64,000 bases of DNA from Sphingomonas anseongensis (GTDB lineage: Bacteria > Pseudomonadota > Alphaproteobacteria > Sphingomonadales > Sphingomonadaceae), in the NCBI RefSeq assembly GCF_023516495.1, contig NZ_JAMGBC010000001.1, positions 1,698,501-1,762,500 of the forward strand, read 5' to 3'. Under the pieces are notes generated by a model. It was not told the DNA's origin and ran no database searches. It saw nothing but the letters and a program-made list of their open reading frames with translations. A program made the translations under genes and the position numbers. Below, one piece after another: positions 1-64,000 of the stretch. The stretch's first letter is position 1, and each line of letters begins with the position of its first letter.

Positions 1-97
1 CGCCCTTGTGGAGCACCGCGGCAAAGCCACCCTCCGCCTGGGCGCGGCGCATGAGGCTGCTGGCCTCCACCGAGGCACTCAGGCGAGCCTCGCTCAT
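1..97 (-). CDS. DUF1491 family protein, partial (N-terminal part only)
   Basis: The first 32 codons of a minus-strand gene are visible before the window edge, starting at an ATG at 97. The visible peptide includes ASSLMRRAQAEGGFAAVLHK, which resembles the conserved N-terminal region of alphaproteobacterial DUF1491 proteins (an arginine-rich helix, then GGFA-VL-KG). The function of that family is unknown. The start lies 7 bases after the ptsN stop, so it probably belongs to the hpf-ptsN transcription unit. The C-terminal part is outside the window, so the family call rests on a short stretch. Confidence 0.6.
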   Translation of the reverse strand, partial: MSEARLSASVEASSLMRRAQAEGGFAAVLHKG

Positions 98-104
98 CGC
101 TCAG

Positions 105-569
105 TCAGGCGGCGTCGCGCTCGTCCGCTCCCATCAGCACCGCCGCAAGCGCGTCGCGGCTCCGGGCTCCCCGCATCTTCTCCAAAGTCGCGGCGTTGCG
201 GACCACCCGGCTGATCGCGGCGAGAGCTTTCAGATGCTCGGCGCCGGCTTCCGGCGGCGAAAGCAGCAGGAATACCAGGTCGACCGGCTTGCCATCGATC
301 GCCTTGTAGCCGACCGGTTCCGACAGCCGCACGAACAGGCAGTAGATCTGGCTCAGTCCGTCGACCTTGCCGTGGGGGATTGCGACGCCGTGACCGAATC
401 CGGTCGAGCCGAGCTTCTCGCGCTCGGTAAGCGTTGCAACGATTTCCGCCGGAGTGATCCCGAGCCTGCTGGCCGCCAGGTTCGCCAGCTGGTTGAGCAG
501 CGAACGCTTGTTGCCGGCCGACAAGCCGGGCTTGATCGCGTCGAAGTCCAGGAAATCGGTCAGGCGCAT
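105..569 (-). CDS. ptsN: PTS IIA-like nitrogen regulatory protein PtsN
   Basis: This 154-residue protein is the phosphoryl acceptor at the end of the nitrogen-related phosphotransferase relay (PtsP-PtsO-PtsN), a cytoplasmic regulatory branch that does not transport sugar. The active-site motif GVAIPHGK places the phosphorylated histidine near residue 66. The N-terminus MRLTDFLD and the length match the family, so the ATG at 569 was chosen over longer in-frame extensions. It follows hpf on the same strand, the usual rpoN-hpf-ptsN arrangement of proteobacteria; rpoN itself is not in the window. Confidence 0.92.
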   Translation of the reverse strand: MRLTDFLDFDAIKPGLSAGNKRSLLNQLANLAASRLGITPAEIVATLTEREKLGSTGFGHGVAIPHGKVDGLSQIYCLFVRLSEPVGYKAIDGKPVDLVFLLLSPPEAGAEHLKALAAISRVVRNAATLEKMRGARSRDALAAVLMGADERDAA

Positions 570-637
570 TGGCGAGAACTCTGCAAAGCCGACGCTCGCG
601 TTTCGGCGGCGACGGGTCGTGAACTGGGGCCGGCGGA

Positions 638-1207
638 TTAGCTCTCGTTCGGTTCGACCCAACCGATATTTCCGTCTTCCCGGCGATAGACCATGTTGAG
701 CTCGCCGGTGCCGCTGTTCTTGAACAAAAGGGCATTGGTGTTTCGAAGATCGAGAATCATCACCGCGTCAGCTACGTTGGCCTCCGGGATGTCGACCTTG
801 GTCTCGGCGACGATGGTCGGGTTCTCCGGCGCCTCTTCCTCTTCGGCACTCGAAGCGAACACGCGATAGGCCGCATTCGCTTCGAGGAACGGAGTCACGT
901 CGTGGCCCTGATTGTGCTCCTTCAGCCGCCTCATGTAGCGGCGAAGCTGCTTCTCGATCTTGTCCGCGGCGCCTTCGAACGCGATCTGCGCGGTCGGCGC
1001 CCGGTGAGCGGCTTTCAGGACCACGCCCTGCCCCACGGGAGCGACGATGTCGCACGTGAAATCGTTCTGCGGGCCCTTGCCGAAAGTCACGTCGGCGCCG
1101 ACCGATCGGGCGTAATATTTCTCGGTGATCTCCTCGATCCGCTGGATCGCGCGCTCCTTCATGGAGTCGCCGGTTTCGACCTGGTGGTCAGCGACACGAA
1201 CATCCAC
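638..1207 (-). CDS. hpf: Ribosome hibernation promoting factor, long form (HPF/RaiA family)
   Basis: The protein has 189 residues: an N-terminal S30AE ribosome-binding domain (about residues 1-100) and a C-terminal dimerisation domain (about 130-189, ending with DGNIGWVEPNES). That two-domain layout is the long HPF type, which joins ribosomes into inactive 100S dimers in slow growth. The start is a GTG at 1207 with AAGGAG eight bases upstream. It lies 68 bases upstream of ptsN on the same strand. A 59-base gap separates it from the dnaQ stop, so it probably has its own promoter there. Confidence 0.93.
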   Translation of the reverse strand: MDVRVADHQVETGDSMKERAIQRIEEITEKYYARSVGADVTFGKGPQNDFTCDIVAPVGQGVVLKAAHRAPTAQIAFEGAADKIEKQLRRYMRRLKEHNQGHDVTPFLEANAAYRVFASSAEEEEAPENPTIVAETKVDIPEANVADAVMILDLRNTNALLFKNSGTGELNMVYRREDGNIGWVEPNES

Positions 1208-1266
1208 GGGCGAGGCTCCTTTTCCTGCGACTTGGCGGGCCGCTTAGGGCGGCGTTCGCCGCTGCG

Positions 1267-1965
1267 TCAACTTGCAGCGGTGAACCGTGCCCAGAGCGGG
1301 TTGGCCAGCTTCGCTATAAACGCTCGATGGCGCTCAAGCTCCTCATCGGCAGCACAATGTGCACGGGCAATCCGGTGCTCGCGAACCGTCACCGTGCCTG
1401 CGGACGGAGTCAATCCGGTGTCGTCCGTCTCCTCGACAAGTCCCAGGCCGATCTGCCGGCCGCCGGTCAGCTCGATATAGACCTGGGCGAGCAACTGCGC
1501 GTCGAGAAGCGCCCCGTGCCGGACCCGGTGGCTGCGATCGACTCCGAAACGGGTGCAAAGCGCGTCGAGGCTGTGCTTCGCACCTGGGTGGCGACTTCTT
1601 GCCATCGATAGGGTGTCGACCATGCGGCTGGTGCAGACAATTGGATGCCCGCACAGCCCGAGTTCGAAGTTGAGGAAGCCGAAGTCGAAGCCGGCATTGT
1701 GCGCGACAAGCGGCGAATCCTCGATGAACTCGAGCAGCTCGCCCGCCTTCTCCGAGAAGCGGGGCTTGTCCGACAGGAAGATGTCCGAGAGGCCGTGAAC
1801 CGCTTCGGCCCCCGGCGGCATCGGCCGCTCAGGATTGAAATAAGCGTGGAAGTGGCGGCCGGTCTCGGCGCGGTTGATCATCTCGATGCAGCCGATTTCG
1901 ACGATCCGGTCGCCCCCCGCGGGGTCCAGTCCCGTGGTTTCGGTGTCGAAGACGATTTCGCGCAT
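1267..1965 (-). CDS. dnaQ: DNA polymerase III epsilon subunit (3'-5' proofreading exonuclease)
   Basis: The protein has 232 residues and a DEDDh exonuclease fold. The first acidic pair is in FDTETTG (D7 and E9), and the later HGALLDAQ stretch carries the catalytic histidine and aspartate. In the replicase core it removes misincorporated nucleotides. The ATG at 1965 gives the usual MREIVFDTETTG start; a longer in-frame reading to 2001 would add an atypical leader. It follows coaE closely on the same strand in the order maf-coaE-dnaQ. Confidence 0.95.
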   Translation of the reverse strand: MREIVFDTETTGLDPAGGDRIVEIGCIEMINRAETGRHFHAYFNPERPMPPGAEAVHGLSDIFLSDKPRFSEKAGELLEFIEDSPLVAHNAGFDFGFLNFELGLCGHPIVCTSRMVDTLSMARSRHPGAKHSLDALCTRFGVDRSHRVRHGALLDAQLLAQVYIELTGGRQIGLGLVEETDDTGLTPSAGTVTVREHRIARAHCAADEELERHRAFIAKLANPLWARFTAAS

Positions 1966-1973
1966 ACCCCTGT

Positions 1974-2567
1974 TTAACCACCGGCCTTGAGGCCAAGACA
2001 AGACAATATGTCGCTGACCTGGCGCTCAGTTGTGGATAGGTCGCCGCCCGTATCGACCACGAAGTCGGCACGCGCGCGCTTCTCCTCGTCGGGCATCTGA
2101 CGAGCGATCAGCGCGGCGAGCTTCTCTTCGGTCATTCCCGGCCGCGCCAATACCCGCTCGCGTTGAATCTCTGCGGGCGCGGAAACGACGATGACCTTAT
2201 CGAACACCTCCGCTCCGCCGGTTTCGAACAGCAGCGGAATCTCGAACAACAGCGCCGGCTGGTCACCGTTTTCGACGATGAAGCGAGTCCGTTCGTGGTG
2301 GACCGAAGGGTGGACGATGGCTTCCAGCGCGGCAAGCTCGTCCGGATCCGAAAGCACCCGCTCCGAAAGCGCGTCGCGGTTCACTCCATCCGGACCGGTC
2401 GTTCCCGGAAATCTTTCCTCGATCTTGCCGACGAGCGATCCGCCCGGGCCCTGCAGCCGGCGCACGACCGCGTCGGCATCGAACACGGGCACACCGGCGC
2501 GCCTGAACATCTCAGCGACCGTCGATTTGCCCATTCCGATCGAGCCGGTGAGCGCGAGGCGGATCAC
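1974..2567 (-). CDS. coaE: Dephospho-CoA kinase
   Basis: This 197-residue P-loop kinase phosphorylates dephospho-CoA at the 3'-hydroxyl, the last step of coenzyme A synthesis. The Walker A motif GSIGMGKST lies at residues 8-16, and FDADAVVRRL and LLFETGGAEVFDKVIVV are family hallmarks. The start is a GTG at 2567 overlapping the maf stop by four bases (GTGA), which implies translational coupling. Longer in-frame readings upstream run through maf and look spurious. Confidence 0.94.
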   Translation of the reverse strand: MIRLALTGSIGMGKSTVAEMFRRAGVPVFDADAVVRRLQGPGGSLVGKIEERFPGTTGPDGVNRDALSERVLSDPDELAALEAIVHPSVHHERTRFIVENGDQPALLFEIPLLFETGGAEVFDKVIVVSAPAEIQRERVLARPGMTEEKLAALIARQMPDEEKRARADFVVDTGGDLSTTERQVSDILSCLGLKAGG

Positions 2568-3145
2568 GAGCTCATCACTCCGCGCTCGCGAAGGGCCGCC
2601 AGGAGAGGAAGGAGGGGCATGCCGAGGATGGTGAAGAAGCTGCCTTCGATGGTGTCGAACAACTGCACGCCTCGGCCTTCCAGTCGGAACACACCGACGC
2701 AATAGCCGACTTCCGGCCATTCGGCGTCGAGATATTCCTCGATGAACCCTTCAGACAGCGGCCGGACCTGCAGGGTCGCCTGGTCGCAATGCTTCCACTG
2801 GGGCTTTCCGCCGCGGGCAAGCGCGACGGCGCTGGTGAGGGTGATCGGCTTGCCCGAAAAGTGGCGCAGGTGGGCCCCCGCCTCTTCGCGGTCGACTGGC
2901 TTGCCGAACAGGGTTCCGGCGACGCTGACTACGGAATCGCTTCCGATTACCAAATCGCTGGTGCGCGATTTGCTCACCGCGAGCGCTTTTGCCTCCGCCA
3001 GCGCTGTCGCCAGTTGCGCCGGATCGCGGTGCCGCTCCTTGAAGCTGGCCTCATCAACGTCGGCGGGGATGCTGTCGAATGGAACTCCCGCCTGCTCCAA
3101 CATCTGGCGCCGGATCGGGCTCGAGGAAGCGAGGATTAGGGTCAA
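2564..3145 (-). CDS. maf: Maf-like nucleotide pyrophosphatase
   Basis: The 193-residue protein begins LILASSSPIRRQMLEQAG, the signature of Maf proteins. These hydrolyse non-canonical or modified nucleoside triphosphates to monophosphates and help keep nucleotide pools clean. A central conserved stretch is DLVIGSDSVVS. It heads the maf-coaE-dnaQ minus-strand cluster, and its upstream side is the 293-base gap proposed here as the replication origin, with hemE divergent on the other side. Which substrates this member prefers cannot be told from sequence. Confidence 0.92.
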   Translation of the reverse strand: MTLILASSSPIRRQMLEQAGVPFDSIPADVDEASFKERHRDPAQLATALAEAKALAVSKSRTSDLVIGSDSVVSVAGTLFGKPVDREEAGAHLRHFSGKPITLTSAVALARGGKPQWKHCDQATLQVRPLSEGFIEEYLDAEWPEVGYCVGVFRLEGRGVQLFDTIEGSFFTILGMPLLPLLAALRERGVMSS

Positions 3146-3438
3146 TTGAACAACCTTGTGGAAAAGCGTGCTCCTGCCCCTAGCGCGAGGAGGTGGGCAG
3201 TCTCAACGGGCCAGCTGTCCACCCGCTTGGCGGGTCAGTGCCCACATCCATTCACAAGCGGGTGCATCTATCCCCAGCCTGTGAATCGCGGGGGACTCAG
3301 CCGGCGACTCGCGGGATTCGCTGACATCCCGTTACCCCGCGCCTGTTGGAAATTCCGGAACGCTCCTCTATTTCCCGAGTCCAGCCGGACAACTACATCA
3401 CCAATTAGATTCTAAGAATCTCTATAGGGAGAGAGAGG
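3146..3438. other. Candidate chromosomal replication origin (oriC) between maf and hemE
   Basis: No plausible gene occupies this 293-base divergent gap. DnaA-box-like 9-mers relative to TTATNCACA or its complement lie at 3157-3165 (one mismatch), 3248-3256, 3268-3276 and 3280-3288 (two mismatches each). Seven GANTC sites, the CcrM methyltransferase target, lie within 3283-3420, starting at 3283, 3294, 3306, 3315, 3377, 3408 and 3416. The hemE side is AT-rich and carries an inverted repeat GATTCT-A-AGAATC at 3408-3420. In Caulobacter and relatives the origin is next to hemE. The origin role is inferred from position and motifs. Confidence 0.6.
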
Positions 3439-4503
3439 GTGGCCCGTTCGCCCCGCAACGCAGTGCCGGCGAGCGGAGCAGACAAGCCCCTGCTCAGCGT
3501 GCTTCGAGGACAGCGCCTGGCCACGCCGCCGATGTGGTTGATGAGGCAGGCGGGCCGGTATCTCCCGGAATATCGCCGCCTTCGCCAGGACAAGGGCAGC
3601 TTCCTGAACCTGGTCTGCGACAGCGCGGCTGCGGCCGACGTCACGCTCCAGCCGCTCGAACGCTTCGACTTCGACGCGGCGATCCTCTTCTCCGACATCC
3701 TGATCGTTCCGTTCGCGATCGGTCAGAATTTGAGCTTCGTCGCCGGCGAAGGGCCGCGTCTGACTCCGCCGCTGGTCTCGGCGGATCTCGATGCGCTTAC
3801 CCCGACCCTGACCCGCTTCGAGCCGATCTACGAGACCGTGCGCAAGGTGAAGACGAGGCTTTCGCCGGACAAGACGCTGATCGGCTTTGCCGGAAGTCCG
3901 TGGACGGTCGCCACCTACATGATTGCCGGCCAAGGTAGCCGCGACCAGTCCGAGACCCGGCGCCTGGCCTATTCCGACAGCGGGCGCTTCTCCGCGATCA
4001 TCGAGAGGATCGAAAAGGTCACGTTCCAGTATCTCTGCGGCCAGGTGGAAGCCGGTGCAGAGGTGCTTCAGCTGTTCGACAGCTGGGCCGGGAGCCTTGC
4101 GCCGAGCGAATTCGAGAAATGGGTGATCGCCCCGACCGCGCGTCTGGTGGAGAAGCTCCGTCACGAACACCCTGACGTCCCGATCGTCGGTTTCCCCAAG
4201 GGCGCGGGCGGGAAGATCGCGGCCTATGCCCGCGAAACCGGTGTCGATTGCGTCGGCCTCGACGAAACCGTCGATCCCCATTGGGCGAACCGCGAGCTTC
4301 CCAAAGGTCTTCCGGTCCAGGGCAACCTCGACCCGCTCGCCTTGCTTGCCGGCGGAGAGGCGATGCGTGTCGCCGTCAAGCAAGTGCTTGACGCTTTCTC
4401 CGAGCGCCCGCACATCTTCAACCTCGGGCACGGAATCCTTCCCGAAACTCCGATCGATCATGTCGAGCAGCTGGTTGCGCTCGTAAAGGGGACGAATGGC
4501 TGA
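3439..4503 (+). CDS. hemE: Uroporphyrinogen III decarboxylase
   Basis: This 354-residue cytoplasmic enzyme removes the four acetate carboxyl groups of uroporphyrinogen III to give coproporphyrinogen III. The N-terminal signature PMWLMRQAGRYLPEYR (about residues 31-46) holds the substrate-binding arginines. GFAGSPWTVATYM and the C-terminal FNLGHGILP are also diagnostic. The start is a GTG at 3439 preceded by a purine-rich GGGAGAGAGAGG. It overlaps hemJ by eight bases, so the two haem genes are coupled; hemC and hemD are about 30 kb away in this window. Confidence 0.97.
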   Translation: MARSPRNAVPASGADKPLLSVLRGQRLATPPMWLMRQAGRYLPEYRRLRQDKGSFLNLVCDSAAAADVTLQPLERFDFDAAILFSDILIVPFAIGQNLSFVAGEGPRLTPPLVSADLDALTPTLTRFEPIYETVRKVKTRLSPDKTLIGFAGSPWTVATYMIAGQGSRDQSETRRLAYSDSGRFSAIIERIEKVTFQYLCGQVEAGAEVLQLFDSWAGSLAPSEFEKWVIAPTARLVEKLRHEHPDVPIVGFPKGAGGKIAAYARETGVDCVGLDETVDPHWANRELPKGLPVQGNLDPLALLAGGEAMRVAVKQVLDAFSERPHIFNLGHGILPETPIDHVEQLVALVKGTNG

Positions 4504-4948
4504 CCTTACCGGCTTCCTTGGCGCCGCTTATCCATGGGTGAAGGCGGCGCACGTGACGTTCGTCATTTTCTGGATCGCCGGGCTGCTGCTCGTCCCGCGC
4601 TTCTACGTCTATCACCACGAGACCGCGCCGGGATCCGCCGAGGACAGGGCGTGGGTCGAGCGCGAGCGCAGGGCTCGCAACATCATTCTCACTCCGGCGA
4701 TGATCGCAGTCTGGGTGCTTGGGCTGATGCTGGCTTTCCACATCGGCGCATTCAGCCAAGGCTGGTTCCACGCTAAGCTTGCGCTCGTGATCGCTCTGAG
4801 CGCTTACCAGGGCTGGCTTGGGGTTTATGGGAAGCGGCTGGCAGCAGGCACCCGGTCGTCCGACAGCAAGGCGCTCCGGATCATGAACGAGGTTCCCGGC
4901 ATCGCGACTGCCATAATCGTCGTGCTGGTTATCGTCCGGCCGTTCTGA
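4496..4948 (+). CDS. hemJ: Protoporphyrinogen oxidase HemJ
   Basis: The 150-residue integral membrane protein has about four hydrophobic segments and the family motif WVKAAHVTFVIFWIAGLL, with a conserved histidine near residue 19. HemJ (TIGR00701, formerly UPF0093) converts protoporphyrinogen IX to protoporphyrin IX in many alphaproteobacteria that lack HemG and HemY. Its ATG overlaps the end of hemE by eight bases, which supports a haem role. The catalytic mechanism is less settled than for the flavin-dependent enzymes. Confidence 0.9.
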   Translation: MADLTGFLGAAYPWVKAAHVTFVIFWIAGLLLVPRFYVYHHETAPGSAEDRAWVERERRARNIILTPAMIAVWVLGLMLAFHIGAFSQGWFHAKLALVIALSAYQGWLGVYGKRLAAGTRSSDSKALRIMNEVPGIATAIIVVLVIVRPF

Positions 4949-4966
4949 AATCGGCGACGGAGGCGA

Positions 4967-4995
4967 TTGACTAAAGGGGAGCCGCTCCCTAACTC
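4967..4995 (+). promoter_or_regulatory. Possible rho promoter with an internal inverted repeat
   Basis: A TTGACT hexamer at 4967-4972 is separated by 17 bases from TAACTC at 4990-4995, a plausible sigma-70-type pair upstream of rho. The spacer contains a perfect inverted repeat GGGAGC-C-GCTCCC at 4977-4989 that could bind a repressor or form a hairpin if transcribed from further upstream. The -10 match is weak, so this is tentative. Confidence 0.3.
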
Positions 4996-5116
4996 GCGAG
5001 CCAAGGCTGTACCGCCTGTATTTCTCCTTTGCCGTTCAGCCTTCCGTCCATCCGCGGCGTCCGCCGCCAAGGCTTTGAAACGCTGAACGTCCCCCACGCC
5101 CCAAAAAGCGAATCCC

Positions 5117-6373
<1,257 letters not shown>

Positions 6374-6397
6374 CGCTCGGCGCGGTTCGAACCGTCC

Positions 6398-7063
6398 ATG
6401 CTTAGCGGGTTCAGCTTCTCGAGTATTTTCACCCCTACCGGCATGGCTCAGCTCGGCCAGATCATCGTCGGCGACCTGACGATGGCCGGCGACAACGTCG
6501 TCATCATGGGGTCGCTTGCCTCGGGCCTGCCGGAGCGGGACCGAAGGCGAGTGCTCATGCTGGGCGTCGGCATGGCGCTCGGCTTCCTGATCACCTTCGC
6601 GGTGATCGCGACTCAGCTTCTCAAGATCACCGGGCTGGTGTTTGCCGGCGGGCTGCTTCTGCTCTGGGTCGCGTACAACATGGTCCGCGAGATCAGGCCG
6701 CGCCCGATCGTCGTTGCGGACGACGAGCTTACGGAAGTGGTCGAAGGTCCGCCGCGGACCAAGACTTTCCTCCAGGCCGCGATCCAAATCACCATCGCCG
6801 ACCTCAGCATGAGCCTCGACAACGTACTCCTGGTTGCGTCCATCGCCCGCGAGAACCCGGCCCTGCTCGTGATCGGGCTGACGTTCTCGGTGTTGTTCAT
6901 GGGCTTTGCCGCCAATTACGTCGCCAAGCTGATTCAGCGGTATCACTGGATCAATTATATCGGGCTCGCGGTGATCCTCTATGTCGCCGCCAGCATGATC
7001 TACGAGGGTTGGATGGGCGGCGAGCACGTGTTGGGGTTGAGGCAAGTGCTCGGCGCCGGCTAG
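6398..7063 (+). CDS. TerC family integral membrane protein, copy 1 (YjbE type)
   Basis: This 221-residue membrane protein is a TerC/YjbE-type transporter. The two signature acidic motifs are LTMAGDNVVIM (about residues 27-37) and SMSLDNVLLVA. Members of this group have been linked to manganese export and to metal loading of secreted proteins, but the substrate here is not shown by the sequence. A second, related gene follows directly, so the pair probably arose by duplication. It starts 25 bases after rho and may be cotranscribed with it. Confidence 0.85.
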   Translation: MLSGFSFSSIFTPTGMAQLGQIIVGDLTMAGDNVVIMGSLASGLPERDRRRVLMLGVGMALGFLITFAVIATQLLKITGLVFAGGLLLLWVAYNMVREIRPRPIVVADDELTEVVEGPPRTKTFLQAAIQITIADLSMSLDNVLLVASIARENPALLVIGLTFSVLFMGFAANYVAKLIQRYHWINYIGLAVILYVAASMIYEGWMGGEHVLGLRQVLGAG

Positions 7064-7128
7064 CGGCGGAACAAAATGCAGCCTGTGGCTCTTCGAGTTG
7101 CAGGCTTGTGACTGAAGTGGGGAATTGC

Positions 7129-7869
7129 TTGTCGGGTCTGTTTCTAAGTGGCGCCGCAGCGCTCGTCGCGGGGCTCGGCCCGCCAGCCGGGATATGGCAG
7201 GACATTCTCCGCGACTTCTCCAACTTGGGGGAGCCGGCGGCGATGGCTGCCTTCTTCCAGGTGCTGATGATCGACCTCGTGCTCGCGGGGGACAACGCGA
7301 TCGTCGTCGGCGCGCTGGCTGCGGGCCTCTCTTCGGAACAGAGACGCAAGGTCATCATGATCGGCGTGCTCGCGGCCCTTGTCCTGAGGGTCGTCTTCGC
7401 GCTCGCCGTTACGCAGCTGCTCCAGGTCGTCGGCCTCATCCTTGCGGGCGGATTGTTGCTTTTGTGGGTGGCCTGGAAAATGTGGCGCGAATTGCGCCGC
7501 CCAAAAGACTGCTCGCCGGGGTCGGAAGAGATCGTGGGGGACGAGCGCTCGGGCGTCTACGCCGCGAAGAGCTTTTCCGGCGCCGTGTGGGGCGTGGCAA
7601 TTGCCGACGTCAGCATGAGCCTGGACAATGTGCTGGCAGTTGCAGGAGCGGCGCGTGAGCATCCTGGGATTCTCATCGTTGGCCTGATTATCGCGGTCAT
7701 CCTGATGGGAATCGCGGCCAATGTGATCGCCCGCTACATCGATCGCTTCCGCTGGATCGGATATGTTGGGTTGCTGGTTATCATGTGGGTTGCTGTGAAG
7801 ATGATCTGGGACGGCTATCACGACGTCGCCCCGGTACTTGGCTGGCCGGCCGTCGCCAATGCGGTTTGA
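7129..7869 (+). CDS. TerC family integral membrane protein, copy 2 (YjbE type)
   Basis: The protein has about 246 residues and repeats the layout of the preceding gene, with MIDLVLAGDNAIVVGALA near the N-terminus and DVSMSLDNVLAVAG in the second half. Start choice is uncertain. A TTG at 7129 preceded by GTGGGG keeps the ILRDFSNLGEPAA stretch expected before the first helix. An ATG at 7243 with GGGGGAG nine bases upstream is the best conventional start but gives a shorter N-terminus. The stop at 7869 is 32 bases before the mnmE start. Metal export is the likely role by family. Confidence 0.8.
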   Translation: MSGLFLSGAAALVAGLGPPAGIWQDILRDFSNLGEPAAMAAFFQVLMIDLVLAGDNAIVVGALAAGLSSEQRRKVIMIGVLAALVLRVVFALAVTQLLQVVGLILAGGLLLLWVAWKMWRELRRPKDCSPGSEEIVGDERSGVYAAKSFSGAVWGVAIADVSMSLDNVLAVAGAAREHPGILIVGLIIAVILMGIAANVIARYIDRFRWIGYVGLLVIMWVAVKMIWDGYHDVAPVLGWPAVANAV

Positions 7870-7901
7870 GGAGCGGTGCCGCTGAGGCTAGTGGCCTTGA
7901 G

Positions 7902-9179
7902 GTGACGCCCGCCACCATCTTTGCACTTTCGAGCGGAAGCCCACCCGCGGCGATCTCGGTCATTCGTGTAAGCGGGGCAGCGGCTCACCAAGCGGGGCGG
8001 GCGTTTGCAGGAGATTTGCCTCCTGCCCGGCAGGCGGCGGTGCGAGAGCTTCGCAACCGGGAAGGTGAGCTCCTCGACGAAGCGCTTGTTCTTCGGTTCG
8101 ACGGCCCTTCGTCGTCGACCGGCGAAGATCTCGTCGAATTTCATTGTCATGGCGGTCGCGCAGTGGTGGCGGCGGTGCTCGACGCCCTCGGCCGCTTCGA
8201 AGGCCTCCGGGGGGCACAACCCGGGGAATTCACCCGCCGCGCCTTCGAGAATGGGCGGATCGACCTCACGGAAGCCGAAGGCCTGGCCGATTTGATCGAG
8301 GCGGAGACCGAGAGCCAGCGCCGGTCCGCGCTTGCGATGGCCGAAGGGGGGCTGCGCCGGCAAATCGATGCGTGGCAGGAGGCGCTGCTTTCCCTCTCAG
8401 CTCGGGCAGAGGCGGCGATCGACTATGTCGAAGAGGAGTCGGTTGACGCGGATCCGCAACTTTCGCGCGATTGCAGCGCATTAGCGTCAGAGCTACGCTC
8501 ATGGCTTCTCCGGCCCCGCTCAGAGCCACTCAAGGATGGCATAAAAGTGGTGATTGCCGGCCCGCCAAATACCGGAAAATCCAGCGTTCTCAATGCGTTG
8601 GTTGGCCAAGACAGAGCCATCGTCACCGATACCCCCGGCACGACGCGAGATCACATCGACGTCCCGCTGTCCCTGGAAGGTGTTCCGCTGCGTCTGACCG
8701 ACACGGCCGGTTTGCGAGAATCGGACGAGGAGGTCGAACGAATGGGGGTTGAGCGCGCCGGTCGGTTGATCGCCATGGCTGACGTGCTGTTGTGGCTTGG
8801 GGAAAGCGCGGCGCCGCAGCATCCGCACCTCATCAGGGTCCACTCGAAGAGTGACCTCCCAGGTCGGGACTGCGCCCCTCCGGACGCGCTTGCTGTCTCG
8901 GCTCTGACCGGTCGAGGCTTGTCGGAGCTTGCCGATGCGATCGTCCGGGAAGCAAGGCAATTGCTTCCTGTAGAAGGCGACCTTGCCCTTAATCGCCGCC
9001 AGTCGGAGGCGATTGCTGAAGCGGAAGCCGGACTCCGGTCGGCTTCGGTCGGTGACGATGTCGTACTTGTCGCGGAAATGCTGCGTCGGGCGAGGACCGC
9101 CTTCGACCGACTGACCGGTCGCGCCGGTGTCGAGGACCTTCTCGATTCGCTGTTCGGCCGCTTCTGTCTGGGGAAGTGA
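7902..9179 (+). CDS. mnmE: tRNA modification GTPase MnmE
   Basis: With MnmG this protein makes the 5-carboxymethylaminomethyl group on wobble uridine of certain tRNAs. The product has 425 residues from the GTG at 7902, giving [12 protein letters not shown], the usual N-terminus. It has a tetrahydrofolate-binding N-terminal domain, a helical domain and an inserted Ras-like G domain with P-loop GPPNTGKSS (about 219-227) and DTAG. It ends in FCLGK, the conserved cysteine motif. The usual NKxD guanine-specificity motif appears to be HSKSD. Its stop abuts a parS site. Confidence 0.95.
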
Positions 9180-9195
9180 TGTTTCACGTGGAACA
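9180..9195. promoter_or_regulatory. parS site 1 (ParB-binding centromere sequence)
   Basis: The 16-mer TGTTTCACGTGGAACA differs from the consensus TGTTTCACGTGAAACA at one position. It starts directly after the mnmE stop, in the 55-base gap before mnmG. ParB nucleates on such sites and ParA moves the resulting complex, so the site marks the origin-proximal chromosome. parA and parB lie about 2.3-4 kb downstream. Confidence 0.88.
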
Positions 9196-9234
9196 CGTCG
9201 CCACAGGCGCGAGGTTCGGCTAAGGGCGCCGGTC

Positions 9235-10911
9235 ATGTACGACGTGCTGGTCATCGGAGGCGGACACGCCGGCTGCGAAGCCGCGGCCGCCGCCGCGCGC
9301 CGCGGGGCGCGAGTAGGGCTGGTTACCTTCCGCGCCGCGGATGTCGGGCAGATGTCGTGCAACCCCTCGATCGGCGGCGTCGGCAAGGGCCATCTCGTCC
9401 GCGAGCTCGACGTGTTCGACGGATTGATGGCACGCGCAGCCGACCGAGCCGCGATCCACCGTCGGATGTTGAACCGGAGCAAGGGGCCCGCAGTCCAGGG
9501 CCCGCGGCTCCAGGCTGATAGGGCCCTCTATCGCAGGGCAGCCGCCGAGCTGCTCGCGGACAGTGGCGTCGAGGTGCTGGTCTGCGAGGCGCTCCGGATG
9601 GTGATCCAAGCGGGGCGTGTCGAGGCGCTCGATACGAGCGTCGGCCTGATTCAATGCAAGGCGCTCGTGATCGCGACGGGCACTTTTCTCGATGCGCGGC
9701 TGTTCGTGGGCGAGAAGGTGCTTGCAGGCGGACGTCAAGGCGAGAGGGCGTCCGTCACGCTTGGGCAGCAGGTCCGAGAGATCGGGCTGGGGCAGGGGCG
9801 GCTCAAGACCGGAACACCCCCTCGGCTGGATGGGCGGACGATCGATTGGGCGAGACTGGAACGGCAGCCCAGCGAGGGAGAGGCGTGGCGCATGTCCGCG
9901 CTCGACGACTGCCTGCGCATTCCCCAGCTTCACTGCGCGATCACTCGCACCAACGACCGTACGCATGAGATCATCGAGACGAATTTCACACGTTCTCCCC
10001 TGTTCGCCGGTGCGATCGAGGGGCGAGGTCCGCGATACTGCCCGTCGATCGAGGACAAGGTGAAAAGGTTCGGCGGACGCGACGGGCACCAGATCTTCCT
10101 CGAGCCGGAGGGACTAGCTGACCACCTGGTTTATCCGAACGGGATCTCCACCTCGCTGCCCGAGGACGTCCAGCGTGACTTCGTCCGTTCGATCGTCGGT
10201 CTCGAGCGAGCCGAGATCGTTCGGCCAGGCTATGCGGTCGAATATGAGTTCGTCGACGCGCGGCGGCTCGGCACGACATTGGAGGTCCAGGACATCGCCG
10301 GCCTGTTCCTAGCGGGGCAGATCAATGGCACGACCGGCTACGAGGAGGCCGCGGCCCAGGGCCTCGTCGCCGGGCTGAACGCTGCGGCCGCCGCTCTGGG
10401 CCTGAGCGCGGTGCGCTTCGACCGGCGGACGTCCTACATTGGCGTGATGATCGACGACCTGACGCTTCAGGGCGTCAGCGAGCCGTATCGCATGATGACC
10501 GCACGGGCCGAATATCGCCTTGCCCTTCGCGCCGATAATGCCGCGACGCGCCTAGGTCGAGATGCCTTGGATTCGGGCTGCGTGTCGCAGCGCCGCCAAG
10601 AACATATCGAGGGGCACCTAGAGTTGCGTGGCTCCGCGGCGTGGGGAGACACTGAGGAGGGGCGAGCGGACAGGCTCTATGCTCCCTACCTGGAACGGCA
10701 AGAGCGCGAGTGGGAAGCGGTCCGGCGCGACTCTCGGGTGTGGCTCGGTGGCGCCTTTAATTACGCCTCCGTTCCGGGGCTCTCGAACGAAATGGTGGAG
10801 CGGCTATCCACAGCCCGGCCGGAAACGCTCGATCAGGCTTCGCGTGTCGCGGGAGTCACGCCGGCGGCGCTGTCTGCCTTGTACGTCGCGGCGTGCCGCG
10901 CTGCGGCATGA
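9235..10911 (+). CDS. mnmG: tRNA uridine 5-carboxymethylaminomethyl modification enzyme MnmG, shortened
   Basis: The FAD-dependent partner of MnmE. The FAD-binding motif [12 protein letters not shown] lies at residues 6-17, followed by [15 protein letters not shown]; later landmarks are [12 protein letters not shown] and [16 protein letters not shown]. The start ATG at 9235 gives the expected [10 protein letters not shown]. The product has only 558 residues, against roughly 610-630 in most members. The difference falls between [18 protein letters not shown] and YAPYLERQE, where most of a helical segment is missing. The C-terminal [10 protein letters not shown] region, expected to contact MnmE, is kept. 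It overlaps rsmG by ATGA. Confidence 0.93.
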
Positions 10912-11528
10912 TCGACCGCTTGGCCGAAGCGGCCACCCGCAAGGTTTCACGTGAAACATTTGACCTTCTGCAGCGGTATGCCGAGCTGCTTCGTGACGAA
11001 TCGGCCAGGCAAAACCTGGTCGCTGCGTCGACGCTCGAGTCGTTATGGGAACGGCACATCCTCGACAGCGCCCAGCTAGTGCGATTCGAGCCTTTTGATG
11101 GCGCATCGTGGGCCGACATCGGCTCCGGCGCCGGACTTCCAGGGCTGGTCATTGCCGCGCTGGTGGAAGGGCCCATCCTCCTTATCGAGCCGCGCCGGCT
11201 TCGGGCCGAATTCCTCGAGCGCTGCGTCGCCGAGCTTGGGCTGGGGAACCGAGTCGCGGTCGCTGCGTCGAAGGTCGAGAAGGCCACTGGCCGATTCGAC
11301 GCGATCACTGCCCGCGCGGTCGCCTCGGTCGACAAATTGCTGCAACTATCCACGCATCTGTCCACAAGAAATAGCCTGTGGGTGCTCCCGAAGGGTCGAA
11401 GCGCGCAATCGGAACTGGCTGAAGCCCGGCGACGCTGGCATTGTGAGGCCGAAACAGTTCCCAGCTTCACCGATCCCGATTCCGAGATCCTCGTGCTGCG
11501 GAACGTGAAGCCAAGGGGTGGGCGATGA
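10908..11528 (+). CDS. rsmG: 16S rRNA (guanine-527-N7) methyltransferase RsmG
   Basis: The 206-residue SAM-dependent enzyme methylates N7 of G527 in 16S rRNA. It shows the RsmG pattern [25 protein letters not shown] followed by the SAM-binding loop [12 protein letters not shown] and then TARAVAS. The ATG at 10908 overlaps the mnmG stop, and its 3' end overlaps the parA start by four bases (ATGA). The coding sequence contains a near-perfect parS site at codons about 12-17, which puts a segregation element inside a gene. Confidence 0.95.
10943..10958. promoter_or_regulatory. parS site 2, inside rsmG
   Basis: GGTTTCACGTGAAACA matches the parS consensus TGTTTCACGTGAAACA at 15 of 16 positions. 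Only the outermost left base differs, and the inner 14-base palindrome is perfect. The site lies within the start of rsmG, where it encodes part of KVSRET. Together with the site at 9180 it forms a pair 1.76 kb apart, upstream of parAB. Confidence 0.9.
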
Positions 11529-12307
11529 TCCGCGTCGCGATCGCGAACCAGAAGGGTGGCGTCGGCAAGACGACGACAGCGATCAACCTGGCGACGGCGC
11601 TCGCCGCGATCGGCTGGAAGGTCCTGCTGGTCGATCTCGACCCGCAGGGCAATGCCTCGACGGGGCTCGGCGTCCCGCAGTCGAAGCGCGAGAAGTCGAG
11701 CTATGACGTGCTGATTGGCTCGGCAGGAGTCCAGGAGAGCGTGATCCCGACGCGTGTGCCGAGGCTCGATCTTCTGCCGGCCACCGTCGACCTTTCCGGT
11801 GCTGAGGTGGAGCTCGTTTCCCTCAACGACCGCGCGCACCGCCTCGACAATGCGCTTTCGGCTACGACGCCCGGCCGGTGGGACATCTGCCTGATTGACT
11901 GCCCGCCGTCGCTTGGACTGCTGACCGTGAACGCGCTCGTTGCTGCGCGGCACCTTTTGGTCCCGCTTCAGTCGGAATTCTTTGCTTTAGAAGGACTTAG
12001 CCAGCTGCTGCAGACCGTCGAGCGGATCCGCACTGCGTTCAATCCGGAGCTTGCGATCCTCGGCGTTGCGCTGACGATGTTTGATCGCCGCAATCGCCTC
12101 TCGCAGCAGGTATCCGACGACGTTCGCGCCTGCCTGGGCCGCGTGGTGTTCGACACCGTGGTGCCGCGTAACGTTCGCCTGTCGGAAGCGCCGAGCCATG
12201 GCCTGCCGGCACTGATCTACGACCTGCGCTGCCCCGGTTCGGAAGCCTATGTGAGCCTTGCACGCGAGCTGATCGCTCGTCTCCCGCGTAGGGCCGAAGC
12301 CGCATGA
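11525..12307 (+). CDS. parA: Chromosome partitioning ATPase ParA
   Basis: The 260-residue Walker-type ATPase has the deviant P-loop KGGVGKTT at residues 10-17 with the preceding signature IANQ, then VDLDPQGNASTGLG. It binds DNA non-specifically as an ATP dimer and moves ParB-parS complexes. It is the short chromosomal form without an N-terminal DNA-binding domain. It overlaps rsmG by four bases upstream and parB by four bases downstream, so all three are coupled. Confidence 0.97.
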   Translation: MIRVAIANQKGGVGKTTTAINLATALAAIGWKVLLVDLDPQGNASTGLGVPQSKREKSSYDVLIGSAGVQESVIPTRVPRLDLLPATVDLSGAEVELVSLNDRAHRLDNALSATTPGRWDICLIDCPPSLGLLTVNALVAARHLLVPLQSEFFALEGLSQLLQTVERIRTAFNPELAILGVALTMFDRRNRLSQQVSDDVRACLGRVVFDTVVPRNVRLSEAPSHGLPALIYDLRCPGSEAYVSLARELIARLPRRAEAA

Positions 12308-13209
12308 GCGACAAGAAGACTTCGGGACTCGGCCGCGGCCTGGCCGCCTTGCTCGATGAAGCGGTTCGCCCCGCGGCAGCGCCGCAGGCGGAGGCTGGCC
12401 AAATTCCATCCGCCACAGGCGTGCGCGAGGTGGAAATCGGCAGAATCCGGCCGAATCCCGCCCAACCGCGAATGCATTTCGATGAGGAGAGTATCGCGGA
12501 GCTGGCCGATTCGATCGGCGAGCGCGGCGTTCTCCAGCCGGTCCTGTTGCGGCCTGACGGCGAGAATTTCCAGCTGGTCGCCGGCGAGCGCCGCTGGCGG
12601 GCAGCCCAGCGGGCTCGCCTGCACACCATCCCTGCGATCGTTCGCGACATCGACGATTCGACGTCGGCCGAGATTGCTCTGATCGAGAACGTGCAGCGGC
12701 AGGACCTCAACGCGATTGAGGAAGCCGAGGGCTACAAGAAGCTCGTCGAAAAATATGGCCACACGCAGGACGCGTTGGCCAAGCTGGTTCACAAGTCGCG
12801 AAGCCATATAGCTAACCTGTTGAGATTGCTGGAACTTCCTCTGGAAGTGAAGCAAATGCTACTGCAAGGCGATATCAGCATGGGTCATGCCCGGGCTGTG
12901 GCCACCAGCGAAGATCCGGCCGGCCTCGCCTGGGAAATCGTCGAAAAGGGTCTCTCGGTGCGCCAGGCGGAGGCCTTGGCGAAACGGAGCAAGCCCGGTT
13001 CTCCGGAGGGAGCGCCGCGCGCATCCGCTCCGCGAGCACAGCAGGGCAGCGATGCTGATCTCGCCGCGCTGGAGCGACAGCTGGGCGACATGCTCGGCCT
13101 GAAGGTCAAGGTCGCGAACAATGGCAACCGCGGCACCGTCACCTTGAGCTATTCGAGCCTCGACCAGCTCGACATGATCTGCCAGCGCCTCTCGGGCGAG
13201 CCCATCTAG
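12304..13209 (+). CDS. parB: Chromosome partitioning protein ParB
   Basis: The 301-residue protein starts with the typical LGRGLAALLDE segment. The ParB/Srx CTP-binding core contains NPAQPRMHFDEESIAEL and the arginine box GERRWRAAQRA. A KorB-type helix-turn-helix (HTQDALAKLVHKSRSHIANLLRL) recognises parS. The C-terminal dimerisation part is LERQLGDMLGLKVKV. Two parS sites lie upstream at 9180 and 10943. The next gene, holA, is convergent with only three bases between stops. Confidence 0.97.
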   Translation: MSDKKTSGLGRGLAALLDEAVRPAAAPQAEAGQIPSATGVREVEIGRIRPNPAQPRMHFDEESIAELADSIGERGVLQPVLLRPDGENFQLVAGERRWRAAQRARLHTIPAIVRDIDDSTSAEIALIENVQRQDLNAIEEAEGYKKLVEKYGHTQDALAKLVHKSRSHIANLLRLLELPLEVKQMLLQGDISMGHARAVATSEDPAGLAWEIVEKGLSVRQAEALAKRSKPGSPEGAPRASAPRAQQGSDADLAALERQLGDMLGLKVKVANNGNRGTVTLSYSSLDQLDMICQRLSGEPI

Positions 13210-13212
13210 CCG

Positions 13213-14226
13213 CTACTTGCGGCGCGCGGTCCTCGCTATCGCCACAAGCTCTTCTTCCAGCGCTTCCGCGGCCGGCGGCGAATCGGCGCTCATCAGCCGC
13301 CGCTCGAGCTCGCCGGATCGCTCGAACACCCGCGCTAGAGTGCTCGAGTCCCACTGGCCAACCAGCTTGGACACCAGGTCCTTATCCTTCCAGAACACCG
13401 ATTTGCCTGCTGACGTCACGGCGTCATGGGGCCGCTCGCCGCGGTCCACGCGGGCGCGGATTGGCGCGAGCATCAGCAGCCTACGTTGAAGCGCCCGGAT
13501 GACCGAAATCGGCTCCGCGTCTCCGGCACTGCAGTCCAGCTCGTGGGACAGCCGGACGGCGTCGCCGGAGAGCGCGAGATCGCCAAGCTTCATCGAATCG
13601 CCTTCCGCTCCGGCACCAATCTCGTCGAGGACGTCGCGATCAATCTGCTTGGGCGCATCAGCACTGGCGTTCGCATAGAGGGCGAGCTTGGCCAGCTCCT
13701 GCGCGACGATGCCGCGCTCGTTGCCGGCAAGCGATGCGATGCGCGCGGCAAGCCCCGGCGCTAGCCGCAATCCTTCTTCGCGTGCGAGGTCCTCGACCAC
13801 TCTCTCGGCCTCGCGCTCATTGAGCTCGTAGGAGATGTGCGCAAGCGCCAGCGGGTGCGCTTCGGTCAGCTTGACGAGCGCAGACGTCTTGCGGAGCGCC
13901 CCCGCGATCGCGATCACAGGGCTTTCGACAGCCGCTGCCTCGAGCAGTGCCGCGACCGCGGGCTCGATCTCATCACCCGCCGGCTCGATCCACAAGGCGC
14001 GCCTGTCCCCGAACAGACCGATCGCGGACGCCTCGTCGGCGAGCAGGGCAGGGTCGGACTTTGCTGCCTGGGCGGGAACGACGAACTTTTCCGCCGCGAG
14101 CCCCTTGAGCAGCCGGTCGGCGTGGCCGCGCGATTGGCCCTCGTCCTGGCCGTAGAAAAGGTAGAAACGTATGCCGCTATCCGGCTGGTCGAGCGCCCGC
14201 CCAATCGTTCCCTTCGCCGACTTCAC
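13213..14226 (-). CDS. holA: DNA polymerase III delta subunit
   Basis: The 337-residue protein is the delta subunit of the clamp loader, which opens the beta sliding clamp. It has the loose N-terminal HolA pattern (FYLFYGQDEGQSRGHADRL) and a middle stretch LIALAHISYELNEREAERV-like in character, ending in a basic tail. Sequence similarity in this family is weak, but the gene order lptE-holA downstream of leuS and opposite parB is the usual one in this lineage. Its start overlaps the lptE stop by four bases. Confidence 0.9.
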   Translation of the reverse strand: MKSAKGTIGRALDQPDSGIRFYLFYGQDEGQSRGHADRLLKGLAAEKFVVPAQAAKSDPALLADEASAIGLFGDRRALWIEPAGDEIEPAVAALLEAAAVESPVIAIAGALRKTSALVKLTEAHPLALAHISYELNEREAERVVEDLAREEGLRLAPGLAARIASLAGNERGIVAQELAKLALYANASADAPKQIDRDVLDEIGAGAEGDSMKLGDLALSGDAVRLSHELDCSAGDAEPISVIRALQRRLLMLAPIRARVDRGERPHDAVTSAGKSVFWKDKDLVSKLVGQWDSSTLARVFERSGELERRLMSADSPPAAEALEEELVAIARTARRK

Positions 14227-14720
14227 CGCGGCTTGCCCGCGCGGGTTGCGTATAGGGCAAGCCGAGCGACGATCTGATCCGCGACATCGTCGGCAAGGCG
14301 CTCGGCAGCCGTCTGCTCGGCGGCAACGGTGGCATATTCGGAGCTGACGACGTCGATTCCCGCGTCCGAGCCGGCTGTGGCGTCGAGGACAACCTGCCCG
14401 GTCGACGCGCTCACCAGCTGGTAGCGCGCCCGAAGCGTCCGCCGCTCACGAGTCACGGCGCGGTCGCCTCGGATCCCGAGTCCGATGATCGCATCGTCGA
14501 GCTGGACTTGCAGGCGGTACGCCGGCTGCGCAGTGCCGGCTTCGCCGAGCCGCTCCTTGAGCTTGTTGAATACCAGCCAGCCGTTGCGGCCCTCAATCGT
14601 GTCGACGCTGACCTGGCGAAGAGATCCGGCAACGACTCCCGAGGATCCGCCGGCATAGAGCGGGTGGAGCGCGCATCCCGGAAGGACCAGGATCGAAGCT
14701 GCAATGAGGAGTCGGAGCAT
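14223..14720 (-). CDS. lptE: LPS-assembly lipoprotein LptE
   Basis: This 165-residue outer-membrane lipoprotein plugs the LptD barrel that inserts lipopolysaccharide. A lipoprotein signal peptide ends at LVLPGC, with the lipidated cysteine at residue 16, followed by ALHPLYAGG, a strong LptE hallmark in alphaproteobacteria. The rest fits the alpha/beta LptE fold with a repeated AEQTAAERLADDVADQI helix at the C-terminus. It sits between leuS and holA, a conserved location for lptE. Confidence 0.93.
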   Translation of the reverse strand: MLRLLIAASILVLPGCALHPLYAGGSSGVVAGSLRQVSVDTIEGRNGWLVFNKLKERLGEAGTAQPAYRLQVQLDDAIIGLGIRGDRAVTRERRTLRARYQLVSASTGQVVLDATAGSDAGIDVVSSEYATVAAEQTAAERLADDVADQIVARLALYATRAGKPR

Positions 14721-17281
14721 CAGGCGACGATATTGACCAGCCTGTCCGGCACCACAATGACTTTGCGCGGGGCGGTGCCGGCGAGCTGCCGCTGGACCTT
14801 CTCGGAAGCGAGCGCCAGCGCCTCCGCCTTTTCTCGGTCGAGGCCGCGCGGGGCGGTCAGCGTGTCGCGAAGCTTGCCGTTCACCTGAACCGCGATCGTG
14901 ACCTGGTCCTCGATGAGAAGCGCAGGATCGAATTTAGGCCATTCGGCATTGGCGACCAATCCCTCTTGCCCCAGCGCGCTCCAGCATTCCTCGGCCAAGT
15001 GCGGAGCCATCGGCGAAGCCAGCTTCACCAGCGCACGGACGGCGTCCGATCGCGTTGTGGAAGGCGCGGCCTTTTCAACAGCGTTGACCAGTTCGTAGAG
15101 GCTCGCCACCGCCTTGTTGAACTGAAGGCCGTCGATCGCCTCGCCAACCGCGGCAATCGTCCGGTGAAGCTTGCGCTCCAGCGCCTGGTCCTCGCCCTCG
15201 CCGACGCTTGCGGCGGTCGCGAGCTTCCACACACGCTGGACAAACCTGGCGGCGCCCTCGATCCCGCCGATCGACCATTCGAGGTCGCGCTCCGGCGGGC
15301 TGTCGGATAGCATGAACCAACGCACCGCGTCCGCTCCGTACCTGGCTACGATCGGCTCAGGGTCGACGGTGTTGCGCTTCGATTTGGACATCTTCTCGAC
15401 CCGGCCACGCTCCACCGCCGCGCCGGCGGCATCGGCCAGCTTGCCCTTGCCGTCAGCCGAGACTTCATCAGGAGCGAGCCAGCGTCCGTCGGCCGTGCGG
15501 AATGTCTCGTGGGTCACCATCCCCTGGGTGAACAGCCCCTTGAACGGCTCGTCGATTCCGATCCGCCCAATCCGCTTGAGCGCGCGGGTCCAGAACCGGG
15601 CGTAGAGCAGGTGGAGGATCGCATGCTCGACGCCGCCGATATATTGGTCGACCGGAAGCCACGCCTCCGCAGCGGCGCGGTCGAACGGCTTGTCGACAGG
15701 TTGGCTCGCGAAGCGGATGAAGTACCAGCTCGAATCGACGAACGTGTCGAACGTGTCGGTCTCGCGAAGCGCTTCGCCCCCGCATTTCGGACAGCTCGTT
15801 CGTCGCCACCCTTCGTTGCGATCGAGCGGATTGCCCGGAAGCTCGAAGCTGACGTCGGCGGGTAGGACCACCGGCAGCTGATCGCGCGGGACCGCGACCG
15901 CTCCGCACTTGGAGCAGTGGATCATCGGGATCGGCGTGCCCCAGTAGCGCTGGCGCGAAACGCCCCAGTCGCGAAGCCGGTAGGCGGTCTCGCGGCTTCC
16001 CCAGCCCTGCTCCTCGGCGCGGCGGATCACGGAGTCCTGCGCTTCTTCGACCGACAGGCCGTCGAGGAATCCGGAGTTGACGATAACCCCTTCGCCCGGC
16101 TCGGCCTCGTCGCCGATGGGCGTGTCCCTGTCCTGGTCTGCGCGGGCTACAACCCGCCGGATCGGCAGATCGTATTTGGTGGCGAATTCGAAATCGCGCT
16201 GGTCGTGCGCTGGCACTCCGAACACGGCACCGGTCCCATATTCCATCAGCACGAAGTTCGCGATCCAGACCGGCAGCCGCCACTCGCCCTGAAGAGGATG
16301 GACTGCCTCGATGCCGGTGAAGAAGCCACGCTTCTCCTGAGTCTCGACCTCGGCCGCGCTCGTTCCCCCTGCCTTGCAGTCCGCGATGAACGCCGCGGCG
16401 TCCGGGTTCTCCGACGCGACCGCCTGGGCGAGCGGATGGTCGGGAGCGACGGCGACGAAGCTCGCCCCGAAAATCGTGTCGGGACGCGTCGTGAACACCT
16501 CGATCTCGGGAGCGGCGAGAAGACCGGCCTTGATCCAGGGATAGTCGGCATCCGCGCCTTCGCCGGTCAGCTTGAAGCGGAAGCGGAGGCCGCTGGACCG
16601 GCCGATCCAGTTCTCCTGCATCAGCTTCACCTTGTCCGGCCAGTCGTCGAGCGTCTGCAGGCCGTCGAGAAGCTCGTCGGCGAAGTCGGTGATCTTCAGG
16701 AACCATTGCGACAGCTTGCGCCGTTCGACCTGGGCGCCCGATCGCCAGCCCTTGCCGTCGATCACCTGCTCGTTGGCGAGAACGGTCATGTCGACCGGGT
16801 CCCAGTTAACCTCGCTCTCCTTCCGATAGACCAACCCGGCATCGTACAGGTCGAGGAACAGCGCCTGCTCGTGCCCGTAATATTCGGGATCGCAGGTCGC
16901 GATCTCCCGGCTCCAGTCGAGCGCGAAGCCCAGCCGTTTGAGCTGGTCTCGCATCGCCGCGATGTTGGACCGGGTCCAGCCGCCGGGATGGACCTTGCGT
17001 TCCATCGCCGCATTCTCGGCCGGCATTCCAAACGCATCCCAGCCCATCGGGTGCAGGACCTCGAAGCCCTGCATCCGGCGATAGCGCGCGAGGACGTCGC
17101 CCATCGTATAATTGCGAACGTGGCCCATGTGGATGCGCCCCGACGGATAGGGGAACATCTCCAGCACATAGGCCTTGGGCTTGGGGCTATCGGTGTCGGC
17201 GATAAAGCAGCGCTCGTCGTCCCAGCGCTTTTGCCAGCGGACATCCGCAACGGCCGGATCGAAGCGGCCGGTTCCGGTCAT
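14720..17281 (-). CDS. leuS: Leucyl-tRNA synthetase
   Basis: The 853-residue class I synthetase charges tRNA-Leu. The HIGH-type motif is HMGH in [18 protein letters not shown] and the KMSKS loop is [16 protein letters not shown]1 editing domain lies between ([13 protein letters not shown] and [12 protein letters not shown]). A zinc-ribbon pattern CSKCG and CPKCGG is present. The ATG at 17281 gives [20 protein letters not shown], a normal N-terminus. It overlaps lptE by one base and follows the DUF3576 gene by 15 bases, so the four minus-strand genes look like one operon. Confidence 0.97.
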
Positions 17282-17296
17282 GGTTCGATCCAGTTC

Positions 17297-17731
17297 TTAT
17301 CCAGGGACGGTGGTTCGGCGGATGTCGCGGGCCCGGGTCAGGATGATATCCTCGAGCTTCTGGACGGTCGCGGCAGTGACGGGCGCCGCCACCCAGGTCC
17401 CGTTCTGCTGGATCTGCCTCGACGCAGCGACTCGAAGGGCGTCAGCGCGAAGGTCCTGGGCGAGGATGGTCACAGTCAGCTTGACCCGCTCGCCCGGCGT
17501 CTTCGGGTTGGCGTACCAATCGGTGATGATCACTCCGCTGTTGGCGTCGGCCTGAAGGAGCGGAGCGAAGGAAACGGTGTCGAGCGCCGCCTGCCACAGA
17601 TAGCCGTTGACGCCGATCGTGGTCATCCTCGAGGGGGCCAGCTGCGTAGGAAGGTTGCGGTTGCGGGCACAACCGGATGCGGCCAGTCCGGTAATGATCA
17701 GCGCGGCGGCAATCAGCTTTAGGCGGGACAT
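17297..17731 (-). CDS. DUF3576 domain lipoprotein
   Basis: The 144-residue product has a lipoprotein signal peptide ending in LAASGC with the modified cysteine at residue 21. The mature part contains LWQAALDTVSFAPLLQAD and GVIITDWYANPKTPGER, typical of DUF3576, a family of unknown function common next to leuS in alphaproteobacteria. The C-terminal third is a helix with RDIRRTTVPG. As the first gene of the leuS-lptE-holA unit it may have a role in envelope assembly, but that is inference from context. The ATG at 17731 was chosen because it starts the signal peptide directly. Confidence 0.85.
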   Translation of the reverse strand: MSRLKLIAAALIITGLAASGCARNRNLPTQLAPSRMTTIGVNGYLWQAALDTVSFAPLLQADANSGVIITDWYANPKTPGERVKLTVTILAQDLRADALRVAASRQIQQNGTWVAAPVTAATVQKLEDIILTRARDIRRTTVPG

Positions 17732-17831
17732 CGGCGATCCTCGAGAGTGGCGTTGCGACGGCGTTATAGATGCTGCCGTCGAGGCCGCAAGCGGGGGCCT
17801 TCGGGAAACGCCTTGTGGTTCCGGTGCAACA

Positions 17832-17851
17832 GACTCGCGCCGAATCGAGTC
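17832..17851. promoter_or_regulatory. Cluster of three GANTC (CcrM) sites upstream of the barrel gene
   Basis: GACTC at 17832-17836, GAATC at 17842-17846 and GAGTC at 17847-17851 fall within 20 bases in the 181-base divergent gap between the DUF3576 gene and the outer-membrane gene. In alphaproteobacteria GANTC methylation by CcrM together with GcrA controls cell-cycle promoters. The motifs are seen directly; a regulatory role is inferred. Confidence 0.4.
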
Positions 17852-17912
17852 GGTCATGGAACCTTCAGCTTGCCCGGCCTATATGCATTCGCGGAACAGG
17901 GAGTTGCCGCTA

Positions 17913-18614
17913 GTGAGTCGCGTCGGCGTCACTGCAGTCACCATCGCCCTTGCGCTAGGCGCAGCGGGCCTTTCCCTGTCGCCCGCGTTCGCCGACTCGA
18001 GCGGGCGGCCACCGGCGATCTCGCTCAGCGCCAGCCAGGATTTCCAGTTCACTCCGGCTTCCGCCGACCCGCGGCTTGCGGCGGCTTTCTCCGGACGCGC
18101 AGCTTCGCTCGGCGACTTCAAGTTCACCCCGGCGGCAGCCAAGGGCCGCCCGTCACAGGTGCGGGTCGCGATCCGCGCCCATGCCAGTTCGCCGCAGGAG
18201 CTTGCTTCGAACAGCTCGGGCTCGCCGGTCAACGCACTCGCTCCCGTCAGCTATAACCTCGGCGTTGCCGTCGGCTGGCGCCGCTTCGCGATTGCGGGCG
18301 ACGTGGGCAAGGTCAAGCCGGCCGGCTCACCCGTCGACGGCCGCGAGAAGGCGATGGTCGGGGTCAGCTATTCGCTTCCGCGCTTCACCGGACGAGTGGC
18401 CGTTTCGGCCGACCGTGGCGAGGGGCACGCTGCTCCGGCGCTCCGCGATCCCGACAATTACGCGCTCGACGTCGCGGGCTCCTACGCGCTGACCCGTCGC
18501 CTCTCGGTCACCGGCGGGGTTCGCTACAAGGTCGAGCGCGACCGGCTGACCACGCTGACCGACAATCGGGTCGACAGCCAGGCCGTCTACGTGGGCACCG
18601 CCTTCAAGTTCTAA
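17913..18614 (+). CDS. Probable outer-membrane beta-barrel protein
   Basis: The 233-residue product has a clear signal peptide (VSRVGVTAVTIALALGAAG then SPAFA) if started at the GTG at 17913, which is preceded by CAGGGAG nine bases upstream. The mature protein begins with two similar segments, DFQFTPASADPRLAAAF and DFKFTPAAAKG. It then shows alternating amphipathic strands (YNLGVAVGWRRFAIAGDVG, VGVSYSLPRFTGRVAVSA, YALDVAGSYALTRRLSVTGG) and ends VYVGTAFKF. The terminal aromatic residue is typical of barrels inserted by the BAM complex. No specific family was recognised; a small porin-like or adhesin-like barrel fits best. Confidence 0.65.
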   Translation: MSRVGVTAVTIALALGAAGLSLSPAFADSSGRPPAISLSASQDFQFTPASADPRLAAAFSGRAASLGDFKFTPAAAKGRPSQVRVAIRAHASSPQELASNSSGSPVNALAPVSYNLGVAVGWRRFAIAGDVGKVKPAGSPVDGREKAMVGVSYSLPRFTGRVAVSADRGEGHAAPALRDPDNYALDVAGSYALTRRLSVTGGVRYKVERDRLTTLTDNRVDSQAVYVGTAFKF

Positions 18615-19096
18615 CTTGAGCGTTTGGACCTGCTTCGAGCCCAGGCCCCGATTCCTGCCCAACCCTGAAATCCCAGCGCCTTCACCAGCCAGAACCGCCG
18701 CTCGCTCATTCCGCCGAGGGCAATGACGGGCGCCTTGGCAAGCTGAATCATCGCTGCTGCGCGCATCCTCGGCAGCGGCCGCCAATCGGGATGGCTAGCG
18801 GTCGGAAAGACCGGCGACAGGAAGATCAGCGGTATTTTCGCGAGGTTGGCTCGCCGCAACTCGCGCATATTGTGGACGCGAGCCCCGCCGCCCTCCGCCT
18901 CGTCGCTTATTGTGAGACCGCGCGTTGCCGCAATTCTGCGAAGCTTCGCCAGCATAACCGACCGCTCCCGCTTCGAAAGATCGCGGCAGAGCAGGAGCAC
19001 GCCGGTGCCGGGCGGCAGGCGGCGAACGGTCCGCCAAGCGGATTGCTCGTCCCGGTCGAGTGCCAGCCATTGGCGGGGAGTCTGGCGGCGCTTCAT
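18611..19096 (-). CDS. Thiamine-phosphate synthase-like protein (ThiE/TenI fold)
   Basis: The 161-residue protein shows the ThiE/TenI pattern in its second half: RVHNMRELRRANLAKIPLIFLSPVFPTASHP followed by APVIALGGMSERRFWLVKALGFQGWAGIGAW. That fits the phosphate-binding end of a small TIM barrel. It is shorter than authentic ThiE (about 210 residues), and the first barrel strands are poorly conserved, so it may act in a related pyrimidine or thiazole reaction or be non-catalytic. Its stop overlaps the stop of the converging barrel gene. It is divergent from yggS, with 23 bases between starts. Confidence 0.7.
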   Translation of the reverse strand: MKRRQTPRQWLALDRDEQSAWRTVRRLPPGTGVLLLCRDLSKRERSVMLAKLRRIAATRGLTISDEAEGGGARVHNMRELRRANLAKIPLIFLSPVFPTASHPDWRPLPRMRAAAMIQLAKAPVIALGGMSERRFWLVKALGFQGWAGIGAWARSRSKRSS

Positions 19097-19119
19097 CGGC
19101 CTTCCTATAGCGCCTTGCC

Positions 19120-19776
19120 ATGAGCAGCGCCGCCGACCGACGCCGAAACGTCCTTCAGACGATCGTCTCGGCTGCAAAGCTCGCAGGGCGCGAGCCGGCT
19201 GACGTAACGCTCGTTGCCGTCAGCAAGACCCGCACCATCGGCGAAATCCGGGAATTGATCGAGGCAGGACAGCGCGACTTCGGGGAAAGCCGGGTTCAGG
19301 AGGCGCTCGACAAATGGCCGGTACTGCTGGCCGCGCATGACGATCTCACCCTCCACTGCATTGGCCGCCTTCAGTCGAACAAGGCGGCCGAAGCGGTGCG
19401 GTTGTTCGGCACCATCCACTCGCTCGACCGCCTGTCGCTACTCGAATCCCTGGTGAGGGAGGCGGAGAAAGCGAACCGCTGTCCAGGCGTCTACGTCCAG
19501 GTGAACATCGGCGAAGAGGAGCAGAAAGGCGGCTGCGCAATCGATGAGGTGGCCAGCCTGGTATCCGCGGTCCGCCAATCGCCGCTGCCGCTCGAAGGCC
19601 TGATGTGCATTCCTCCGCTGGGCCTCGAGCCTTCGCCATTCTTCGCTTTGCTGGCGAAGATCGCCGGCGAAAACGGAGTCGCGGGGCTCAGCATGGGAAT
19701 GTCCGCCGATTATCGCGCCGCCGTGACGCTCGGCTCGACTGCCGTCCGGGTCGGGACCGCGCTGTTCGCCGACTAA
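19120..19776 (+). CDS. yggS: PLP homeostasis protein of the YggS/PROSC family
   Basis: The 218-residue TIM-barrel protein binds pyridoxal 5'-phosphate and helps keep free PLP and amino-acid pools balanced. The PLP lysine is in LVAVSKTRTIGEI, followed by FGESRVQEALDKW and HCIGRLQSNKAAEAV. The C-terminal phosphate-binding part is GLSMGMSADYRAAVTLGST. Length and motifs are normal. Its stop overlaps that of ribA, which converges from the other strand. Confidence 0.95.
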   Translation: MSSAADRRRNVLQTIVSAAKLAGREPADVTLVAVSKTRTIGEIRELIEAGQRDFGESRVQEALDKWPVLLAAHDDLTLHCIGRLQSNKAAEAVRLFGTIHSLDRLSLLESLVREAEKANRCPGVYVQVNIGEEEQKGGCAIDEVASLVSAVRQSPLPLEGLMCIPPLGLEPSPFFALLAKIAGENGVAGLSMGMSADYRAAVTLGSTAVRVGTALFAD

Positions 19777-20813
19777 GGCAGGTGCCCGCTCTTCTCGCGC
19801 TTTGTCGCGAGATAATCGGCATTGTGGGGATTGGCCGGCATGTGGTGGCCCACCCGCTCGGCAACTTCGATCCCAGCCTTCTCCAGCCCCTCCACCTTTG
19901 ACGGATTGTTGGTGAGCAGCCGCACCTCGGAGATGCCGAGCTCACGAAGGATCGCCGCCGCTTCCTCATAGTCGCGCTCGTCGTCGGCGAAGCCCAGCCG
20001 CAGGTTCGCGTCGACCGTATCGAAGCCGCGATCCTGAAGCGCATAAGCGCGGACCTTGTTGCCGATCCCGATCCCACGCCCTTCCTGCCGGAGATAAAGC
20101 AGCACTCCGCCGTCCGCAGCCGCGATGAGTCGAAGCGCCGCCTGGAGCTGTGGGCCGCAGTCGCATTTGAGGGAACCGAACACGTCCCCGGTCAGGCATT
20201 CGCTGTGCAGCCGGACGAGCGGCGGCTTGCCGCCGAACGCTCCGACGATGAGCGCGACATGCTCTTCGCCGTCGGCAGCGCGGAAGACCGCAATCTGCGT
20301 CTCCGGCATGTCCTCCAAAGGAAGCCGCGCGCGCGCCACCAGCGTCACTTTGGCCGAGCTGGCGGCCACGATGTCTGCGTTGACCCCCATTACGTCCGGC
20401 GCATCGTCGAATACCCAAAGCGCCGGGAGAAGTCCCGCCAGCCGCGCCAGCTTCAGCGCCGATTTGGCTTCGTCACCCCGGTCGAGCGGAAGCGGCGCCA
20501 GCGGTCCGGTCGGCGCCCGCTCGCCGTCGCGTCCCGGATCGCAGATCGCCCGAGCCGCGTCGGCGTCCAGCCATTCCGGCCGTTCGAGCAGCACCGGTTC
20601 AGCTGGGTCGGCCGCGTCGAGTCGGTTGGCGAGCGACAGCGCCGTGGCCCGCCATCCGCTGATCAGCAGGGAGCGGGCGCCAAGAGTATCGAGAGCGTCC
20701 AAGTCGGTCGTTTCGACCGATGCGACCGTCAGCGGGTTGGCGGAAAGAATTCGCACCCGCCGCCCGCTCTTCAGCGCGGCGATCGCCGACCGAAGCTCGG
20801 ACCGCTTGGTCAA
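19773..20813 (-). CDS. ribA: GTP cyclohydrolase II with N-terminal extension
   Basis: The enzyme opens the GTP ring in the first committed step of riboflavin synthesis. The C-terminal two thirds carry the zinc cysteines in ECLTGDVFGSLKCDCG, then LLYLRQEGRGIGIGNKVRAY and TNNPSKVEGL. The start is a TTG at 20813 overlapping the stop of xth, giving 346 residues, whereas the catalytic domain needs only about 200. The extra N-terminal part (about 130 residues) lacks an obvious 3,4-dihydroxybutanone-phosphate synthase active-site motif, so it may be a degenerate RibB-like domain. Confidence 0.93.
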   Translation of the reverse strand: MTKRSELRSAIAALKSGRRVRILSANPLTVASVETTDLDALDTLGARSLLISGWRATALSLANRLDAADPAEPVLLERPEWLDADAARAICDPGRDGERAPTGPLAPLPLDRGDEAKSALKLARLAGLLPALWVFDDAPDVMGVNADIVAASSAKVTLVARARLPLEDMPETQIAVFRAADGEEHVALIVGAFGGKPPLVRLHSECLTGDVFGSLKCDCGPQLQAALRLIAAADGGVLLYLRQEGRGIGIGNKVRAYALQDRGFDTVDANLRLGFADDERDYEEAAAILRELGISEVRLLTNNPSKVEGLEKAGIEVAERVGHHMPANPHNADYLATKREKSGHLP

Positions 20814-21604
20814 ACAGCCAGCTCGCAGATCAGCGGAACGTGATCGGACGGGCGCTGCCAGTTGCGGCAGGGCTCGAGCACCTGATGCGCGCTGAGATGA
20901 TTCGCCAGTTCCGGCGACGCCCACATATGGTCGAGCCGGCGTCCGCGGTCGTTCTTCGTCCAGTCGCGCGATCGATAGCTCCACCAGGTAAAGCAGCGCT
21001 CCGGCGCAGGGACGAAGCGGCGGCCGATGTCGATCCAGTCGTGCGCCTGCTGAAGCCGGGTCAGCGCCTCGACCTCGACCGGCGTGTGGCTCACGACGTT
21101 GATGAGCGCCTTGTGGCTCCAGACATCGCATTCGAGCGGAGCGACGTTGAAGTCGCCGACGATGACCGTCGGCTCTCCGAGCGTCTCCGACCAGCGGGTC
21201 ATCCGCTCGATGAAATCGAGCTTCTGGCCGAACTTCGGGTTGAGATTGCGGTCGGGGGTGTCGCCGCCCGCAGGAACGTAAACATTCTCGAGGCGGATTC
21301 CGCATTCAAGCCGGACGCCGATGTGCCGCGCTTCGCCATTGTCCTGCCAGTCATGCTTGCCGGGGTCCTTGAGCGGCACGCGGCTCAGGATCGCCACCCC
21401 GTGGTGCATGCGCTGGCCGTTGAGGGCGTGGTGCACGTAGCCCTGCTGGAGGAACAGCTCGGCCGGGAAAATGCTGTCGAGGACCTTCGTTTCCTGGAGG
21501 CAGAGAATGTCGGGCTGCTGCTCGCGAATCAGCTGCTCGACCAGCGCGATCCGCGCTCGAACCGAGTTGATGTTCCAGGAGGCGATTTTCAGGCGCTTGG
21601 TCAC
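20810..21604 (-). CDS. xth: Exodeoxyribonuclease III
   Basis: This 264-residue AP endonuclease/3'-exonuclease acts in base-excision repair. Landmarks are ASWNINSVRARIALVEQLI, DILCLQETKV (the metal-binding glutamate), IVGDFNVAPLECDVW and the C-terminal RLDHMWASPEL and SDHVPLICEL with the catalytic aspartate-histidine pair. The ATG at 21604 gives MTKRLKIASWNIN, the normal start. It is coupled to ribA downstream by overlapping stop and start codons, an odd functional pairing that seems to reflect compact packing. Confidence 0.96.
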   Translation of the reverse strand: MTKRLKIASWNINSVRARIALVEQLIREQQPDILCLQETKVLDSIFPAELFLQQGYVHHALNGQRMHHGVAILSRVPLKDPGKHDWQDNGEARHIGVRLECGIRLENVYVPAGGDTPDRNLNPKFGQKLDFIERMTRWSETLGEPTVIVGDFNVAPLECDVWSHKALINVVSHTPVEVEALTRLQQAHDWIDIGRRFVPAPERCFTWWSYRSRDWTKNDRGRRLDHMWASPELANHLSAHQVLEPCRNWQRPSDHVPLICELAV

Positions 21605-21667
21605 GTCAGCCGCTTAGCCTGTAGTTGAGCAGAAGAAAAAGGAGGGCCCTGCCCGTCAGCCAAGGGA

Positions 21668-21706
21668 GGCCTTTTCTGCTCTGCCGCGGAAGAGCAGGAA
21701 AAGGCC
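21668..21706. other. Long inverted repeat, hairpin 1 of a structured non-coding region
   Basis: GGCCTTTTCTGCTCT (21668-21682) pairs with AGAGCAGGAAAAGGCC (21691-21706) over 15 positions with one bulged base and an eight-base loop. The right arm shares GGCC at 21703-21706 with the next hairpin, so the two structures exclude each other in full-length form. It lies in the 266-base gap between lolA and xth. It could be part of a small RNA, an attenuator or a terminator; no RNA family was recognised. Confidence 0.55.
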
Positions 21707-21734
21707 CTCGCTCCGGGGGCTTGGAACGAGGGCC
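21703..21734 (-). terminator. Probable Rho-independent terminator downstream of lolA (hairpin 2)
   Basis: GGCCCTCG (21703-21710) is complementary to CGAGGGCC (21727-21734), with a further TCC/GGA pairing across one mismatch. On the minus strand the stem is followed by TTTTCC, which suits an intrinsic terminator about 135 bases beyond the lolA stop. The distance is long for a simple terminator, and the stem overlaps hairpin 1, so a regulatory or small-RNA role is also possible. Confidence 0.5.
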
Positions 21735-21870
21735 GACCTAGCGTTCGTCACGCAAGGGATCGCCGCGGCAAGGGTAACAGGGGGAAACCCCAAGCCAATG
21801 CGGCAACCTTCTATTTTTTACGCTTCGTTACCTGACGCCAGAATGAACAGGTTTTGATCTGCTACGTTTT

Positions 21871-22494
21871 TCACCGCGCCTTTCGCTTCGGCTCGGCGTA
21901 GGTGAACGCGCTGGACGGCACCGCGGCATTATAACGCTGGTTCGACAGCTTCACGATCGTCTGCTTCCCCTGCGCGTCGACAGCGGTCCAGCCATAGAGC
22001 ATCAGCCCGCCCGGAGCGCCGCCCTGGCGGATGAAGGCGAGGATCAGCTTTCCATATTCGTTATGCGACGGATCCATCGCCCGGACGACCACGACGTTCG
22101 GATCCTCGCTGCTGACGATCCGCGCGATGCGGTCGAGATCCGGATTGGAGGAGAGCAGGATTCCAAGTGGCGTCTTGTTGAGGTCCCAGCTGGATTTCTG
22201 CCCGACATCATAATCGATGAACGTCAGCTTTCGTCCGTCGGCGACCAGCAGGACATTTACGCCCTTGCCGTACTGGAAGCGGATCCGCCCCGGACGCTTG
22301 AGCTGAAGAGTGCCGGACAGCGACCGGCCCTTGGAATCGGTCTGGACGAAATTGGCGGTCATCGAGTCGACACCGCTGAGGTGCGACTTCACCAGCGCAA
22401 GGTCCGACGACTTGGCGGCGTGGACCGCGGCGACCGGCGCAGCGACCAGGGCGACCGGAACCAGCGCGCGCGCGAAGATGGTTGAAAGGGACAT
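21871..22494 (-). CDS. lolA: LolA-like outer-membrane lipoprotein carrier protein
   Basis: The 207-residue periplasmic protein has a signal peptide (LVPVALVAAPVAAVHA) and the LolA core: SMTANFVQTDSKGRSLSGTLQLKRPGRIRFQY, then LVADGRKLTFIDYDVGQ and a late VPSSAFTYAEP. LolA ferries lipoproteins from the inner-membrane LolCDE complex to the outer membrane. The ATG at 22494 starts the signal peptide; a longer reading to 22539 adds a polar leader. It follows ftsK on the same strand, a common arrangement in proteobacteria. Confidence 0.9.
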   Translation of the reverse strand: MSLSTIFARALVPVALVAAPVAAVHAAKSSDLALVKSHLSGVDSMTANFVQTDSKGRSLSGTLQLKRPGRIRFQYGKGVNVLLVADGRKLTFIDYDVGQKSSWDLNKTPLGILLSSNPDLDRIARIVSSEDPNVVVVRAMDPSHNEYGKLILAFIRQGGAPGGLMLYGWTAVDAQGKQTIVKLSNQRYNAAVPSSAFTYAEPKRKAR

Positions 22495-22591
22495 GTCGAA
22501 GCTCCTGAAAGGATTTGGCCGGAAACTGGCGTTTCGCAATTGAATGCGCTCTGAACCTTACGGTTCCGCCACGTTCAGCATGGCGCGCCGG

Positions 22592-24904
22592 TCAGATCGC
22601 GTGACCTTCGGGGTCGATCAGTACTTCGCGCCGGCCGACGTGGTCGGGCATCCCGACCTTGCCCTCCTTCTCCATCCGCTCGATCAGCCGGGCTGCGCTG
22701 TTGTAGCCGACCCGGAGTTGCCGCTGCAGATAGGAAACCGACGCCTTCTGGCTCTCAGCGACGATCTGGACCGCCTTTCGGTAGAGCTGGGTTTCGGGAT
22801 CGTCGTCGCCGGTCGGCTGGCCGTCGAACAGGTAATCGCCCTCTTCTGGCTCCTCGGTGACCGCCGAGACATATTCCGGCACCCCCTGCTTGCGCCAATG
22901 CTCGGCGACGGCGCGCACTTCCTCGTCAGACACGAACGGCCCGTGGACGCGAAGGATCTGCTTGCCGCCCGGCATGTAGAGCATGTCGCCCCGGCCGAGC
23001 AGCTGCTCGGCGCCCTGCTCGCCGAGGATCGTCCGGCTGTCGATCTTGCTCGTCACCTGGAAGCTGATCCGAGTCGGCAGGTTGGCCTTGATCACCCCCG
23101 TGATCACGTCGACCGACGGTCGCTGGGTGGCCATGATCAGGTGAATCCCCGCTGCCCTCGCCTTCTGCGCAAGCCGCTGGATCAGGAACTCGACCTCCTT
23201 GCCCGCGGTCATCATAAGGTCGGCGAGCTCGTCGACGACGACGACGATCTGCGGCAGGACCTCGTATTCGAACTCCTCGTCCTCGTAGATCGGCTGGCCC
23301 GTCGAGCTATCGTAGCCGGTCTGGATCCGCCGCTTGAGCTTCGAGCCCTTCGCCTTGGTGTCGCGGACCTTCTGGTTGAAGCTTGCGAGCGAGCGGACTC
23401 CGAGGTTCGCCATCCTGCGATAGCGGTCCTCCATTTGCTCGACCGTCCATTTCAACGCGCGGATCGCCTTGCCCGGCTCGGTGACGACCGGCGCAAGCAG
23501 GTGCGGGATGTCGTCGTACATGCTCAGCTCGAGCATCTTCGGGTCGATCATGATTAGCTTGCACTGGTCGGGGCCGTAGCGGAACAGCAGCGACAGAATC
23601 ATGCAGTTGAGCCCGACCGACTTGCCCGATCCGGTGGTGCCGGCGACGAGCAGGTGGGGCATCGGCGCCAGGTCGGCGATAACCGGGTCGCCGGCGATAT
23701 TCTTTCCGAGGATCAGCGGCAGCGACATGTCGCCGTCGCTGAACGAATCGCTTGCGATCAGCTCGGACAGGACCACCGTTTCGCGGCGTGCGTTGGGAAG
23801 TTCGATTCCGATCACGCTGCGACCAGGGATGATCGCCACTCGGGCCGAGATCGCCTGCATGTTGCGGGCGATGTCATCGGCGAGCGCAATGACCCGGCTC
23901 GCCTTAATCCCGCTCGCCGGCTCCAGCTCGTACATGGTGACGACCGGGCCCGGGCGAACCTCGACGATATTGCCGCGGACGTTGAAGTCCTCGAGCACCG
24001 CCTCGAGAATCTTGGCGTTGCGCTCCAGCGCGGCGCGGTCGATCTGGGTCTTGGCCTTTTCGGTAACCGGGGCGAGAAGCCCGACGTCCGGGAGGACAAA
24101 GCTATCGCCAAGGGCGAGGCCCGGCTGGATCCCCGGCCTCCGAATTCCGCCCTTGGAGCGCGCGGGAGCGGCTGCCGGTTCGGTGACTGCGACTGCGGGC
24201 CGTGGCTTGGGCGGTGCGGCGATTGCCGATCGATCATCCCTGCGTTCCTCGGTCTTGCGAGGCAGCGCCTTCCTTTCGGACGAGCGGGAGAAGAGGCCCG
24301 AGAACCACACACGCTCCTCCTGCGACAGGCCAAGTGCGATCCAGCCGAGCAGGAGGCCGGCGCAGGCAAACAGGACGAGGAGGCCGATGCGGACAGGCTC
24401 GATGAAGCGGGCGTCGGGAATCAGCGCCACGAGCGCCCGAAGGCCGTTGGCTGCAGCAAGCGCGATTGCTCCGCCCCAGCCGCCGGGGAGACCGGACACC
24501 GCGGAGCCGCTGGTGAGGCTGAGTGCGACTCCGACGAGCAAGGCGGCGATGGCCGCGAAGAGAAGCGAGCGGCCTGTGCGCTCCAGGTGCGCAAGGCGGA
24601 TCATTCGAAGGCCGGCAATGGCTACGACGGGAAGGATGAGGACGCATCCGATGCCGAGCAGCAGAAGCGCGAGGTCGCTTCCGTAGGCGCCAACCGTGCC
24701 CAGCCAATTCTCGGGCGCTCCGCCGGCAGCGGTGGTGAAGGACGCGTCCGTGCTGCTGTGCGAGATCAGCGCGGCGGTCGCAGCCAAGGCGAGCGCAACA
24801 AGGAGCGCACCCATGCTCCGCCGGGCAAGCCTTCGGATCGACTCGCGCAGACGGTCGCGCCAGTCCGGTCCAAGCTCTTTTGGCCGCGCTGCAGCCGTTG
24901 CCAT
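22592..24904 (-). CDS. ftsK: DNA translocase FtsK
   Basis: The 770-residue protein has four or five N-terminal membrane helices (about residues 30-200), a proline/alanine-rich linker, and a RecA-like motor with P-loop LVAGTTGSGKSVGLN and Walker B IVVVVDELADLMM. The C-terminal winged-helix gamma domain (SYLQRQLRVGYNSAARLIERME) reads polar KOPS sequences. It pumps chromosome dimers through the septum and activates XerCD at dif. The ATG at 24904 follows GGGTGGGAAG. A weak promoter containing a GANTC site lies just upstream. Confidence 0.97.
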   Translation of the reverse strand: MATAAARPKELGPDWRDRLRESIRRLARRSMGALLVALALAATAALISHSSTDASFTTAAGGAPENWLGTVGAYGSDLALLLLGIGCVLILPVVAIAGLRMIRLAHLERTGRSLLFAAIAALLVGVALSLTSGSAVSGLPGGWGGAIALAAANGLRALVALIPDARFIEPVRIGLLVLFACAGLLLGWIALGLSQEERVWFSGLFSRSSERKALPRKTEERRDDRSAIAAPPKPRPAVAVTEPAAAPARSKGGIRRPGIQPGLALGDSFVLPDVGLLAPVTEKAKTQIDRAALERNAKILEAVLEDFNVRGNIVEVRPGPVVTMYELEPASGIKASRVIALADDIARNMQAISARVAIIPGRSVIGIELPNARRETVVLSELIASDSFSDGDMSLPLILGKNIAGDPVIADLAPMPHLLVAGTTGSGKSVGLNCMILSLLFRYGPDQCKLIMIDPKMLELSMYDDIPHLLAPVVTEPGKAIRALKWTVEQMEDRYRRMANLGVRSLASFNQKVRDTKAKGSKLKRRIQTGYDSSTGQPIYEDEEFEYEVLPQIVVVVDELADLMMTAGKEVEFLIQRLAQKARAAGIHLIMATQRPSVDVITGVIKANLPTRISFQVTSKIDSRTILGEQGAEQLLGRGDMLYMPGGKQILRVHGPFVSDEEVRAVAEHWRKQGVPEYVSAVTEEPEEGDYLFDGQPTGDDDPETQLYRKAVQIVAESQKASVSYLQRQLRVGYNSAARLIERMEKEGKVGMPDHVGRREVLIDPEGHAI

Positions 24905-24932
24905 CTTCCCACCCTTAAATTTCCGCGCGCTT

Positions 24933-24962
24933 AAAATGCCTTGTCCGGGAGTCACCGGTCAA
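24933..24962 (-). promoter_or_regulatory. Possible ftsK promoter containing a GANTC site
   Basis: On the minus strand TTGACC (24957-24962) is followed after 18 bases by CATTTT (24933-24938), a loose sigma-70-type pair 30 bases before the ftsK start. GAGTC at 24949-24953 in the spacer is a CcrM methylation target, which would suit cell-cycle control of ftsK, but one site is near what chance would give. Confidence 0.28.
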
Positions 24963-25018
24963 ACGCTTTCTTGACGTCACGCTCGCAATCAGGCGGCGGG
25001 AGGGCTAATCGGCCACGC

Positions 25019-26236
25019 ATGGACCGTGCGGACGTCATCATCCTCGGCGGCGGGCTCGTCGGCCTGGCGCTTGCAGCGGCGCTGGATTCCAGCGGACTTT
25101 CGGCGATCGTCGTCGACCCCGCCGATCCCGACCAACGGCTGGACGCGGCGTTCGACGGCCGCACCAGCGCTGTTTCGTCGAGCTCGATGCGGATGCTCCA
25201 GGCGACCGGCGTCGCCGACCATTTTCCGGCGGCGGGCTGCCCGATCCGGAAAATCCAGGTCGCGGACGGCCTCGAGCCCGGCGGACTGGCCTTCGACCCG
25301 GGCGAGGAGGACGAGCCGCTCGGCTGGATGCACGAGAACCGCCATCTTCGTGCCGCGCTTCGGGCCCGCGCCGAGGCCGGCAAGAACCTCTGGCTTCTGT
25401 GGAAATCGAAGATCGCGAGCGTCGAGCGCGGCGAGCACGGAGTCACGGTCGCACTGGAGGACGGCCGCCAGCTCGCAGCGCCTCTGTTGATCGCAGCCGA
25501 CGGCCGAAACTCGCCGATGCGAGAGGAAGCGGGGATCCGCGTCGCCCGGTGGCGGTACGATCATATGGCGATCGTGTCGGTGCTCCATCACGAGCTTGCG
25601 CACGACAATGTCGCCTATGAGATCTTCTATCCGGGCGGGCCGTTTGCCCTCCTGCCGATGACCGACGACAAGAAGCGCCACCGCTCCGCGATCGTCTGGT
25701 CGGTGAAGAAGGACGATGCTCCGGGGCTTCTCTCGCTCGGTGACGACGATTTCGCGGAGGAAGCGCGCCACGCGATGGGGGGCTTCCTCGGCAAGATAAA
25801 ACTCGCCGCGCGACGCTCGACCTATCCGCTCGGCTTCCATCATGCGGCTCGGATCACCGATCACCGGCTGGCGCTGATCGGCGACGCCGCTCATGCAATC
25901 CACCCGATCGCCGGCCAGGGGCTCAACCTCGGCTTCCGGGATGCAGCGGCCCTGGCGCAGGTGCTGGTCGAGGGAGCCCGGCTCGGACTTGACCTCGGCG
26001 ACCGCCAGTTGCTCGACCGCTACCAGCGCTGGCGCTCGCTCGACTCCCTGATGGTGGCGATGGCGACCGACGGCCTCACCCGGGTCTACGGGATCCGGGG
26101 GCGGACGGCTTCGGCCGTCCGGCGGTTCGGAATGGGGCTGATCGACCGGATCGGGCCGATCAAGGACCGGCTGATGAGCGAAGCGCGCGGCACAAGCGGC
26201 GACCTGCCGCTCCTGCTCCGCGGTTTGCCGATCTAA
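25019..26236 (+). CDS. FAD-dependent hydroxylase of the UbiH/UbiF/UbiI family
   Basis: The 405-residue flavoprotein monooxygenase hydroxylates the aromatic ring in ubiquinone synthesis. The dinucleotide-binding motif IILGGGLVGLALAAAL lies at residues 7-22. The second FAD signature is LIGDAAHAIHPIAGQGLNLGFRDA, and LIAADGRNSPMREEAGI matches the DG motif. Which ring position it acts on cannot be told from one sequence. The ATG at 25019 is divergent from ftsK, with a 114-base shared promoter region. Confidence 0.9.
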   Translation: MDRADVIILGGGLVGLALAAALDSSGLSAIVVDPADPDQRLDAAFDGRTSAVSSSSMRMLQATGVADHFPAAGCPIRKIQVADGLEPGGLAFDPGEEDEPLGWMHENRHLRAALRARAEAGKNLWLLWKSKIASVERGEHGVTVALEDGRQLAAPLLIAADGRNSPMREEAGIRVARWRYDHMAIVSVLHHELAHDNVAYEIFYPGGPFALLPMTDDKKRHRSAIVWSVKKDDAPGLLSLGDDDFAEEARHAMGGFLGKIKLAARRSTYPLGFHHAARITDHRLALIGDAAHAIHPIAGQGLNLGFRDAAALAQVLVEGARLGLDLGDRQLLDRYQRWRSLDSLMVAMATDGLTRVYGIRGRTASAVRRFGMGLIDRIGPIKDRLMSEARGTSGDLPLLLRGLPI

Positions 26237-26881
26237 TTACTGCAGGGTCGGTTGAAGCTCGCTGTTTCCCTGGCTCAGCCGGAGGAACTGCATGAGCTGC
26301 ACCAGCAGGTCCGTTCGCGCATCCAGCGTCTCCGACTCGAGTAGCGCCTGCTTTGCCGAAACGTCGAAGGGCGCGACCTGGGCGATTGCGTTGACCAGCA
26401 TCTCGTCGTCGAGCCGGCTCACCGCCGACCAGTCGACCGCCAGCCCCAGCGCGTCGCCGAGCCTGCGCGCCTCGCGCTCGACCTCTGCGCGCTCGACCAT
26501 CCCGAGCGGCTCCGGCTCGCGGTCGTCGAAGGCTCCGACGTCGAGGTCGGCGTTGCGGTAGGGAGTCTCCAGGTCGACCTCGCTGATGATCCGGAATCGG
26601 TTCGATCCGTTGAGGACGATGTTGAACCGGCCGTCCTCAAGCTCTTCCAGGCCGACGATTTCGCCGACGCAGCCGACCGGATAGATCGGCTGCTTGCGGT
26701 CGTCTTCGACCTCGACGAGCTGCGGCTGGACGATTGCAATGCGTCCGTCGCCGTCGACCGCGTCGCGAACCATCTCGCGATAGCGCGGTTCGAAAATGTG
26801 AAGCGGCAGTTGCGCTCGAGGAAACAGGATTGCCCCGGCGATCGGGAACAGGGGCGCCCGCATCGGGAGCGCGCCGCTCAC
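26237..26881 (-). CDS. Lon N-terminal substrate-binding domain protein
   Basis: The 214-residue protein consists of the LON substrate-binding domain alone: PLFPIAGAILFPRAQLPLHIFEPRYREMV, then YPVGCVGEIVGLEELEDGRFNIVLNGSNRFRI. No ATPase or protease domain follows. Stand-alone members are common in alphaproteobacteria, and their role is unclear. The GTG at 26881 overlaps the stop of the upstream thioredoxin gene by four bases; an ATG at 26863 is an alternative start. The C-terminal ~100 residues are helical. Coupling to a CnoX-type protein suggests a shared role in protein quality control. Confidence 0.88.
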   Translation of the reverse strand: MSGALPMRAPLFPIAGAILFPRAQLPLHIFEPRYREMVRDAVDGDGRIAIVQPQLVEVEDDRKQPIYPVGCVGEIVGLEELEDGRFNIVLNGSNRFRIISEVDLETPYRNADLDVGAFDDREPEPLGMVERAEVEREARRLGDALGLAVDWSAVSRLDDEMLVNAIAQVAPFDVSAKQALLESETLDARTDLLVQLMQFLRLSQGNSELQPTLQ

Positions 26882-27786
26882 GTGAACAGCAAGGCCGAAA
26901 GGCGGCGTCGCTGGGCCCGTGCCCAGCCGTCCTCGAGTCCCTGCGCCTCGATGAGCTGGAGGAGCCGCTTTCGCGCGGCGCCCTCGTTCCATTCCTTGTC
27001 GCGCTCGATGATCCCCAGGAGCTCGTCCGCTGCGCCGTCGCGGTCCCCGCCGGCCATTCGCGCTCCGGCGAGGTCGTAGCGCGCCTGAAGGTCGTCGGGA
27101 TTCGCCGCGACCTTCTTCTCGAGTTCCGCGGCGTCCGATCCGGCTCCGGCCAAAGCGGTCTCGAGCGCCGCCCGCGCCCGCCCGATCGCCGGATCGCTTG
27201 CCATTTCCGCAGTTAGGCCGTCGAGCGTAGCCTTCGCTTCGTCGAGCTCTCCGCCGGCCACGAGCGACCGGACCAGGCCGCTCGCAGCTCCGGCATCCTC
27301 AGGCGCCATGTCGCGCACCTGGCGGAAGATTCCGGCAGCGCGCTGCGGATCGCCTCCGGCGAGCACCTCTTCGCCCATTGCCAGGAGGGGACCGATCTCG
27401 GCGGTTTTCGGTGCGGCTTCCCCGGTTACTCCGAGCTGAGTGAGCAGCTGGTCGAGGACCTTGGCGATCTGCCCCTCGCTTCGATAGTTGGTGAGGTCGG
27501 CAACCGGCCGCCCCTGATAGAAAGCGTAGACGGTCGGGATCGACTGGACCTGGAACTGGGCAGCGATGATCTTGTCGGCCTCGACGTCGATCTTGACCAG
27601 CTTGACGCCCTTGTCCGCATAATCCTTCGCGATCTTGTCGAGCACGGGCGAAAGCTGCTTGCAGGGCCCGCACCACTCGGCCCAGAAGTCGAGCATCACG
27701 AGATGGGTCATCGACGGCTCGATGACCTCGCTCTCGAGCTTGGTCACCGCCGCGCGCTCGGCCTCGCTCATTCCCAAAGTCGCCAC
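26878..27786 (-). CDS. cnoX: Thioredoxin-TPR protein of the CnoX/YbbN type
   Basis: The 302-residue protein joins a thioredoxin domain (about residues 10-115) with the active site WAEWCGPCKQ to a C-terminal TPR-like region (about 130-290) with repeated AG-GLVRSLVAGGELDEAKATLDGL units. CnoX proteins are chaperedoxins that hold hypochlorite- or oxidation-damaged clients and pass them to DnaK or GroEL. This one keeps both cysteines, so it can also do thiol exchange. It is the first gene of a two-gene unit with the Lon-N protein. Confidence 0.9.
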   Translation of the reverse strand: MATLGMSEAERAAVTKLESEVIEPSMTHLVMLDFWAEWCGPCKQLSPVLDKIAKDYADKGVKLVKIDVEADKIIAAQFQVQSIPTVYAFYQGRPVADLTNYRSEGQIAKVLDQLLTQLGVTGEAAPKTAEIGPLLAMGEEVLAGGDPQRAAGIFRQVRDMAPEDAGAASGLVRSLVAGGELDEAKATLDGLTAEMASDPAIGRARAALETALAGAGSDAAELEKKVAANPDDLQARYDLAGARMAGGDRDGAADELLGIIERDKEWNEGAARKRLLQLIEAQGLEDGWARAQRRRLSALLFT

Positions 27787-27933
27787 GCTGGACCTTTCCT
27801 ACTCGTGCGGGCGAGTCATATGGCGCGGCGGGGCGCCGGTCACAAGACGATGTGCGGGCGCTTGCAGCGGGGGCTTGGCCCATGCTAGGCGCCCGCCACC
27901 TCGCCGCCGGTCCGGCGGCTCAGCGCCAATCGA

Positions 27934-28008
27934 GCGGGCGTAGCTCAGGGGTAGAGCACAACCTTGCCAAGGTTGGGGTCGAGGGTTCGAATCCCTTCGC
28001 CCGCTCCA
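27934..28008 (+). tRNA. tRNA-Gly(GCC)
   Basis: The acceptor stem GCGGGCG (27934-27940) pairs with CGCCCGC (27998-28004), then discriminator T and encoded CCA (28006-28008). The D-arm is TAGCTCAGGGGTAGAGCA. The anticodon stem CAACC/GGTTG carries loop TTGCCAA with anticodon GCC at 27966-27968. The T-arm contains GGGTTCGAATCCC. All cloverleaf elements are present. Confidence 0.97.
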
Positions 28009-28050
28009 GCGTTGACGCTAGGCAGTCCGAGGACTGCCGAGGACAACGCT
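28008..28050. terminator. Nested hairpin after tRNA-Gly
   Basis: AGCGTTG (28008-28014) pairs with CAACGCT (28044-28050) around an inner perfect stem GGCAGTCC (28021-28028) and GGACTGCC (28031-28038). It fills the gap between the tRNA and the converging BNR-protein gene, so it could end transcription from either side or mark the 3' end for tRNA processing. There is no U-run, so intrinsic termination is uncertain. Confidence 0.45.
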
Positions 28051-28057
28051 CAAACCC

Positions 28058-31279
<3,222 letters not shown>

Positions 31280-31284
31280 CACGG

Positions 31285-32151
31285 TCACTCCCCCTTCGGC
31301 GGCTGAGAGGAATCCTGGGGCTGGGTGGCGGGCGTTGGCGGCTGCTGCTCAGGCGGCTTGTTCGATGCGTCGGGCGGAGCGCCGCCGATCATCGCCGACG
31401 AGGGGCCGGCCGGCTGGGTGAACAGGGCAGGAGTGACCGGCGGGTTCGCCTCCGCGCTTTCGATCAGCACGCGCTGGCGCTGGTTGGACTGGCCCTGAGA
31501 CCAGCTTTCGAGCGACATCGGGAAATAGACTCCGTCCACCTTCTCGTAGTCGCCGAGCTCGGTTTCGGTGGTCTGCGGAGCGCCGCGAATCCGGCGCACC
31601 TCGGTCATCTTGATCTCGAGGAACGTGTCGGGATCGAGAAGGTAGGTGAACTCGTCGCCGTCCTTCTGCGTGACCTTGAGTTTGTAGGCCGAGGTCCCAT
31701 CGAAATTCTCACGGCCAAGGTAGGCGATGGTGCTTCCGTCCTTGCGCGAGTCCTGCAGGACACCGTCGATTCGCGACGAGTCAGCCATCGACCGAGCTTC
31801 GTCCGCCGACATCGTCTCCGCGTCCTTGCGGCCCTGGAAGGGATTGATCCGCCAGGCGGTTTGGCCGTCATAGCCCTGCATGTAGGTTAGGCCTTGGACA
31901 TTGCCTTCCATGCGCGCCTCGATCCCGTCGCTTCCGCCGCGTGCGCGGATTTCGCCATAGGCGAGCTCGAAGTCGCCGGGAAAAATCAGCTTACCGTGAA
32001 GGGCGATCGCCTTGATCGCGGCCAACGCCTGGGCGCCGCCTCGGGCTTCGAGATTCTTGTCGAGAAGACTTTGCGCGGTGACGTCCTGAGCGTGAGCGGG
32101 AATGGCAGCCGACACGCAAAGCGCGGCTGCAAGCACGTGACGAACGGCCAT
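31285..32151 (-). CDS. Exported LolA/outer-membrane lipoprotein-sorting-like protein
   Basis: The 288-residue product has a signal peptide (VLAAALCVSAAIPAHAQ). Its core then resembles outer-membrane lipoprotein-sorting proteins: LLDKNLEARGGAQALAAIKAIALHGKL, GYDGQTAWRINPFQG, then YKLKVTQKDGDEFTYLLDPDTFLEIKM and YFPMSLES. The last 45 residues are a low-complexity proline/glutamine tail (PPEQQPPTPATQPQ). It is encoded directly upstream of the BNR protein, five bases between the stop and the next ATG, so the two products are probably made together and may act together at the cell envelope. Their function is unknown. Confidence 0.75.
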   Translation of the reverse strand: MAVRHVLAAALCVSAAIPAHAQDVTAQSLLDKNLEARGGAQALAAIKAIALHGKLIFPGDFELAYGEIRARGGSDGIEARMEGNVQGLTYMQGYDGQTAWRINPFQGRKDAETMSADEARSMADSSRIDGVLQDSRKDGSTIAYLGRENFDGTSAYKLKVTQKDGDEFTYLLDPDTFLEIKMTEVRRIRGAPQTTETELGDYEKVDGVYFPMSLESWSQGQSNQRQRVLIESAEANPPVTPALFTQPAGPSSAMIGGAPPDASNKPPEQQPPTPATQPQDSSQPPKGE

Positions 32152-32256
32152 ATCTACTGCCCCCTGGATAGGCGGCGAGCATGCGACCGGCACCGGAACG
32201 AATCAAGCTTGGGGAGGCGCCGAATCCGCTGTCCGTCGAAAAGGGCAGCGTTTTCG

Positions 32257-32868
32257 TCAGACCAGCGGCCGCTCCCGAAACCATTTGGTGATGATGAACT
32301 TCACGCCTTTGCGCACCTTCATCCCGTGGTGGAGGGTAGCGGGGTTTGGGGCTCCGTCGGCAAGGAGGTTGTTCCAGGCGAGCAGCTTGCCGCGCTCCGG
32401 GTGGACGGTCTTGCCGATGGTCTTGAACCGTGTCGCTCCGCCGTCCTCCGGATCATTGAGGTAGAGCATCGCCGTCCAGGTCCGCTGCCCGCCGGCGGCG
32501 GTGTGGACGTAATAATCATAGCTCCCCGGGTTGAACGTGTCGGTGTGGGCGCGGAATTCCTGGCCGACCGCGTAGCGCTGGCCCTGGATCGGCTCGCCGA
32601 GTGCCGGGTCGAGCCCTAGCAGGCCGACAATCCTGCAGTCGACGTCAGCGACCACCGCGTCGCCTGAATCGAGGTCGCAGGTTTCGCTCGTTCGGAAATT
32701 CGCGATCCCGCTGTCGTCGGCGATGGTCGACGGCCGTCGCTGGCTGTCTATCCGCTCGATGATCGCGTCGCAGAGCTCGGGGGGAAGGAAGTCGCGGACG
32801 ATGAACAGGTCGAGGCTGGCGCTCGGCACCTTCTGAACGCCGGGAGTGCCGGCGAGGCGTTCAGCCAC
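32257..32868 (-). CDS. 2-oxoglutarate/Fe(II) dioxygenase, prolyl 4-hydroxylase type
   Basis: The 203-residue protein matches the P4H catalytic domain. The iron ligands are H108 and D110 in EFRAHTDTF and a distal histidine at about 180 in ATLHHGMKV; K190 in GVKFIITKWFR would bind 2-oxoglutarate. The central GGQRTWTAMLYLNDPEDGGATRF is also typical. Bacterial members hydroxylate prolines or other residues on proteins or peptides, and the target here is unknown. It lies just upstream of nothing coupled: 105 bases from the preceding exported-protein gene and 10 bases from the serine hydrolase gene, on the same strand. Confidence 0.9.
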   Translation of the reverse strand: MAERLAGTPGVQKVPSASLDLFIVRDFLPPELCDAIIERIDSQRRPSTIADDSGIANFRTSETCDLDSGDAVVADVDCRIVGLLGLDPALGEPIQGQRYAVGQEFRAHTDTFNPGSYDYYVHTAAGGQRTWTAMLYLNDPEDGGATRFKTIGKTVHPERGKLLAWNNLLADGAPNPATLHHGMKVRKGVKFIITKWFRERPLV

Positions 32869-32878
32869 TGCGGAGGAG

Positions 32879-33991
32879 TCACAGCCCGTAGCCGGACCCT
32901 TTTTGCATGTCGTGCTGAGTGATCACTGCTTTCACCACGTTGTTCATCAGTTTCATCCGAACCGGCAGCGGAGTGGAAGTCTTCTTGATCATCACCGCAA
33001 CCGAATAGGCGCGGCCGTCCGGGGCGGTCAGGATTCCGATATCGTTATAACCCGCCTGCACTCCGTCGAGCTCCTGGCCGGTCCCGGTCTTGTGGCTGAG
33101 CGTCCAGCCGGGCTGCAGCCCGCCCTTGAGACGGTTGGGGCCGGTGTGGGTGTTGCCCATGATGTTGAGCAGCCGAGCCGTTGATTCGGGCGACAGGAGC
33201 TCGCCGCGCTTCAGGCGAGCGAGTGCGGCGACGATCGCGCTGGGCGAGGCGCCGTCATAGGGATCCTCGATGTAGCGGTTCAGCGCGGCCCGGCGGACAG
33301 AGCGCGGCAGGGCGTTGCGAGCCTCGAAGAAGGCGTTGCCGACCGAATAGCTCTGCGACCACAGGAGTCCCGCGATCTTGCTCTGGAGCGCACGCTCGCC
33401 GTCGTAGAATCGGATCGCGCCGAGGCGCTTGTCGGCGATCATCTTTCGAACCGCGGCCGCTCCGCCCACCGAGCGCATCAGCTTATCGTTGGCCGTATTG
33501 TCGCTGGTGGTGATCGCACGAACCATCAGGTCGGAAAGCGTCGTAGTGTAGCCGCCACCCAGGATCAGCGACCGGATCGGCTGGTGGAACAAGGTCAGGT
33601 CGGACCGGGTGAGGGTAACCCTGTCGTCGAGCCGCACCCTCCCCTTGTCGACCGCGTCGAGCGCGGTGAGGGATACCCAGAGCTTGGACACGCTCTGCTG
33701 CGGATAAAGCTCATTGTCCTTCCAGCCGGTTTGCCACCCCTGGTCGATCGACCTGACGGCGATTCCGACACGGCCGTCGAAGGCGTTGCCGAGCGCATCG
33801 ATCCGGTCGCGAAGGTAGGCGGGTGCGACGGGCGCTCTTGTTACCGGCTGGGCGACAAGTTGCGCCGCCTGCGCCTGCCGCTTCACCGGCGCCGGCTTCG
33901 GCTGCTCGACGGACCGGATCGTCGCGGCGCCGATTTGGGTCATCCCGGCCAGCGCAAGTGCCAGCCCGACACGGCTCCAAAGTGACGTCAT
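32879..33991 (-). CDS. Exported serine hydrolase with class A beta-lactamase fold
   Basis: The 370-residue product has an N-terminal signal or anchor segment (VGLALALAGMTQIGAAT), a proline/glutamine linker, and a beta-lactamase-like domain. Motifs are SxxK as S100-VSK103, SDN at 163-165, and KTG at 301-303. A possible omega-loop glutamate is E199 in GERALQ, with glutamine where class A enzymes have asparagine. It could be a beta-lactamase, a carboxypeptidase or an esterase; resistance activity cannot be claimed. The ATG at 33991 was preferred over a GTG at 34009. Confidence 0.82.
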   Translation of the reverse strand: MTSLWSRVGLALALAGMTQIGAATIRSVEQPKPAPVKRQAQAAQLVAQPVTRAPVAPAYLRDRIDALGNAFDGRVGIAVRSIDQGWQTGWKDNELYPQQSVSKLWVSLTALDAVDKGRVRLDDRVTLTRSDLTLFHQPIRSLILGGGYTTTLSDLMVRAITTSDNTANDKLMRSVGGAAAVRKMIADKRLGAIRFYDGERALQSKIAGLLWSQSYSVGNAFFEARNALPRSVRRAALNRYIEDPYDGASPSAIVAALARLKRGELLSPESTARLLNIMGNTHTGPNRLKGGLQPGWTLSHKTGTGQELDGVQAGYNDIGILTAPDGRAYSVAVMIKKTSTPLPVRMKLMNNVVKAVITQHDMQKGSGYGL

Positions 33992-34107
33992 GAGCTCAAA
34001 TTCTCCCACCCTCTTCCGCTATTCTCAATGGCTTAGCAGCGCGCTCCTGAACCGTCGCTGTGTGGCCGGCGAGAAGAATCGCACAGGCGATTCTCCCTGC
34101 CAACCCC

Positions 34108-34893
34108 TCAGGACGGGTCGGAACGTCCGAGCAGCGCGGTGGATTCGATTTCGTCGAGCGCTCGGTGGGAGGCGACGTAGCGGCGGGCGGAGTTGATCCA
34201 GTCGCGGGCGCGCGGCGCTCCGGGAAGGCGCATCGTCTCTGCAAGGGCGGAATCCACTTCTCCCGACATCAGGTGCGCCAAAGCACGCTCGTACCGTGCT
34301 TTAGGCTGGCTGGACGGACGGTCGGAGCGATGGACGGTGATCAGCGACGACAGGCCGCGCTGCACGCCAGTCCAAAGACCCTCGTTCGGCGGCGGTCCGA
34401 TCAGCTCCGGCTCGAGGTCCTGGAACTGGCCGATCAGCTCGGTAAGCCGAACCGGCGACCGCGAGGAGGTGACGATCGTCGCTACCGCTTCGGGATGATC
34501 CTTTCCGAACCGGTCCACGAGCAGCGGCTCGAGATAGCCGAGCGCGACTCCGCGCTCGATCGCACGGCGTGCAGCAAAGGCTATGAGGAGCGCGTCGGCG
34601 CGGCCGGCAGAGCCTTGCGCCTGGGCGCTCTCGCTCTCGACCCGCTGAAGCCGCGCCTGGAGTTGGCCTATCTGGTCAGCGATGGCGGGGTTGAGGGTTG
34701 AAGTCGGATGCGGCTGGACCGGCAAAACCAGCTGTTGCGGCGGAGGCGCCGGTGCGGTGACTCCAAGCACGCGCGCAACCGACTGGTAATGGGCAAGCGC
34801 CCAGGTCGCTGCAGCCGCGCCGACCAGCACGAGCACCAGGCCGATGAGGAGCCGCGCTCCCCAACCCATTTCGCTTCGGCCCGCCCGCTCCAT
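34108..34893 (-). CDS. Mitofilin-like inner-membrane protein downstream of hemD
   Basis: The 261-residue protein has one N-terminal membrane helix (ARLLIGLVLVLVGAAAATWALA), a proline-rich stretch, a short coiled coil (ADQIGQLQARLQRVESESAQAQG), and a helical C-terminal domain. This matches alphaproteobacterial mitofilin-related (COG4223) proteins found after hemD. They have been linked to membrane architecture and haem biosynthesis, but the function here is not proven. The ATG at 34893 overlaps the hemD stop by one base (TGATG). Confidence 0.8.
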   Translation of the reverse strand: MERAGRSEMGWGARLLIGLVLVLVGAAAATWALAHYQSVARVLGVTAPAPPPQQLVLPVQPHPTSTLNPAIADQIGQLQARLQRVESESAQAQGSAGRADALLIAFAARRAIERGVALGYLEPLLVDRFGKDHPEAVATIVTSSRSPVRLTELIGQFQDLEPELIGPPPNEGLWTGVQRGLSSLITVHRSDRPSSQPKARYERALAHLMSGEVDSALAETMRLPGAPRARDWINSARRYVASHRALDEIESTALLGRSDPS

Positions 34894-35561
34894 CAGCCGC
34901 GTTTGTTGCACAGCCGCGCGGCGATGGCGAGAAGCGCCGAGTCGGCGGGTTCGGTGGCGACTTCGACCTCCTGCCACCCCGCACCGGCAGCCCGCGCTGC
35001 CTCACCGCTGATTGCAGCGATGCTCAGAATCTTGCGATCGAGCAGCCCCTGATCGGCAAGGTCCTTCAACCGCTGGCCGGCGCGTGGCGAGTGAACGAGC
35101 AGGACGGCATCGGCCAATGCCGGCAAGGCCGGGGGCGGTTCGACTGCGACGCTCTCGTAGACCGGAACGGCCTCAATCGATCCAGTGGAGGCAGGGCGCC
35201 GGTGGCGGCCGCACAGGTGAAGCAACTTGAGTTTCGGCGAGAGCGACTCGAGTAGATCCCCGACGCCTCCGTTTCCGGCCTTCGCCACGGTCAAACCCGC
35301 TTCCTTCGCTGCTGCTGCGGTCGCTTCGCCGACGCAGTAAGTCGGCAAGTCGCGAAAGGCGTCGAGACCCGGCCCCGCCTGGAGCACCGCGTTGGCGCTG
35401 GTCAGAAGCACGCAGTCGAACTTCTGCGGATCGGGCGGCGTCCATTCCAGCGCCTCGATTCGAAATAATGGCGCGATCAGCGGATCGAGCCCCATTGCCC
35501 GAACGGAGGCCGCGGTCCTGCTCGCGCCCGGCTCAGGCCGCAGGATCGCGACCGGCCTCAT
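34893..35561 (-). CDS. hemD: Uroporphyrinogen III synthase
   Basis: The 222-residue enzyme closes hydroxymethylbilane to uroporphyrinogen III. Conservation is low in this family, but the N-terminus VAILRPEPGASRTAASVRAMG and the motif FDCVLLTSANAVLQAG are characteristic. The position between hemC (four-base overlap) and the mitofilin-like gene is the usual alphaproteobacterial arrangement. Both hemC and hemD are encoded about 30 kb from hemE in this window. Confidence 0.92.
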   Translation of the reverse strand: MRPVAILRPEPGASRTAASVRAMGLDPLIAPLFRIEALEWTPPDPQKFDCVLLTSANAVLQAGPGLDAFRDLPTYCVGEATAAAAKEAGLTVAKAGNGGVGDLLESLSPKLKLLHLCGRHRRPASTGSIEAVPVYESVAVEPPPALPALADAVLLVHSPRAGQRLKDLADQGLLDRKILSIAAISGEAARAAGAGWQEVEVATEPADSALLAIAARLCNKRG

Positions 35562-36478
35562 GCTTTGGCGAACAGCCTCCGGATCGACTCCGGCGCCCGC
35601 TCGAGCATGTCCAGCGCGAGCTTCTCAGCCGACGCGTCATTACCGCACGGGAAGCTGGCCTCGTCGCGAACCCGGTCCTTTCCATCTACCGACAGGATCT
35701 CGGCGCGCAGGAAAACCTTCGTCCGCTCAACCGTAGCCAGGGCGGCGACGGGCGAAAGACATGAACCTCCAAGGGCCCGTGCGAAGGCCCGCTCGGCAGT
35801 CACCGTGGCCCGGCTTCCCGCGTCGTCGAGCAGCTTCAACAGCTGCAGGCAGTCGGTGTCTTCGGCACGGCATTCGACTCCGAGCGCGCCCTGGCCAGGT
35901 GCCGGAAGCATGATGTCGAACGGGATGGACGTACCGACATGATCGAGCTTCAGCCGGTGAAGGCCGGCGGCCGAAAGAATGGTGGCGTCCACTTCGCCGG
36001 CCTCCAGCTTCTTCAGGCGTGTATCGACATTTCCGCGCATCGGAATGATCTTCAGATCGGGCCTTGCCGCGAGCAGCTGGGCGGCGCGTCTTGGCGACGA
36101 AGTACCGACGACCGCGCCCTTCTTCAGCTGGTCGATGCTCTCCGCGCCGATCAGCTTGTCGTCGACGTAAACCCTCGGCCGGATCGCTGCGAGGCGGATC
36201 TCCACGGGGCGGATAACCTCGACGTCCTTCATCGAGTGGACTGCGAAATCGATGTCCCCGTTCAAAAGCGCGGCATCGAGCTCCTTCGTCCAAAGCGCCT
36301 TGCCGCCGACCTCGGCCAGCGGGCGGTCGGTGATCTTGTCGCCGCTGGTCTTGATGGAGACGATTTCGACATGCCCCGCCGGCCAGCGTTCGACCACCTC
36401 CAGCGCGGAGGCGATCTTTCGCGCCTGTACCATCGCCAAAAGAGATCCGCGGGTGCCAAGTCTGGGGTTACGGCGCAT
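35558..36478 (-). CDS. hemC: Hydroxymethylbilane synthase (porphobilinogen deaminase)
   Basis: The 306-residue enzyme joins four porphobilinogens into a linear tetrapyrrole on a dipyrromethane cofactor. Signatures are RLGTRGSLLAMVQA, VHSMKDVEV, TSSPRRAAQLLAARPDL, and the cofactor cysteine in RALGGSCLSPVAAL. An ATG at 36478 is chosen; a GTG three codons upstream (36487) is possible. The gene is divergent from tsaD with a gap of about 40 bases, a conserved pairing in this lineage. Confidence 0.96.
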   Translation of the reverse strand: MRRNPRLGTRGSLLAMVQARKIASALEVVERWPAGHVEIVSIKTSGDKITDRPLAEVGGKALWTKELDAALLNGDIDFAVHSMKDVEVIRPVEIRLAAIRPRVYVDDKLIGAESIDQLKKGAVVGTSSPRRAAQLLAARPDLKIIPMRGNVDTRLKKLEAGEVDATILSAAGLHRLKLDHVGTSIPFDIMLPAPGQGALGVECRAEDTDCLQLLKLLDDAGSRATVTAERAFARALGGSCLSPVAALATVERTKVFLRAEILSVDGKDRVRDEASFPCGNDASAEKLALDMLERAPESIRRLFAKA

Positions 36479-36519
36479 AGCTTCCACTAGTCCAACGGTT
36501 CGGGCATTGGGAAGAACGC

Positions 36520-37551
36520 ATGTCGCTCATCCTCGGCCTCGAATCCTCGTGCGACGATACCGCCGCGGCGCTGGTCACCGGCGATCGCCGGATTCTCGCC
36601 CAGGCCGTGGTCGGGCAGAACGATGCGCACCGCCCTTATGGCGGCGTGGTTCCGGAGATTGCCGCGCGGGCGCATGTGCAAATCCTTCCCGACCTCATTC
36701 GCCATGTTCTCGCCGAGGCGAATACGGACATCGCCGAGGTAGACGCCATCGCCGCGACGGCCGGCCCGGGGCTCATCGGCGGGGTGATGGTCGGTCTACT
36801 CACCGGGAAAGGCCTGGCGCTGTCCGCGGGCAAGCCACTGGTGGCGGTCAACCATCTCGAAGGCCATGCGCTGAGCCCCCGCCTCGTCGATCCGGACCTC
36901 GATTTTCCCTACCTGTTGCTCCTGGTCTCCGGCGGTCATTGCCAGATCCTCGAGGTGCTCGGCGTAGGCGACTATCGTCGGGTCGCGACGACGATCGACG
37001 ATGCGGCCGGCGAAGCGTTCGACAAGGCTGCGAAGCTGCTTGGCCTGCCTTATCCCGGCGGTCCGGCGATCGAGCAGCTGGCGAAGGAGGGCGACCCCGG
37101 AGCGGTGCCCCTTCCGCGACCGCTGGTGGGCTCGGGCGAGCCGCATTTCTCCTTCGCGGGCCTCAAGAGCGCGGTTCAGCGAGCGGCGGCTTCCGGCGAT
37201 CATTCGCCCGCCGACATTGCCGCGAGCTTCCAGCAGGCGGTGGTCGATTGCCTGGTCGACCGCGCGCGGCTCGCGCTCGAACGAAGCGACGCGCCGACGC
37301 TGGTCGTCGCCGGCGGAGTCGCCGCCAACCAGGCGATTCGCTCGGCGCTCCAGCAACTCGCCACCGGCAGCGGCCGCCGCTTCAGCGTGCCGCCCGGCTG
37401 GCTCTGCACCGACAATGCGGCGATGATCGCCTGGGCGGGAGCCGAGCGGTACGAGCGCGGGATGGTCGATGACCTGTCGGTTCCGGCGCGCGCTCGCTGG
37501 CCGCTCGATCCCGAAGCCGAGAAGGTCCGCGGCGCGGGGGTGAAGGCATGA
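36520..37551 (+). CDS. tsaD: tRNA N6-adenosine threonylcarbamoyltransferase TsaD
   Basis: The 343-residue enzyme installs the universal t6A modification at tRNA position 37. The N-terminal [16 protein letters not shown] nucleotide-binding motif, the metal motif VNHLEGHAL, and [14 protein letters not shown] are diagnostic, as is [16 protein letters not shown]. It needs TsaB, TsaC and TsaE, which are not seen here. It overlaps gpsA by four bases (ATGA), so the two are coupled. Confidence 0.97.
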
Positions 37552-38528
37552 AGCGCGTGGCGGTCATCGGCGGCGGCGCCTGGGGCACGGCGCTTGCGCA
37601 GGTGGCTGCCAAGGCCGGCCGCGACACCCTGCTTTGGGCGCTCGAAAGCGACGTCGTCGACGGAATCAACGAGAGCCACGAAAACGGCCTCTTCCTGCCC
37701 GGAATTCCGCTGGACCCTGCAATCCGCGCCACTGGCGACCTCGACGAGATCGCCGATTGCGACGCGTGGCTGGTGGTCACCCCCGCCCAGCATATGCGCG
37801 CGGTTCTCGAGCGAGCGCCGCGCTGCGACGTGCCCCGGATCCTCTGCTCGAAGGGGATCGAGGAGCATCGTGGCGAGCTGCTGCACCAGGTTGCCGCGGA
37901 AGCCTGCCCGGGTGCTCCGGTAGCGGTCCTGTCGGGGCCGACCTTCGCTCACGAGGTGGCGAAAGGGCTTCCGACCGCGGTGACTCTTGCGGCCGAGGAT
38001 GAATCGCTCGGCGCGAGGCTCCGCGCCGGGCTCGCCCAGCCGACCTTCCGGATTTATGCGAGCAATGACGTAGCGGGGGCGGAGATCGGCGGCGCAGTCA
38101 AGAACGTGCTGGCGATCGCCTGCGGCGTCGTCGAGGGCCGCGGGCTTGGCCAGAACGCCCGCTCGGCACTGATCGCGCGCGGATTTGCCGAAATGACCCG
38201 CTTTGGGGTCGCGATGGGCGCCCGCCGCGAAACGCTCGCAGGCCTGTCGGGACTGGGCGATCTCGTCCTCACCTGCTCGTCGACCAGCTCGCGAAACTAT
38301 TCGCTCGGGGTAGGCCTCGGCCAAGGCAAGTCGGCCACCGAGCTGATGGCCGATCGGCGAACGGTCGCTGAAGGCGCGTTCACAGCGCCCGTTCTTGCCC
38401 GGCTTGCAAAGCAACGCGGGATCGACATGCCGATTGTCGACGCGGTCGACGCGCTGCTCAAAGACGCAAGGGTGGATTCGGTGCTTGAGGCGTTGCTGTC
38501 CAGGCCGCCGCGAGTCGAAGGCGTCTAG
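37548..38528 (+). CDS. gpsA: NAD(P)-dependent glycerol-3-phosphate dehydrogenase
   Basis: The 326-residue enzyme reduces dihydroxyacetone phosphate to sn-glycerol 3-phosphate for phospholipid synthesis. The Rossmann motif [16 protein letters not shown] is at residues 5-20. [19 protein letters not shown] and the catalytic lysine in [17 protein letters not shown] follow, with [14 protein letters not shown] and [12 protein letters not shown]. It is coupled to tsaD upstream and converges with the small SdhAF4 gene, with overlapping 3' ends. Confidence 0.96.
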
Positions 38529-38692
38529 AAATCGATCGCAATTCCCTTCTTCTCCCAGTCGCCATAGCGGGTCGGGTCGGGCCGCGCCTCCTCGCCCTCG
38601 GGAGGGCCGGGGTCGGCGACCGGCTCCGGTTCGGGAACCGGAGGCGACTTGGACAAATGCTTGGGCGGATCGAGATGCCTGGGCCGTTTCAT
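38525..38692 (-). CDS. Succinate dehydrogenase assembly factor 4-like protein (DUF1674)
   Basis: This 55-residue protein begins MKRPRHLDPPKHLSKS, has an acidic proline-rich middle, and ends [15 protein letters not shown], which is the DUF1674/SdhAF4 signature. In eukaryotes SdhAF4 helps flavinylated SdhA join SdhB and limits reactive oxygen. Bacterial members are thought to act similarly. Its 3' end overlaps that of gpsA, and its start is 17 bases from that of rsmB on the other strand. Confidence 0.88.
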   Translation of the reverse strand: MKRPRHLDPPKHLSKSPPVPEPEPVADPGPPEGEEARPDPTRYGDWEKKGIAIDF

Positions 38693-38708
38693 GCCGCCAA
38701 GATGAGCT

Positions 38709-39980
38709 GTGCCTAAGCCGATGCCAAGCGCGGAAGGCGTTCCGGCCCGAAAAGCAGCCCTGCAAATGCTCGATTCAGTCCTTCGCGGCGGGCGGACCCT
38801 GGAAGCCGCATCCGGTGGAACCCGCAACCTGCCAGCCAACGACCAGGCGTTCGCGGTTGCCATCGCCGGCGAAGTGCTTCGGCGGCTTCCCGACCTCGAT
38901 TCGCTGATCGACAGCGCAACCAGGCAGCGGCTCCCGGACGATTCGAAGGCGCGGATGGTGCTTCGGATGGCGCTCGCGCAGAAGCTGGCGCTCAATACGC
39001 CCGACCACGCGGTGGTCGCGACCGCGCTCCCGCTGGTCGACGGCGGGCCGCGCCGGCTGGTCCACGGCGTTCTCGGCACTCTCCTTCGCCGGGGCCTCAC
39101 TGCAAACGAGGCTCCGAATCTCCCACCTGAGGTCGAGGAGCGGTGGGCACAAGCGTGGGGGCGGGATGTCGTCGAGGCCGCACGCCGCCAGATCGCGGCT
39201 CGCCCTGCGCTCGACCTCAGCTTCAAGTCGGACGAGGCGGCCCAGCTCTTCGTCGCCGAGACGGGCGCTCGTTCGCTCGCTTCCCGCCATGTGCGCCTCG
39301 AGGATTCGGGTTCGGTCGCCGCCTTGTCGGGCTTTTCCGGAGGTGATTGGTGGGTGCAGGACCTCGCCGCGTCGCTTCCCGCGCGCCTCATCCGCGCTGA
39401 TGCCGGCGACGTCCTGGACCTTTGCTCGGCGCCGGGCGGCAAGGCCATGCAGCTCGCCGCCGCCGGTCACCAAGTGGTTGCTCTCGATTCGTCGAAGCGC
39501 CGGCTCCAGCGACTTTCGGAAAACCTCGAGCGCACCGGCCTTTCCGCCGACACGGTCGCGGCCGATGTTCTCGACTGGAAGCCGGACCGGCAGTTCGACG
39601 CCATCCTTCTCGATGCACCCTGCTCCGCGACCGGCACCTTCCGCCGCCATCCGGAAGTGCTCTACCGCGCCCGCCCCCGGATCGTCGCCGAATCCGCGGA
39701 GCTTCAAGCAAAGCTGATCGCCCGGGCGGCGGACTGGGTCCGGCCGGGTGGAACGCTCGTCTATTCGGTCTGCTCGCTAGAGCCGAAGGAGGGCGAAGAG
39801 ATCGTCACGGGGTTCCTCGGCAACCGTCGTGACTTCCGAATCGCCGCTCCAGAACTGGGCGAACTGCCCGGCTTCGTGGCGGCGCAACCCGACGGCTGGG
39901 TGCGAATCCTCCCGGGCCTCATCGAAAGCGAGGGCGGGCTCGACGGCTTCTTCACCGCGCGCCTTGTCCGCGCCGTTTAA
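38709..39980 (+). CDS. rsmB: 16S rRNA m5C967 methyltransferase RsmB (Sun/Fmu family)
   Basis: The 423-residue protein has an N-terminal NusB-like RNA-binding domain (about residues 1-130) and a Rossmann-type methyltransferase domain. SAM-binding is at LDLCSAPGGKAMQLAAAG. The two cysteines are in LDAPCSATGTFRRHPEV and VYSVCSLEPKEGEE. It methylates C5 of a cytosine in 16S rRNA. A GTG at 38709 is given as start; an ATG at 38721 is an alternative. It is followed by rpe after 18 bases. Confidence 0.93.
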   Translation: MPKPMPSAEGVPARKAALQMLDSVLRGGRTLEAASGGTRNLPANDQAFAVAIAGEVLRRLPDLDSLIDSATRQRLPDDSKARMVLRMALAQKLALNTPDHAVVATALPLVDGGPRRLVHGVLGTLLRRGLTANEAPNLPPEVEERWAQAWGRDVVEAARRQIAARPALDLSFKSDEAAQLFVAETGARSLASRHVRLEDSGSVAALSGFSGGDWWVQDLAASLPARLIRADAGDVLDLCSAPGGKAMQLAAAGHQVVALDSSKRRLQRLSENLERTGLSADTVAADVLDWKPDRQFDAILLDAPCSATGTFRRHPEVLYRARPRIVAESAELQAKLIARAADWVRPGGTLVYSVCSLEPKEGEEIVTGFLGNRRDFRIAAPELGELPGFVAAQPDGWVRILPGLIESEGGLDGFFTARLVRAV

Positions 39981-39998
39981 TATCGTCTAATCGGGCCA

Positions 39999-40661
39999 AT
40001 GGCCGGGCCCCTCATCGCACCTTCGATCCTGTCAGCCGACTTCGCGAAGCTCGGCGAGGAAGTGCGCGCCATCGACGAGGCGGGCGCCGACTGGGTCCAT
40101 ATCGACGTGATGGACGGGCATTTCGTCCCCAATCTTACGATCGGTCCGGCTGTCGTGAAGGCTCTCCGCCCGCACACGTCCAAGCCGTTCGACGTCCACT
40201 TGATGATCTCGCCGGTCGACCCGTTCCTGGATGCGTTCGCGGAGGCTGGTGCGGATGTGATCACCGTCCATCCCGAAGCCGGCCCGCACCTCCATCGGAC
40301 GATCCAGCGAATCAAGTCGTTGGGGAAGAAAGCGGGCGTGTCCCTCAACCCGGCGACCCCGGCGAAAGCGCTCGATTATGTGCTCGAAGAGGTCGACCTG
40401 GTGCTGGTCATGAGCGTCAATCCAGGCTTTGGCGGACAGAAGTTCATTTCCAGCCAGCTTCGCAAGATCGAGGCGATCGCCAAGCGCATCGCCAAGGAGA
40501 ATCTCGACGTCCTGATCGAGGTCGACGGAGGGATCGATCCCGAAACCGCGCCACAGGCGGTGAATGCCGGAGCCAATGTGCTCGTCGCCGGAAGCGCGAC
40601 GTTCCGCGGCGGTCAGGGCAGCTACGCGGCCAATATCCGGGCGCTTCGGGGAGAGGGATGA
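39999..40661 (+). CDS. rpe: Ribulose-phosphate 3-epimerase
   Basis: The 220-residue TIM-barrel enzyme interconverts ribulose 5-phosphate and xylulose 5-phosphate in the pentose phosphate pathway. Motifs include [34 protein letters not shown] (metal ligands), [23 protein letters not shown] and the phosphate-binding VAGSATFRG. It overlaps the following heparinase-like gene by four bases (ATGA). Confidence 0.97.
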
Positions 40662-42310
40662 GCGCACGGGACGCCGCGGCGCGCGACGTCGTCCGGAAGC
40701 TTGCCAAGGGCTCGCTGCTGTCGAGGCTCACCGGTTCGAGGCGGCAGCCGCTTCGCCTGACCGCAGTCCCGCGCGACCATGTCCACGGTGACAGGCGGGC
40801 CGGCGATGCGCTTCTTTCCGGAACGTTCGTCTGCGGCCCCGAGACTCTTTCGCTTGCCGATCTCGACTTCGCCGCGGTCGGTGCCGACGGACCGGTCGCC
40901 GAGCAGCTCCAGGGCTTTTCCTGGCTTCGCGATCTGGCCGCCGCCGCTACGCGGGAGAAGGGAGCGAAGCTTGCCGAGGCGGTCGTCGGCCGCTGGCTCC
41001 TCGCTCATGGCACACGGGTCGACGCCGCCTGGCGGCCCGAACTTTGGGGAGAGCGAATCCTCTTCTGGACAGCTTACGCGCCCTACATCCTGTCGAGCAC
41101 CGATTCCGGCTACCGCTCCGCGCTCCTCAACACGCTCGCCCGTGGCGCGCGCCATCTAGAATCGAATGCGGAGCGCGCGCCCGCGGGCTTGAAGCGGGTC
41201 ACGGCCTGGGCGGGCGCTGTCGCCGCGGCGTTGCTGGTCCAGGGCGGAGTGGCCCGTGTCGCCCGCGCCGAATCGGGCCTCGGCCGAGCGCTCTCGTCCG
41301 CACAATCCGATGACGGCGGCCTGATCAGCCGCACGCCTTGGGAACAGGCGTTGCTGGTCGATCGGCTCGGCCTTCTTCGCTCGGCTTATTTCGCTGCCAA
41401 GCACACGCCACCCGAAAGCTTCGAGACCGCAGCAGCCGCCGCATTGTCGGCGCTCCACGGAGTGATCCTCGGCGACGGCGGATTGTCCAGCTGGGAAGGC
41501 GGCAATGCGGGAAGTTCGGCCCGTCTCACAGCGATCGTCGAAGGCTGCGGAATGCGCGCTCGGCCGCTGCGACAGCCGCGTGGTTGGGGCTTCCACCGGC
41601 TCTCCGCCCTCGGAACCATCGTCGTGATGGACGCGGCGCCGCCTCCGGCGGCCAAAACGGGCTCCTCCGGCTCCGCTTCGACGTTAGCGTTCGAGCTATC
41701 GGATGGGCCCCAGCGGCTGATCGTCAATTGCGGCGGTCCCGGTGCCGGGCCGACGCTCATGCCGCCCGAGCTGGTCAGCGCCCTCCGGACCACTGCCGCG
41801 CACAGCACCGTCACCGTGGCCGATAGCAATTCGACCGCGATCCTCTCCGACGGCACCCTCGGCAAGGGCGTCACCGACGTGCTGATCGACCGCACCGAGG
41901 ACAATGATTCCAGCCGGATCGAGGCGAGCCACGACGGTTATTCGCGCTCGTTCGGCCTGACCCACCGGCGCAGCTTGGTGCTGGGAAACGACGGCAAGGA
42001 ATTGCGCGGAATCGACGAGCTCGCACCCAAGGGCCGGCGCCGCTCGAAGGACGGAACGTCTTTCGCCATCCGATTCCACCTTGCGCACGGCATCGAGCCG
42101 ACGATCACCGCTGACGGAATGGGCGCGATCCTGCGCTCGCCGAGCGCACCGCCGTGGAACTTCCGCTCCCGCGGCGCTGCGATCGGGGTAGAGGAAAGCC
42201 TTGTCGTCGACGGTCATGGAATCCCGCACCGCACGATGCAGCTGGTGATCAACGGCGAAGCGGCAGCGTCCGGCGCCGAAGTGCATTGGCAGTTCCGCCG
42301 CTCGAGTTGA
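40658..42310 (+). CDS. Heparinase II/III family protein
   Basis: The 550-residue protein has an N-terminal toroid-like helical domain (about residues 100-300) and a C-terminal beta-sandwich region with [17 protein letters not shown] and [18 protein letters not shown], the pattern of heparinase II/III-like polysaccharide lyases. Its place between rpe and purH is common in sphingomonads, where such proteins are widespread and usually uncharacterised. No signal peptide is evident at the ATG at 40658, so it may act in the cytoplasm or start elsewhere. Substrate unknown. Confidence 0.85.
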
Positions 42311-42326
42311 AACGAAGGAGAGATAT

Positions 42327-43919
42327 GTGACCGACCTCGTGCCCGTCCGGAGGGCGCTCATTTCCGTTTCCGACAAGTCCGGGCTCGATGTCCTTGCTTC
42401 ATCGCTCTCGAAGCGCGGTGTGGAGCTGGTTTCGACCGGCGGGACGGCGGCGAAGCTTCGCGAAAGCGGCGGAACGGTGCGCGACATCAGCGAGCTCACC
42501 GGCTTCCCCGAGATGATGGACGGGCGGGTCAAGACGCTCCATCCAAAGGTCCATGGGGGCCTCCTCGGCGTCCGTGACAACGACGAGCACAAGGCTGCGA
42601 TGCAGGAGCACGACATCGCTCCGATCGACCTCGTCGTCGTCAATCTCTATCCGTTCGAAGCCACCTTGATGCGCGGCGCGCCTCGCAACGAGATCATCGA
42701 GAATATCGACATTGGCGGCCCGTCGATGGTGCGCTCGGCGGCCAAGAACCATGCGTTCGTCACCATCGTCACCGATCCGGCGGACTATGACGAGTTAATT
42801 GCCGAACTGGAATCCAACGACGGCGCGACCTCCCTCGCGTTCCGCAAGCGGATGGCGGCCAAGGCCTACGCGCTGACCGCCGCCTATGATTCGATGATCT
42901 CGCAATGGTTCGCGTTTGGCGACCAGGGGCAGCGCTGGCCCCAAAGCTGGACATTTTCTTCGAAGCTGAAAATGGAGCTCCGCTACGGCGAGAACCCGCA
43001 TCAGAAGGCGGCGCTCTACATTCCCGCGGGACCGCACGCGCGCGGAGTCGCCCAGGCCGAGCAGGTCCAGGGCAAGGAGCTCAGCTACAACAATCTCAAC
43101 GACGCCAATGCGGCCCTTGAGCTGGTCTCGGAATTCCGCTCTGGCGAACCGACCGTCGTCATCGTCAAGCACGCCAACCCGTGCGGCGTCGCCACCCGCT
43201 CGTCGTTGATCGATGCGTGGGGCGAGGCGCTCGCGTGCGACAGCGTCTCGGCGTTCGGCGGCATAGTCGCCACCAACCGGCCGCTCGACGCGGCGACCGC
43301 CGAAGCCATCACCCAGATCTTCACCGAGGTGGTCGTCGCCCCGGATGCCGACGAGGACGCCCGCGCGATCTTCGCCAAGAAGAAGAACCTTCGGCTGCTC
43401 CTGACCGGCGAGCTTCCCGATCCGGCCAGGCCCGGCCAGTCGCTCGCGATCATCGCCGGAGGCATGCTGGTCCAGGACCGCGACAACGGAACGATCACCC
43501 GCGACCAGCTCAAATGCGTGACGAAGCGCCAGCCGACGGAGCAGGAGCTGCAGGACTGCCTGTTCGCCTGGACCGTGGCCAAGCACGTGAAGTCCAACGC
43601 GATCGTCTATGCCAGGGACGGAGTCACCGCGGGTGTCGGCGCCGGCCAGATGAATCGACGTGACAGCGCGCGCATCGCGGCGATCCGGGCACGCGAGGCC
43701 GCTGAAGCCGCCGGCTGGCCGGAAGCTCGTACGGTCGGCTCGGCTGTCGCCTCCGACGCCTTCTTCCCCTTCGCGGACGGCCTTCTGTCAGCGGCCGAAG
43801 CCGGAGCGACGGCTGTGATCCAGCCCGGCGGGTCAATCCGCGACGAGGAAGTGATCGCCGCCGCCGACGAGGCCGGGCTGGCAATGCTGTTCACGGGCAT
43901 GAGACATTTCCGGCACTGA
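42327..43919 (+). CDS. purH: Bifunctional AICAR formyltransferase / IMP cyclohydrolase
   Basis: The 530-residue enzyme does the last two steps of IMP synthesis. The N-terminal cyclohydrolase (MGS-like) has [41 protein letters not shown] and [17 protein letters not shown]. The formyltransferase domain has [23 protein letters not shown], and [15 protein letters not shown], ending FTGMRHFRH. The start is a GTG at 42327 after GAAGGAGAG. It ends the rpe-heparinase-like-purH run. Confidence 0.98.
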
Positions 43920-44051
43920 GGCTTCGGCCCCAAGGAAGCACGGGCGTCGGGCGAGCGGGGTTGTAAAGCCAGCCGGACTCGGCCACTTTGGCTGGGCGGA
44001 CCGGGCCCCTCTGGCGCGACTGAGCCTTGGCAAAGGCGCGTGATGTCGGAC

Positions 44052-44072
44052 CGCATCGGATGATCCGGTGCG
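44052..44072. terminator. Hairpin in the convergent gap between purH and the flippase gene
   Basis: CGCATCGGA (44052-44060) pairs with TCCGGTGCG (44064-44072) over nine positions with one wobble and a three-base loop. It sits in a 219-base gap where both neighbouring genes end, so a shared bidirectional terminator is likely. No U-run follows on either strand, so Rho-dependent or stem-only function is possible. The rest of the gap has no recognisable gene. Confidence 0.4.
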
Positions 44073-44138
44073 TCGGCGGCCCTCCCCCCTCGAAGTGCCG
44101 GATCTCCGATTAGTCTTTCGCGTTGCTTGCCGCCGCCG

Positions 44139-45680
44139 TCAGCGCGGGACATCGCCTCCCGTACTCGGGTCTGGAAGGCTGAGCTCGGCGATGTCGCGCT
44201 TGCTCATGCGGAACAGCTCGCGGTCCTCCGGCCCGAATCCCTTGGTCCAAAGCACCGCGCCGAAAGCGACCAGGATCACCGGTATGCCGAACACCAGCTC
44301 CGCCCATTCGGGCATCAGGATCGCGACCTGGCCGACGACCACGGCTGCGCCTGCCGCCCACACCAGAGGCCAGCGCCAGCCGGACACGGGGGCGTCGAGC
44401 AGCCTGCACAGAAGCCGCGATTTGGCGATCGCCGCATAAGCCAGCGATAGCAGCAGAGCGATCGCAGGGCCGGTTGCCTGCCACATGACTGCAAATTCCA
44501 GCTTTCGCATGATCAGGATGAGGGCGACCGCGAGCGCCGCCTCGAGAACGATCATGCTGAGGCTGATCCACATGTTGCGGTGGCTCGCGATGTAAATGAG
44601 CGCGGCCTCGCTCACCGCGGCCATCGCGGCGACGACCTCGGCGGTCAGCAGGAAGCCGAGCGCTGCAGTTCCGGAAACGAAGTTGGGCCCGACCAGGCCC
44701 ATCACCCCTTCGCCCGGAATTCCGAGCGCCAGCGCGACGCCCGTCTGCGCTGCGATGACCCAGAAGCCGACCTGCCGGACCTGCCGGGCAACCGCCTGCT
44801 TGTTTCCGGCCTGCAGGTTCTGGGCGATCACGGGACCGAGAATCGGGTCGAAGCTCGTCTTGAGCTTCGAAGGCAGGGACGCGACCTGCTGGGCGACATA
44901 ATAGACGCCGACGATTGCGGGGGAGAAGAACAGCCCGAGCACCGCGATGTCGACCCGGCGCGACCCCCATTCGACCGCGTCCGCGGCGGCGACGGGGATG
45001 TTCTTTCGTGCCATCCGCCACAGTGTTCCGGGCTCCGGCCGCCAGTCGTGCGGCAGGCCGTAGCTCTTGAGGAATGGCACTGCCGAGGCGAGCAGCGCGC
45101 CGATCATCGACATCACGTAGGCGATGATCAGGCCGTCGCGCTTGTCGAGGAAAGCGAGCACCAGCGCCGCGATGCTGATCGTCCACGGCTCGACGATTGC
45201 GCGCGCCCGGACCGTCGCTCCGACGTCGTGCCGGTAAGCGAGTGCGGCGAGCATGATGTCCGACCAGGCCAGCGCGATTATCGTGATCGGCAGCAGCCGG
45301 TCGAGCCCGGCGATCGGGCTGTTGGGATACATCGCCTCGGGAAAGACGACGAGGATGCCGATCATCAGCAGCGAGCCGAGGAGGGCGACGACCAGCGCAT
45401 CCCAGGCGACGCAGGGATGCGGCTTGTCGGTGTGGGCGAGCTGCTGTGCGAGCCCGCGCTTGAGGCCGAGGGTCGCGAGCTGCGCGGCGAATTCGACGAT
45501 CAGAATCGCGTAGGCGAAGCGCCCGAGAGCGGCGGCTCCGTACATCCGGCCAGCGATGAACAGGAACGGCAGCCGCGCAGCCAGCCGCAATACGAATCCC
45601 ATGAAGTTGATTCGCCCGCCGCGCGCGAGCGCCGCCAAATCGGCGGTGGGCGCGTTGGCCTGCGGTTCCGGCTCACTCAA
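44139..45680 (-). CDS. Polysaccharide flippase-like membrane protein (MOP superfamily)
   Basis: The 513-residue protein has about 12-14 hydrophobic segments, starting with [27 protein letters not shown], and resembles Wzx/oligosaccharide flippases that move lipid-linked sugars across the inner membrane. No sugar-polymer biosynthesis genes are nearby, so the cargo is unknown. The preferred start is a TTG at 45680 whose TTGA overlaps the polA stop; longer readings run into polA. The C-terminal part after about 470 is cytoplasmic and charged. Confidence 0.8.
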
Positions 45681-48481
45681 TGGGCCGCGCCCCAATGCTC
45701 GCCCCAGCCGACCTCGACGTCGAGCGGAACGTCGAGCTTCAGCGCCGGCTCTGCGGCCGAGGACATGACCTCGCGAACGACCGCGGCGGCCTCCTCCTCG
45801 CGCCCTTCGGGGACTTCGAACACCAACTCGTCATGGACCTGCAGGAGCATCTTCACGCCCTCCAGCCCGGCATCGTCGAGCGCCCGGTCCATGCGCGCCA
45901 TCGCCCGCTTGATGAGGTCGGCGCTGGTGCCCTGGATCGGGGCGTTGACCGCCGCCCGCTCGGCGCCGCCGCGATGTGACGGATTGCCGGCGCGGATGTT
46001 GGGGAAATGAGTTTTCCGGCCGAACAGGGTGCGGGTGAACCCGTTCTCGCGGGCGAACTGGAGCGTCTGCTCGATATAGGTCCGGATGCCCGGAAACCGC
46101 TCGAAATAGCGGTCGATGATGAATTTGCCTTCCTCCTTGGAGATTCCGAGGCGCTCCGCGAGCCCCCAGGAAGAAATGCCGTAGAGGATCGCGAAGTTTA
46201 CGGTCTTGGCCTTGTTGCGGTTATCGCGGTCGGCCGATCCGAACAGCTCTTCCGCGGTCATGTTGTGGATGTCCGCGCCGTCGCGAAAGGCCGTCTTCAG
46301 CTGCGGAACGTCGGCCATGTGCGCCGCCAGCCGAAGCTCGATCTGGCTATAGTCGGCGCTCATCAGCACATTGCCGGGCTCCGCGACGAAGGCGTCGCGG
46401 ATCTTGCGGCCGATCTCGGTGCGAATGGGAATGTTCTGCAGATTGGGGTCGTTGGAGGCGAGCCGTCCGGTCTGCGCTCCAGCCAGCGAGAAGCTGGTAT
46501 GGACCCGTCCCGTCTCCGGGTTGATCTGCGCCTGCAGGGCGTCGGTGTAGGTGGACTTGAGCTTCGAAAGCTGCCGCCAGTCGAGCACCAGCCGGGCGCA
46601 TTCGATCCCTTCGCCCGCGAGCCGCTCTAGCTCGTTGACGTCGGTCGAATATTGGCCGCTCTTGCCCTTGCGGTCGCCCTTGAGCCCGAGCCTGCCGTAG
46701 AGCACCTCACCCAGCTGCTGCGGCGATCCGATCGTGAAGGGTCCGCAGGCGCTTTCGTAAATCCGTTCCTCGAGCTTGACGATCTCTTCCGAGAATTCGC
46801 GGCTGAGCTTTGCGAGATAATCGCGATCGACCTTCACCCCGCGCCGCTCCATCCGGCTGATCACAGGCACCAGCGGCCGGTCGACCCGGTCGTACACCCG
46901 GGCGACATTGTCGGCGGCCAGCCGCGGCTTTAGCCGCTGCCAAAGCCGAAGCGTGATGTCCGCGTCCTCGGCCGCATATTCGGTCGCTTCCTTGAGCGGC
47001 ACCTTGTCGAAGGTGATCTGGCTCTTGCCGGTCCCGCACAGCTGCTTGAACGGAATGCACTCATGCTCGAAGTGCAGCTTCGCGAGCTCGTCGAGCCCGT
47101 GGCCGTGAAGTCCGGCGTCGAGGTCGAAGCTCATCACCATCGTGTCGTCGACCGGATCGGTGTCGATCCCCGCCTTGTCGAACATCACCCAGTCGTACTT
47201 GAAATTGTGGCCGATCTTTAGGACCGCCGAATCCTCCATCAGCACCTTCAGCTTCTCAAGCACCAGTGCCATCGGAAGCTGGTTGGGAGCGTCCGAATAG
47301 AGGTCGGCTCCACTATGTCCGACGGGGATGTAGCAGGCGCGGTTGGGCTCGGTCGCCAGGCTGATGCCCGCGAGGCGGGCGATGATGCAGTCGATGCAGT
47401 CAGTCTCCGTGTCGACCGCGACCCGGCCCAGCGCGGTGGCTTCCGCGATCCAGCGGTCAAGCGACTCCTCGTCAGTCACCGTTTCATATTTCGACCGGTC
47501 GACGCTGATCGCCTCGGGCTCCGCGGGCCGCGCGGGAGTCGAGGCGATCGACGCTGCGGCAAGGTCGAGCCCGCCGCCGCTGCTGCTCCGGCCGGATGTC
47601 GGGCCGCCGTCTCCGGTGAGCCGGTTCAACAGCGCCTTGAAACCCTGCTCCTCCAGGAACTCCTGCAGCGGCTCCTTGGGAATGCCGGTGAGCGCAAGCT
47701 CCTCGATCGGCTGCGGAAGCGCCGCATCGCAGACCAGCTCGACCAGCTTGCGCGACAGCCGCGCGTCGTCGGCATAGTCGATCAGCGACTGCCTCAGCTT
47801 GGGCTTGGTGATGTTCTCCGCATTGGCCAGCACCGCTTCGAGCGAACCATATTCGGCGATCAGCTGGGACGCGGTCTTCGGGCCGATTCCCGCAACTCCG
47901 GGGATGTTGTCGACCTTGTCGCCCATCAGCGCCAATACGTCGCCCAGCTCGGTCGGCCCGACGCCGAACTTCTCGCGCACATAGGCGCTGTCGATCCGCC
48001 GGTCGTTCATCGTGTCGAGCATGTCGACCTTGCCGTCCTCTACCAGCTGCATCAGGTCCTTGTCGGAGCTGACGATGGTCACTTTCCAGCCGGCGCGTTT
48101 CGCCTCGTGGACGTAGCAGGCGATGATGTCATCGGCCTCCAGCCCCGCTTCCTCGATGCACGGGATCGAGAAGGCGCGGGTGGCGACGCGGATCAGCGGG
48201 AATTGCGGGACGAGGTCCTCGGGCGGCGGCGGACGGTGGGCCTTGTATTTGTCGTACATCTCGTTCCGGAACGTGTGTTCCGAAGCGTCGAGAATGACCG
48301 CCATGTGGGTCGGCCCGTCAGCCTTGTTCAAGCTGTCGGCGAGCTTCCACAGCATCGTCGTATAGCCATAGACCGCGCCGGCCGGCTGGCCGTGCCGGTT
48401 CGTGAGCGGCGGCAGCCGGTGATACGCCCGGAAGATGTAGCTCGACCCGTCGACGAGATAGAGGTGATTGCCGTCAGCCAT
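45677..48481 (-). CDS. polA: DNA polymerase I
   Basis: The 934-residue enzyme has a 5'-nuclease domain (DGSSYIFRAYHRLPPL and LMGDKVDNIPGVAGIGPKTA), a 3'-5' exonuclease domain (RVAVDTETDCID and LKIGHNFKYD), and a polymerase domain (MSADYSQIELRLAAH, NKAKTVNFAILYG, LQVHDELVFEVP). It fills repair gaps and removes RNA primers. All three activities look intact. A linker of about 60 residues rich in serine, glycine and alanine joins the first two domains. It overlaps the flippase start by four bases. Confidence 0.98.
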   Translation of the reverse strand: MADGNHLYLVDGSSYIFRAYHRLPPLTNRHGQPAGAVYGYTTMLWKLADSLNKADGPTHMAVILDASEHTFRNEMYDKYKAHRPPPPEDLVPQFPLIRVATRAFSIPCIEEAGLEADDIIACYVHEAKRAGWKVTIVSSDKDLMQLVEDGKVDMLDTMNDRRIDSAYVREKFGVGPTELGDVLALMGDKVDNIPGVAGIGPKTASQLIAEYGSLEAVLANAENITKPKLRQSLIDYADDARLSRKLVELVCDAALPQPIEELALTGIPKEPLQEFLEEQGFKALLNRLTGDGGPTSGRSSSGGGLDLAAASIASTPARPAEPEAISVDRSKYETVTDEESLDRWIAEATALGRVAVDTETDCIDCIIARLAGISLATEPNRACYIPVGHSGADLYSDAPNQLPMALVLEKLKVLMEDSAVLKIGHNFKYDWVMFDKAGIDTDPVDDTMVMSFDLDAGLHGHGLDELAKLHFEHECIPFKQLCGTGKSQITFDKVPLKEATEYAAEDADITLRLWQRLKPRLAADNVARVYDRVDRPLVPVISRMERRGVKVDRDYLAKLSREFSEEIVKLEERIYESACGPFTIGSPQQLGEVLYGRLGLKGDRKGKSGQYSTDVNELERLAGEGIECARLVLDWRQLSKLKSTYTDALQAQINPETGRVHTSFSLAGAQTGRLASNDPNLQNIPIRTEIGRKIRDAFVAEPGNVLMSADYSQIELRLAAHMADVPQLKTAFRDGADIHNMTAEELFGSADRDNRNKAKTVNFAILYGISSWGLAERLGISKEEGKFIIDRYFERFPGIRTYIEQTLQFARENGFTRTLFGRKTHFPNIRAGNPSHRGGAERAAVNAPIQGTSADLIKRAMARMDRALDDAGLEGVKMLLQVHDELVFEVPEGREEEAAAVVREVMSSAAEPALKLDVPLDVEVGWGEHWGAAH

Positions 48482-48563
48482 TGGAGGCGCGGGTTTAGCA
48501 ATGTTCGTCGGGGAATCTACTGACCGGAATTGATCGGCGCACCCAAAGCGTTACCGCAGAGCC

Positions 48564-49520
48564 ATGGATCTGTTCGCCCAGGCCACTGCTCTCGCCCGCG
48601 CCGGCCGGCCGCAGGACGGGGTTCGGCTCATCGAAACCGCGGCAGAAGCCGGCGATCCCGAAGGGGGATTCATCCTCGCTCACTGGCTGCTCTACGCCAG
48701 CGACCGCCCGCGCGATTTGAGCGCGGCATGCCGGCTGCTCGAAAGCGCGGCTGACAAGGGAAAGCCGGAAGCCGCCCGAGTCCTCGCCCACCTCACCGCC
48801 AACGGCGCCGGGTGCGAGCCTGACGCGCAAAAAGCGCTGGAGCTTCTGAAGCGGGCGGCGGCAACGGATGCGATCGCGTCAGCCCAGCTCGCGATGCTCC
48901 CCTTGCTGCGAAGCGAGGATTCCGCCGCTGATTCGGCCAGCGAGCAGGTCTCGGCCGACCCTCATATCGAAATCGTTCGCGCGCTCCTGTCGCCGAGCGA
49001 ATGCGCCTATTTGATGGAGCGCGCCGAGCCACTGCTAAAGCCCTCGTACGTCGATGACGGGCGGACCGGAATCGGCCGGCCCGACCCGATCCGGACCTCG
49101 CACGGCGCTGCCTTCCTCCCGCACGAAGAAGACCTGGTGGTGCAGGCGATCAACCGGCGCATCGCCGCTGCGACCGGTACTCGGACCGGCAATTCGGAAG
49201 CGCTGTACGTGATGCGCTACACGCCGGGGCAACAGTACCGGCCGCACATGGACGCGCTTCCGGGCCTGAAGAACCAGCGCGAATGGACGGCGATCGCCTA
49301 TCTCAACGACGGCTTCGAAGGAGGAGCCACGACCTTTCCGAAGCTCGATCTTTCGCTTCGTCCCGACGCCGGAGACCTTCTCGTCTTCCGCAACAGCGGC
49401 GGGGATCAGCAACCGGACCCGCGAATGCTCCACGCGGGCGAGCCGGTCACTGCAGGCGAGAAATGGATCGCCACCCGCTGGATCCGCCACGGACCGCACG
49501 ACCCGTACGATCGGGGGTAG
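48564..49520 (+). CDS. Sel1-repeat prolyl 4-hydroxylase-like dioxygenase
   Basis: The 318-residue protein starts with a Sel1/TPR-like helical region (about residues 5-115) with repeats such as GVRLIETAAEAGDPEGGFILAHWL and KALELLKRAAATDAIASAQLA. A P4H catalytic domain follows: iron ligands H228 and D230 in QYRPHMDAL, a distal H290 in MLHAGEPV, and K300 in AGEKWIATRW. The repeat region probably presents a protein partner to the hydroxylase. It is unrelated in layout to the shorter P4H at 32257. The gene is divergent from polA. Confidence 0.88.
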   Translation: MDLFAQATALARAGRPQDGVRLIETAAEAGDPEGGFILAHWLLYASDRPRDLSAACRLLESAADKGKPEAARVLAHLTANGAGCEPDAQKALELLKRAAATDAIASAQLAMLPLLRSEDSAADSASEQVSADPHIEIVRALLSPSECAYLMERAEPLLKPSYVDDGRTGIGRPDPIRTSHGAAFLPHEEDLVVQAINRRIAAATGTRTGNSEALYVMRYTPGQQYRPHMDALPGLKNQREWTAIAYLNDGFEGGATTFPKLDLSLRPDAGDLLVFRNSGGDQQPDPRMLHAGEPVTAGEKWIATRWIRHGPHDPYDRG

Positions 49521-49609
49521 CGGCGTTCTGCGCGCAACGAGACCGGCGGTCGGGCTGTCTCGGCAGCGAAAGCGACGCTATATTCGGGCATCGGGGAGGC
49601 GACCTGATC

Positions 49610-50611
49610 ATGGCCAAACTGTGGACACTCGTTGGCGGTGCGTTGCTGGTCCTGGCGCCGCCTTCCACGGCGAACGCGCAATCCGCCTTGCAATCCGCGC
49701 AGCTGGAGCTCGCAAAGCAGGCGGAGAAGCTCAAGCCGGGACAGTGGGTGTGGAAGCCGGAGATCGCGCGCGACGGTCCGGTGCTGGTGTACGTCGACCT
49801 CGGCCGGCAGCTTGCGACCGTCTACCGCAACGGGGTCCGCATTGCCGTTTCGACCATCTCGTCGGGCAAGGATGGCTACGAGACCCCTACCGGCGTGTTC
49901 ACGATCCTCGAAAAGGACAAGGACCACCGCTCGCGCACCTACGATGATGCGCCGATGCCCTACCAGCAGCGGCTGACCTGGAAGGGCGTTGCGATGCACG
50001 CGGGCAACCTCCCCGGTTTCCCGGCGAGCCATGGCTGCGTCCGCCTGCCGATGGAGTTTGCGAAGAAGCTGTTCGCGGTCACGCCAATGGGCGGGACGGT
50101 GGTCATTGCGGGGGGACACGCCGACCCGGTTAAGCGGCCTGCGGCTGGAGTTCTCGCGCCGGCCCTGGCCGGGGTTACGCCGCCACCCGCGACGCCGCTC
50201 ACCCCGACTGGGACTTTCACCTGGAACCCCGCTGCCTCGCCGACGGGTCCGGTGTCGATCATCATATCCACCGGCGACCAACAGGTTGTCGTCCTTCGAA
50301 ACGGAGTGGAGATCGGCCGGGCCCATGCCAACGTCCAGCAGCAGACAACGGAATCCCAGGTGATGACCTTCACCGGCGGCAAGGACCAGCAATGGATCCA
50401 GGTCGGCGTTTCCGATCTCCTGGGCCAGCCCGCAGAGGTCATCAGTACCGAGCGGGTCGAGCAGATGCACCTGCCGGCGGCATTCGTCGCCGGGATGCGC
50501 TCGGTGATCGCGCCGGGAACGACGGTGCTTGTCACCCAGGCCAGCGTAAATTCGGTTTCGACAGGGCCCCAGGCAACCGTCATGGAAGCCGATGACGGAA
50601 AGACGCAGTAA
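49610..50611 (+). CDS. L,D-transpeptidase family protein
   Basis: The 333-residue exported protein has a signal peptide (LVGGALLVLAPPSTANA). A YkuD domain (about residues 55-170) contains the catalytic HAGNLPGFPASHGCVRLP, with H130, H141 and C143. It would make 3-3 crosslinks or attach proteins to peptidoglycan. A proline-rich linker leads to a second, beta-rich C-terminal region (about 200-320) of unknown type. The ATG at 49610 has GGGGAGG ten bases upstream; longer in-frame readings run back through the previous gene. Confidence 0.9.
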   Translation: MAKLWTLVGGALLVLAPPSTANAQSALQSAQLELAKQAEKLKPGQWVWKPEIARDGPVLVYVDLGRQLATVYRNGVRIAVSTISSGKDGYETPTGVFTILEKDKDHRSRTYDDAPMPYQQRLTWKGVAMHAGNLPGFPASHGCVRLPMEFAKKLFAVTPMGGTVVIAGGHADPVKRPAAGVLAPALAGVTPPPATPLTPTGTFTWNPAASPTGPVSIIISTGDQQVVVLRNGVEIGRAHANVQQQTTESQVMTFTGGKDQQWIQVGVSDLLGQPAEVISTERVEQMHLPAAFVAGMRSVIAPGTTVLVTQASVNSVSTGPQATVMEADDGKTQ

Positions 50612-50635
50612 GGATCTTCGACAGTCGATACCGGA

Positions 50636-52212
50636 CTAAGGAACGAGCACGGTGTCCTTCGGTTCGGCCAGCATCTTCGGATAGTCCAGCGTGTAGTGAA
50701 GGCCGCGGCTCTCGTGGCGGCTTAAGGCCGACCGAATGATGAGGTCCGCGACCTCAACGAGGTTGCGAAGCTCGATCAAATCCGGGGTCACCCGGAAATG
50801 CTTGTAATAGTCGGCGACTTCTCGCCGCAGCAGGTCGATCCGGTGCTTGGCACGTTCGAGCCTCTTGCTGGTCCGGACAATGCCCACGTAATTCCACATG
50901 AAGCGGCGGATCTCGCCCCAGGTCTGGGCGATGACGACTTCCTCGTCGCTGTCGGTGACGCGGCTTTCGTCCCAGGCGCGGATCGTCGGAACTTCGGGAA
51001 GGGAGTCCCAGCTGGCGAGGATGTGCTTCGCCGCAGCTTCGCCGAACACAAGGCATTCGAGGAGGCTGTTGGACGCCAGCCGGTTGGCTCCGTGAAGCCC
51101 CGACTGAGTGACCTCGCCCGCCGCGTACAAGCCCGGCGCGTCCGTGCAGCCGTGCCGGTCCACAAGCACTCCGCCGCAGGTGTAATGCTGGGCAGGGACC
51201 ACCGGGATCGGCTCCTTCGTCATGTCGATCCCGAGCCCCAGCAGCTTCTCGTGGATGGTCGGGAAATGGCCGATCACGAACTCCGGCTCGCGGTGGGAGA
51301 TGTCGAGGTGGACGAAGTCCAGCCCGTCGCGTTTGATCTCGTTGTCGATCGCCCGGGCGACGATGTCGCGCGGCGCAAGCTCCGCCCGCTCGTCATAATC
51401 GGGCATGAACCGGTGCCCGGTCTTCGGGTTGACCAAAAGTCCGCCCTCGCCGCGAACCGCCTCTGTGATCAGGAAGTTCTTGACCTCCAGATTGTACAGG
51501 CAGGTCGGGTGGAACTGCATAAATTCCATGTTCGAGACGCGGCAGCCGGCGCGCCACGCCATTGCGATCCCGTCGCCGGTCGCTCCGCGCGGAGCGGTGG
51601 AGAAGAGATAGGCGCGGCCCGCCCCGCCGCTCGCCAGGATCGTCGCGCGGCTTCGAAGAGTCTCCACCTTCTTCTTCTTGCGACTGTAGGCGTAGAGGCC
51701 GTGGACGGCGCCGCTGGTGGAAAAATCCGTCGCGTGCCGCCCGGTGATGAGGTCGATCGCCACCATGTCGGGCACGAGCGTGATGTTGGGCTGCTTTGCC
51801 GCGGCGGCCTCCAGCGCCTGCTGGATCGCCCGTCCGGTAGCGTCGGCGACATGGACGATCCGCCGGTGGCTGTGGCCGCCCTCGCGGGTAAGGTGAAGCT
51901 CGTTCCCTTCGGTCTCGAAGGGCACTCCCAGCTCGGCGAGACGGGCGATCGCGGCCGGAGCCTCGCCGACGACGAATTCCACCACTTCGCGGTCGTTCAG
52001 CCCTGCGCCGGCGATCATCGTGTCGTTGACGTGTGCCTCGAACGTGTCGCCTTCCTCCAGCACAGCGGCGATCCCGCCCTGCGCCCAGTTGGTCGCGCCT
52101 TCGCCGACCCCGCCCTTGGCGATGACGCCGACCTTGAGGCCGGGCGCGAGGTTCAAGGCCGCGGTCAGCCCGGCGGCGCCGGACCCGACGATCAGAACGT
52201 CGAAATCACTGC

Positions 52213-52216
<4 letters not shown>
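50636..52216 (-). CDS. nadB: L-aspartate oxidase
   Basis: The 526-residue flavoprotein oxidises L-aspartate to iminoaspartate at the start of NAD synthesis. It has VLIVGSGAAGLTAALNLA (residues 6-23), GGIAAVLEEGDTFEAHV, RGEGGLLVNPKTGHRF, and QHYTCGGVLVDRHGCTDAPGLYAAGEVTQSGLHGANRLASNS. nadA and nadC are not present here. It overlaps the stop of the upstream ABC ATPase gene by four bases, a pairing that may be only packing. Confidence 0.93.
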
Positions 52217-53148
<932 letters not shown>

Positions 53149-53248
53149 AGCCGCCGTACCGCCGGTAAGAAAGCGGGCGGGGGTAAATGCCGCCTTAACC
53201 CTACGCGGCAGGGTGATCTTGATGTTAACTCCGTAAACGGCCGCCCAG

Positions 53249-53773
53249 ATGAAACGGCTAGGCTATCCGATCACGACCGCTTCGGCGGCGCTGCTCCTCG
53301 CGGCGCCGGCGCCGCTGCTCGCCGCCACTCCGGCCGCGCAGGCCGATGCCGGTGCGATCGTGCTGAGGCCGCTGTCGCTCCTCAAGAAAACCAACATGGA
53401 CTTCGGTACCCTCGCCACGTCGCCGGTGGCCGGGACTGCGACAATCAATGCAGTGACCGGGGCAGTGACGACGACGGGTGGAGTAACCGCTCTCCCGATC
53501 GGGACGGCGCCTTCGGCGGCGGCCTTTGTCGGTGCGGGATCGCGCAACGCGCCCTACCAGATCCGGATTCCGAAAGTGCCGGTCACTTTGACGCGTGTTG
53601 GCGGAACGGAGACGATGACCGTCACGAACTGGACGCTCGATGGGCCGAGCAACCGAAAAGTGGGTGTCAACCAGGCGTTCGAATTCCACGTCGGCGGGCA
53701 GCTCATCGTTGCCGCCAACCAGGCCGGGGGCACCTATGTCGGGACGTTCGACGTGACGGTGCACTACCCCTGA
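53249..53773 (+). CDS. Exported DUF4402 protein, copy 1
   Basis: The 174-residue product has a signal peptide ending near LLAATPAAQADA and a beta-rich mature part with the DUF4402 motifs SLLKKTNMDFGTLA, then GTYVGTFDVTVHYP at the C-terminus. DUF4402 proteins are common in sphingomonads and related bacteria, often in tandem, and look like small fimbrial or adhesin-type beta-sandwiches, but their function has not been established. The second copy follows after 121 bases. Confidence 0.8.
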   Translation: MKRLGYPITTASAALLLAAPAPLLAATPAAQADAGAIVLRPLSLLKKTNMDFGTLATSPVAGTATINAVTGAVTTTGGVTALPIGTAPSAAAFVGAGSRNAPYQIRIPKVPVTLTRVGGTETMTVTNWTLDGPSNRKVGVNQAFEFHVGGQLIVAANQAGGTYVGTFDVTVHYP

Positions 53774-53894
53774 TCTTGCCCGCCATGGTTTGCATGCACG
53801 GTTAAATTTTCGGGCACCCTTCCTCTTCAATCGCCGGTGACAGGGCCGAGCCTAATTTCTGCGCAACCTTACTCATGCGCGAAAGGAAGCCTCG

Positions 53895-54410
53895 GTGCGC
53901 ATTCTCAAGCTGATCTGCGTGGCCAGCCTCGCCGCAACCGCCTTCACCGCCGCCCCTGCAGCCGCTGCGACGCCTGCCGTCCAGGCGGACGGCAAGGCGC
54001 TCATCCTCGTCCCGCTCACCCTGACGAAGATCCAGGACCTGGATTTCGGCGCAATAGTGCCGTCCGCCGTCTCGGGCGCGGTCGTCATCAATGCAACTAC
54101 GGGCAATCGCACGATGATCGGCGGAGTGACCGGAGTTCCCAGCGATGCGGGATTCAGGGCCCGATTTGCGGGCGCCGGCTCGCCCAGTCAGCAGGTCATC
54201 ATCACGATGAACCCGCCCGCCCAACTCGACGATGGCAGCGGCAACACGATCGACGTCCTCGGCCTCACGATGGACGGCCCGGCGATCCGGACGATCGATC
54301 CGGTCACCCGCGCCTTCTTCCTCGGCGTCGGCGGCACGATAATGATCAATCCGAACCAGGTCGCCGGCATCTACACCGGGCAGTTCGACGTCACCGCCAA
54401 CTACCAGTAG
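53895..54410 (+). CDS. Exported DUF4402 protein, copy 2
   Basis: The 171-residue product begins at a GTG at 53895 behind GAAAGGAAG. It has a signal peptide (LICVASLAATAFTAAPAAA), then ATPAVQADGK, the motif KIQDLDFGAIV and a GIYTGQFDVTANYQ C-terminus, closely parallel to copy 1. The two share layout but have diverged clearly, so the duplication is not recent. No usher, chaperone or sortase is nearby to show how they would be assembled at the surface. Confidence 0.8.
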   Translation: MRILKLICVASLAATAFTAAPAAAATPAVQADGKALILVPLTLTKIQDLDFGAIVPSAVSGAVVINATTGNRTMIGGVTGVPSDAGFRARFAGAGSPSQQVIITMNPPAQLDDGSGNTIDVLGLTMDGPAIRTIDPVTRAFFLGVGGTIMINPNQVAGIYTGQFDVTANYQ

Positions 54411-54449
54411 CCCACACAGCCGCTTGTCGCGGCTGGCGGTCGACCTTAA

Positions 54450-54659
54450 GTGGCGGAGGAAATGACAGCACCTCCGCCACCTGAAACTTTCAAGGTCCCG
54501 ACGCTCCAGGTCATATGCGACGGGTCCGGAGCGGTCTCGCCCGAGCTGGGACACCCGCGCGTGTACCTGCGCATGGATCCGGCGGTGGGATTCGTGGAAT
54601 GCGGCTATTGCGACCGCCGCTTCATCCTCAAGGGGGGGCCGGCGGACACGCCCAAGTGA
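54450..54659 (+). CDS. Zinc-finger CHCC-type domain protein (NDUFS6-like)
   Basis: The 69-residue protein matches the zf-CHCC domain: QVICDGSGAVSPELGHPRVYL then VECGYCDRRFILKGG. The C-H-C-C ligands would hold one zinc. Related proteins include the complex I subunit NDUFS6 of mitochondria. A GTG at 54450 or an ATG four codons on (54462) is the start. Its stop overlaps the GTG of tldD by four bases, the first of a chain of coupled junctions. Confidence 0.87.
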   Translation: MAEEMTAPPPPETFKVPTLQVICDGSGAVSPELGHPRVYLRMDPAVGFVECGYCDRRFILKGGPADTPK

Positions 54660-56068
54660 ACCCCCGCAACCTCCTCTACCGGACACTCGATCCCGACGAG
54701 GCCCGCAAGCTTGCGGCCCGCCACCTTTCCCCCTGCGACGACGGCGAGCTGTTCCTCGAACATAGCGTCAGCGAGGCGTTCGGCTTCGACGACGGGCGGC
54801 TGAAGACAGCAAGTTACGACAGCGCTTCCGGCTTCGGCCTTCGCGGGGTTACCGGGGAAACCACCGCCTTCGCCCACGCCAACGAGATCAGCGCGGCCGC
54901 CATCGACCGGGCGGCCGCTACACTTCGGCTGCTCGACCCGGCCAAAGGAGCTCCGGCGCCTCCGCCGCAGCGGACCAACCAGGCGATGTACGGCTCGGAC
55001 AACCCGCTGACCGAGGTGCCGTTCGCCGACAAGGTCGCGCTTTGTCAGCAGATCGACGCCGCGGCCCGTGCCCGCGACCCGCGCGTGGCGCAGGTCAGCG
55101 TCGCGCTGAGAGGCAGCTGGCGGGTCATCGAAATCCTTCGGGCCGACGGCTTTGCCGTTTCCGACGTTCGGCCTTTGGTGCAGCTGATGGTGCAGATCGT
55201 CACCGCCGACGGCGACCGGCGCGAAACCGGCATGTTCGGCCTCGGCGGCCGGCACCTTTACGACAATCTGTTGGATCCGGCAGTGTGGAACCGCTGCATC
55301 GACGAAGCCTTGCGGCAGGCGCTGACCAACCTCGGGTCGGTTGCTGCGCCCGCGGGCGAAATGCCGGTCGTTCTCGGCTCCGGCTGGTGCGGCGTTCTCC
55401 TCCATGAGGCGATCGGCCACGGGCTCGAAGGCGACTTCAACCGCAAGGGAACGTCCGCCTTCAGCGGCCGAATCGGGGACCGCGTGGCGGCCCCCGGAGT
55501 GACCGTGGTCGACGACGGGGCGATGGAGCAGCTTCGCGGATCGCTGACGATCGACGACGAAGGCACGCCGACCCGCCGCAACGTCCTGATCGAGGACGGC
55601 ATCCTGAAGGGCTATCTGCAGGACCGGCTCAATGCCCGGCTGATGGGAATGGAGCCGACGGGCAGCGGCCGCCGCGAAAGCTTCGCCCACGCGCCGATGC
55701 CGCGGATGACCAACACCTTCATGCTCGCCGGCAACGACGATCCGGGCGAGCTGCTAAGCCGCGTAAAGGATGGCATTTACGCGACCAGCTTCGGCGGCGG
55801 GCAAGTCGACATCACCAGCGGCAAGTTCGTCTTCAGCTGCACCGAGGCCTATCGGATACGCAACGGCAAGGTCGCCGAGCCCGTCAAGGGCGCAACCCTG
55901 ATCGGGGACGGGCCGACGGTGCTGACGCGCATCAAGGGCATCGGCAACGACTTCGCGCTCGACGAAGGAATCGGCGTTTGCGGCAAGGGCGGCCAATCGG
56001 TGCCCGCCGGAGTCGGACAGCCCTCGCTCCTGGTGGACGGGCTTACGGTGGGCGGAACCGCCGCGTGA
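54656..56068 (+). CDS. tldD: Metalloprotease TldD
   Basis: The 470-residue protein is a TldD subunit of the TldD/TldE heterodimeric protease, which degrades unfolded peptides and matures some modified peptides. The zinc motif HEAIGHGLEGDFNRKG (HExxxH type) and C-terminal GTGNDFALDEGIGVCGKGGQ-like glycine-rich stretch are typical. The GTG at 54656 overlaps the zf-CHCC stop. TldE is not encoded next to it here. Confidence 0.94.
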   Translation: MNPRNLLYRTLDPDEARKLAARHLSPCDDGELFLEHSVSEAFGFDDGRLKTASYDSASGFGLRGVTGETTAFAHANEISAAAIDRAAATLRLLDPAKGAPAPPPQRTNQAMYGSDNPLTEVPFADKVALCQQIDAAARARDPRVAQVSVALRGSWRVIEILRADGFAVSDVRPLVQLMVQIVTADGDRRETGMFGLGGRHLYDNLLDPAVWNRCIDEALRQALTNLGSVAAPAGEMPVVLGSGWCGVLLHEAIGHGLEGDFNRKGTSAFSGRIGDRVAAPGVTVVDDGAMEQLRGSLTIDDEGTPTRRNVLIEDGILKGYLQDRLNARLMGMEPTGSGRRESFAHAPMPRMTNTFMLAGNDDPGELLSRVKDGIYATSFGGGQVDITSGKFVFSCTEAYRIRNGKVAEPVKGATLIGDGPTVLTRIKGIGNDFALDEGIGVCGKGGQSVPAGVGQPSLLVDGLTVGGTAA

Positions 56069-56607
56069 GCGCTGGCGGCTGGCGCTCCGACGTTCTCAAA
56101 TTCTGGTTCGGCTTGTCCAAGGAGCAATGGTGGCGCGGCCCGCCCGAGCTCGACGAGCAGGTCCGCGAGCGGTTCCTCGACCTGTGGAAAGACAAGCGGC
56201 AGCTCCCCGCCCACTGCTTCCTCGACGATCCGCTGACGGCGCTGGCGGGGGTCATCCTGTTCGACCAGTTCCCGCGCAACATGTTCCGCGGCCACGCCGA
56301 GCAATTCGCCACCGATCCGCTGGCGATTGCCATCGCCAGGGGCGCCATCGAACGGCAACTTGACGAGCAGCTGGAGCCGGCGGAGCGCGGCTTCCTCTAC
56401 ATGCCGTTCCAGCACAGCGAAAAGCTCGAGGACCAGGACCGGGCGATCCTGCTGTTTACGGCGCTCGGCGACTGCGAACAGCTGGATTATGCGAAGAAGC
56501 ACCGCGACGTCATCGCCCGCTTCGGCCGCTTCCCGCACCGCAATGCAATGCTCGGACGCAGGCCCAGGGCTGACGAGATCGCAGTCGGCGACGTCGTGCC
56601 CTGGTGA
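56065..56607 (+). CDS. DUF924 family protein
   Basis: The 180-residue protein starts with a GTG at 56065 overlapping the tldD stop. Its features are LKFWFGLSKEQWW, FDQFPRNMFRG, and RGFLYMPFQHSEKLEDQD, followed by HRDVIARFGRFPHRNAMLGR. All are classic DUF924 motifs in a helical, TPR-like fold. The function is unknown. The histidine/aspartate-rich pattern has suggested a possible ligand-binding pocket in this family, but no activity is established. Confidence 0.9.
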   Translation: MSAGGWRSDVLKFWFGLSKEQWWRGPPELDEQVRERFLDLWKDKRQLPAHCFLDDPLTALAGVILFDQFPRNMFRGHAEQFATDPLAIAIARGAIERQLDEQLEPAERGFLYMPFQHSEKLEDQDRAILLFTALGDCEQLDYAKKHRDVIARFGRFPHRNAMLGRRPRADEIAVGDVVPW

Positions 56608-56813
56608 GCGGGCTCGCCGTAGCAGGACGGTTCAACTGGCCTTACCAGGCCGAGCTATTCCGCCTCTTTCTGGGAAGCCACGGCGTGGAAGCGGTCGTGT
56701 TCGACACGCAAAGTGCCGGCTATTCGGAAGGCGCTCTGGTGGGCACTCGCGTCATGGTTCTGGAGGAGGATCTGGACGAGGCCCGGCGGCTGCTGGAGGA
56801 GTACCAGCCCTAG
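56604..56813 (+). CDS. DUF2007 domain protein
   Basis: The 69-residue protein matches DUF2007 (putative signal-transducing protein): FNWPYQAELFRLFLGSHGVEAVVFD, then VMVLEEDLDEARRLLEEY. It is a small ferredoxin-like fold of unknown function. Its GTG overlaps the DUF924 stop by four bases (GTGA), and its stop overlaps that of the converging phosphatase-like gene. Confidence 0.85.
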   Translation: MSGLAVAGRFNWPYQAELFRLFLGSHGVEAVVFDTQSAGYSEGALVGTRVMVLEEDLDEARRLLEEYQP

Positions 56814-57214
56814 AGCAGGTGGGCGACCGGCGAGAGGTCGAAGCCGGCGCCGGAAACCGCCCGCTCGATTTCCTCGACGCTTGCACCTTGGCCTCGCCGA
56901 GCCACCGCCCAGGTGAGTGCGGAGCGATTGCCCGAGCGGCAATATGCGAGCAGCTTGCCCTCGGCGGCGTCCATCGCCTCCTGCATCGACTGGACGTCGG
57001 CAGGACCGATTCCGCGGATGATCGGGACATGCCGGAACTGCAGTCCGTGCTGCTCGGCGGCGCTTTCGATTTCGGCCGCGGACGGCTGGCCGGGATCCTC
57101 TCCGTCCGGGCGGTTGCAAACGATCATCGTCACACCCGACGCCTTCAGCGCAGGAAGGTCAGCGGGATTGATCTGCCCGCTGACCAGGGTCCTGTCGTCG
57201 AGCTCGCGGATCAT
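56810..57214 (-). CDS. TIGR01244 family phosphatase/sulfurtransferase-like protein
   Basis: The 134-residue protein shows the TIGR01244 pattern: VSGQINPADLPALKASGV, NRPDGEDPGQP and the P-loop YCRSGNRSALTWA. It resembles the phosphatase-like domain fused to some beta-lactamase-like hydrolases and is related to dual-specificity phosphatases. The catalytic cysteine at about 92 is present. Its ATG overlaps the stop of the upstream M3 peptidase gene (ATGA), so the two are coupled; substrate unknown. Confidence 0.85.
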   Translation of the reverse strand: MIRELDDRTLVSGQINPADLPALKASGVTMIVCNRPDGEDPGQPSAAEIESAAEQHGLQFRHVPIIRGIGPADVQSMQEAMDAAEGKLLAYCRSGNRSALTWAVARRGQGASVEEIERAVSGAGFDLSPVAHLL

Positions 57215-59448
57215 CCCCGCTCGGGCTGCGTCGCCGGCTCCGGCGTCGGCGCAGGAGCAGGAGCAGGTGCGGGTTGTGCGGCCGGCATCGCCGCCGGAGG
57301 CGCTTCCGAGCCGGCCGTCAGCCCGTAATATTCGAGGTAGGGCTGGATGTCCGGATCGCGCCCGGTGAACCCGCGATACATTTCCGCGAGGTCGAGCGTG
57401 TTGCCGCGCGACAGCACCATGTCGCGGAAGCGCTGACCGTTCTCGCGGGTCAGGCCGCCGTGGCTCTCGAACCACTGGGCCGCATCCTCTGCGAGCATCC
57501 GGGTCCACGGGTAGGCGTAATAGCCGGCCGCATAGCCCCCGCCCCAGATGTGGGCGAAATAGCTCGTTCGGTAGCGGGGCGGCACGTGTGCCGTGTCGTA
57601 TCCGCTGGCGGCAAGCGCCTGGGCCTCGAACTTGTCGACATCCTGCCTGGGAGCGTCCGCCCCGAGCGAGTGCCAATCGAGGTCGAGCCGCGCCGCCTCC
57701 AGGACTTCGCCATTGTCGAAGCCCTGGTTGAAGGTGCGCGAACGCTTGATCTTGTCGACCAGCGCCTGGGGGATCGTCTGCCCGGTCTGGTAGTGGACGG
57801 CGTAGTGCGGGAGCACCTTCGGATCGAGCGCCCAATGCTCGTTGAACTGCGACGGGAACTCGACGAAGTCCCGGGCGACGTTGGTTCCCGAAAGCGTCGG
57901 ATAGGTCTCCGCTGCGAACAAGCCGTGGAGAGCATGGCCGAACTCGTGGAACATGGTCGTCACGTCGTCCCAGCTGATCAGCGCCGGCTGTCCGGGCGCG
58001 GGCTTGGTGAAGTTGGCGACGTTGTAGATCACCGGCTTCGTGCCGCGCAGGTACGACTGGTTGACCAGGTTGGACATCCAGGCGCCGCCGCCCTTGTTGT
58101 CGCGCTTCCAGTAATCGAAATACATCAGCGCCATCGACTTCCCGTCGGAGTCGAAGACCTCATAGGTCATCATGTCCGGATTCCAGGTCGGAAGGTCTTT
58201 CCGCTCCTTGAACGTGATCCCGTAGAGCTGGTTCGCGGCAAAGAAGACGCCGTCGTTGAGAACCTTGTGGATCTCGAAATATGGCTTCAGCTCGTCCTGG
58301 TTGAGGTCGTAGCGCTGCTTGCGGATCTGCTCGGCGTAATGGTTCCAGTCCGCAGCCGTCGGAGTGAAGTCGGCGCCCTGCGACTTGGCCAGCGCCACGA
58401 TGTCCGCCCACTCCTGCCTCTGCTTGGCCGCGGTCGCCGGAGCGAGCCGGGTGAGGAAGCCGAGCGCCGTCGCGCGATCCTTCGCCATCTGGTCCGACAA
58501 AGTGTAGTTCGCATAATTGTCGAAACCGAGAAGCGCCGCCTTCTGGGCGCGGAGCTGGGCAAGCTCGCTGACCAGGTTGCGGGTGTCGTTCTTGTCGCCG
58601 TGCTCGGCCCGGTTGATGCTCGCGTCGAACAAGGCCTGGCGGGTCGCGTGGCTGGACAGCGAGGTCGCTGCGGGCTGCCGGGTCGTGTTCTGAAGCGGGA
58701 GAACGTAGCCGTCGAGCTTGCGGTCCTTCGCCGCCTGGGCAGCGGCCGCGATCTCGGCTTCGGACATTCCGGCGAGCGCCGCCTTGTCGGTAACGTGGAC
58801 CGCGCCGGCCTTGGTCGCTGCAAGCAGCGTCTGGCTGAACTCGGTCGAAAGCGTGCTCAGCCGCTCGTTCATCTGCTTGAGCTGGGTCTGCTTCTCCGGC
58901 GACAGCTGGGCGCCGGCCTTGATGAACTGCTTGTAATAGACGTCGAGGAGCTTCGCCTGCTCGGGGTTGAGGTTCAGGCTAGCCTGGTTGTCGTGGAGGG
59001 TCTTCACACGGGCGAAGAGCGGACGGTTGAGATAGATATAGTCGTTGTGCGCCGCGAGAAGCGGGGAGGTCTTGGTCTCGATATCCTGGAGCGTGTCGTT
59101 GGTGTTCGCCCCGCTGACCGCGAAGAAGGCGAGCGCCGCGCGCTCCAGCAGCTGCCCGGACCGCTCGAGCGGAACCAGCGTGTTGTTGAAGGTGGGCGGC
59201 GCCGGGTTGTTGGCGATCTGCGCCACCTCGCGCTTCTGCGCGGCCATCCCGGCCATCAGCGCGGGCAGGTAATCGCTGTCCTTGATCTTGGAGAAGTCGG
59301 GGGTCTGAAGGTAGAGCGTGCTCGGCTTGGCGAACGGATTGGACGCCGGAAGCGCCGTCGACGAAGCGGCGGTCTTCGCAGGTGCCGCGAAGGCCGGGCT
59401 GACAATCAGTGCGGTGGCTGCGGTGGTCAGAAGAAGCGTGCGGAGCAT
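57211..59448 (-). CDS. Exported M3 family metallopeptidase (Dcp-like)
   Basis: The 745-residue enzyme has a signal peptide (LLTTAATALIVSPAFA), so it acts in the periplasm. The zinc motif FHEFGHALHGLFA lies around residue 500, with the third ligand some 27 residues later. The closest family is peptidyl-dipeptidase Dcp, which releases dipeptides from the C-terminus of oligopeptides. A low-complexity proline/alanine tail (APAPAPAPTPEPA) follows the catalytic domain. Two GANTC sites lie in its upstream gap (59471 and 59483). Confidence 0.92.
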   Translation of the reverse strand: MLRTLLLTTAATALIVSPAFAAPAKTAASSTALPASNPFAKPSTLYLQTPDFSKIKDSDYLPALMAGMAAQKREVAQIANNPAPPTFNNTLVPLERSGQLLERAALAFFAVSGANTNDTLQDIETKTSPLLAAHNDYIYLNRPLFARVKTLHDNQASLNLNPEQAKLLDVYYKQFIKAGAQLSPEKQTQLKQMNERLSTLSTEFSQTLLAATKAGAVHVTDKAALAGMSEAEIAAAAQAAKDRKLDGYVLPLQNTTRQPAATSLSSHATRQALFDASINRAEHGDKNDTRNLVSELAQLRAQKAALLGFDNYANYTLSDQMAKDRATALGFLTRLAPATAAKQRQEWADIVALAKSQGADFTPTAADWNHYAEQIRKQRYDLNQDELKPYFEIHKVLNDGVFFAANQLYGITFKERKDLPTWNPDMMTYEVFDSDGKSMALMYFDYWKRDNKGGGAWMSNLVNQSYLRGTKPVIYNVANFTKPAPGQPALISWDDVTTMFHEFGHALHGLFAAETYPTLSGTNVARDFVEFPSQFNEHWALDPKVLPHYAVHYQTGQTIPQALVDKIKRSRTFNQGFDNGEVLEAARLDLDWHSLGADAPRQDVDKFEAQALAASGYDTAHVPPRYRTSYFAHIWGGGYAAGYYAYPWTRMLAEDAAQWFESHGGLTRENGQRFRDMVLSRGNTLDLAEMYRGFTGRDPDIQPYLEYYGLTAGSEAPPAAMPAAQPAPAPAPAPTPEPATQPERG

Positions 59449-59551
59449 GGACTATCCTTCGTTGGCATTCGATTCCGGTTGAGACTCGGGTCGTTTCGCA
59501 AGGCTGAATGGCCGGTATTGCGCCGGAAATCTATGGCGCGACGACTTTAGG

Positions 59552-61318
59552 CTAGGCCTGGTGAGTTAGCACCGCCTCGAGCATCGCCGCTCCGAAGCGG
59601 CGAAGCTTGCTTTCGCCGACCCCGTTGACCGTCGACAAATCGGCGAGCGACTTCGGCTTGGCCGCGGCAATCTCGCGAAGCGTGGAATCGTGGAAAACGA
59701 CGTAGGCGGGGACCCCGGCCTCCGCGGCCAGCGCCCGGCGCGCTTCGCGAAGACGCTCGAACAAAGGATCTTTCGGTCCCTCGCTCCGCCGCCCTCTCGA
59801 GCGGCGCTTGCGGGGCGGCGGCAAGGCGATTTCCAGGGTCGCCTCGCCTTTCAGGATCGCGCGCGCCGACGGTCCGAAGGAAAGGCCACCATAAGGGTCG
59901 GCTCGAAGCGCATCGCGGGCGACAAGGGCGCGCGCCACCGGCTGCATAAGCGCGAGCTCGTCCTGCGTTGCGATCCCGAACACCGACAACCGATGGTGTC
60001 CGAAGCGGCGCACCTTCTCATTGTCGTTGCCGGCAAGAACTTCGATCAGGTGCCCCGCCCCGAACCGCATTTCGGTTCGAAACACCGCGGACAGGAGCTT
60101 GCGTGCCGCTTCGGTCGCATCGACGGTCGTCGGCGGGTTCAGGCAATTGTCGCAATTGCCACAGCGTTCGGGCGGCGATTCGCCGAAGTGGCGAAGCAGA
60201 ATGACGCGGCGGCAATTGGGGGTCTCGACCAGCGCCGCCAGAGCGTTGAGCCGCTCGCGCTCGCCCTGCCGCCGCTCGGGCTCGACCTCGGTTTCGATCC
60301 GCTTTCTTGCGGTGGCGAAGTCGCTTGCCGACCAAAACAGCCAGGCCTCGGCAGGCTCGCCGTCGCGGCCGGCGCGGCCCGTCTCCTGGTAATAAGCCTC
60401 GATAGATTTGGGCACGCCCGCATGGGCGACGAAGCGCACGTCGGGCTTGTCGATGCCCATTCCGAAGGCAACCGTGGCGGCGATGACCATGTTCTCCGAC
60501 TGGACGAACGCCGCCTGGTTGCCGGCGCGTACGGATGGATCGAGCCCCGCATGGTAGGGAAGCGCCGGGCGCCTCGCCGTCGACAGGCTTTCGGCAATCC
60601 GCTCGGCCTTGTCCCGGCTCGGAGCGTAGACGATCCCCGCACCCTCCTGGCTGGCCAGCAGGGCCTTGAGCTGTGCGGCCACGCCGTTGCGAGGCTCGAC
60701 GTGATACCGGATGTTCGGCCGGTCGAAGCCCGCCACGATCAGCCCGTCGTCCGGAATCCCAAGCTGCGCGAGGATGTCGCTTCTGGTCCGAGCATCGGCG
60801 GTCGCCGTCAGCGCCAGCCTCGGCACGTCGGAGCGCTCGTCGAGGATGCTTCGAAGCTGGCGGTAGTCCGGTCGGAAATCGTGCCCCCATTCGCTGACGC
60901 AATGCGCTTCGTCGATCGCGATCAGCGCCAGCGGAATCTCTGCTATCAGACGGCGAAACGCACCCGTCGTCGCCCGCTCCGGCGCTACGTAAAGCAGGTC
61001 GAGCCCGCCTGCGCGCAGCCGATTCTCGGTCTCCGCTCGGCCGCCGTCGGCGGACGTCAGCGATGCTGCCCTGATGCCCAGCGCGTCGGCCGAACGGATC
61101 TGGTCGTGCATCAGCGCGATCAGCGGCGAGATCACCAGTCCGGTGCCCTGGCGAAGGAGCGCGGGCAGCTGGTAGCAGAGCGACTTGCCAGCTCCCGTCG
61201 GCATCACCGCAAGCGAGTGACGGCCGGCGAGGACGCGGTCCACCACCTGCTCCTGGACTCCGCGGAAGTCGTGGAATCCGAACACCGATTTCAGAACTTC
61301 GTGGCTACTGCCGGTCAC
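59552..61318 (-). CDS. recQ: ATP-dependent DNA helicase RecQ
   Basis: The 588-residue helicase unwinds DNA 3' to 5' in recombination and fork repair. It has Walker A MPTGAGKSLCYQLPALL, the DEAH box AIDEAHCVSEWGHDFRPDY, a zinc-binding region CGNCDNC, and a C-terminal HRDC domain ending STVNGVGESKLRRFGAAMLEAVL. All RecQ domains are present. Its start at 61318 is 80 bases from the stop of the preceding ABC exporter gene on the same strand. Confidence 0.97.
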   Translation of the reverse strand: MTGSSHEVLKSVFGFHDFRGVQEQVVDRVLAGRHSLAVMPTGAGKSLCYQLPALLRQGTGLVISPLIALMHDQIRSADALGIRAASLTSADGGRAETENRLRAGGLDLLYVAPERATTGAFRRLIAEIPLALIAIDEAHCVSEWGHDFRPDYRQLRSILDERSDVPRLALTATADARTRSDILAQLGIPDDGLIVAGFDRPNIRYHVEPRNGVAAQLKALLASQEGAGIVYAPSRDKAERIAESLSTARRPALPYHAGLDPSVRAGNQAAFVQSENMVIAATVAFGMGIDKPDVRFVAHAGVPKSIEAYYQETGRAGRDGEPAEAWLFWSASDFATARKRIETEVEPERRQGERERLNALAALVETPNCRRVILLRHFGESPPERCGNCDNCLNPPTTVDATEAARKLLSAVFRTEMRFGAGHLIEVLAGNDNEKVRRFGHHRLSVFGIATQDELALMQPVARALVARDALRADPYGGLSFGPSARAILKGEATLEIALPPPRKRRSRGRRSEGPKDPLFERLREARRALAAEAGVPAYVVFHDSTLREIAAAKPKSLADLSTVNGVGESKLRRFGAAMLEAVLTHQA

Positions 61319-61397
61319 GCCGACTCCCGCAAATTCGACTGACCGAGCGCGTGCGACGCTGCAGCAGTGGAGACGCGGCGTAAACCCTCGCCGCTAG

Positions 61398-63215
61398 TTA
61401 TTCCGCCGCCTCGGCCGCTTCCTCGAGCCGCTCCGCCGCCTGGCGGTACCACATGTCCGCGTACAGCCCATCGCGCGCCAGCAACTCGTCGTGAGTCCCG
61501 CTCTCCGCCACGCGCCCCTCGTCCAGAACGAGGATGATGTCGGAGTTGACGACCGTCGACAGCCTGTGCGCAATAGTGATGCTGGTGCGGTTGCGGGCGA
61601 GCCGGTCGAGGGTCGCGAGGATCGCATCCTCGGTCTTGCTGTCGAGAGCGCTGGTCGCTTCGTCCAGGATCAGGATCGGCGGGTTCTTGAGCAACGTCCG
61701 GGCGATCGCGACGCGCTGCTTCTCGCCGCCCGAAAGCTTGAGCCCCCGCTCGCCGACCATCGATTCATACCTCTCGGGAAGCACGGCGATGAACCGGTCG
61801 ATCGCTGCACCCTCGGCGGCTGCCTCGACGTCCGCGGGGGTCGCGCCCTCCGCTCCGTAGGCGATGTTGTACCCGATCGTGTCGTTGAACAGCACGGTAT
61901 CCTGCGGGACGATGCCGATGGAATCGCGAAGGCTCGCCTGGGTGACGTGGGCGATGTCCTGCCCGTCGATGCAGATCCGCCCGCCGGTGGGATCGTAGAA
62001 TCGGTAGAGGAGCCGGGCAACGGTCGACTTGCCGGCGCCCGACGGGCCGACGATCGCAAGCCGCGTCCCTGGCGGCGCATCGAAGCTCAGGCCTTTTAGG
62101 ATCTTGCGCGATGGCTCGTAGCCGAACTGCACGTCCTCGAACCGGACATGCCCCCCGCTGACCTGCAAGGGCTTGGCGTCCGGGGAATCGACGACCTCGG
62201 CCGGAGTGTCGAGCAGGTTGAACATCGCTTCCATGTCGATCAGCCCCTGCCGCACGGTGCGGTACACCCAGCCGAGCATGTCGAGCGGTCGGAACAGCTG
62301 CATCAGAAGGCTGTTCACCAAGACCACGTCGCCGGGCGTGAAGCGGCCCTGGCTCCAGCCCCAGACGGTGAAAATCATCGCCCCGGCCATCATCGCATTG
62401 GTGATCAGCGACTGGCCGATGTTCAGCCAGGCGAGCGAAACCTCGTTGCGCACGGTTGCGCGCGCGAACTGGCCGATCGCCTCGTCGTAACGGCGGGCCT
62501 CCCGCTCCTCGGCTCCGAAATATTTGACCGTCTCGTAGTTCAGGAGCGAGTCCACGGCGCGGCCGATGGCGCGGTTGTCGACTTCGTTCATTTCGCGCTG
62601 GAGCTTGGTTCGCCAGTCGGTCACCCGGCGGGTGAAGGCGATATAGATCGCGACTATCGCAAGCGTCGCGGCGACCAGCCCGCCGCCGAACTTGAAGAAG
62701 AAGATGATGCAGATCGCCGTCAGCTCGATCAGCGTCGGTCCGATGTTGAACAGCAGGAAGTAGAGCATCATGTCGATGCTCTTGGTGCCCCGCTCGACGA
62801 CCTTGGTCAGCGATCCCGTCCGCCGCTCCAGGTGAAAGCGCAGCGACAGCGAGTGGATGTGCCGGAACACCTGGCCGGCGAGGCGACGGGCCGCGTCCTG
62901 CCCGACCTTCTCGAACACCGCGTTGCGCAAATTGTCGGAAAGGACTCCGGCGAAGCGTGCGCCGGCATAAGCAAGGACCAACGCCGCCACGACCGCGAAG
63001 GCAGCGGCTGTGCCCGCGTTCGACATGCGGTCGATCACCGCCTTGTAGGCGAACGGCATGACCAGAACGGCGCCCTTGCCGGCAAGCACCAGCAGGACCG
63101 CGGCGATGACCCGGGCCTTGAGCTCGACCTCACCCTTGGGCCAAAGCATCGGAAGGAAGCGGAGGAGCGGAGCGAAGCCCCCGCGCTCGACCTTATGTAT
63201 GCCCGCTTCTACCAT
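61398..63215 (-). CDS. Atm1-type ABC exporter (fused membrane and ATPase domains)
   Basis: The 605-residue half-transporter has six membrane helices (about residues 30-330) with the Atm1-type motif NEVDNRAIGRAVDSLLNYETVKYFGAEE, and an ATPase domain with GPSGAGKSTVARLLYRFYDP, LSGGEKQRVAIARTLL and LDEATSALDSKTED. Such homodimers export glutathione-linked sulfur species or metal conjugates and protect against metals. The exact cargo is not shown by the sequence. Confidence 0.9.
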   Translation of the reverse strand: MVEAGIHKVERGGFAPLLRFLPMLWPKGEVELKARVIAAVLLVLAGKGAVLVMPFAYKAVIDRMSNAGTAAAFAVVAALVLAYAGARFAGVLSDNLRNAVFEKVGQDAARRLAGQVFRHIHSLSLRFHLERRTGSLTKVVERGTKSIDMMLYFLLFNIGPTLIELTAICIIFFFKFGGGLVAATLAIVAIYIAFTRRVTDWRTKLQREMNEVDNRAIGRAVDSLLNYETVKYFGAEEREARRYDEAIGQFARATVRNEVSLAWLNIGQSLITNAMMAGAMIFTVWGWSQGRFTPGDVVLVNSLLMQLFRPLDMLGWVYRTVRQGLIDMEAMFNLLDTPAEVVDSPDAKPLQVSGGHVRFEDVQFGYEPSRKILKGLSFDAPPGTRLAIVGPSGAGKSTVARLLYRFYDPTGGRICIDGQDIAHVTQASLRDSIGIVPQDTVLFNDTIGYNIAYGAEGATPADVEAAAEGAAIDRFIAVLPERYESMVGERGLKLSGGEKQRVAIARTLLKNPPILILDEATSALDSKTEDAILATLDRLARNRTSITIAHRLSTVVNSDIILVLDEGRVAESGTHDELLARDGLYADMWYRQAAERLEEAAEAAE

Positions 63216-63339
63216 GGCGCCCTACGTAGGCATCCCCATGGCGAGCGGCAAACGCGCAGCTCATGCCTTCCGGTGAAATGTTTGGAACCGCACGTTTTTT
63301 CAGCGGTTGTCAGGCCGTTCACCAGAGCGGGTAAATCCT

Positions 63340-63594
63340 ATGGCGGCGGCGTACTTCCTGATTGCGATCCTTGGCTGCGCGGACGGTTCCGTCGACTGCA
63401 CGCCGGTCATGACCGTTCCCACGCGCTACGAAAGCGAAGCAGCGTGCTCCGCGGCCGCGCCCGGCGCTCTGCTCGAGCATAACAATTTCGATTTTCCGAG
63501 CCTGGTCGCCGAATGCCGCCGCGAGGCGCCGCGAGCGGCCTCCGCCGAACGTGACCGCGATCCTCCGCCGGCGGTGCCCACACGGAGAGGCTGA
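63340..63594 (+). CDS. Small hypothetical protein with four cysteines
   Basis: The 84-residue product starts MAAAYFLIAILGCADGSVDC and has a short hydrophobic N-terminus, four cysteines (about 13, 20, 36, 59), and a basic proline-rich tail (DPPPAVPTRRG). The cysteine spacing suggests two disulfides in an exported or membrane-near protein. I do not recognise a family. Its stop overlaps the start of the next gene (TGATG), so it is probably real and coupled. Confidence 0.6.
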   Translation: MAAAYFLIAILGCADGSVDCTPVMTVPTRYESEAACSAAAPGALLEHNNFDFPSLVAECRREAPRAASAERDRDPPPAVPTRRG

Positions 63595-64000
63595 TGGCCG
63601 ACGATACCGACGTCCTCGTCCCGCAGATTCACGAAGACCAGCTGCCCGGAAGCGAAGCGAAGCTGGAGCCCAAGCCGGAATGGCAGCCACGCTACAAGGG
63701 CTCGGGCCGGCTTCAGGACAAGGTTGCGATCATCACCGGTGCAGACAGCGGAATCGGACGCGCAGTCGCCGCTTTGTTCGCCCGCGAAGGCGCTGACGTC
63801 GCGATCCTCTACCTGTGCGAACATGAGGATGCGGAGAAGACCAGGGAGATCGTCGAGGGCGAAGGCCGCCGCGCGATCACGATCGCAGGCGATATCGGAA
63901 GCAAGGAATTCTGCGAACAGGCGGTGCAGCAGACGATCGACGCGTTCGGGAGGCTCGACATACTCGTCAACAATGCCGGCGAGCAGCATCCGGACAAAGA
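63594..64000 (+). CDS. Short-chain dehydrogenase/reductase, partial at window end
   Basis: About 135 residues are visible before the window ends. After a polar leader with PKPEWQPRYKGSGRLQDKV the Rossmann motif is AIITGADSGIGRAVAALFAREGADVAILYL, then RLDILVNNAGEQHPDK, the NNAG element. The leader and motifs resemble the GSP39/YghA-type oxidoreductases linked to stress. The catalytic YxxxK lies beyond the edge. The ATG at 63594 overlaps the stop of the small upstream gene. Confidence 0.9.
   Translation, partial: MADDTDVLVPQIHEDQLPGSEAKLEPKPEWQPRYKGSGRLQDKVAIITGADSGIGRAVAALFAREGADVAILYLCEHEDAEKTREIVEGEGRRAITIAGDIGSKEFCEQAVQQTIDAFGRLDILVNNAGEQHPDK

What the first reader, a model, noticed from the sequence alone, without database searches (positions are those of the whole stretch)
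3146..3438. GANTC-rich candidate replication origin between maf and hemE
The 293-base gap has four DnaA-box-like 9-mers and seven GANTC (CcrM) sites within 138 bases (3283-3420), where roughly one or fewer would be expected by chance at this base composition. It lies next to hemE, where the Caulobacter origin lies, and 6-8 kb from two parS sites. The dense GANTC cluster suggests that initiation here could be tied to adenine methylation, in the manner known for Caulobacter.
Basis: partly seen in the sequence, partly recalled or inferred. Interest (0 to 1): 0.72.

Follow-up and report, generated by a model that had tools for sequence, protein, structure and literature searches.

The report
Chromosome replication origin rich in methylation sites
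The gap between two genes is very probably where this bacterium starts copying its chromosome, and across its genus that spot keeps unusually many target sites of the cell-cycle DNA methylase CcrM, although what methylation does there is untested.

Summary
In detail: seven GANTC sites in the 293-base maf/hemE gap, the densest 138-base cluster in the 178 kb of this genome scanned. The origin reading is well supported. GGGCAGGG strand polarity switches near 512.65 kb and, in two equally good fits, at 1,643,966-1,674,603 or 1,699,527-1,708,290; the gap lies in the second. The only two parS-like sites found are 5.7 and 7.5 kb away, and DnaA-box-like elements are conserved in 36 same-genus gaps. 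There GANTC is 4.4-fold over expectation; the 23 other pentamers of its type stay at or below 1.5-fold. It stays 2.8-fold with the two fixed sites masked and is also enriched in 15 further sphingomonad loci. One fixed site lies inside a DnaA-box-like element (24 of 36). Upstream of ccrM lies a comparable cluster, so the gap is not unique. Not supported: methylation control 'in the manner known for Caulobacter', where ccrM loss leaves initiation control normal (PMC3973325). The location is already predicted for Sphingomonadaceae (PMC4741004). Ordinary in place and kind, with a testable methylation feature.

The parts
3146..3438 (.). maf/hemE divergent gap, candidate oriC (genome C1:1701646-1701938)
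   Evidence: lies in one of the two best intervals for the GGGCAGGG polarity switch; conserved in 36 same-genus genomes
3157..3165 (-). DnaA-box-like TTTTCCACA (element E1)
   Evidence: 1 mismatch; TGTGGA in 36 of 36 rows
3248..3256 (+). degenerate DnaA-box-like element E3 (CCATTCACA here; TCCAC in 31 of 36 rows)
   Evidence: conserved block; degenerate in this genome
3268..3276 (+). DnaA-box-like CTATCCCCA (element E4a)
   Evidence: 2 mismatches; conserved block
3280..3288 (-). DnaA-box-like CGATTCACA with GANTC 3283-3287 inside it (element E4b)
   Evidence: TGTGANTC in 24 of 36 rows, TGTGGA box in 9, TGTGAAT without GANTC in 3
3304..3312 (.). GCGACTCGC, the most conserved GANTC site (3306-3310)
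   Evidence: GANTC at this column in 33 of 36 rows
3283..3420 (.). cluster of seven GANTC sites
3346..3374 (+). probable hemE promoter: TTGGAA, 17 bases, TATTTC (read by eye); TGTTGG block
   Evidence: TGTTGG in 36 of 36 gaps; promoter role inferred; 1 GANTC site in 36 rows between 3342 and 3394
3386..3430 (.). A+T-rich stretch before hemE, candidate unwinding element
   Evidence: 63-67% A+T in 30-base windows against about 35% in the window; role inferred
2564..3145 (-). maf
   Evidence: Pfam PF02545
3439..4503 (+). hemE, uroporphyrinogen decarboxylase
   Evidence: Pfam PF01208
9181..9194 (+). parS-like GTTTCACGTGGAAC
10944..10957 (.). parS-like GTTTCACGTGAAAC
11525..12307 (+). parA
   Evidence: Pfam AAA_31/CbiA
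12304..13209 (+). parB
   Evidence: Pfam ParB_N, HTH_ParB, ParB_C

Best explanation
The gap is the DnaA-dependent origin of the chromosome, fused with the divergent maf/hemE promoter region. DnaA binds a set of conserved boxes (3157-3288) and opens the A+T-rich stretch before hemE; ParB-parS 6-8 kb away segregates the new copies. The seven GANTC sites are targets of the encoded CcrM and are kept at high density by selection. After the forks leave they would be the first chromosomal sites to become hemimethylated and, if CcrM acts late as in Caulobacter, the longest to stay so. Most likely this marks the origin region as newly copied, acting on DnaA binding at the box that contains a GANTC, on hemE-leader transcription, or both. 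Shown here by sequence: origin position within limits, conservation, GANTC enrichment, presence of CcrM and GcrA genes. Inferred: DnaA binding, unwinding, methylation in this organism, and any effect of methylation.
For: GGGCAGGG lies mostly on one strand per arm: 130 of 145 in the fitted orientation, 15 against; terminus switch at 512,651, origin switch in two equally good intervals, one of which (1,699,527-1,708,290) holds the gap. Genes diverge from the gap: five minus-strand genes to its left in the window, ten plus-strand genes to its right up to parB. Only two parS-like sites were found in the genome (pattern with up to 1 mismatch), both close by. DnaA boxes with <=1 mismatch: 60 in 36 gaps against 1.2 in shuffles. 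GANTC: 180 observed against 41.1 expected in 36 gaps, 15.8 per kb against 2.1 in the flanks and 2.3 in 225 other intergenic regions from 20 of the 36 relatives. CcrM: N6_N4_Mtase plus RAMA; GcrA. In another sphingomonad, Sphingomonas sp. AAP5, GANTC is the most abundant m6A motif (PMC8067484 passage).
Against: No experiment; no marker-frequency or methylation data for this organism. GC skew is almost nil. The polarity fit alone also allows 1,643,966-1,674,603, and fits 2.1 log units worse reach 1.49-1.84 Mb. Few near-consensus DnaA boxes in this genome itself. No dif site was found with an E. coli-type core. In Caulobacter CcrM is not needed for initiation control. A GANTC cluster of similar density stands upstream of ccrM, where no origin is expected, so density alone does not point to initiation. 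The 36 genomes are related, so sites are not independent, though gaps average 53% identity.
Confidence: 0.8

Rival explanations
1. It is the origin, but the GANTC cluster serves transcription: GcrA/CcrM-dependent timing of hemE (or maf), not initiation.
For: A comparable cluster lies upstream of ccrM itself: six sites in 152 bases in this genome, and 4 or more sites within 600 bases before the DPPYN codon in 28 of 30 loci from this and other families; in the other 2 the locus begins within 70 bases. In one relative this region (6 sites in 200 bases) is denser than the origin gap. Leader-side sites 3395-3438 occur in 26 of 36 genomes. GANTC enrichment between genes is general in Alphaproteobacteria (PMC3973325).
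Against: The conserved promoter block 3342-3394 holds 1 site in 36 genomes and the maf side 3146-3211 holds 1; most sites lie between the DnaA-box-like elements and the promoter. Apart from two anchors the positions drift, whereas upstream of ccrM the spacing looks, by eye, fixed among same-genus loci.
Confidence: 0.3
2. The cluster only reflects relaxed avoidance of GANTC in intergenic DNA.
For: GANTC is under-represented in coding DNA and over-represented between genes in this class (PMC3973325).
Against: Other intergenic DNA of relatives has 2.3 per kb against 15.8 in this gap; 39 divergent gaps of 100-600 bases in relatives hold at most 2 sites; the gap is above expectation, not merely back at it. 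Exception: one tandem region among 131 of at least 100 bases in relatives, upstream of ccrM, holds 6.
Confidence: 0.05
3. The origin lies elsewhere, for example near dnaA or in the 1.64-1.67 Mb interval, and the gap is an ordinary promoter region.
For: dnaA is at C1:197,892, about 0.72 Mb away; GC skew gives no clear peak; the polarity fit allows a second interval.
Against: parS, parAB and conserved DnaA boxes are all here; [quoted passage not shown]
Confidence: 0.05

Closest known systems
Predicted hemE-linked oriC of Sphingomonadaceae (Sphingopyxis granuli TFA and others in DoriC; PMC4741004, passages read)
   Same: Place next to hemE, conserved gene order, DnaA boxes and a putative unwinding element
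   Different: Here maf adjoins hemE directly; the PF03618 (COG1806) gene found in other families of the order is absent genus-wide. GANTC enrichment is not mentioned in the passages that I read
Caulobacter crescentus Cori (described in PMC1914354 and PMC3973325, passages read)
   Same: hemE-linked, DnaA boxes, GANTC motifs present
   Different: No exact TTAA-N7-TTAA CtrA box in any of 36 gaps, IHF consensus in at most 3 of 36, no COG1806 neighbour; CcrM not required for initiation control in Caulobacter
Escherichia coli oriC with Dam/SeqA (role of Dam in initiation noted in PMC3973325; details recalled)
   Same: High density of sites of an orphan adenine methylase in a DnaA origin
   Different: Different methylase and motif; no SeqA-like reader searched for
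Agrobacterium ori2/repABC with CcrM (PMC11514494, abstract and passages read)
   Same: GANTC-rich replication module whose timing depends on CcrM
   Different: RepC origin of a secondary replicon; the DnaA-dependent ori1 showed no obvious CcrM effect

Membership tests
hemE-linked DnaA-type alphaproteobacterial oriC | intergenic region adjoining hemE | tested here: met
   hemE PF01208 at 3439-4503
hemE-linked DnaA-type alphaproteobacterial oriC | several DnaA boxes | tested here: met
   met by conservation: 60 boxes with <=1 mismatch in 36 gaps against 1.2 in shuffles; weak in this genome alone
hemE-linked DnaA-type alphaproteobacterial oriC | A+T content above the genome average | tested here: met
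   42% A+T in the gap against about 35% in the window, up to 67% near hemE
hemE-linked DnaA-type alphaproteobacterial oriC | switch of strand polarity at the site | tested here: met
   GGGCAGGG fit includes the gap in one of two equally good intervals; raw GC skew nearly uninformative
hemE-linked DnaA-type alphaproteobacterial oriC | DnaA binding and autonomous replication | not testable with these tools
   needs an experiment
Caulobacter-type CtrA-gated origin | CtrA boxes TTAA-N7-TTAA | tested here: not met
   0 exact boxes in 36 gaps
Caulobacter-type CtrA-gated origin | IHF site | tested here: not met
   two consensus forms hit in 2 and 3 of 36 gaps
Caulobacter-type CtrA-gated origin | COG1806 (PF03618) neighbour | tested here: not met
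   0 of 37 genomes of the genus, 23 of 24 of other families in the order
Methylation-controlled origin (Dam/SeqA-like) | dense sites of a genome-encoded adenine methylase | tested here: met
   CcrM identity by domains, activity not tested
Methylation-controlled origin (Dam/SeqA-like) | reader protein for hemimethylated sites acting on the origin | not tested
   GcrA is present but nothing links it to this gap
Methylation-controlled origin (Dam/SeqA-like) | initiation depends on methylation state | not testable with these tools
   negative in Caulobacter (PMC3973325); unknown here

The most novel reading that the evidence does not exclude
In this sphingomonad lineage, where exact CtrA boxes are missing from the origin, once-per-cycle initiation is gated by CcrM: a conserved DnaA box with a GANTC inside it, plus a largely position-free GANTC cluster around it, bind DnaA differently when hemimethylated. 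That would be an alphaproteobacterial counterpart of Dam/SeqA control.
Probability: 0.2. Interest if true: 0.75.

Novelty: new member of a known kind. Interest (0 to 1): 0.42.

Why it matters
Why CcrM is so widely kept in Alphaproteobacteria, and whether it ever controls initiation at a DnaA origin, is open; the direct tests of loss or depletion that I read (Caulobacter, Agrobacterium ori1) were negative. A lineage whose origin lacks exact CtrA boxes but keeps 2 to 9 CcrM sites, in 24 of 36 genomes one inside a DnaA-box-like element, is a sensible place to test it. If methylation has no effect there either, the density still needs explaining.

Tried and rejected
GC skew as an origin test: nearly flat in the window and in 20 sampled stretches plus the window (+0.0076 against -0.0077), so weak. 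E. coli-type dif core with up to 3 mismatches: no hit in the genome. CtrA boxes and IHF consensus sites in the gap: absent or rare. DnaA-trio motif: one paper's passages were looked at (PMC8287927; listing) and the sequence between boxes and A+T-rich stretch inspected by eye; no clean trio run in the required orientation, so not claimed. Polarity in three relatives: the listing was cut (100 of 135 forward sites for one genome, 50 of 107 for the second, none of 93 for the third), so no breakpoint was fitted. Literature on GANTC in sphingomonad origins: the listings, and the passages that I opened, showed no report of it, in this library only; PMC8067484 was opened with a term search and reports GANTC methylation in a Sphingomonas genome but, in the passages shown, nothing on its origin of replication. 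The gene finder is a rough home-made one (it starts maf at 3103 instead of 3145), so its intergenic rates are approximate; by sites per kb some own intergenic regions near 100 bases long with 2 sites (up to 19.4) come close to the gap (20.9 over the 335 bases that the finder gave it). A census over the whole genome was not made; 178 kb of own genome and 400 kb of relatives (one 20-kb stretch from each of 20 of 36) were examined. One of the 37 same-genus genomes (L008) was dropped because its contig ends before maf. Of 24 genomes of other families 23 hemE-upstream loci were fetched. Of 65 more distant alphaproteobacterial loci, 62 had enough upstream DNA and hold a mean of 2.06 GANTC in 500 bases, so the enrichment is not class-wide.

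Full report
WHAT IS THERE. The window is C1:1698501-1762500 of a 2.23 Mb genome in two contigs, in a genus with no other genus of its family in the comparison set. The nearest loci with a named organism are sphingomonads (best HemE match 66%, Sphingomonas sp. BN140010). The gap 3146-3438 lies between divergent maf and hemE. GANTC sites start at 3283, 3294, 3306, 3315, 3377, 3408 and 3416. Shuffles of the gap reach seven in 0.04% of 5000, shuffles of the 138-base stretch in none of 5000. The window as a whole has fewer GANTC than shuffles (225 against 367).

IS IT THE ORIGIN. FtsK-type polar octamers (motif recalled) were used because GC skew is almost flat. Of 77 forward and 68 reverse GGGCAGGG, a two-breakpoint fit places 130 of 145 in the fitted orientation, with a terminus switch at 512,651 and an origin switch in two equally good intervals, 1,643,966-1,674,603 and 1,699,527-1,708,290; the gap (1,701,646-1,701,938) lies in the second. 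Next-best fits, 2.1 log units worse, extend to 1.49-1.84 Mb, so polarity gives the region and not the base. In the window the five genes left of the gap run leftwards and the ten right of it run rightwards up to parB. The only two places matching GTTTCACGTGRAAC with up to one mismatch are at window 9181 and 10944, with parA and parB close by. dnaA lies far off; [quoted passage not shown] PMC4741004 states that the origin has been predicted close to hemE for most Sphingomonadaceae in DoriC. The location is therefore expected and not new.

ANATOMY BY COMPARISON. HemE was found in 61 of 61 genomes searched. The maf-hemE gap could be cut out in 36 of 37 same-genus genomes, this one included (one contig end), with 42-95% pairwise identity, mean 53%. 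Conserved blocks: E1 near maf (TGTGGA in 36 of 36); TAGCGCG; E3 (TCCAC in 31 of 36; this genome is one of the five without it); E4, a box-like TCCCCAG or TCCACAG in many rows followed by TGTGAAT or TGTGGA; GCGACTCGC; TGTTGG in 36 of 36, with a plausible -10 about 17 bases on (probable hemE promoter, inferred); an A+T-rich leader. DnaA boxes with 0, <=1 and <=2 mismatches number 8, 60 and 117 in 36 gaps against 0, 1.2 and 20.5 in shuffles. There is no exact TTAA-N7-TTAA in any of the 36, and IHF consensus sites occur in 2 or 3.

GANTC IS SPECIFICALLY ENRICHED. In the 36 gaps GANTC occurs 180 times against 41.1 expected from base composition (4.4-fold). The other 23 pentamers with each base once reach at most 1.46-fold. 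The same loci's flanks have GANTC at 0.65 of expectation, 2.1 per kb against 15.8 in the gap. Counts per gap run from 2 to 9, mean 5.0. As control for intergenic DNA in general, 400 kb from 20 relatives gave 225 intergenic regions with 2.34 per kb, and 39 divergent gaps of 100-600 bases with 0-2 sites. One region broke the rule: 6 sites in 200 bases in L209, which by the coordinates lies upstream of ccrM. In 178 kb of own genome the gap ranks first by count of 40 intergenic regions of at least 100 bases (7 sites, next 3). Two columns are fixed: 3306 in 33 of 36 and 3283 in 24 of 36; the rest drift. With the two anchor motifs masked GANTC stays at 2.83-fold (111 against 39.2), next pentamer 1.53. 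Sites avoid the maf-side block (1 in 36) and the promoter block (1 in 36) and fill the space in between and the leader. In 15 sphingomonad loci (HemE 61-66% identical; some are unnamed bins) the 400 bases before hemE have 83 against 21.7 expected (3.8-fold; next pentamer 1.93). In 23 loci of other families of the order it is 1.38-fold, nearly half of it from two loci with 10 each, and in 62 other alphaproteobacterial loci the mean is 2.06 in 500 bases. The feature thus belongs to this lineage, not to the class.

A GANTC INSIDE A DNAA-BOX-LIKE ELEMENT. At E4b, 24 of 36 rows read TGTGANTC, 9 read TGTGGA, and 3 read TGTGAAT with another last base (one row that the script counted in both classes has its TGTGGA only downstream). 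On the minus strand these are the same DnaA-box-like element with or without a CcrM site in it. This is sequence evidence only. Among the 15 further sphingomonad loci TGTGANTC was found in 1 and CGANTCG in 5, so these details are not family-wide.

METHYLASE AND READER. One protein with N6_N4_Mtase and RAMA domains is encoded at C1:566656; RAMA was found in 58 of 61 genomes, and among the 14 control genomes only in Caulobacter. GcrA is present (its controls rang in Caulobacter and, unexplained, in Sulfolobus). In Sphingomonas sp. AAP5 GANTC is reported as the most abundant m6A motif (PMC8067484 passage). Upstream of ccrM lies another GANTC group, six sites at -338 to -191 from the DPPYN codon (at most 4 in any 138 bases there), with similar spacing, by eye, in many same-genus loci. 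Fixed spacing there and drifting positions at the origin hint at different uses; this is inference.

MECHANISM. I take the gap to be the origin (about 0.9) and hold the overall statement at 0.8. That the GANTC density is selected for I consider very likely. What for is undecided: marking the origin region as newly copied with an effect on DnaA (about 0.35; the strong form 0.2), or GcrA/CcrM timing of hemE or maf transcription (0.3), or both. In Caulobacter, where GANTC motifs in the origin are already noted, deletion of ccrM left initiation control normal, though over-expression gives extra chromosomes (PMC3973325 section 15); a review leans towards CcrM control nonetheless (PMC6090056 passage). 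In Agrobacterium CcrM affected ori2 but not obviously ori1 (PMC11514494 passages).

VERDICT. Real, well conserved, ordinary as to place and kind, with a lineage-specific density of CcrM sites that five literature searches (listings) did not show as reported for sphingomonad origins.

Noticed in passing
genus-wide; window 3146-3438: The PF03618 (COG1806, Kinase-PPPase) gene is missing from 37 of 37 genomes of the genus (some incomplete) and present in 23 of 24 of other families in the order, mostly by the coordinates right beside hemE; the short maf-hemE gap fits that loss.
   Followed up: yes
L191 (G000:C1 near 566656), upstream of ccrM: Six GANTC sites within 152 bases upstream of ccrM, with spacing repeated in many same-genus loci; possible autoregulation by methylation.
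   Followed up: partly
L074 and L075, 500 bases before hemE: Two genomes of one genus of another family have 14 GANTC sites each in the maf-hemE interval, all in the last 500 bases before hemE, while most other outgroup loci have few: possibly an independent gain.
   Followed up: no
window 17732-17912: Second densest GANTC group in the window, 4 starts in 138 bases from 17832, mostly in a divergent gap.
   Followed up: no
whole genome: GC skew is near zero in sampled stretches while GGGCAGGG polarity is strong, so skew-based origin finders may do badly in this genome.
   Followed up: partly
window 6398-7063 and 7129-7869: Two neighbouring, similar-looking membrane protein genes of TerC type between rho and mnmE (all three names recalled, not tested).
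   Followed up: no
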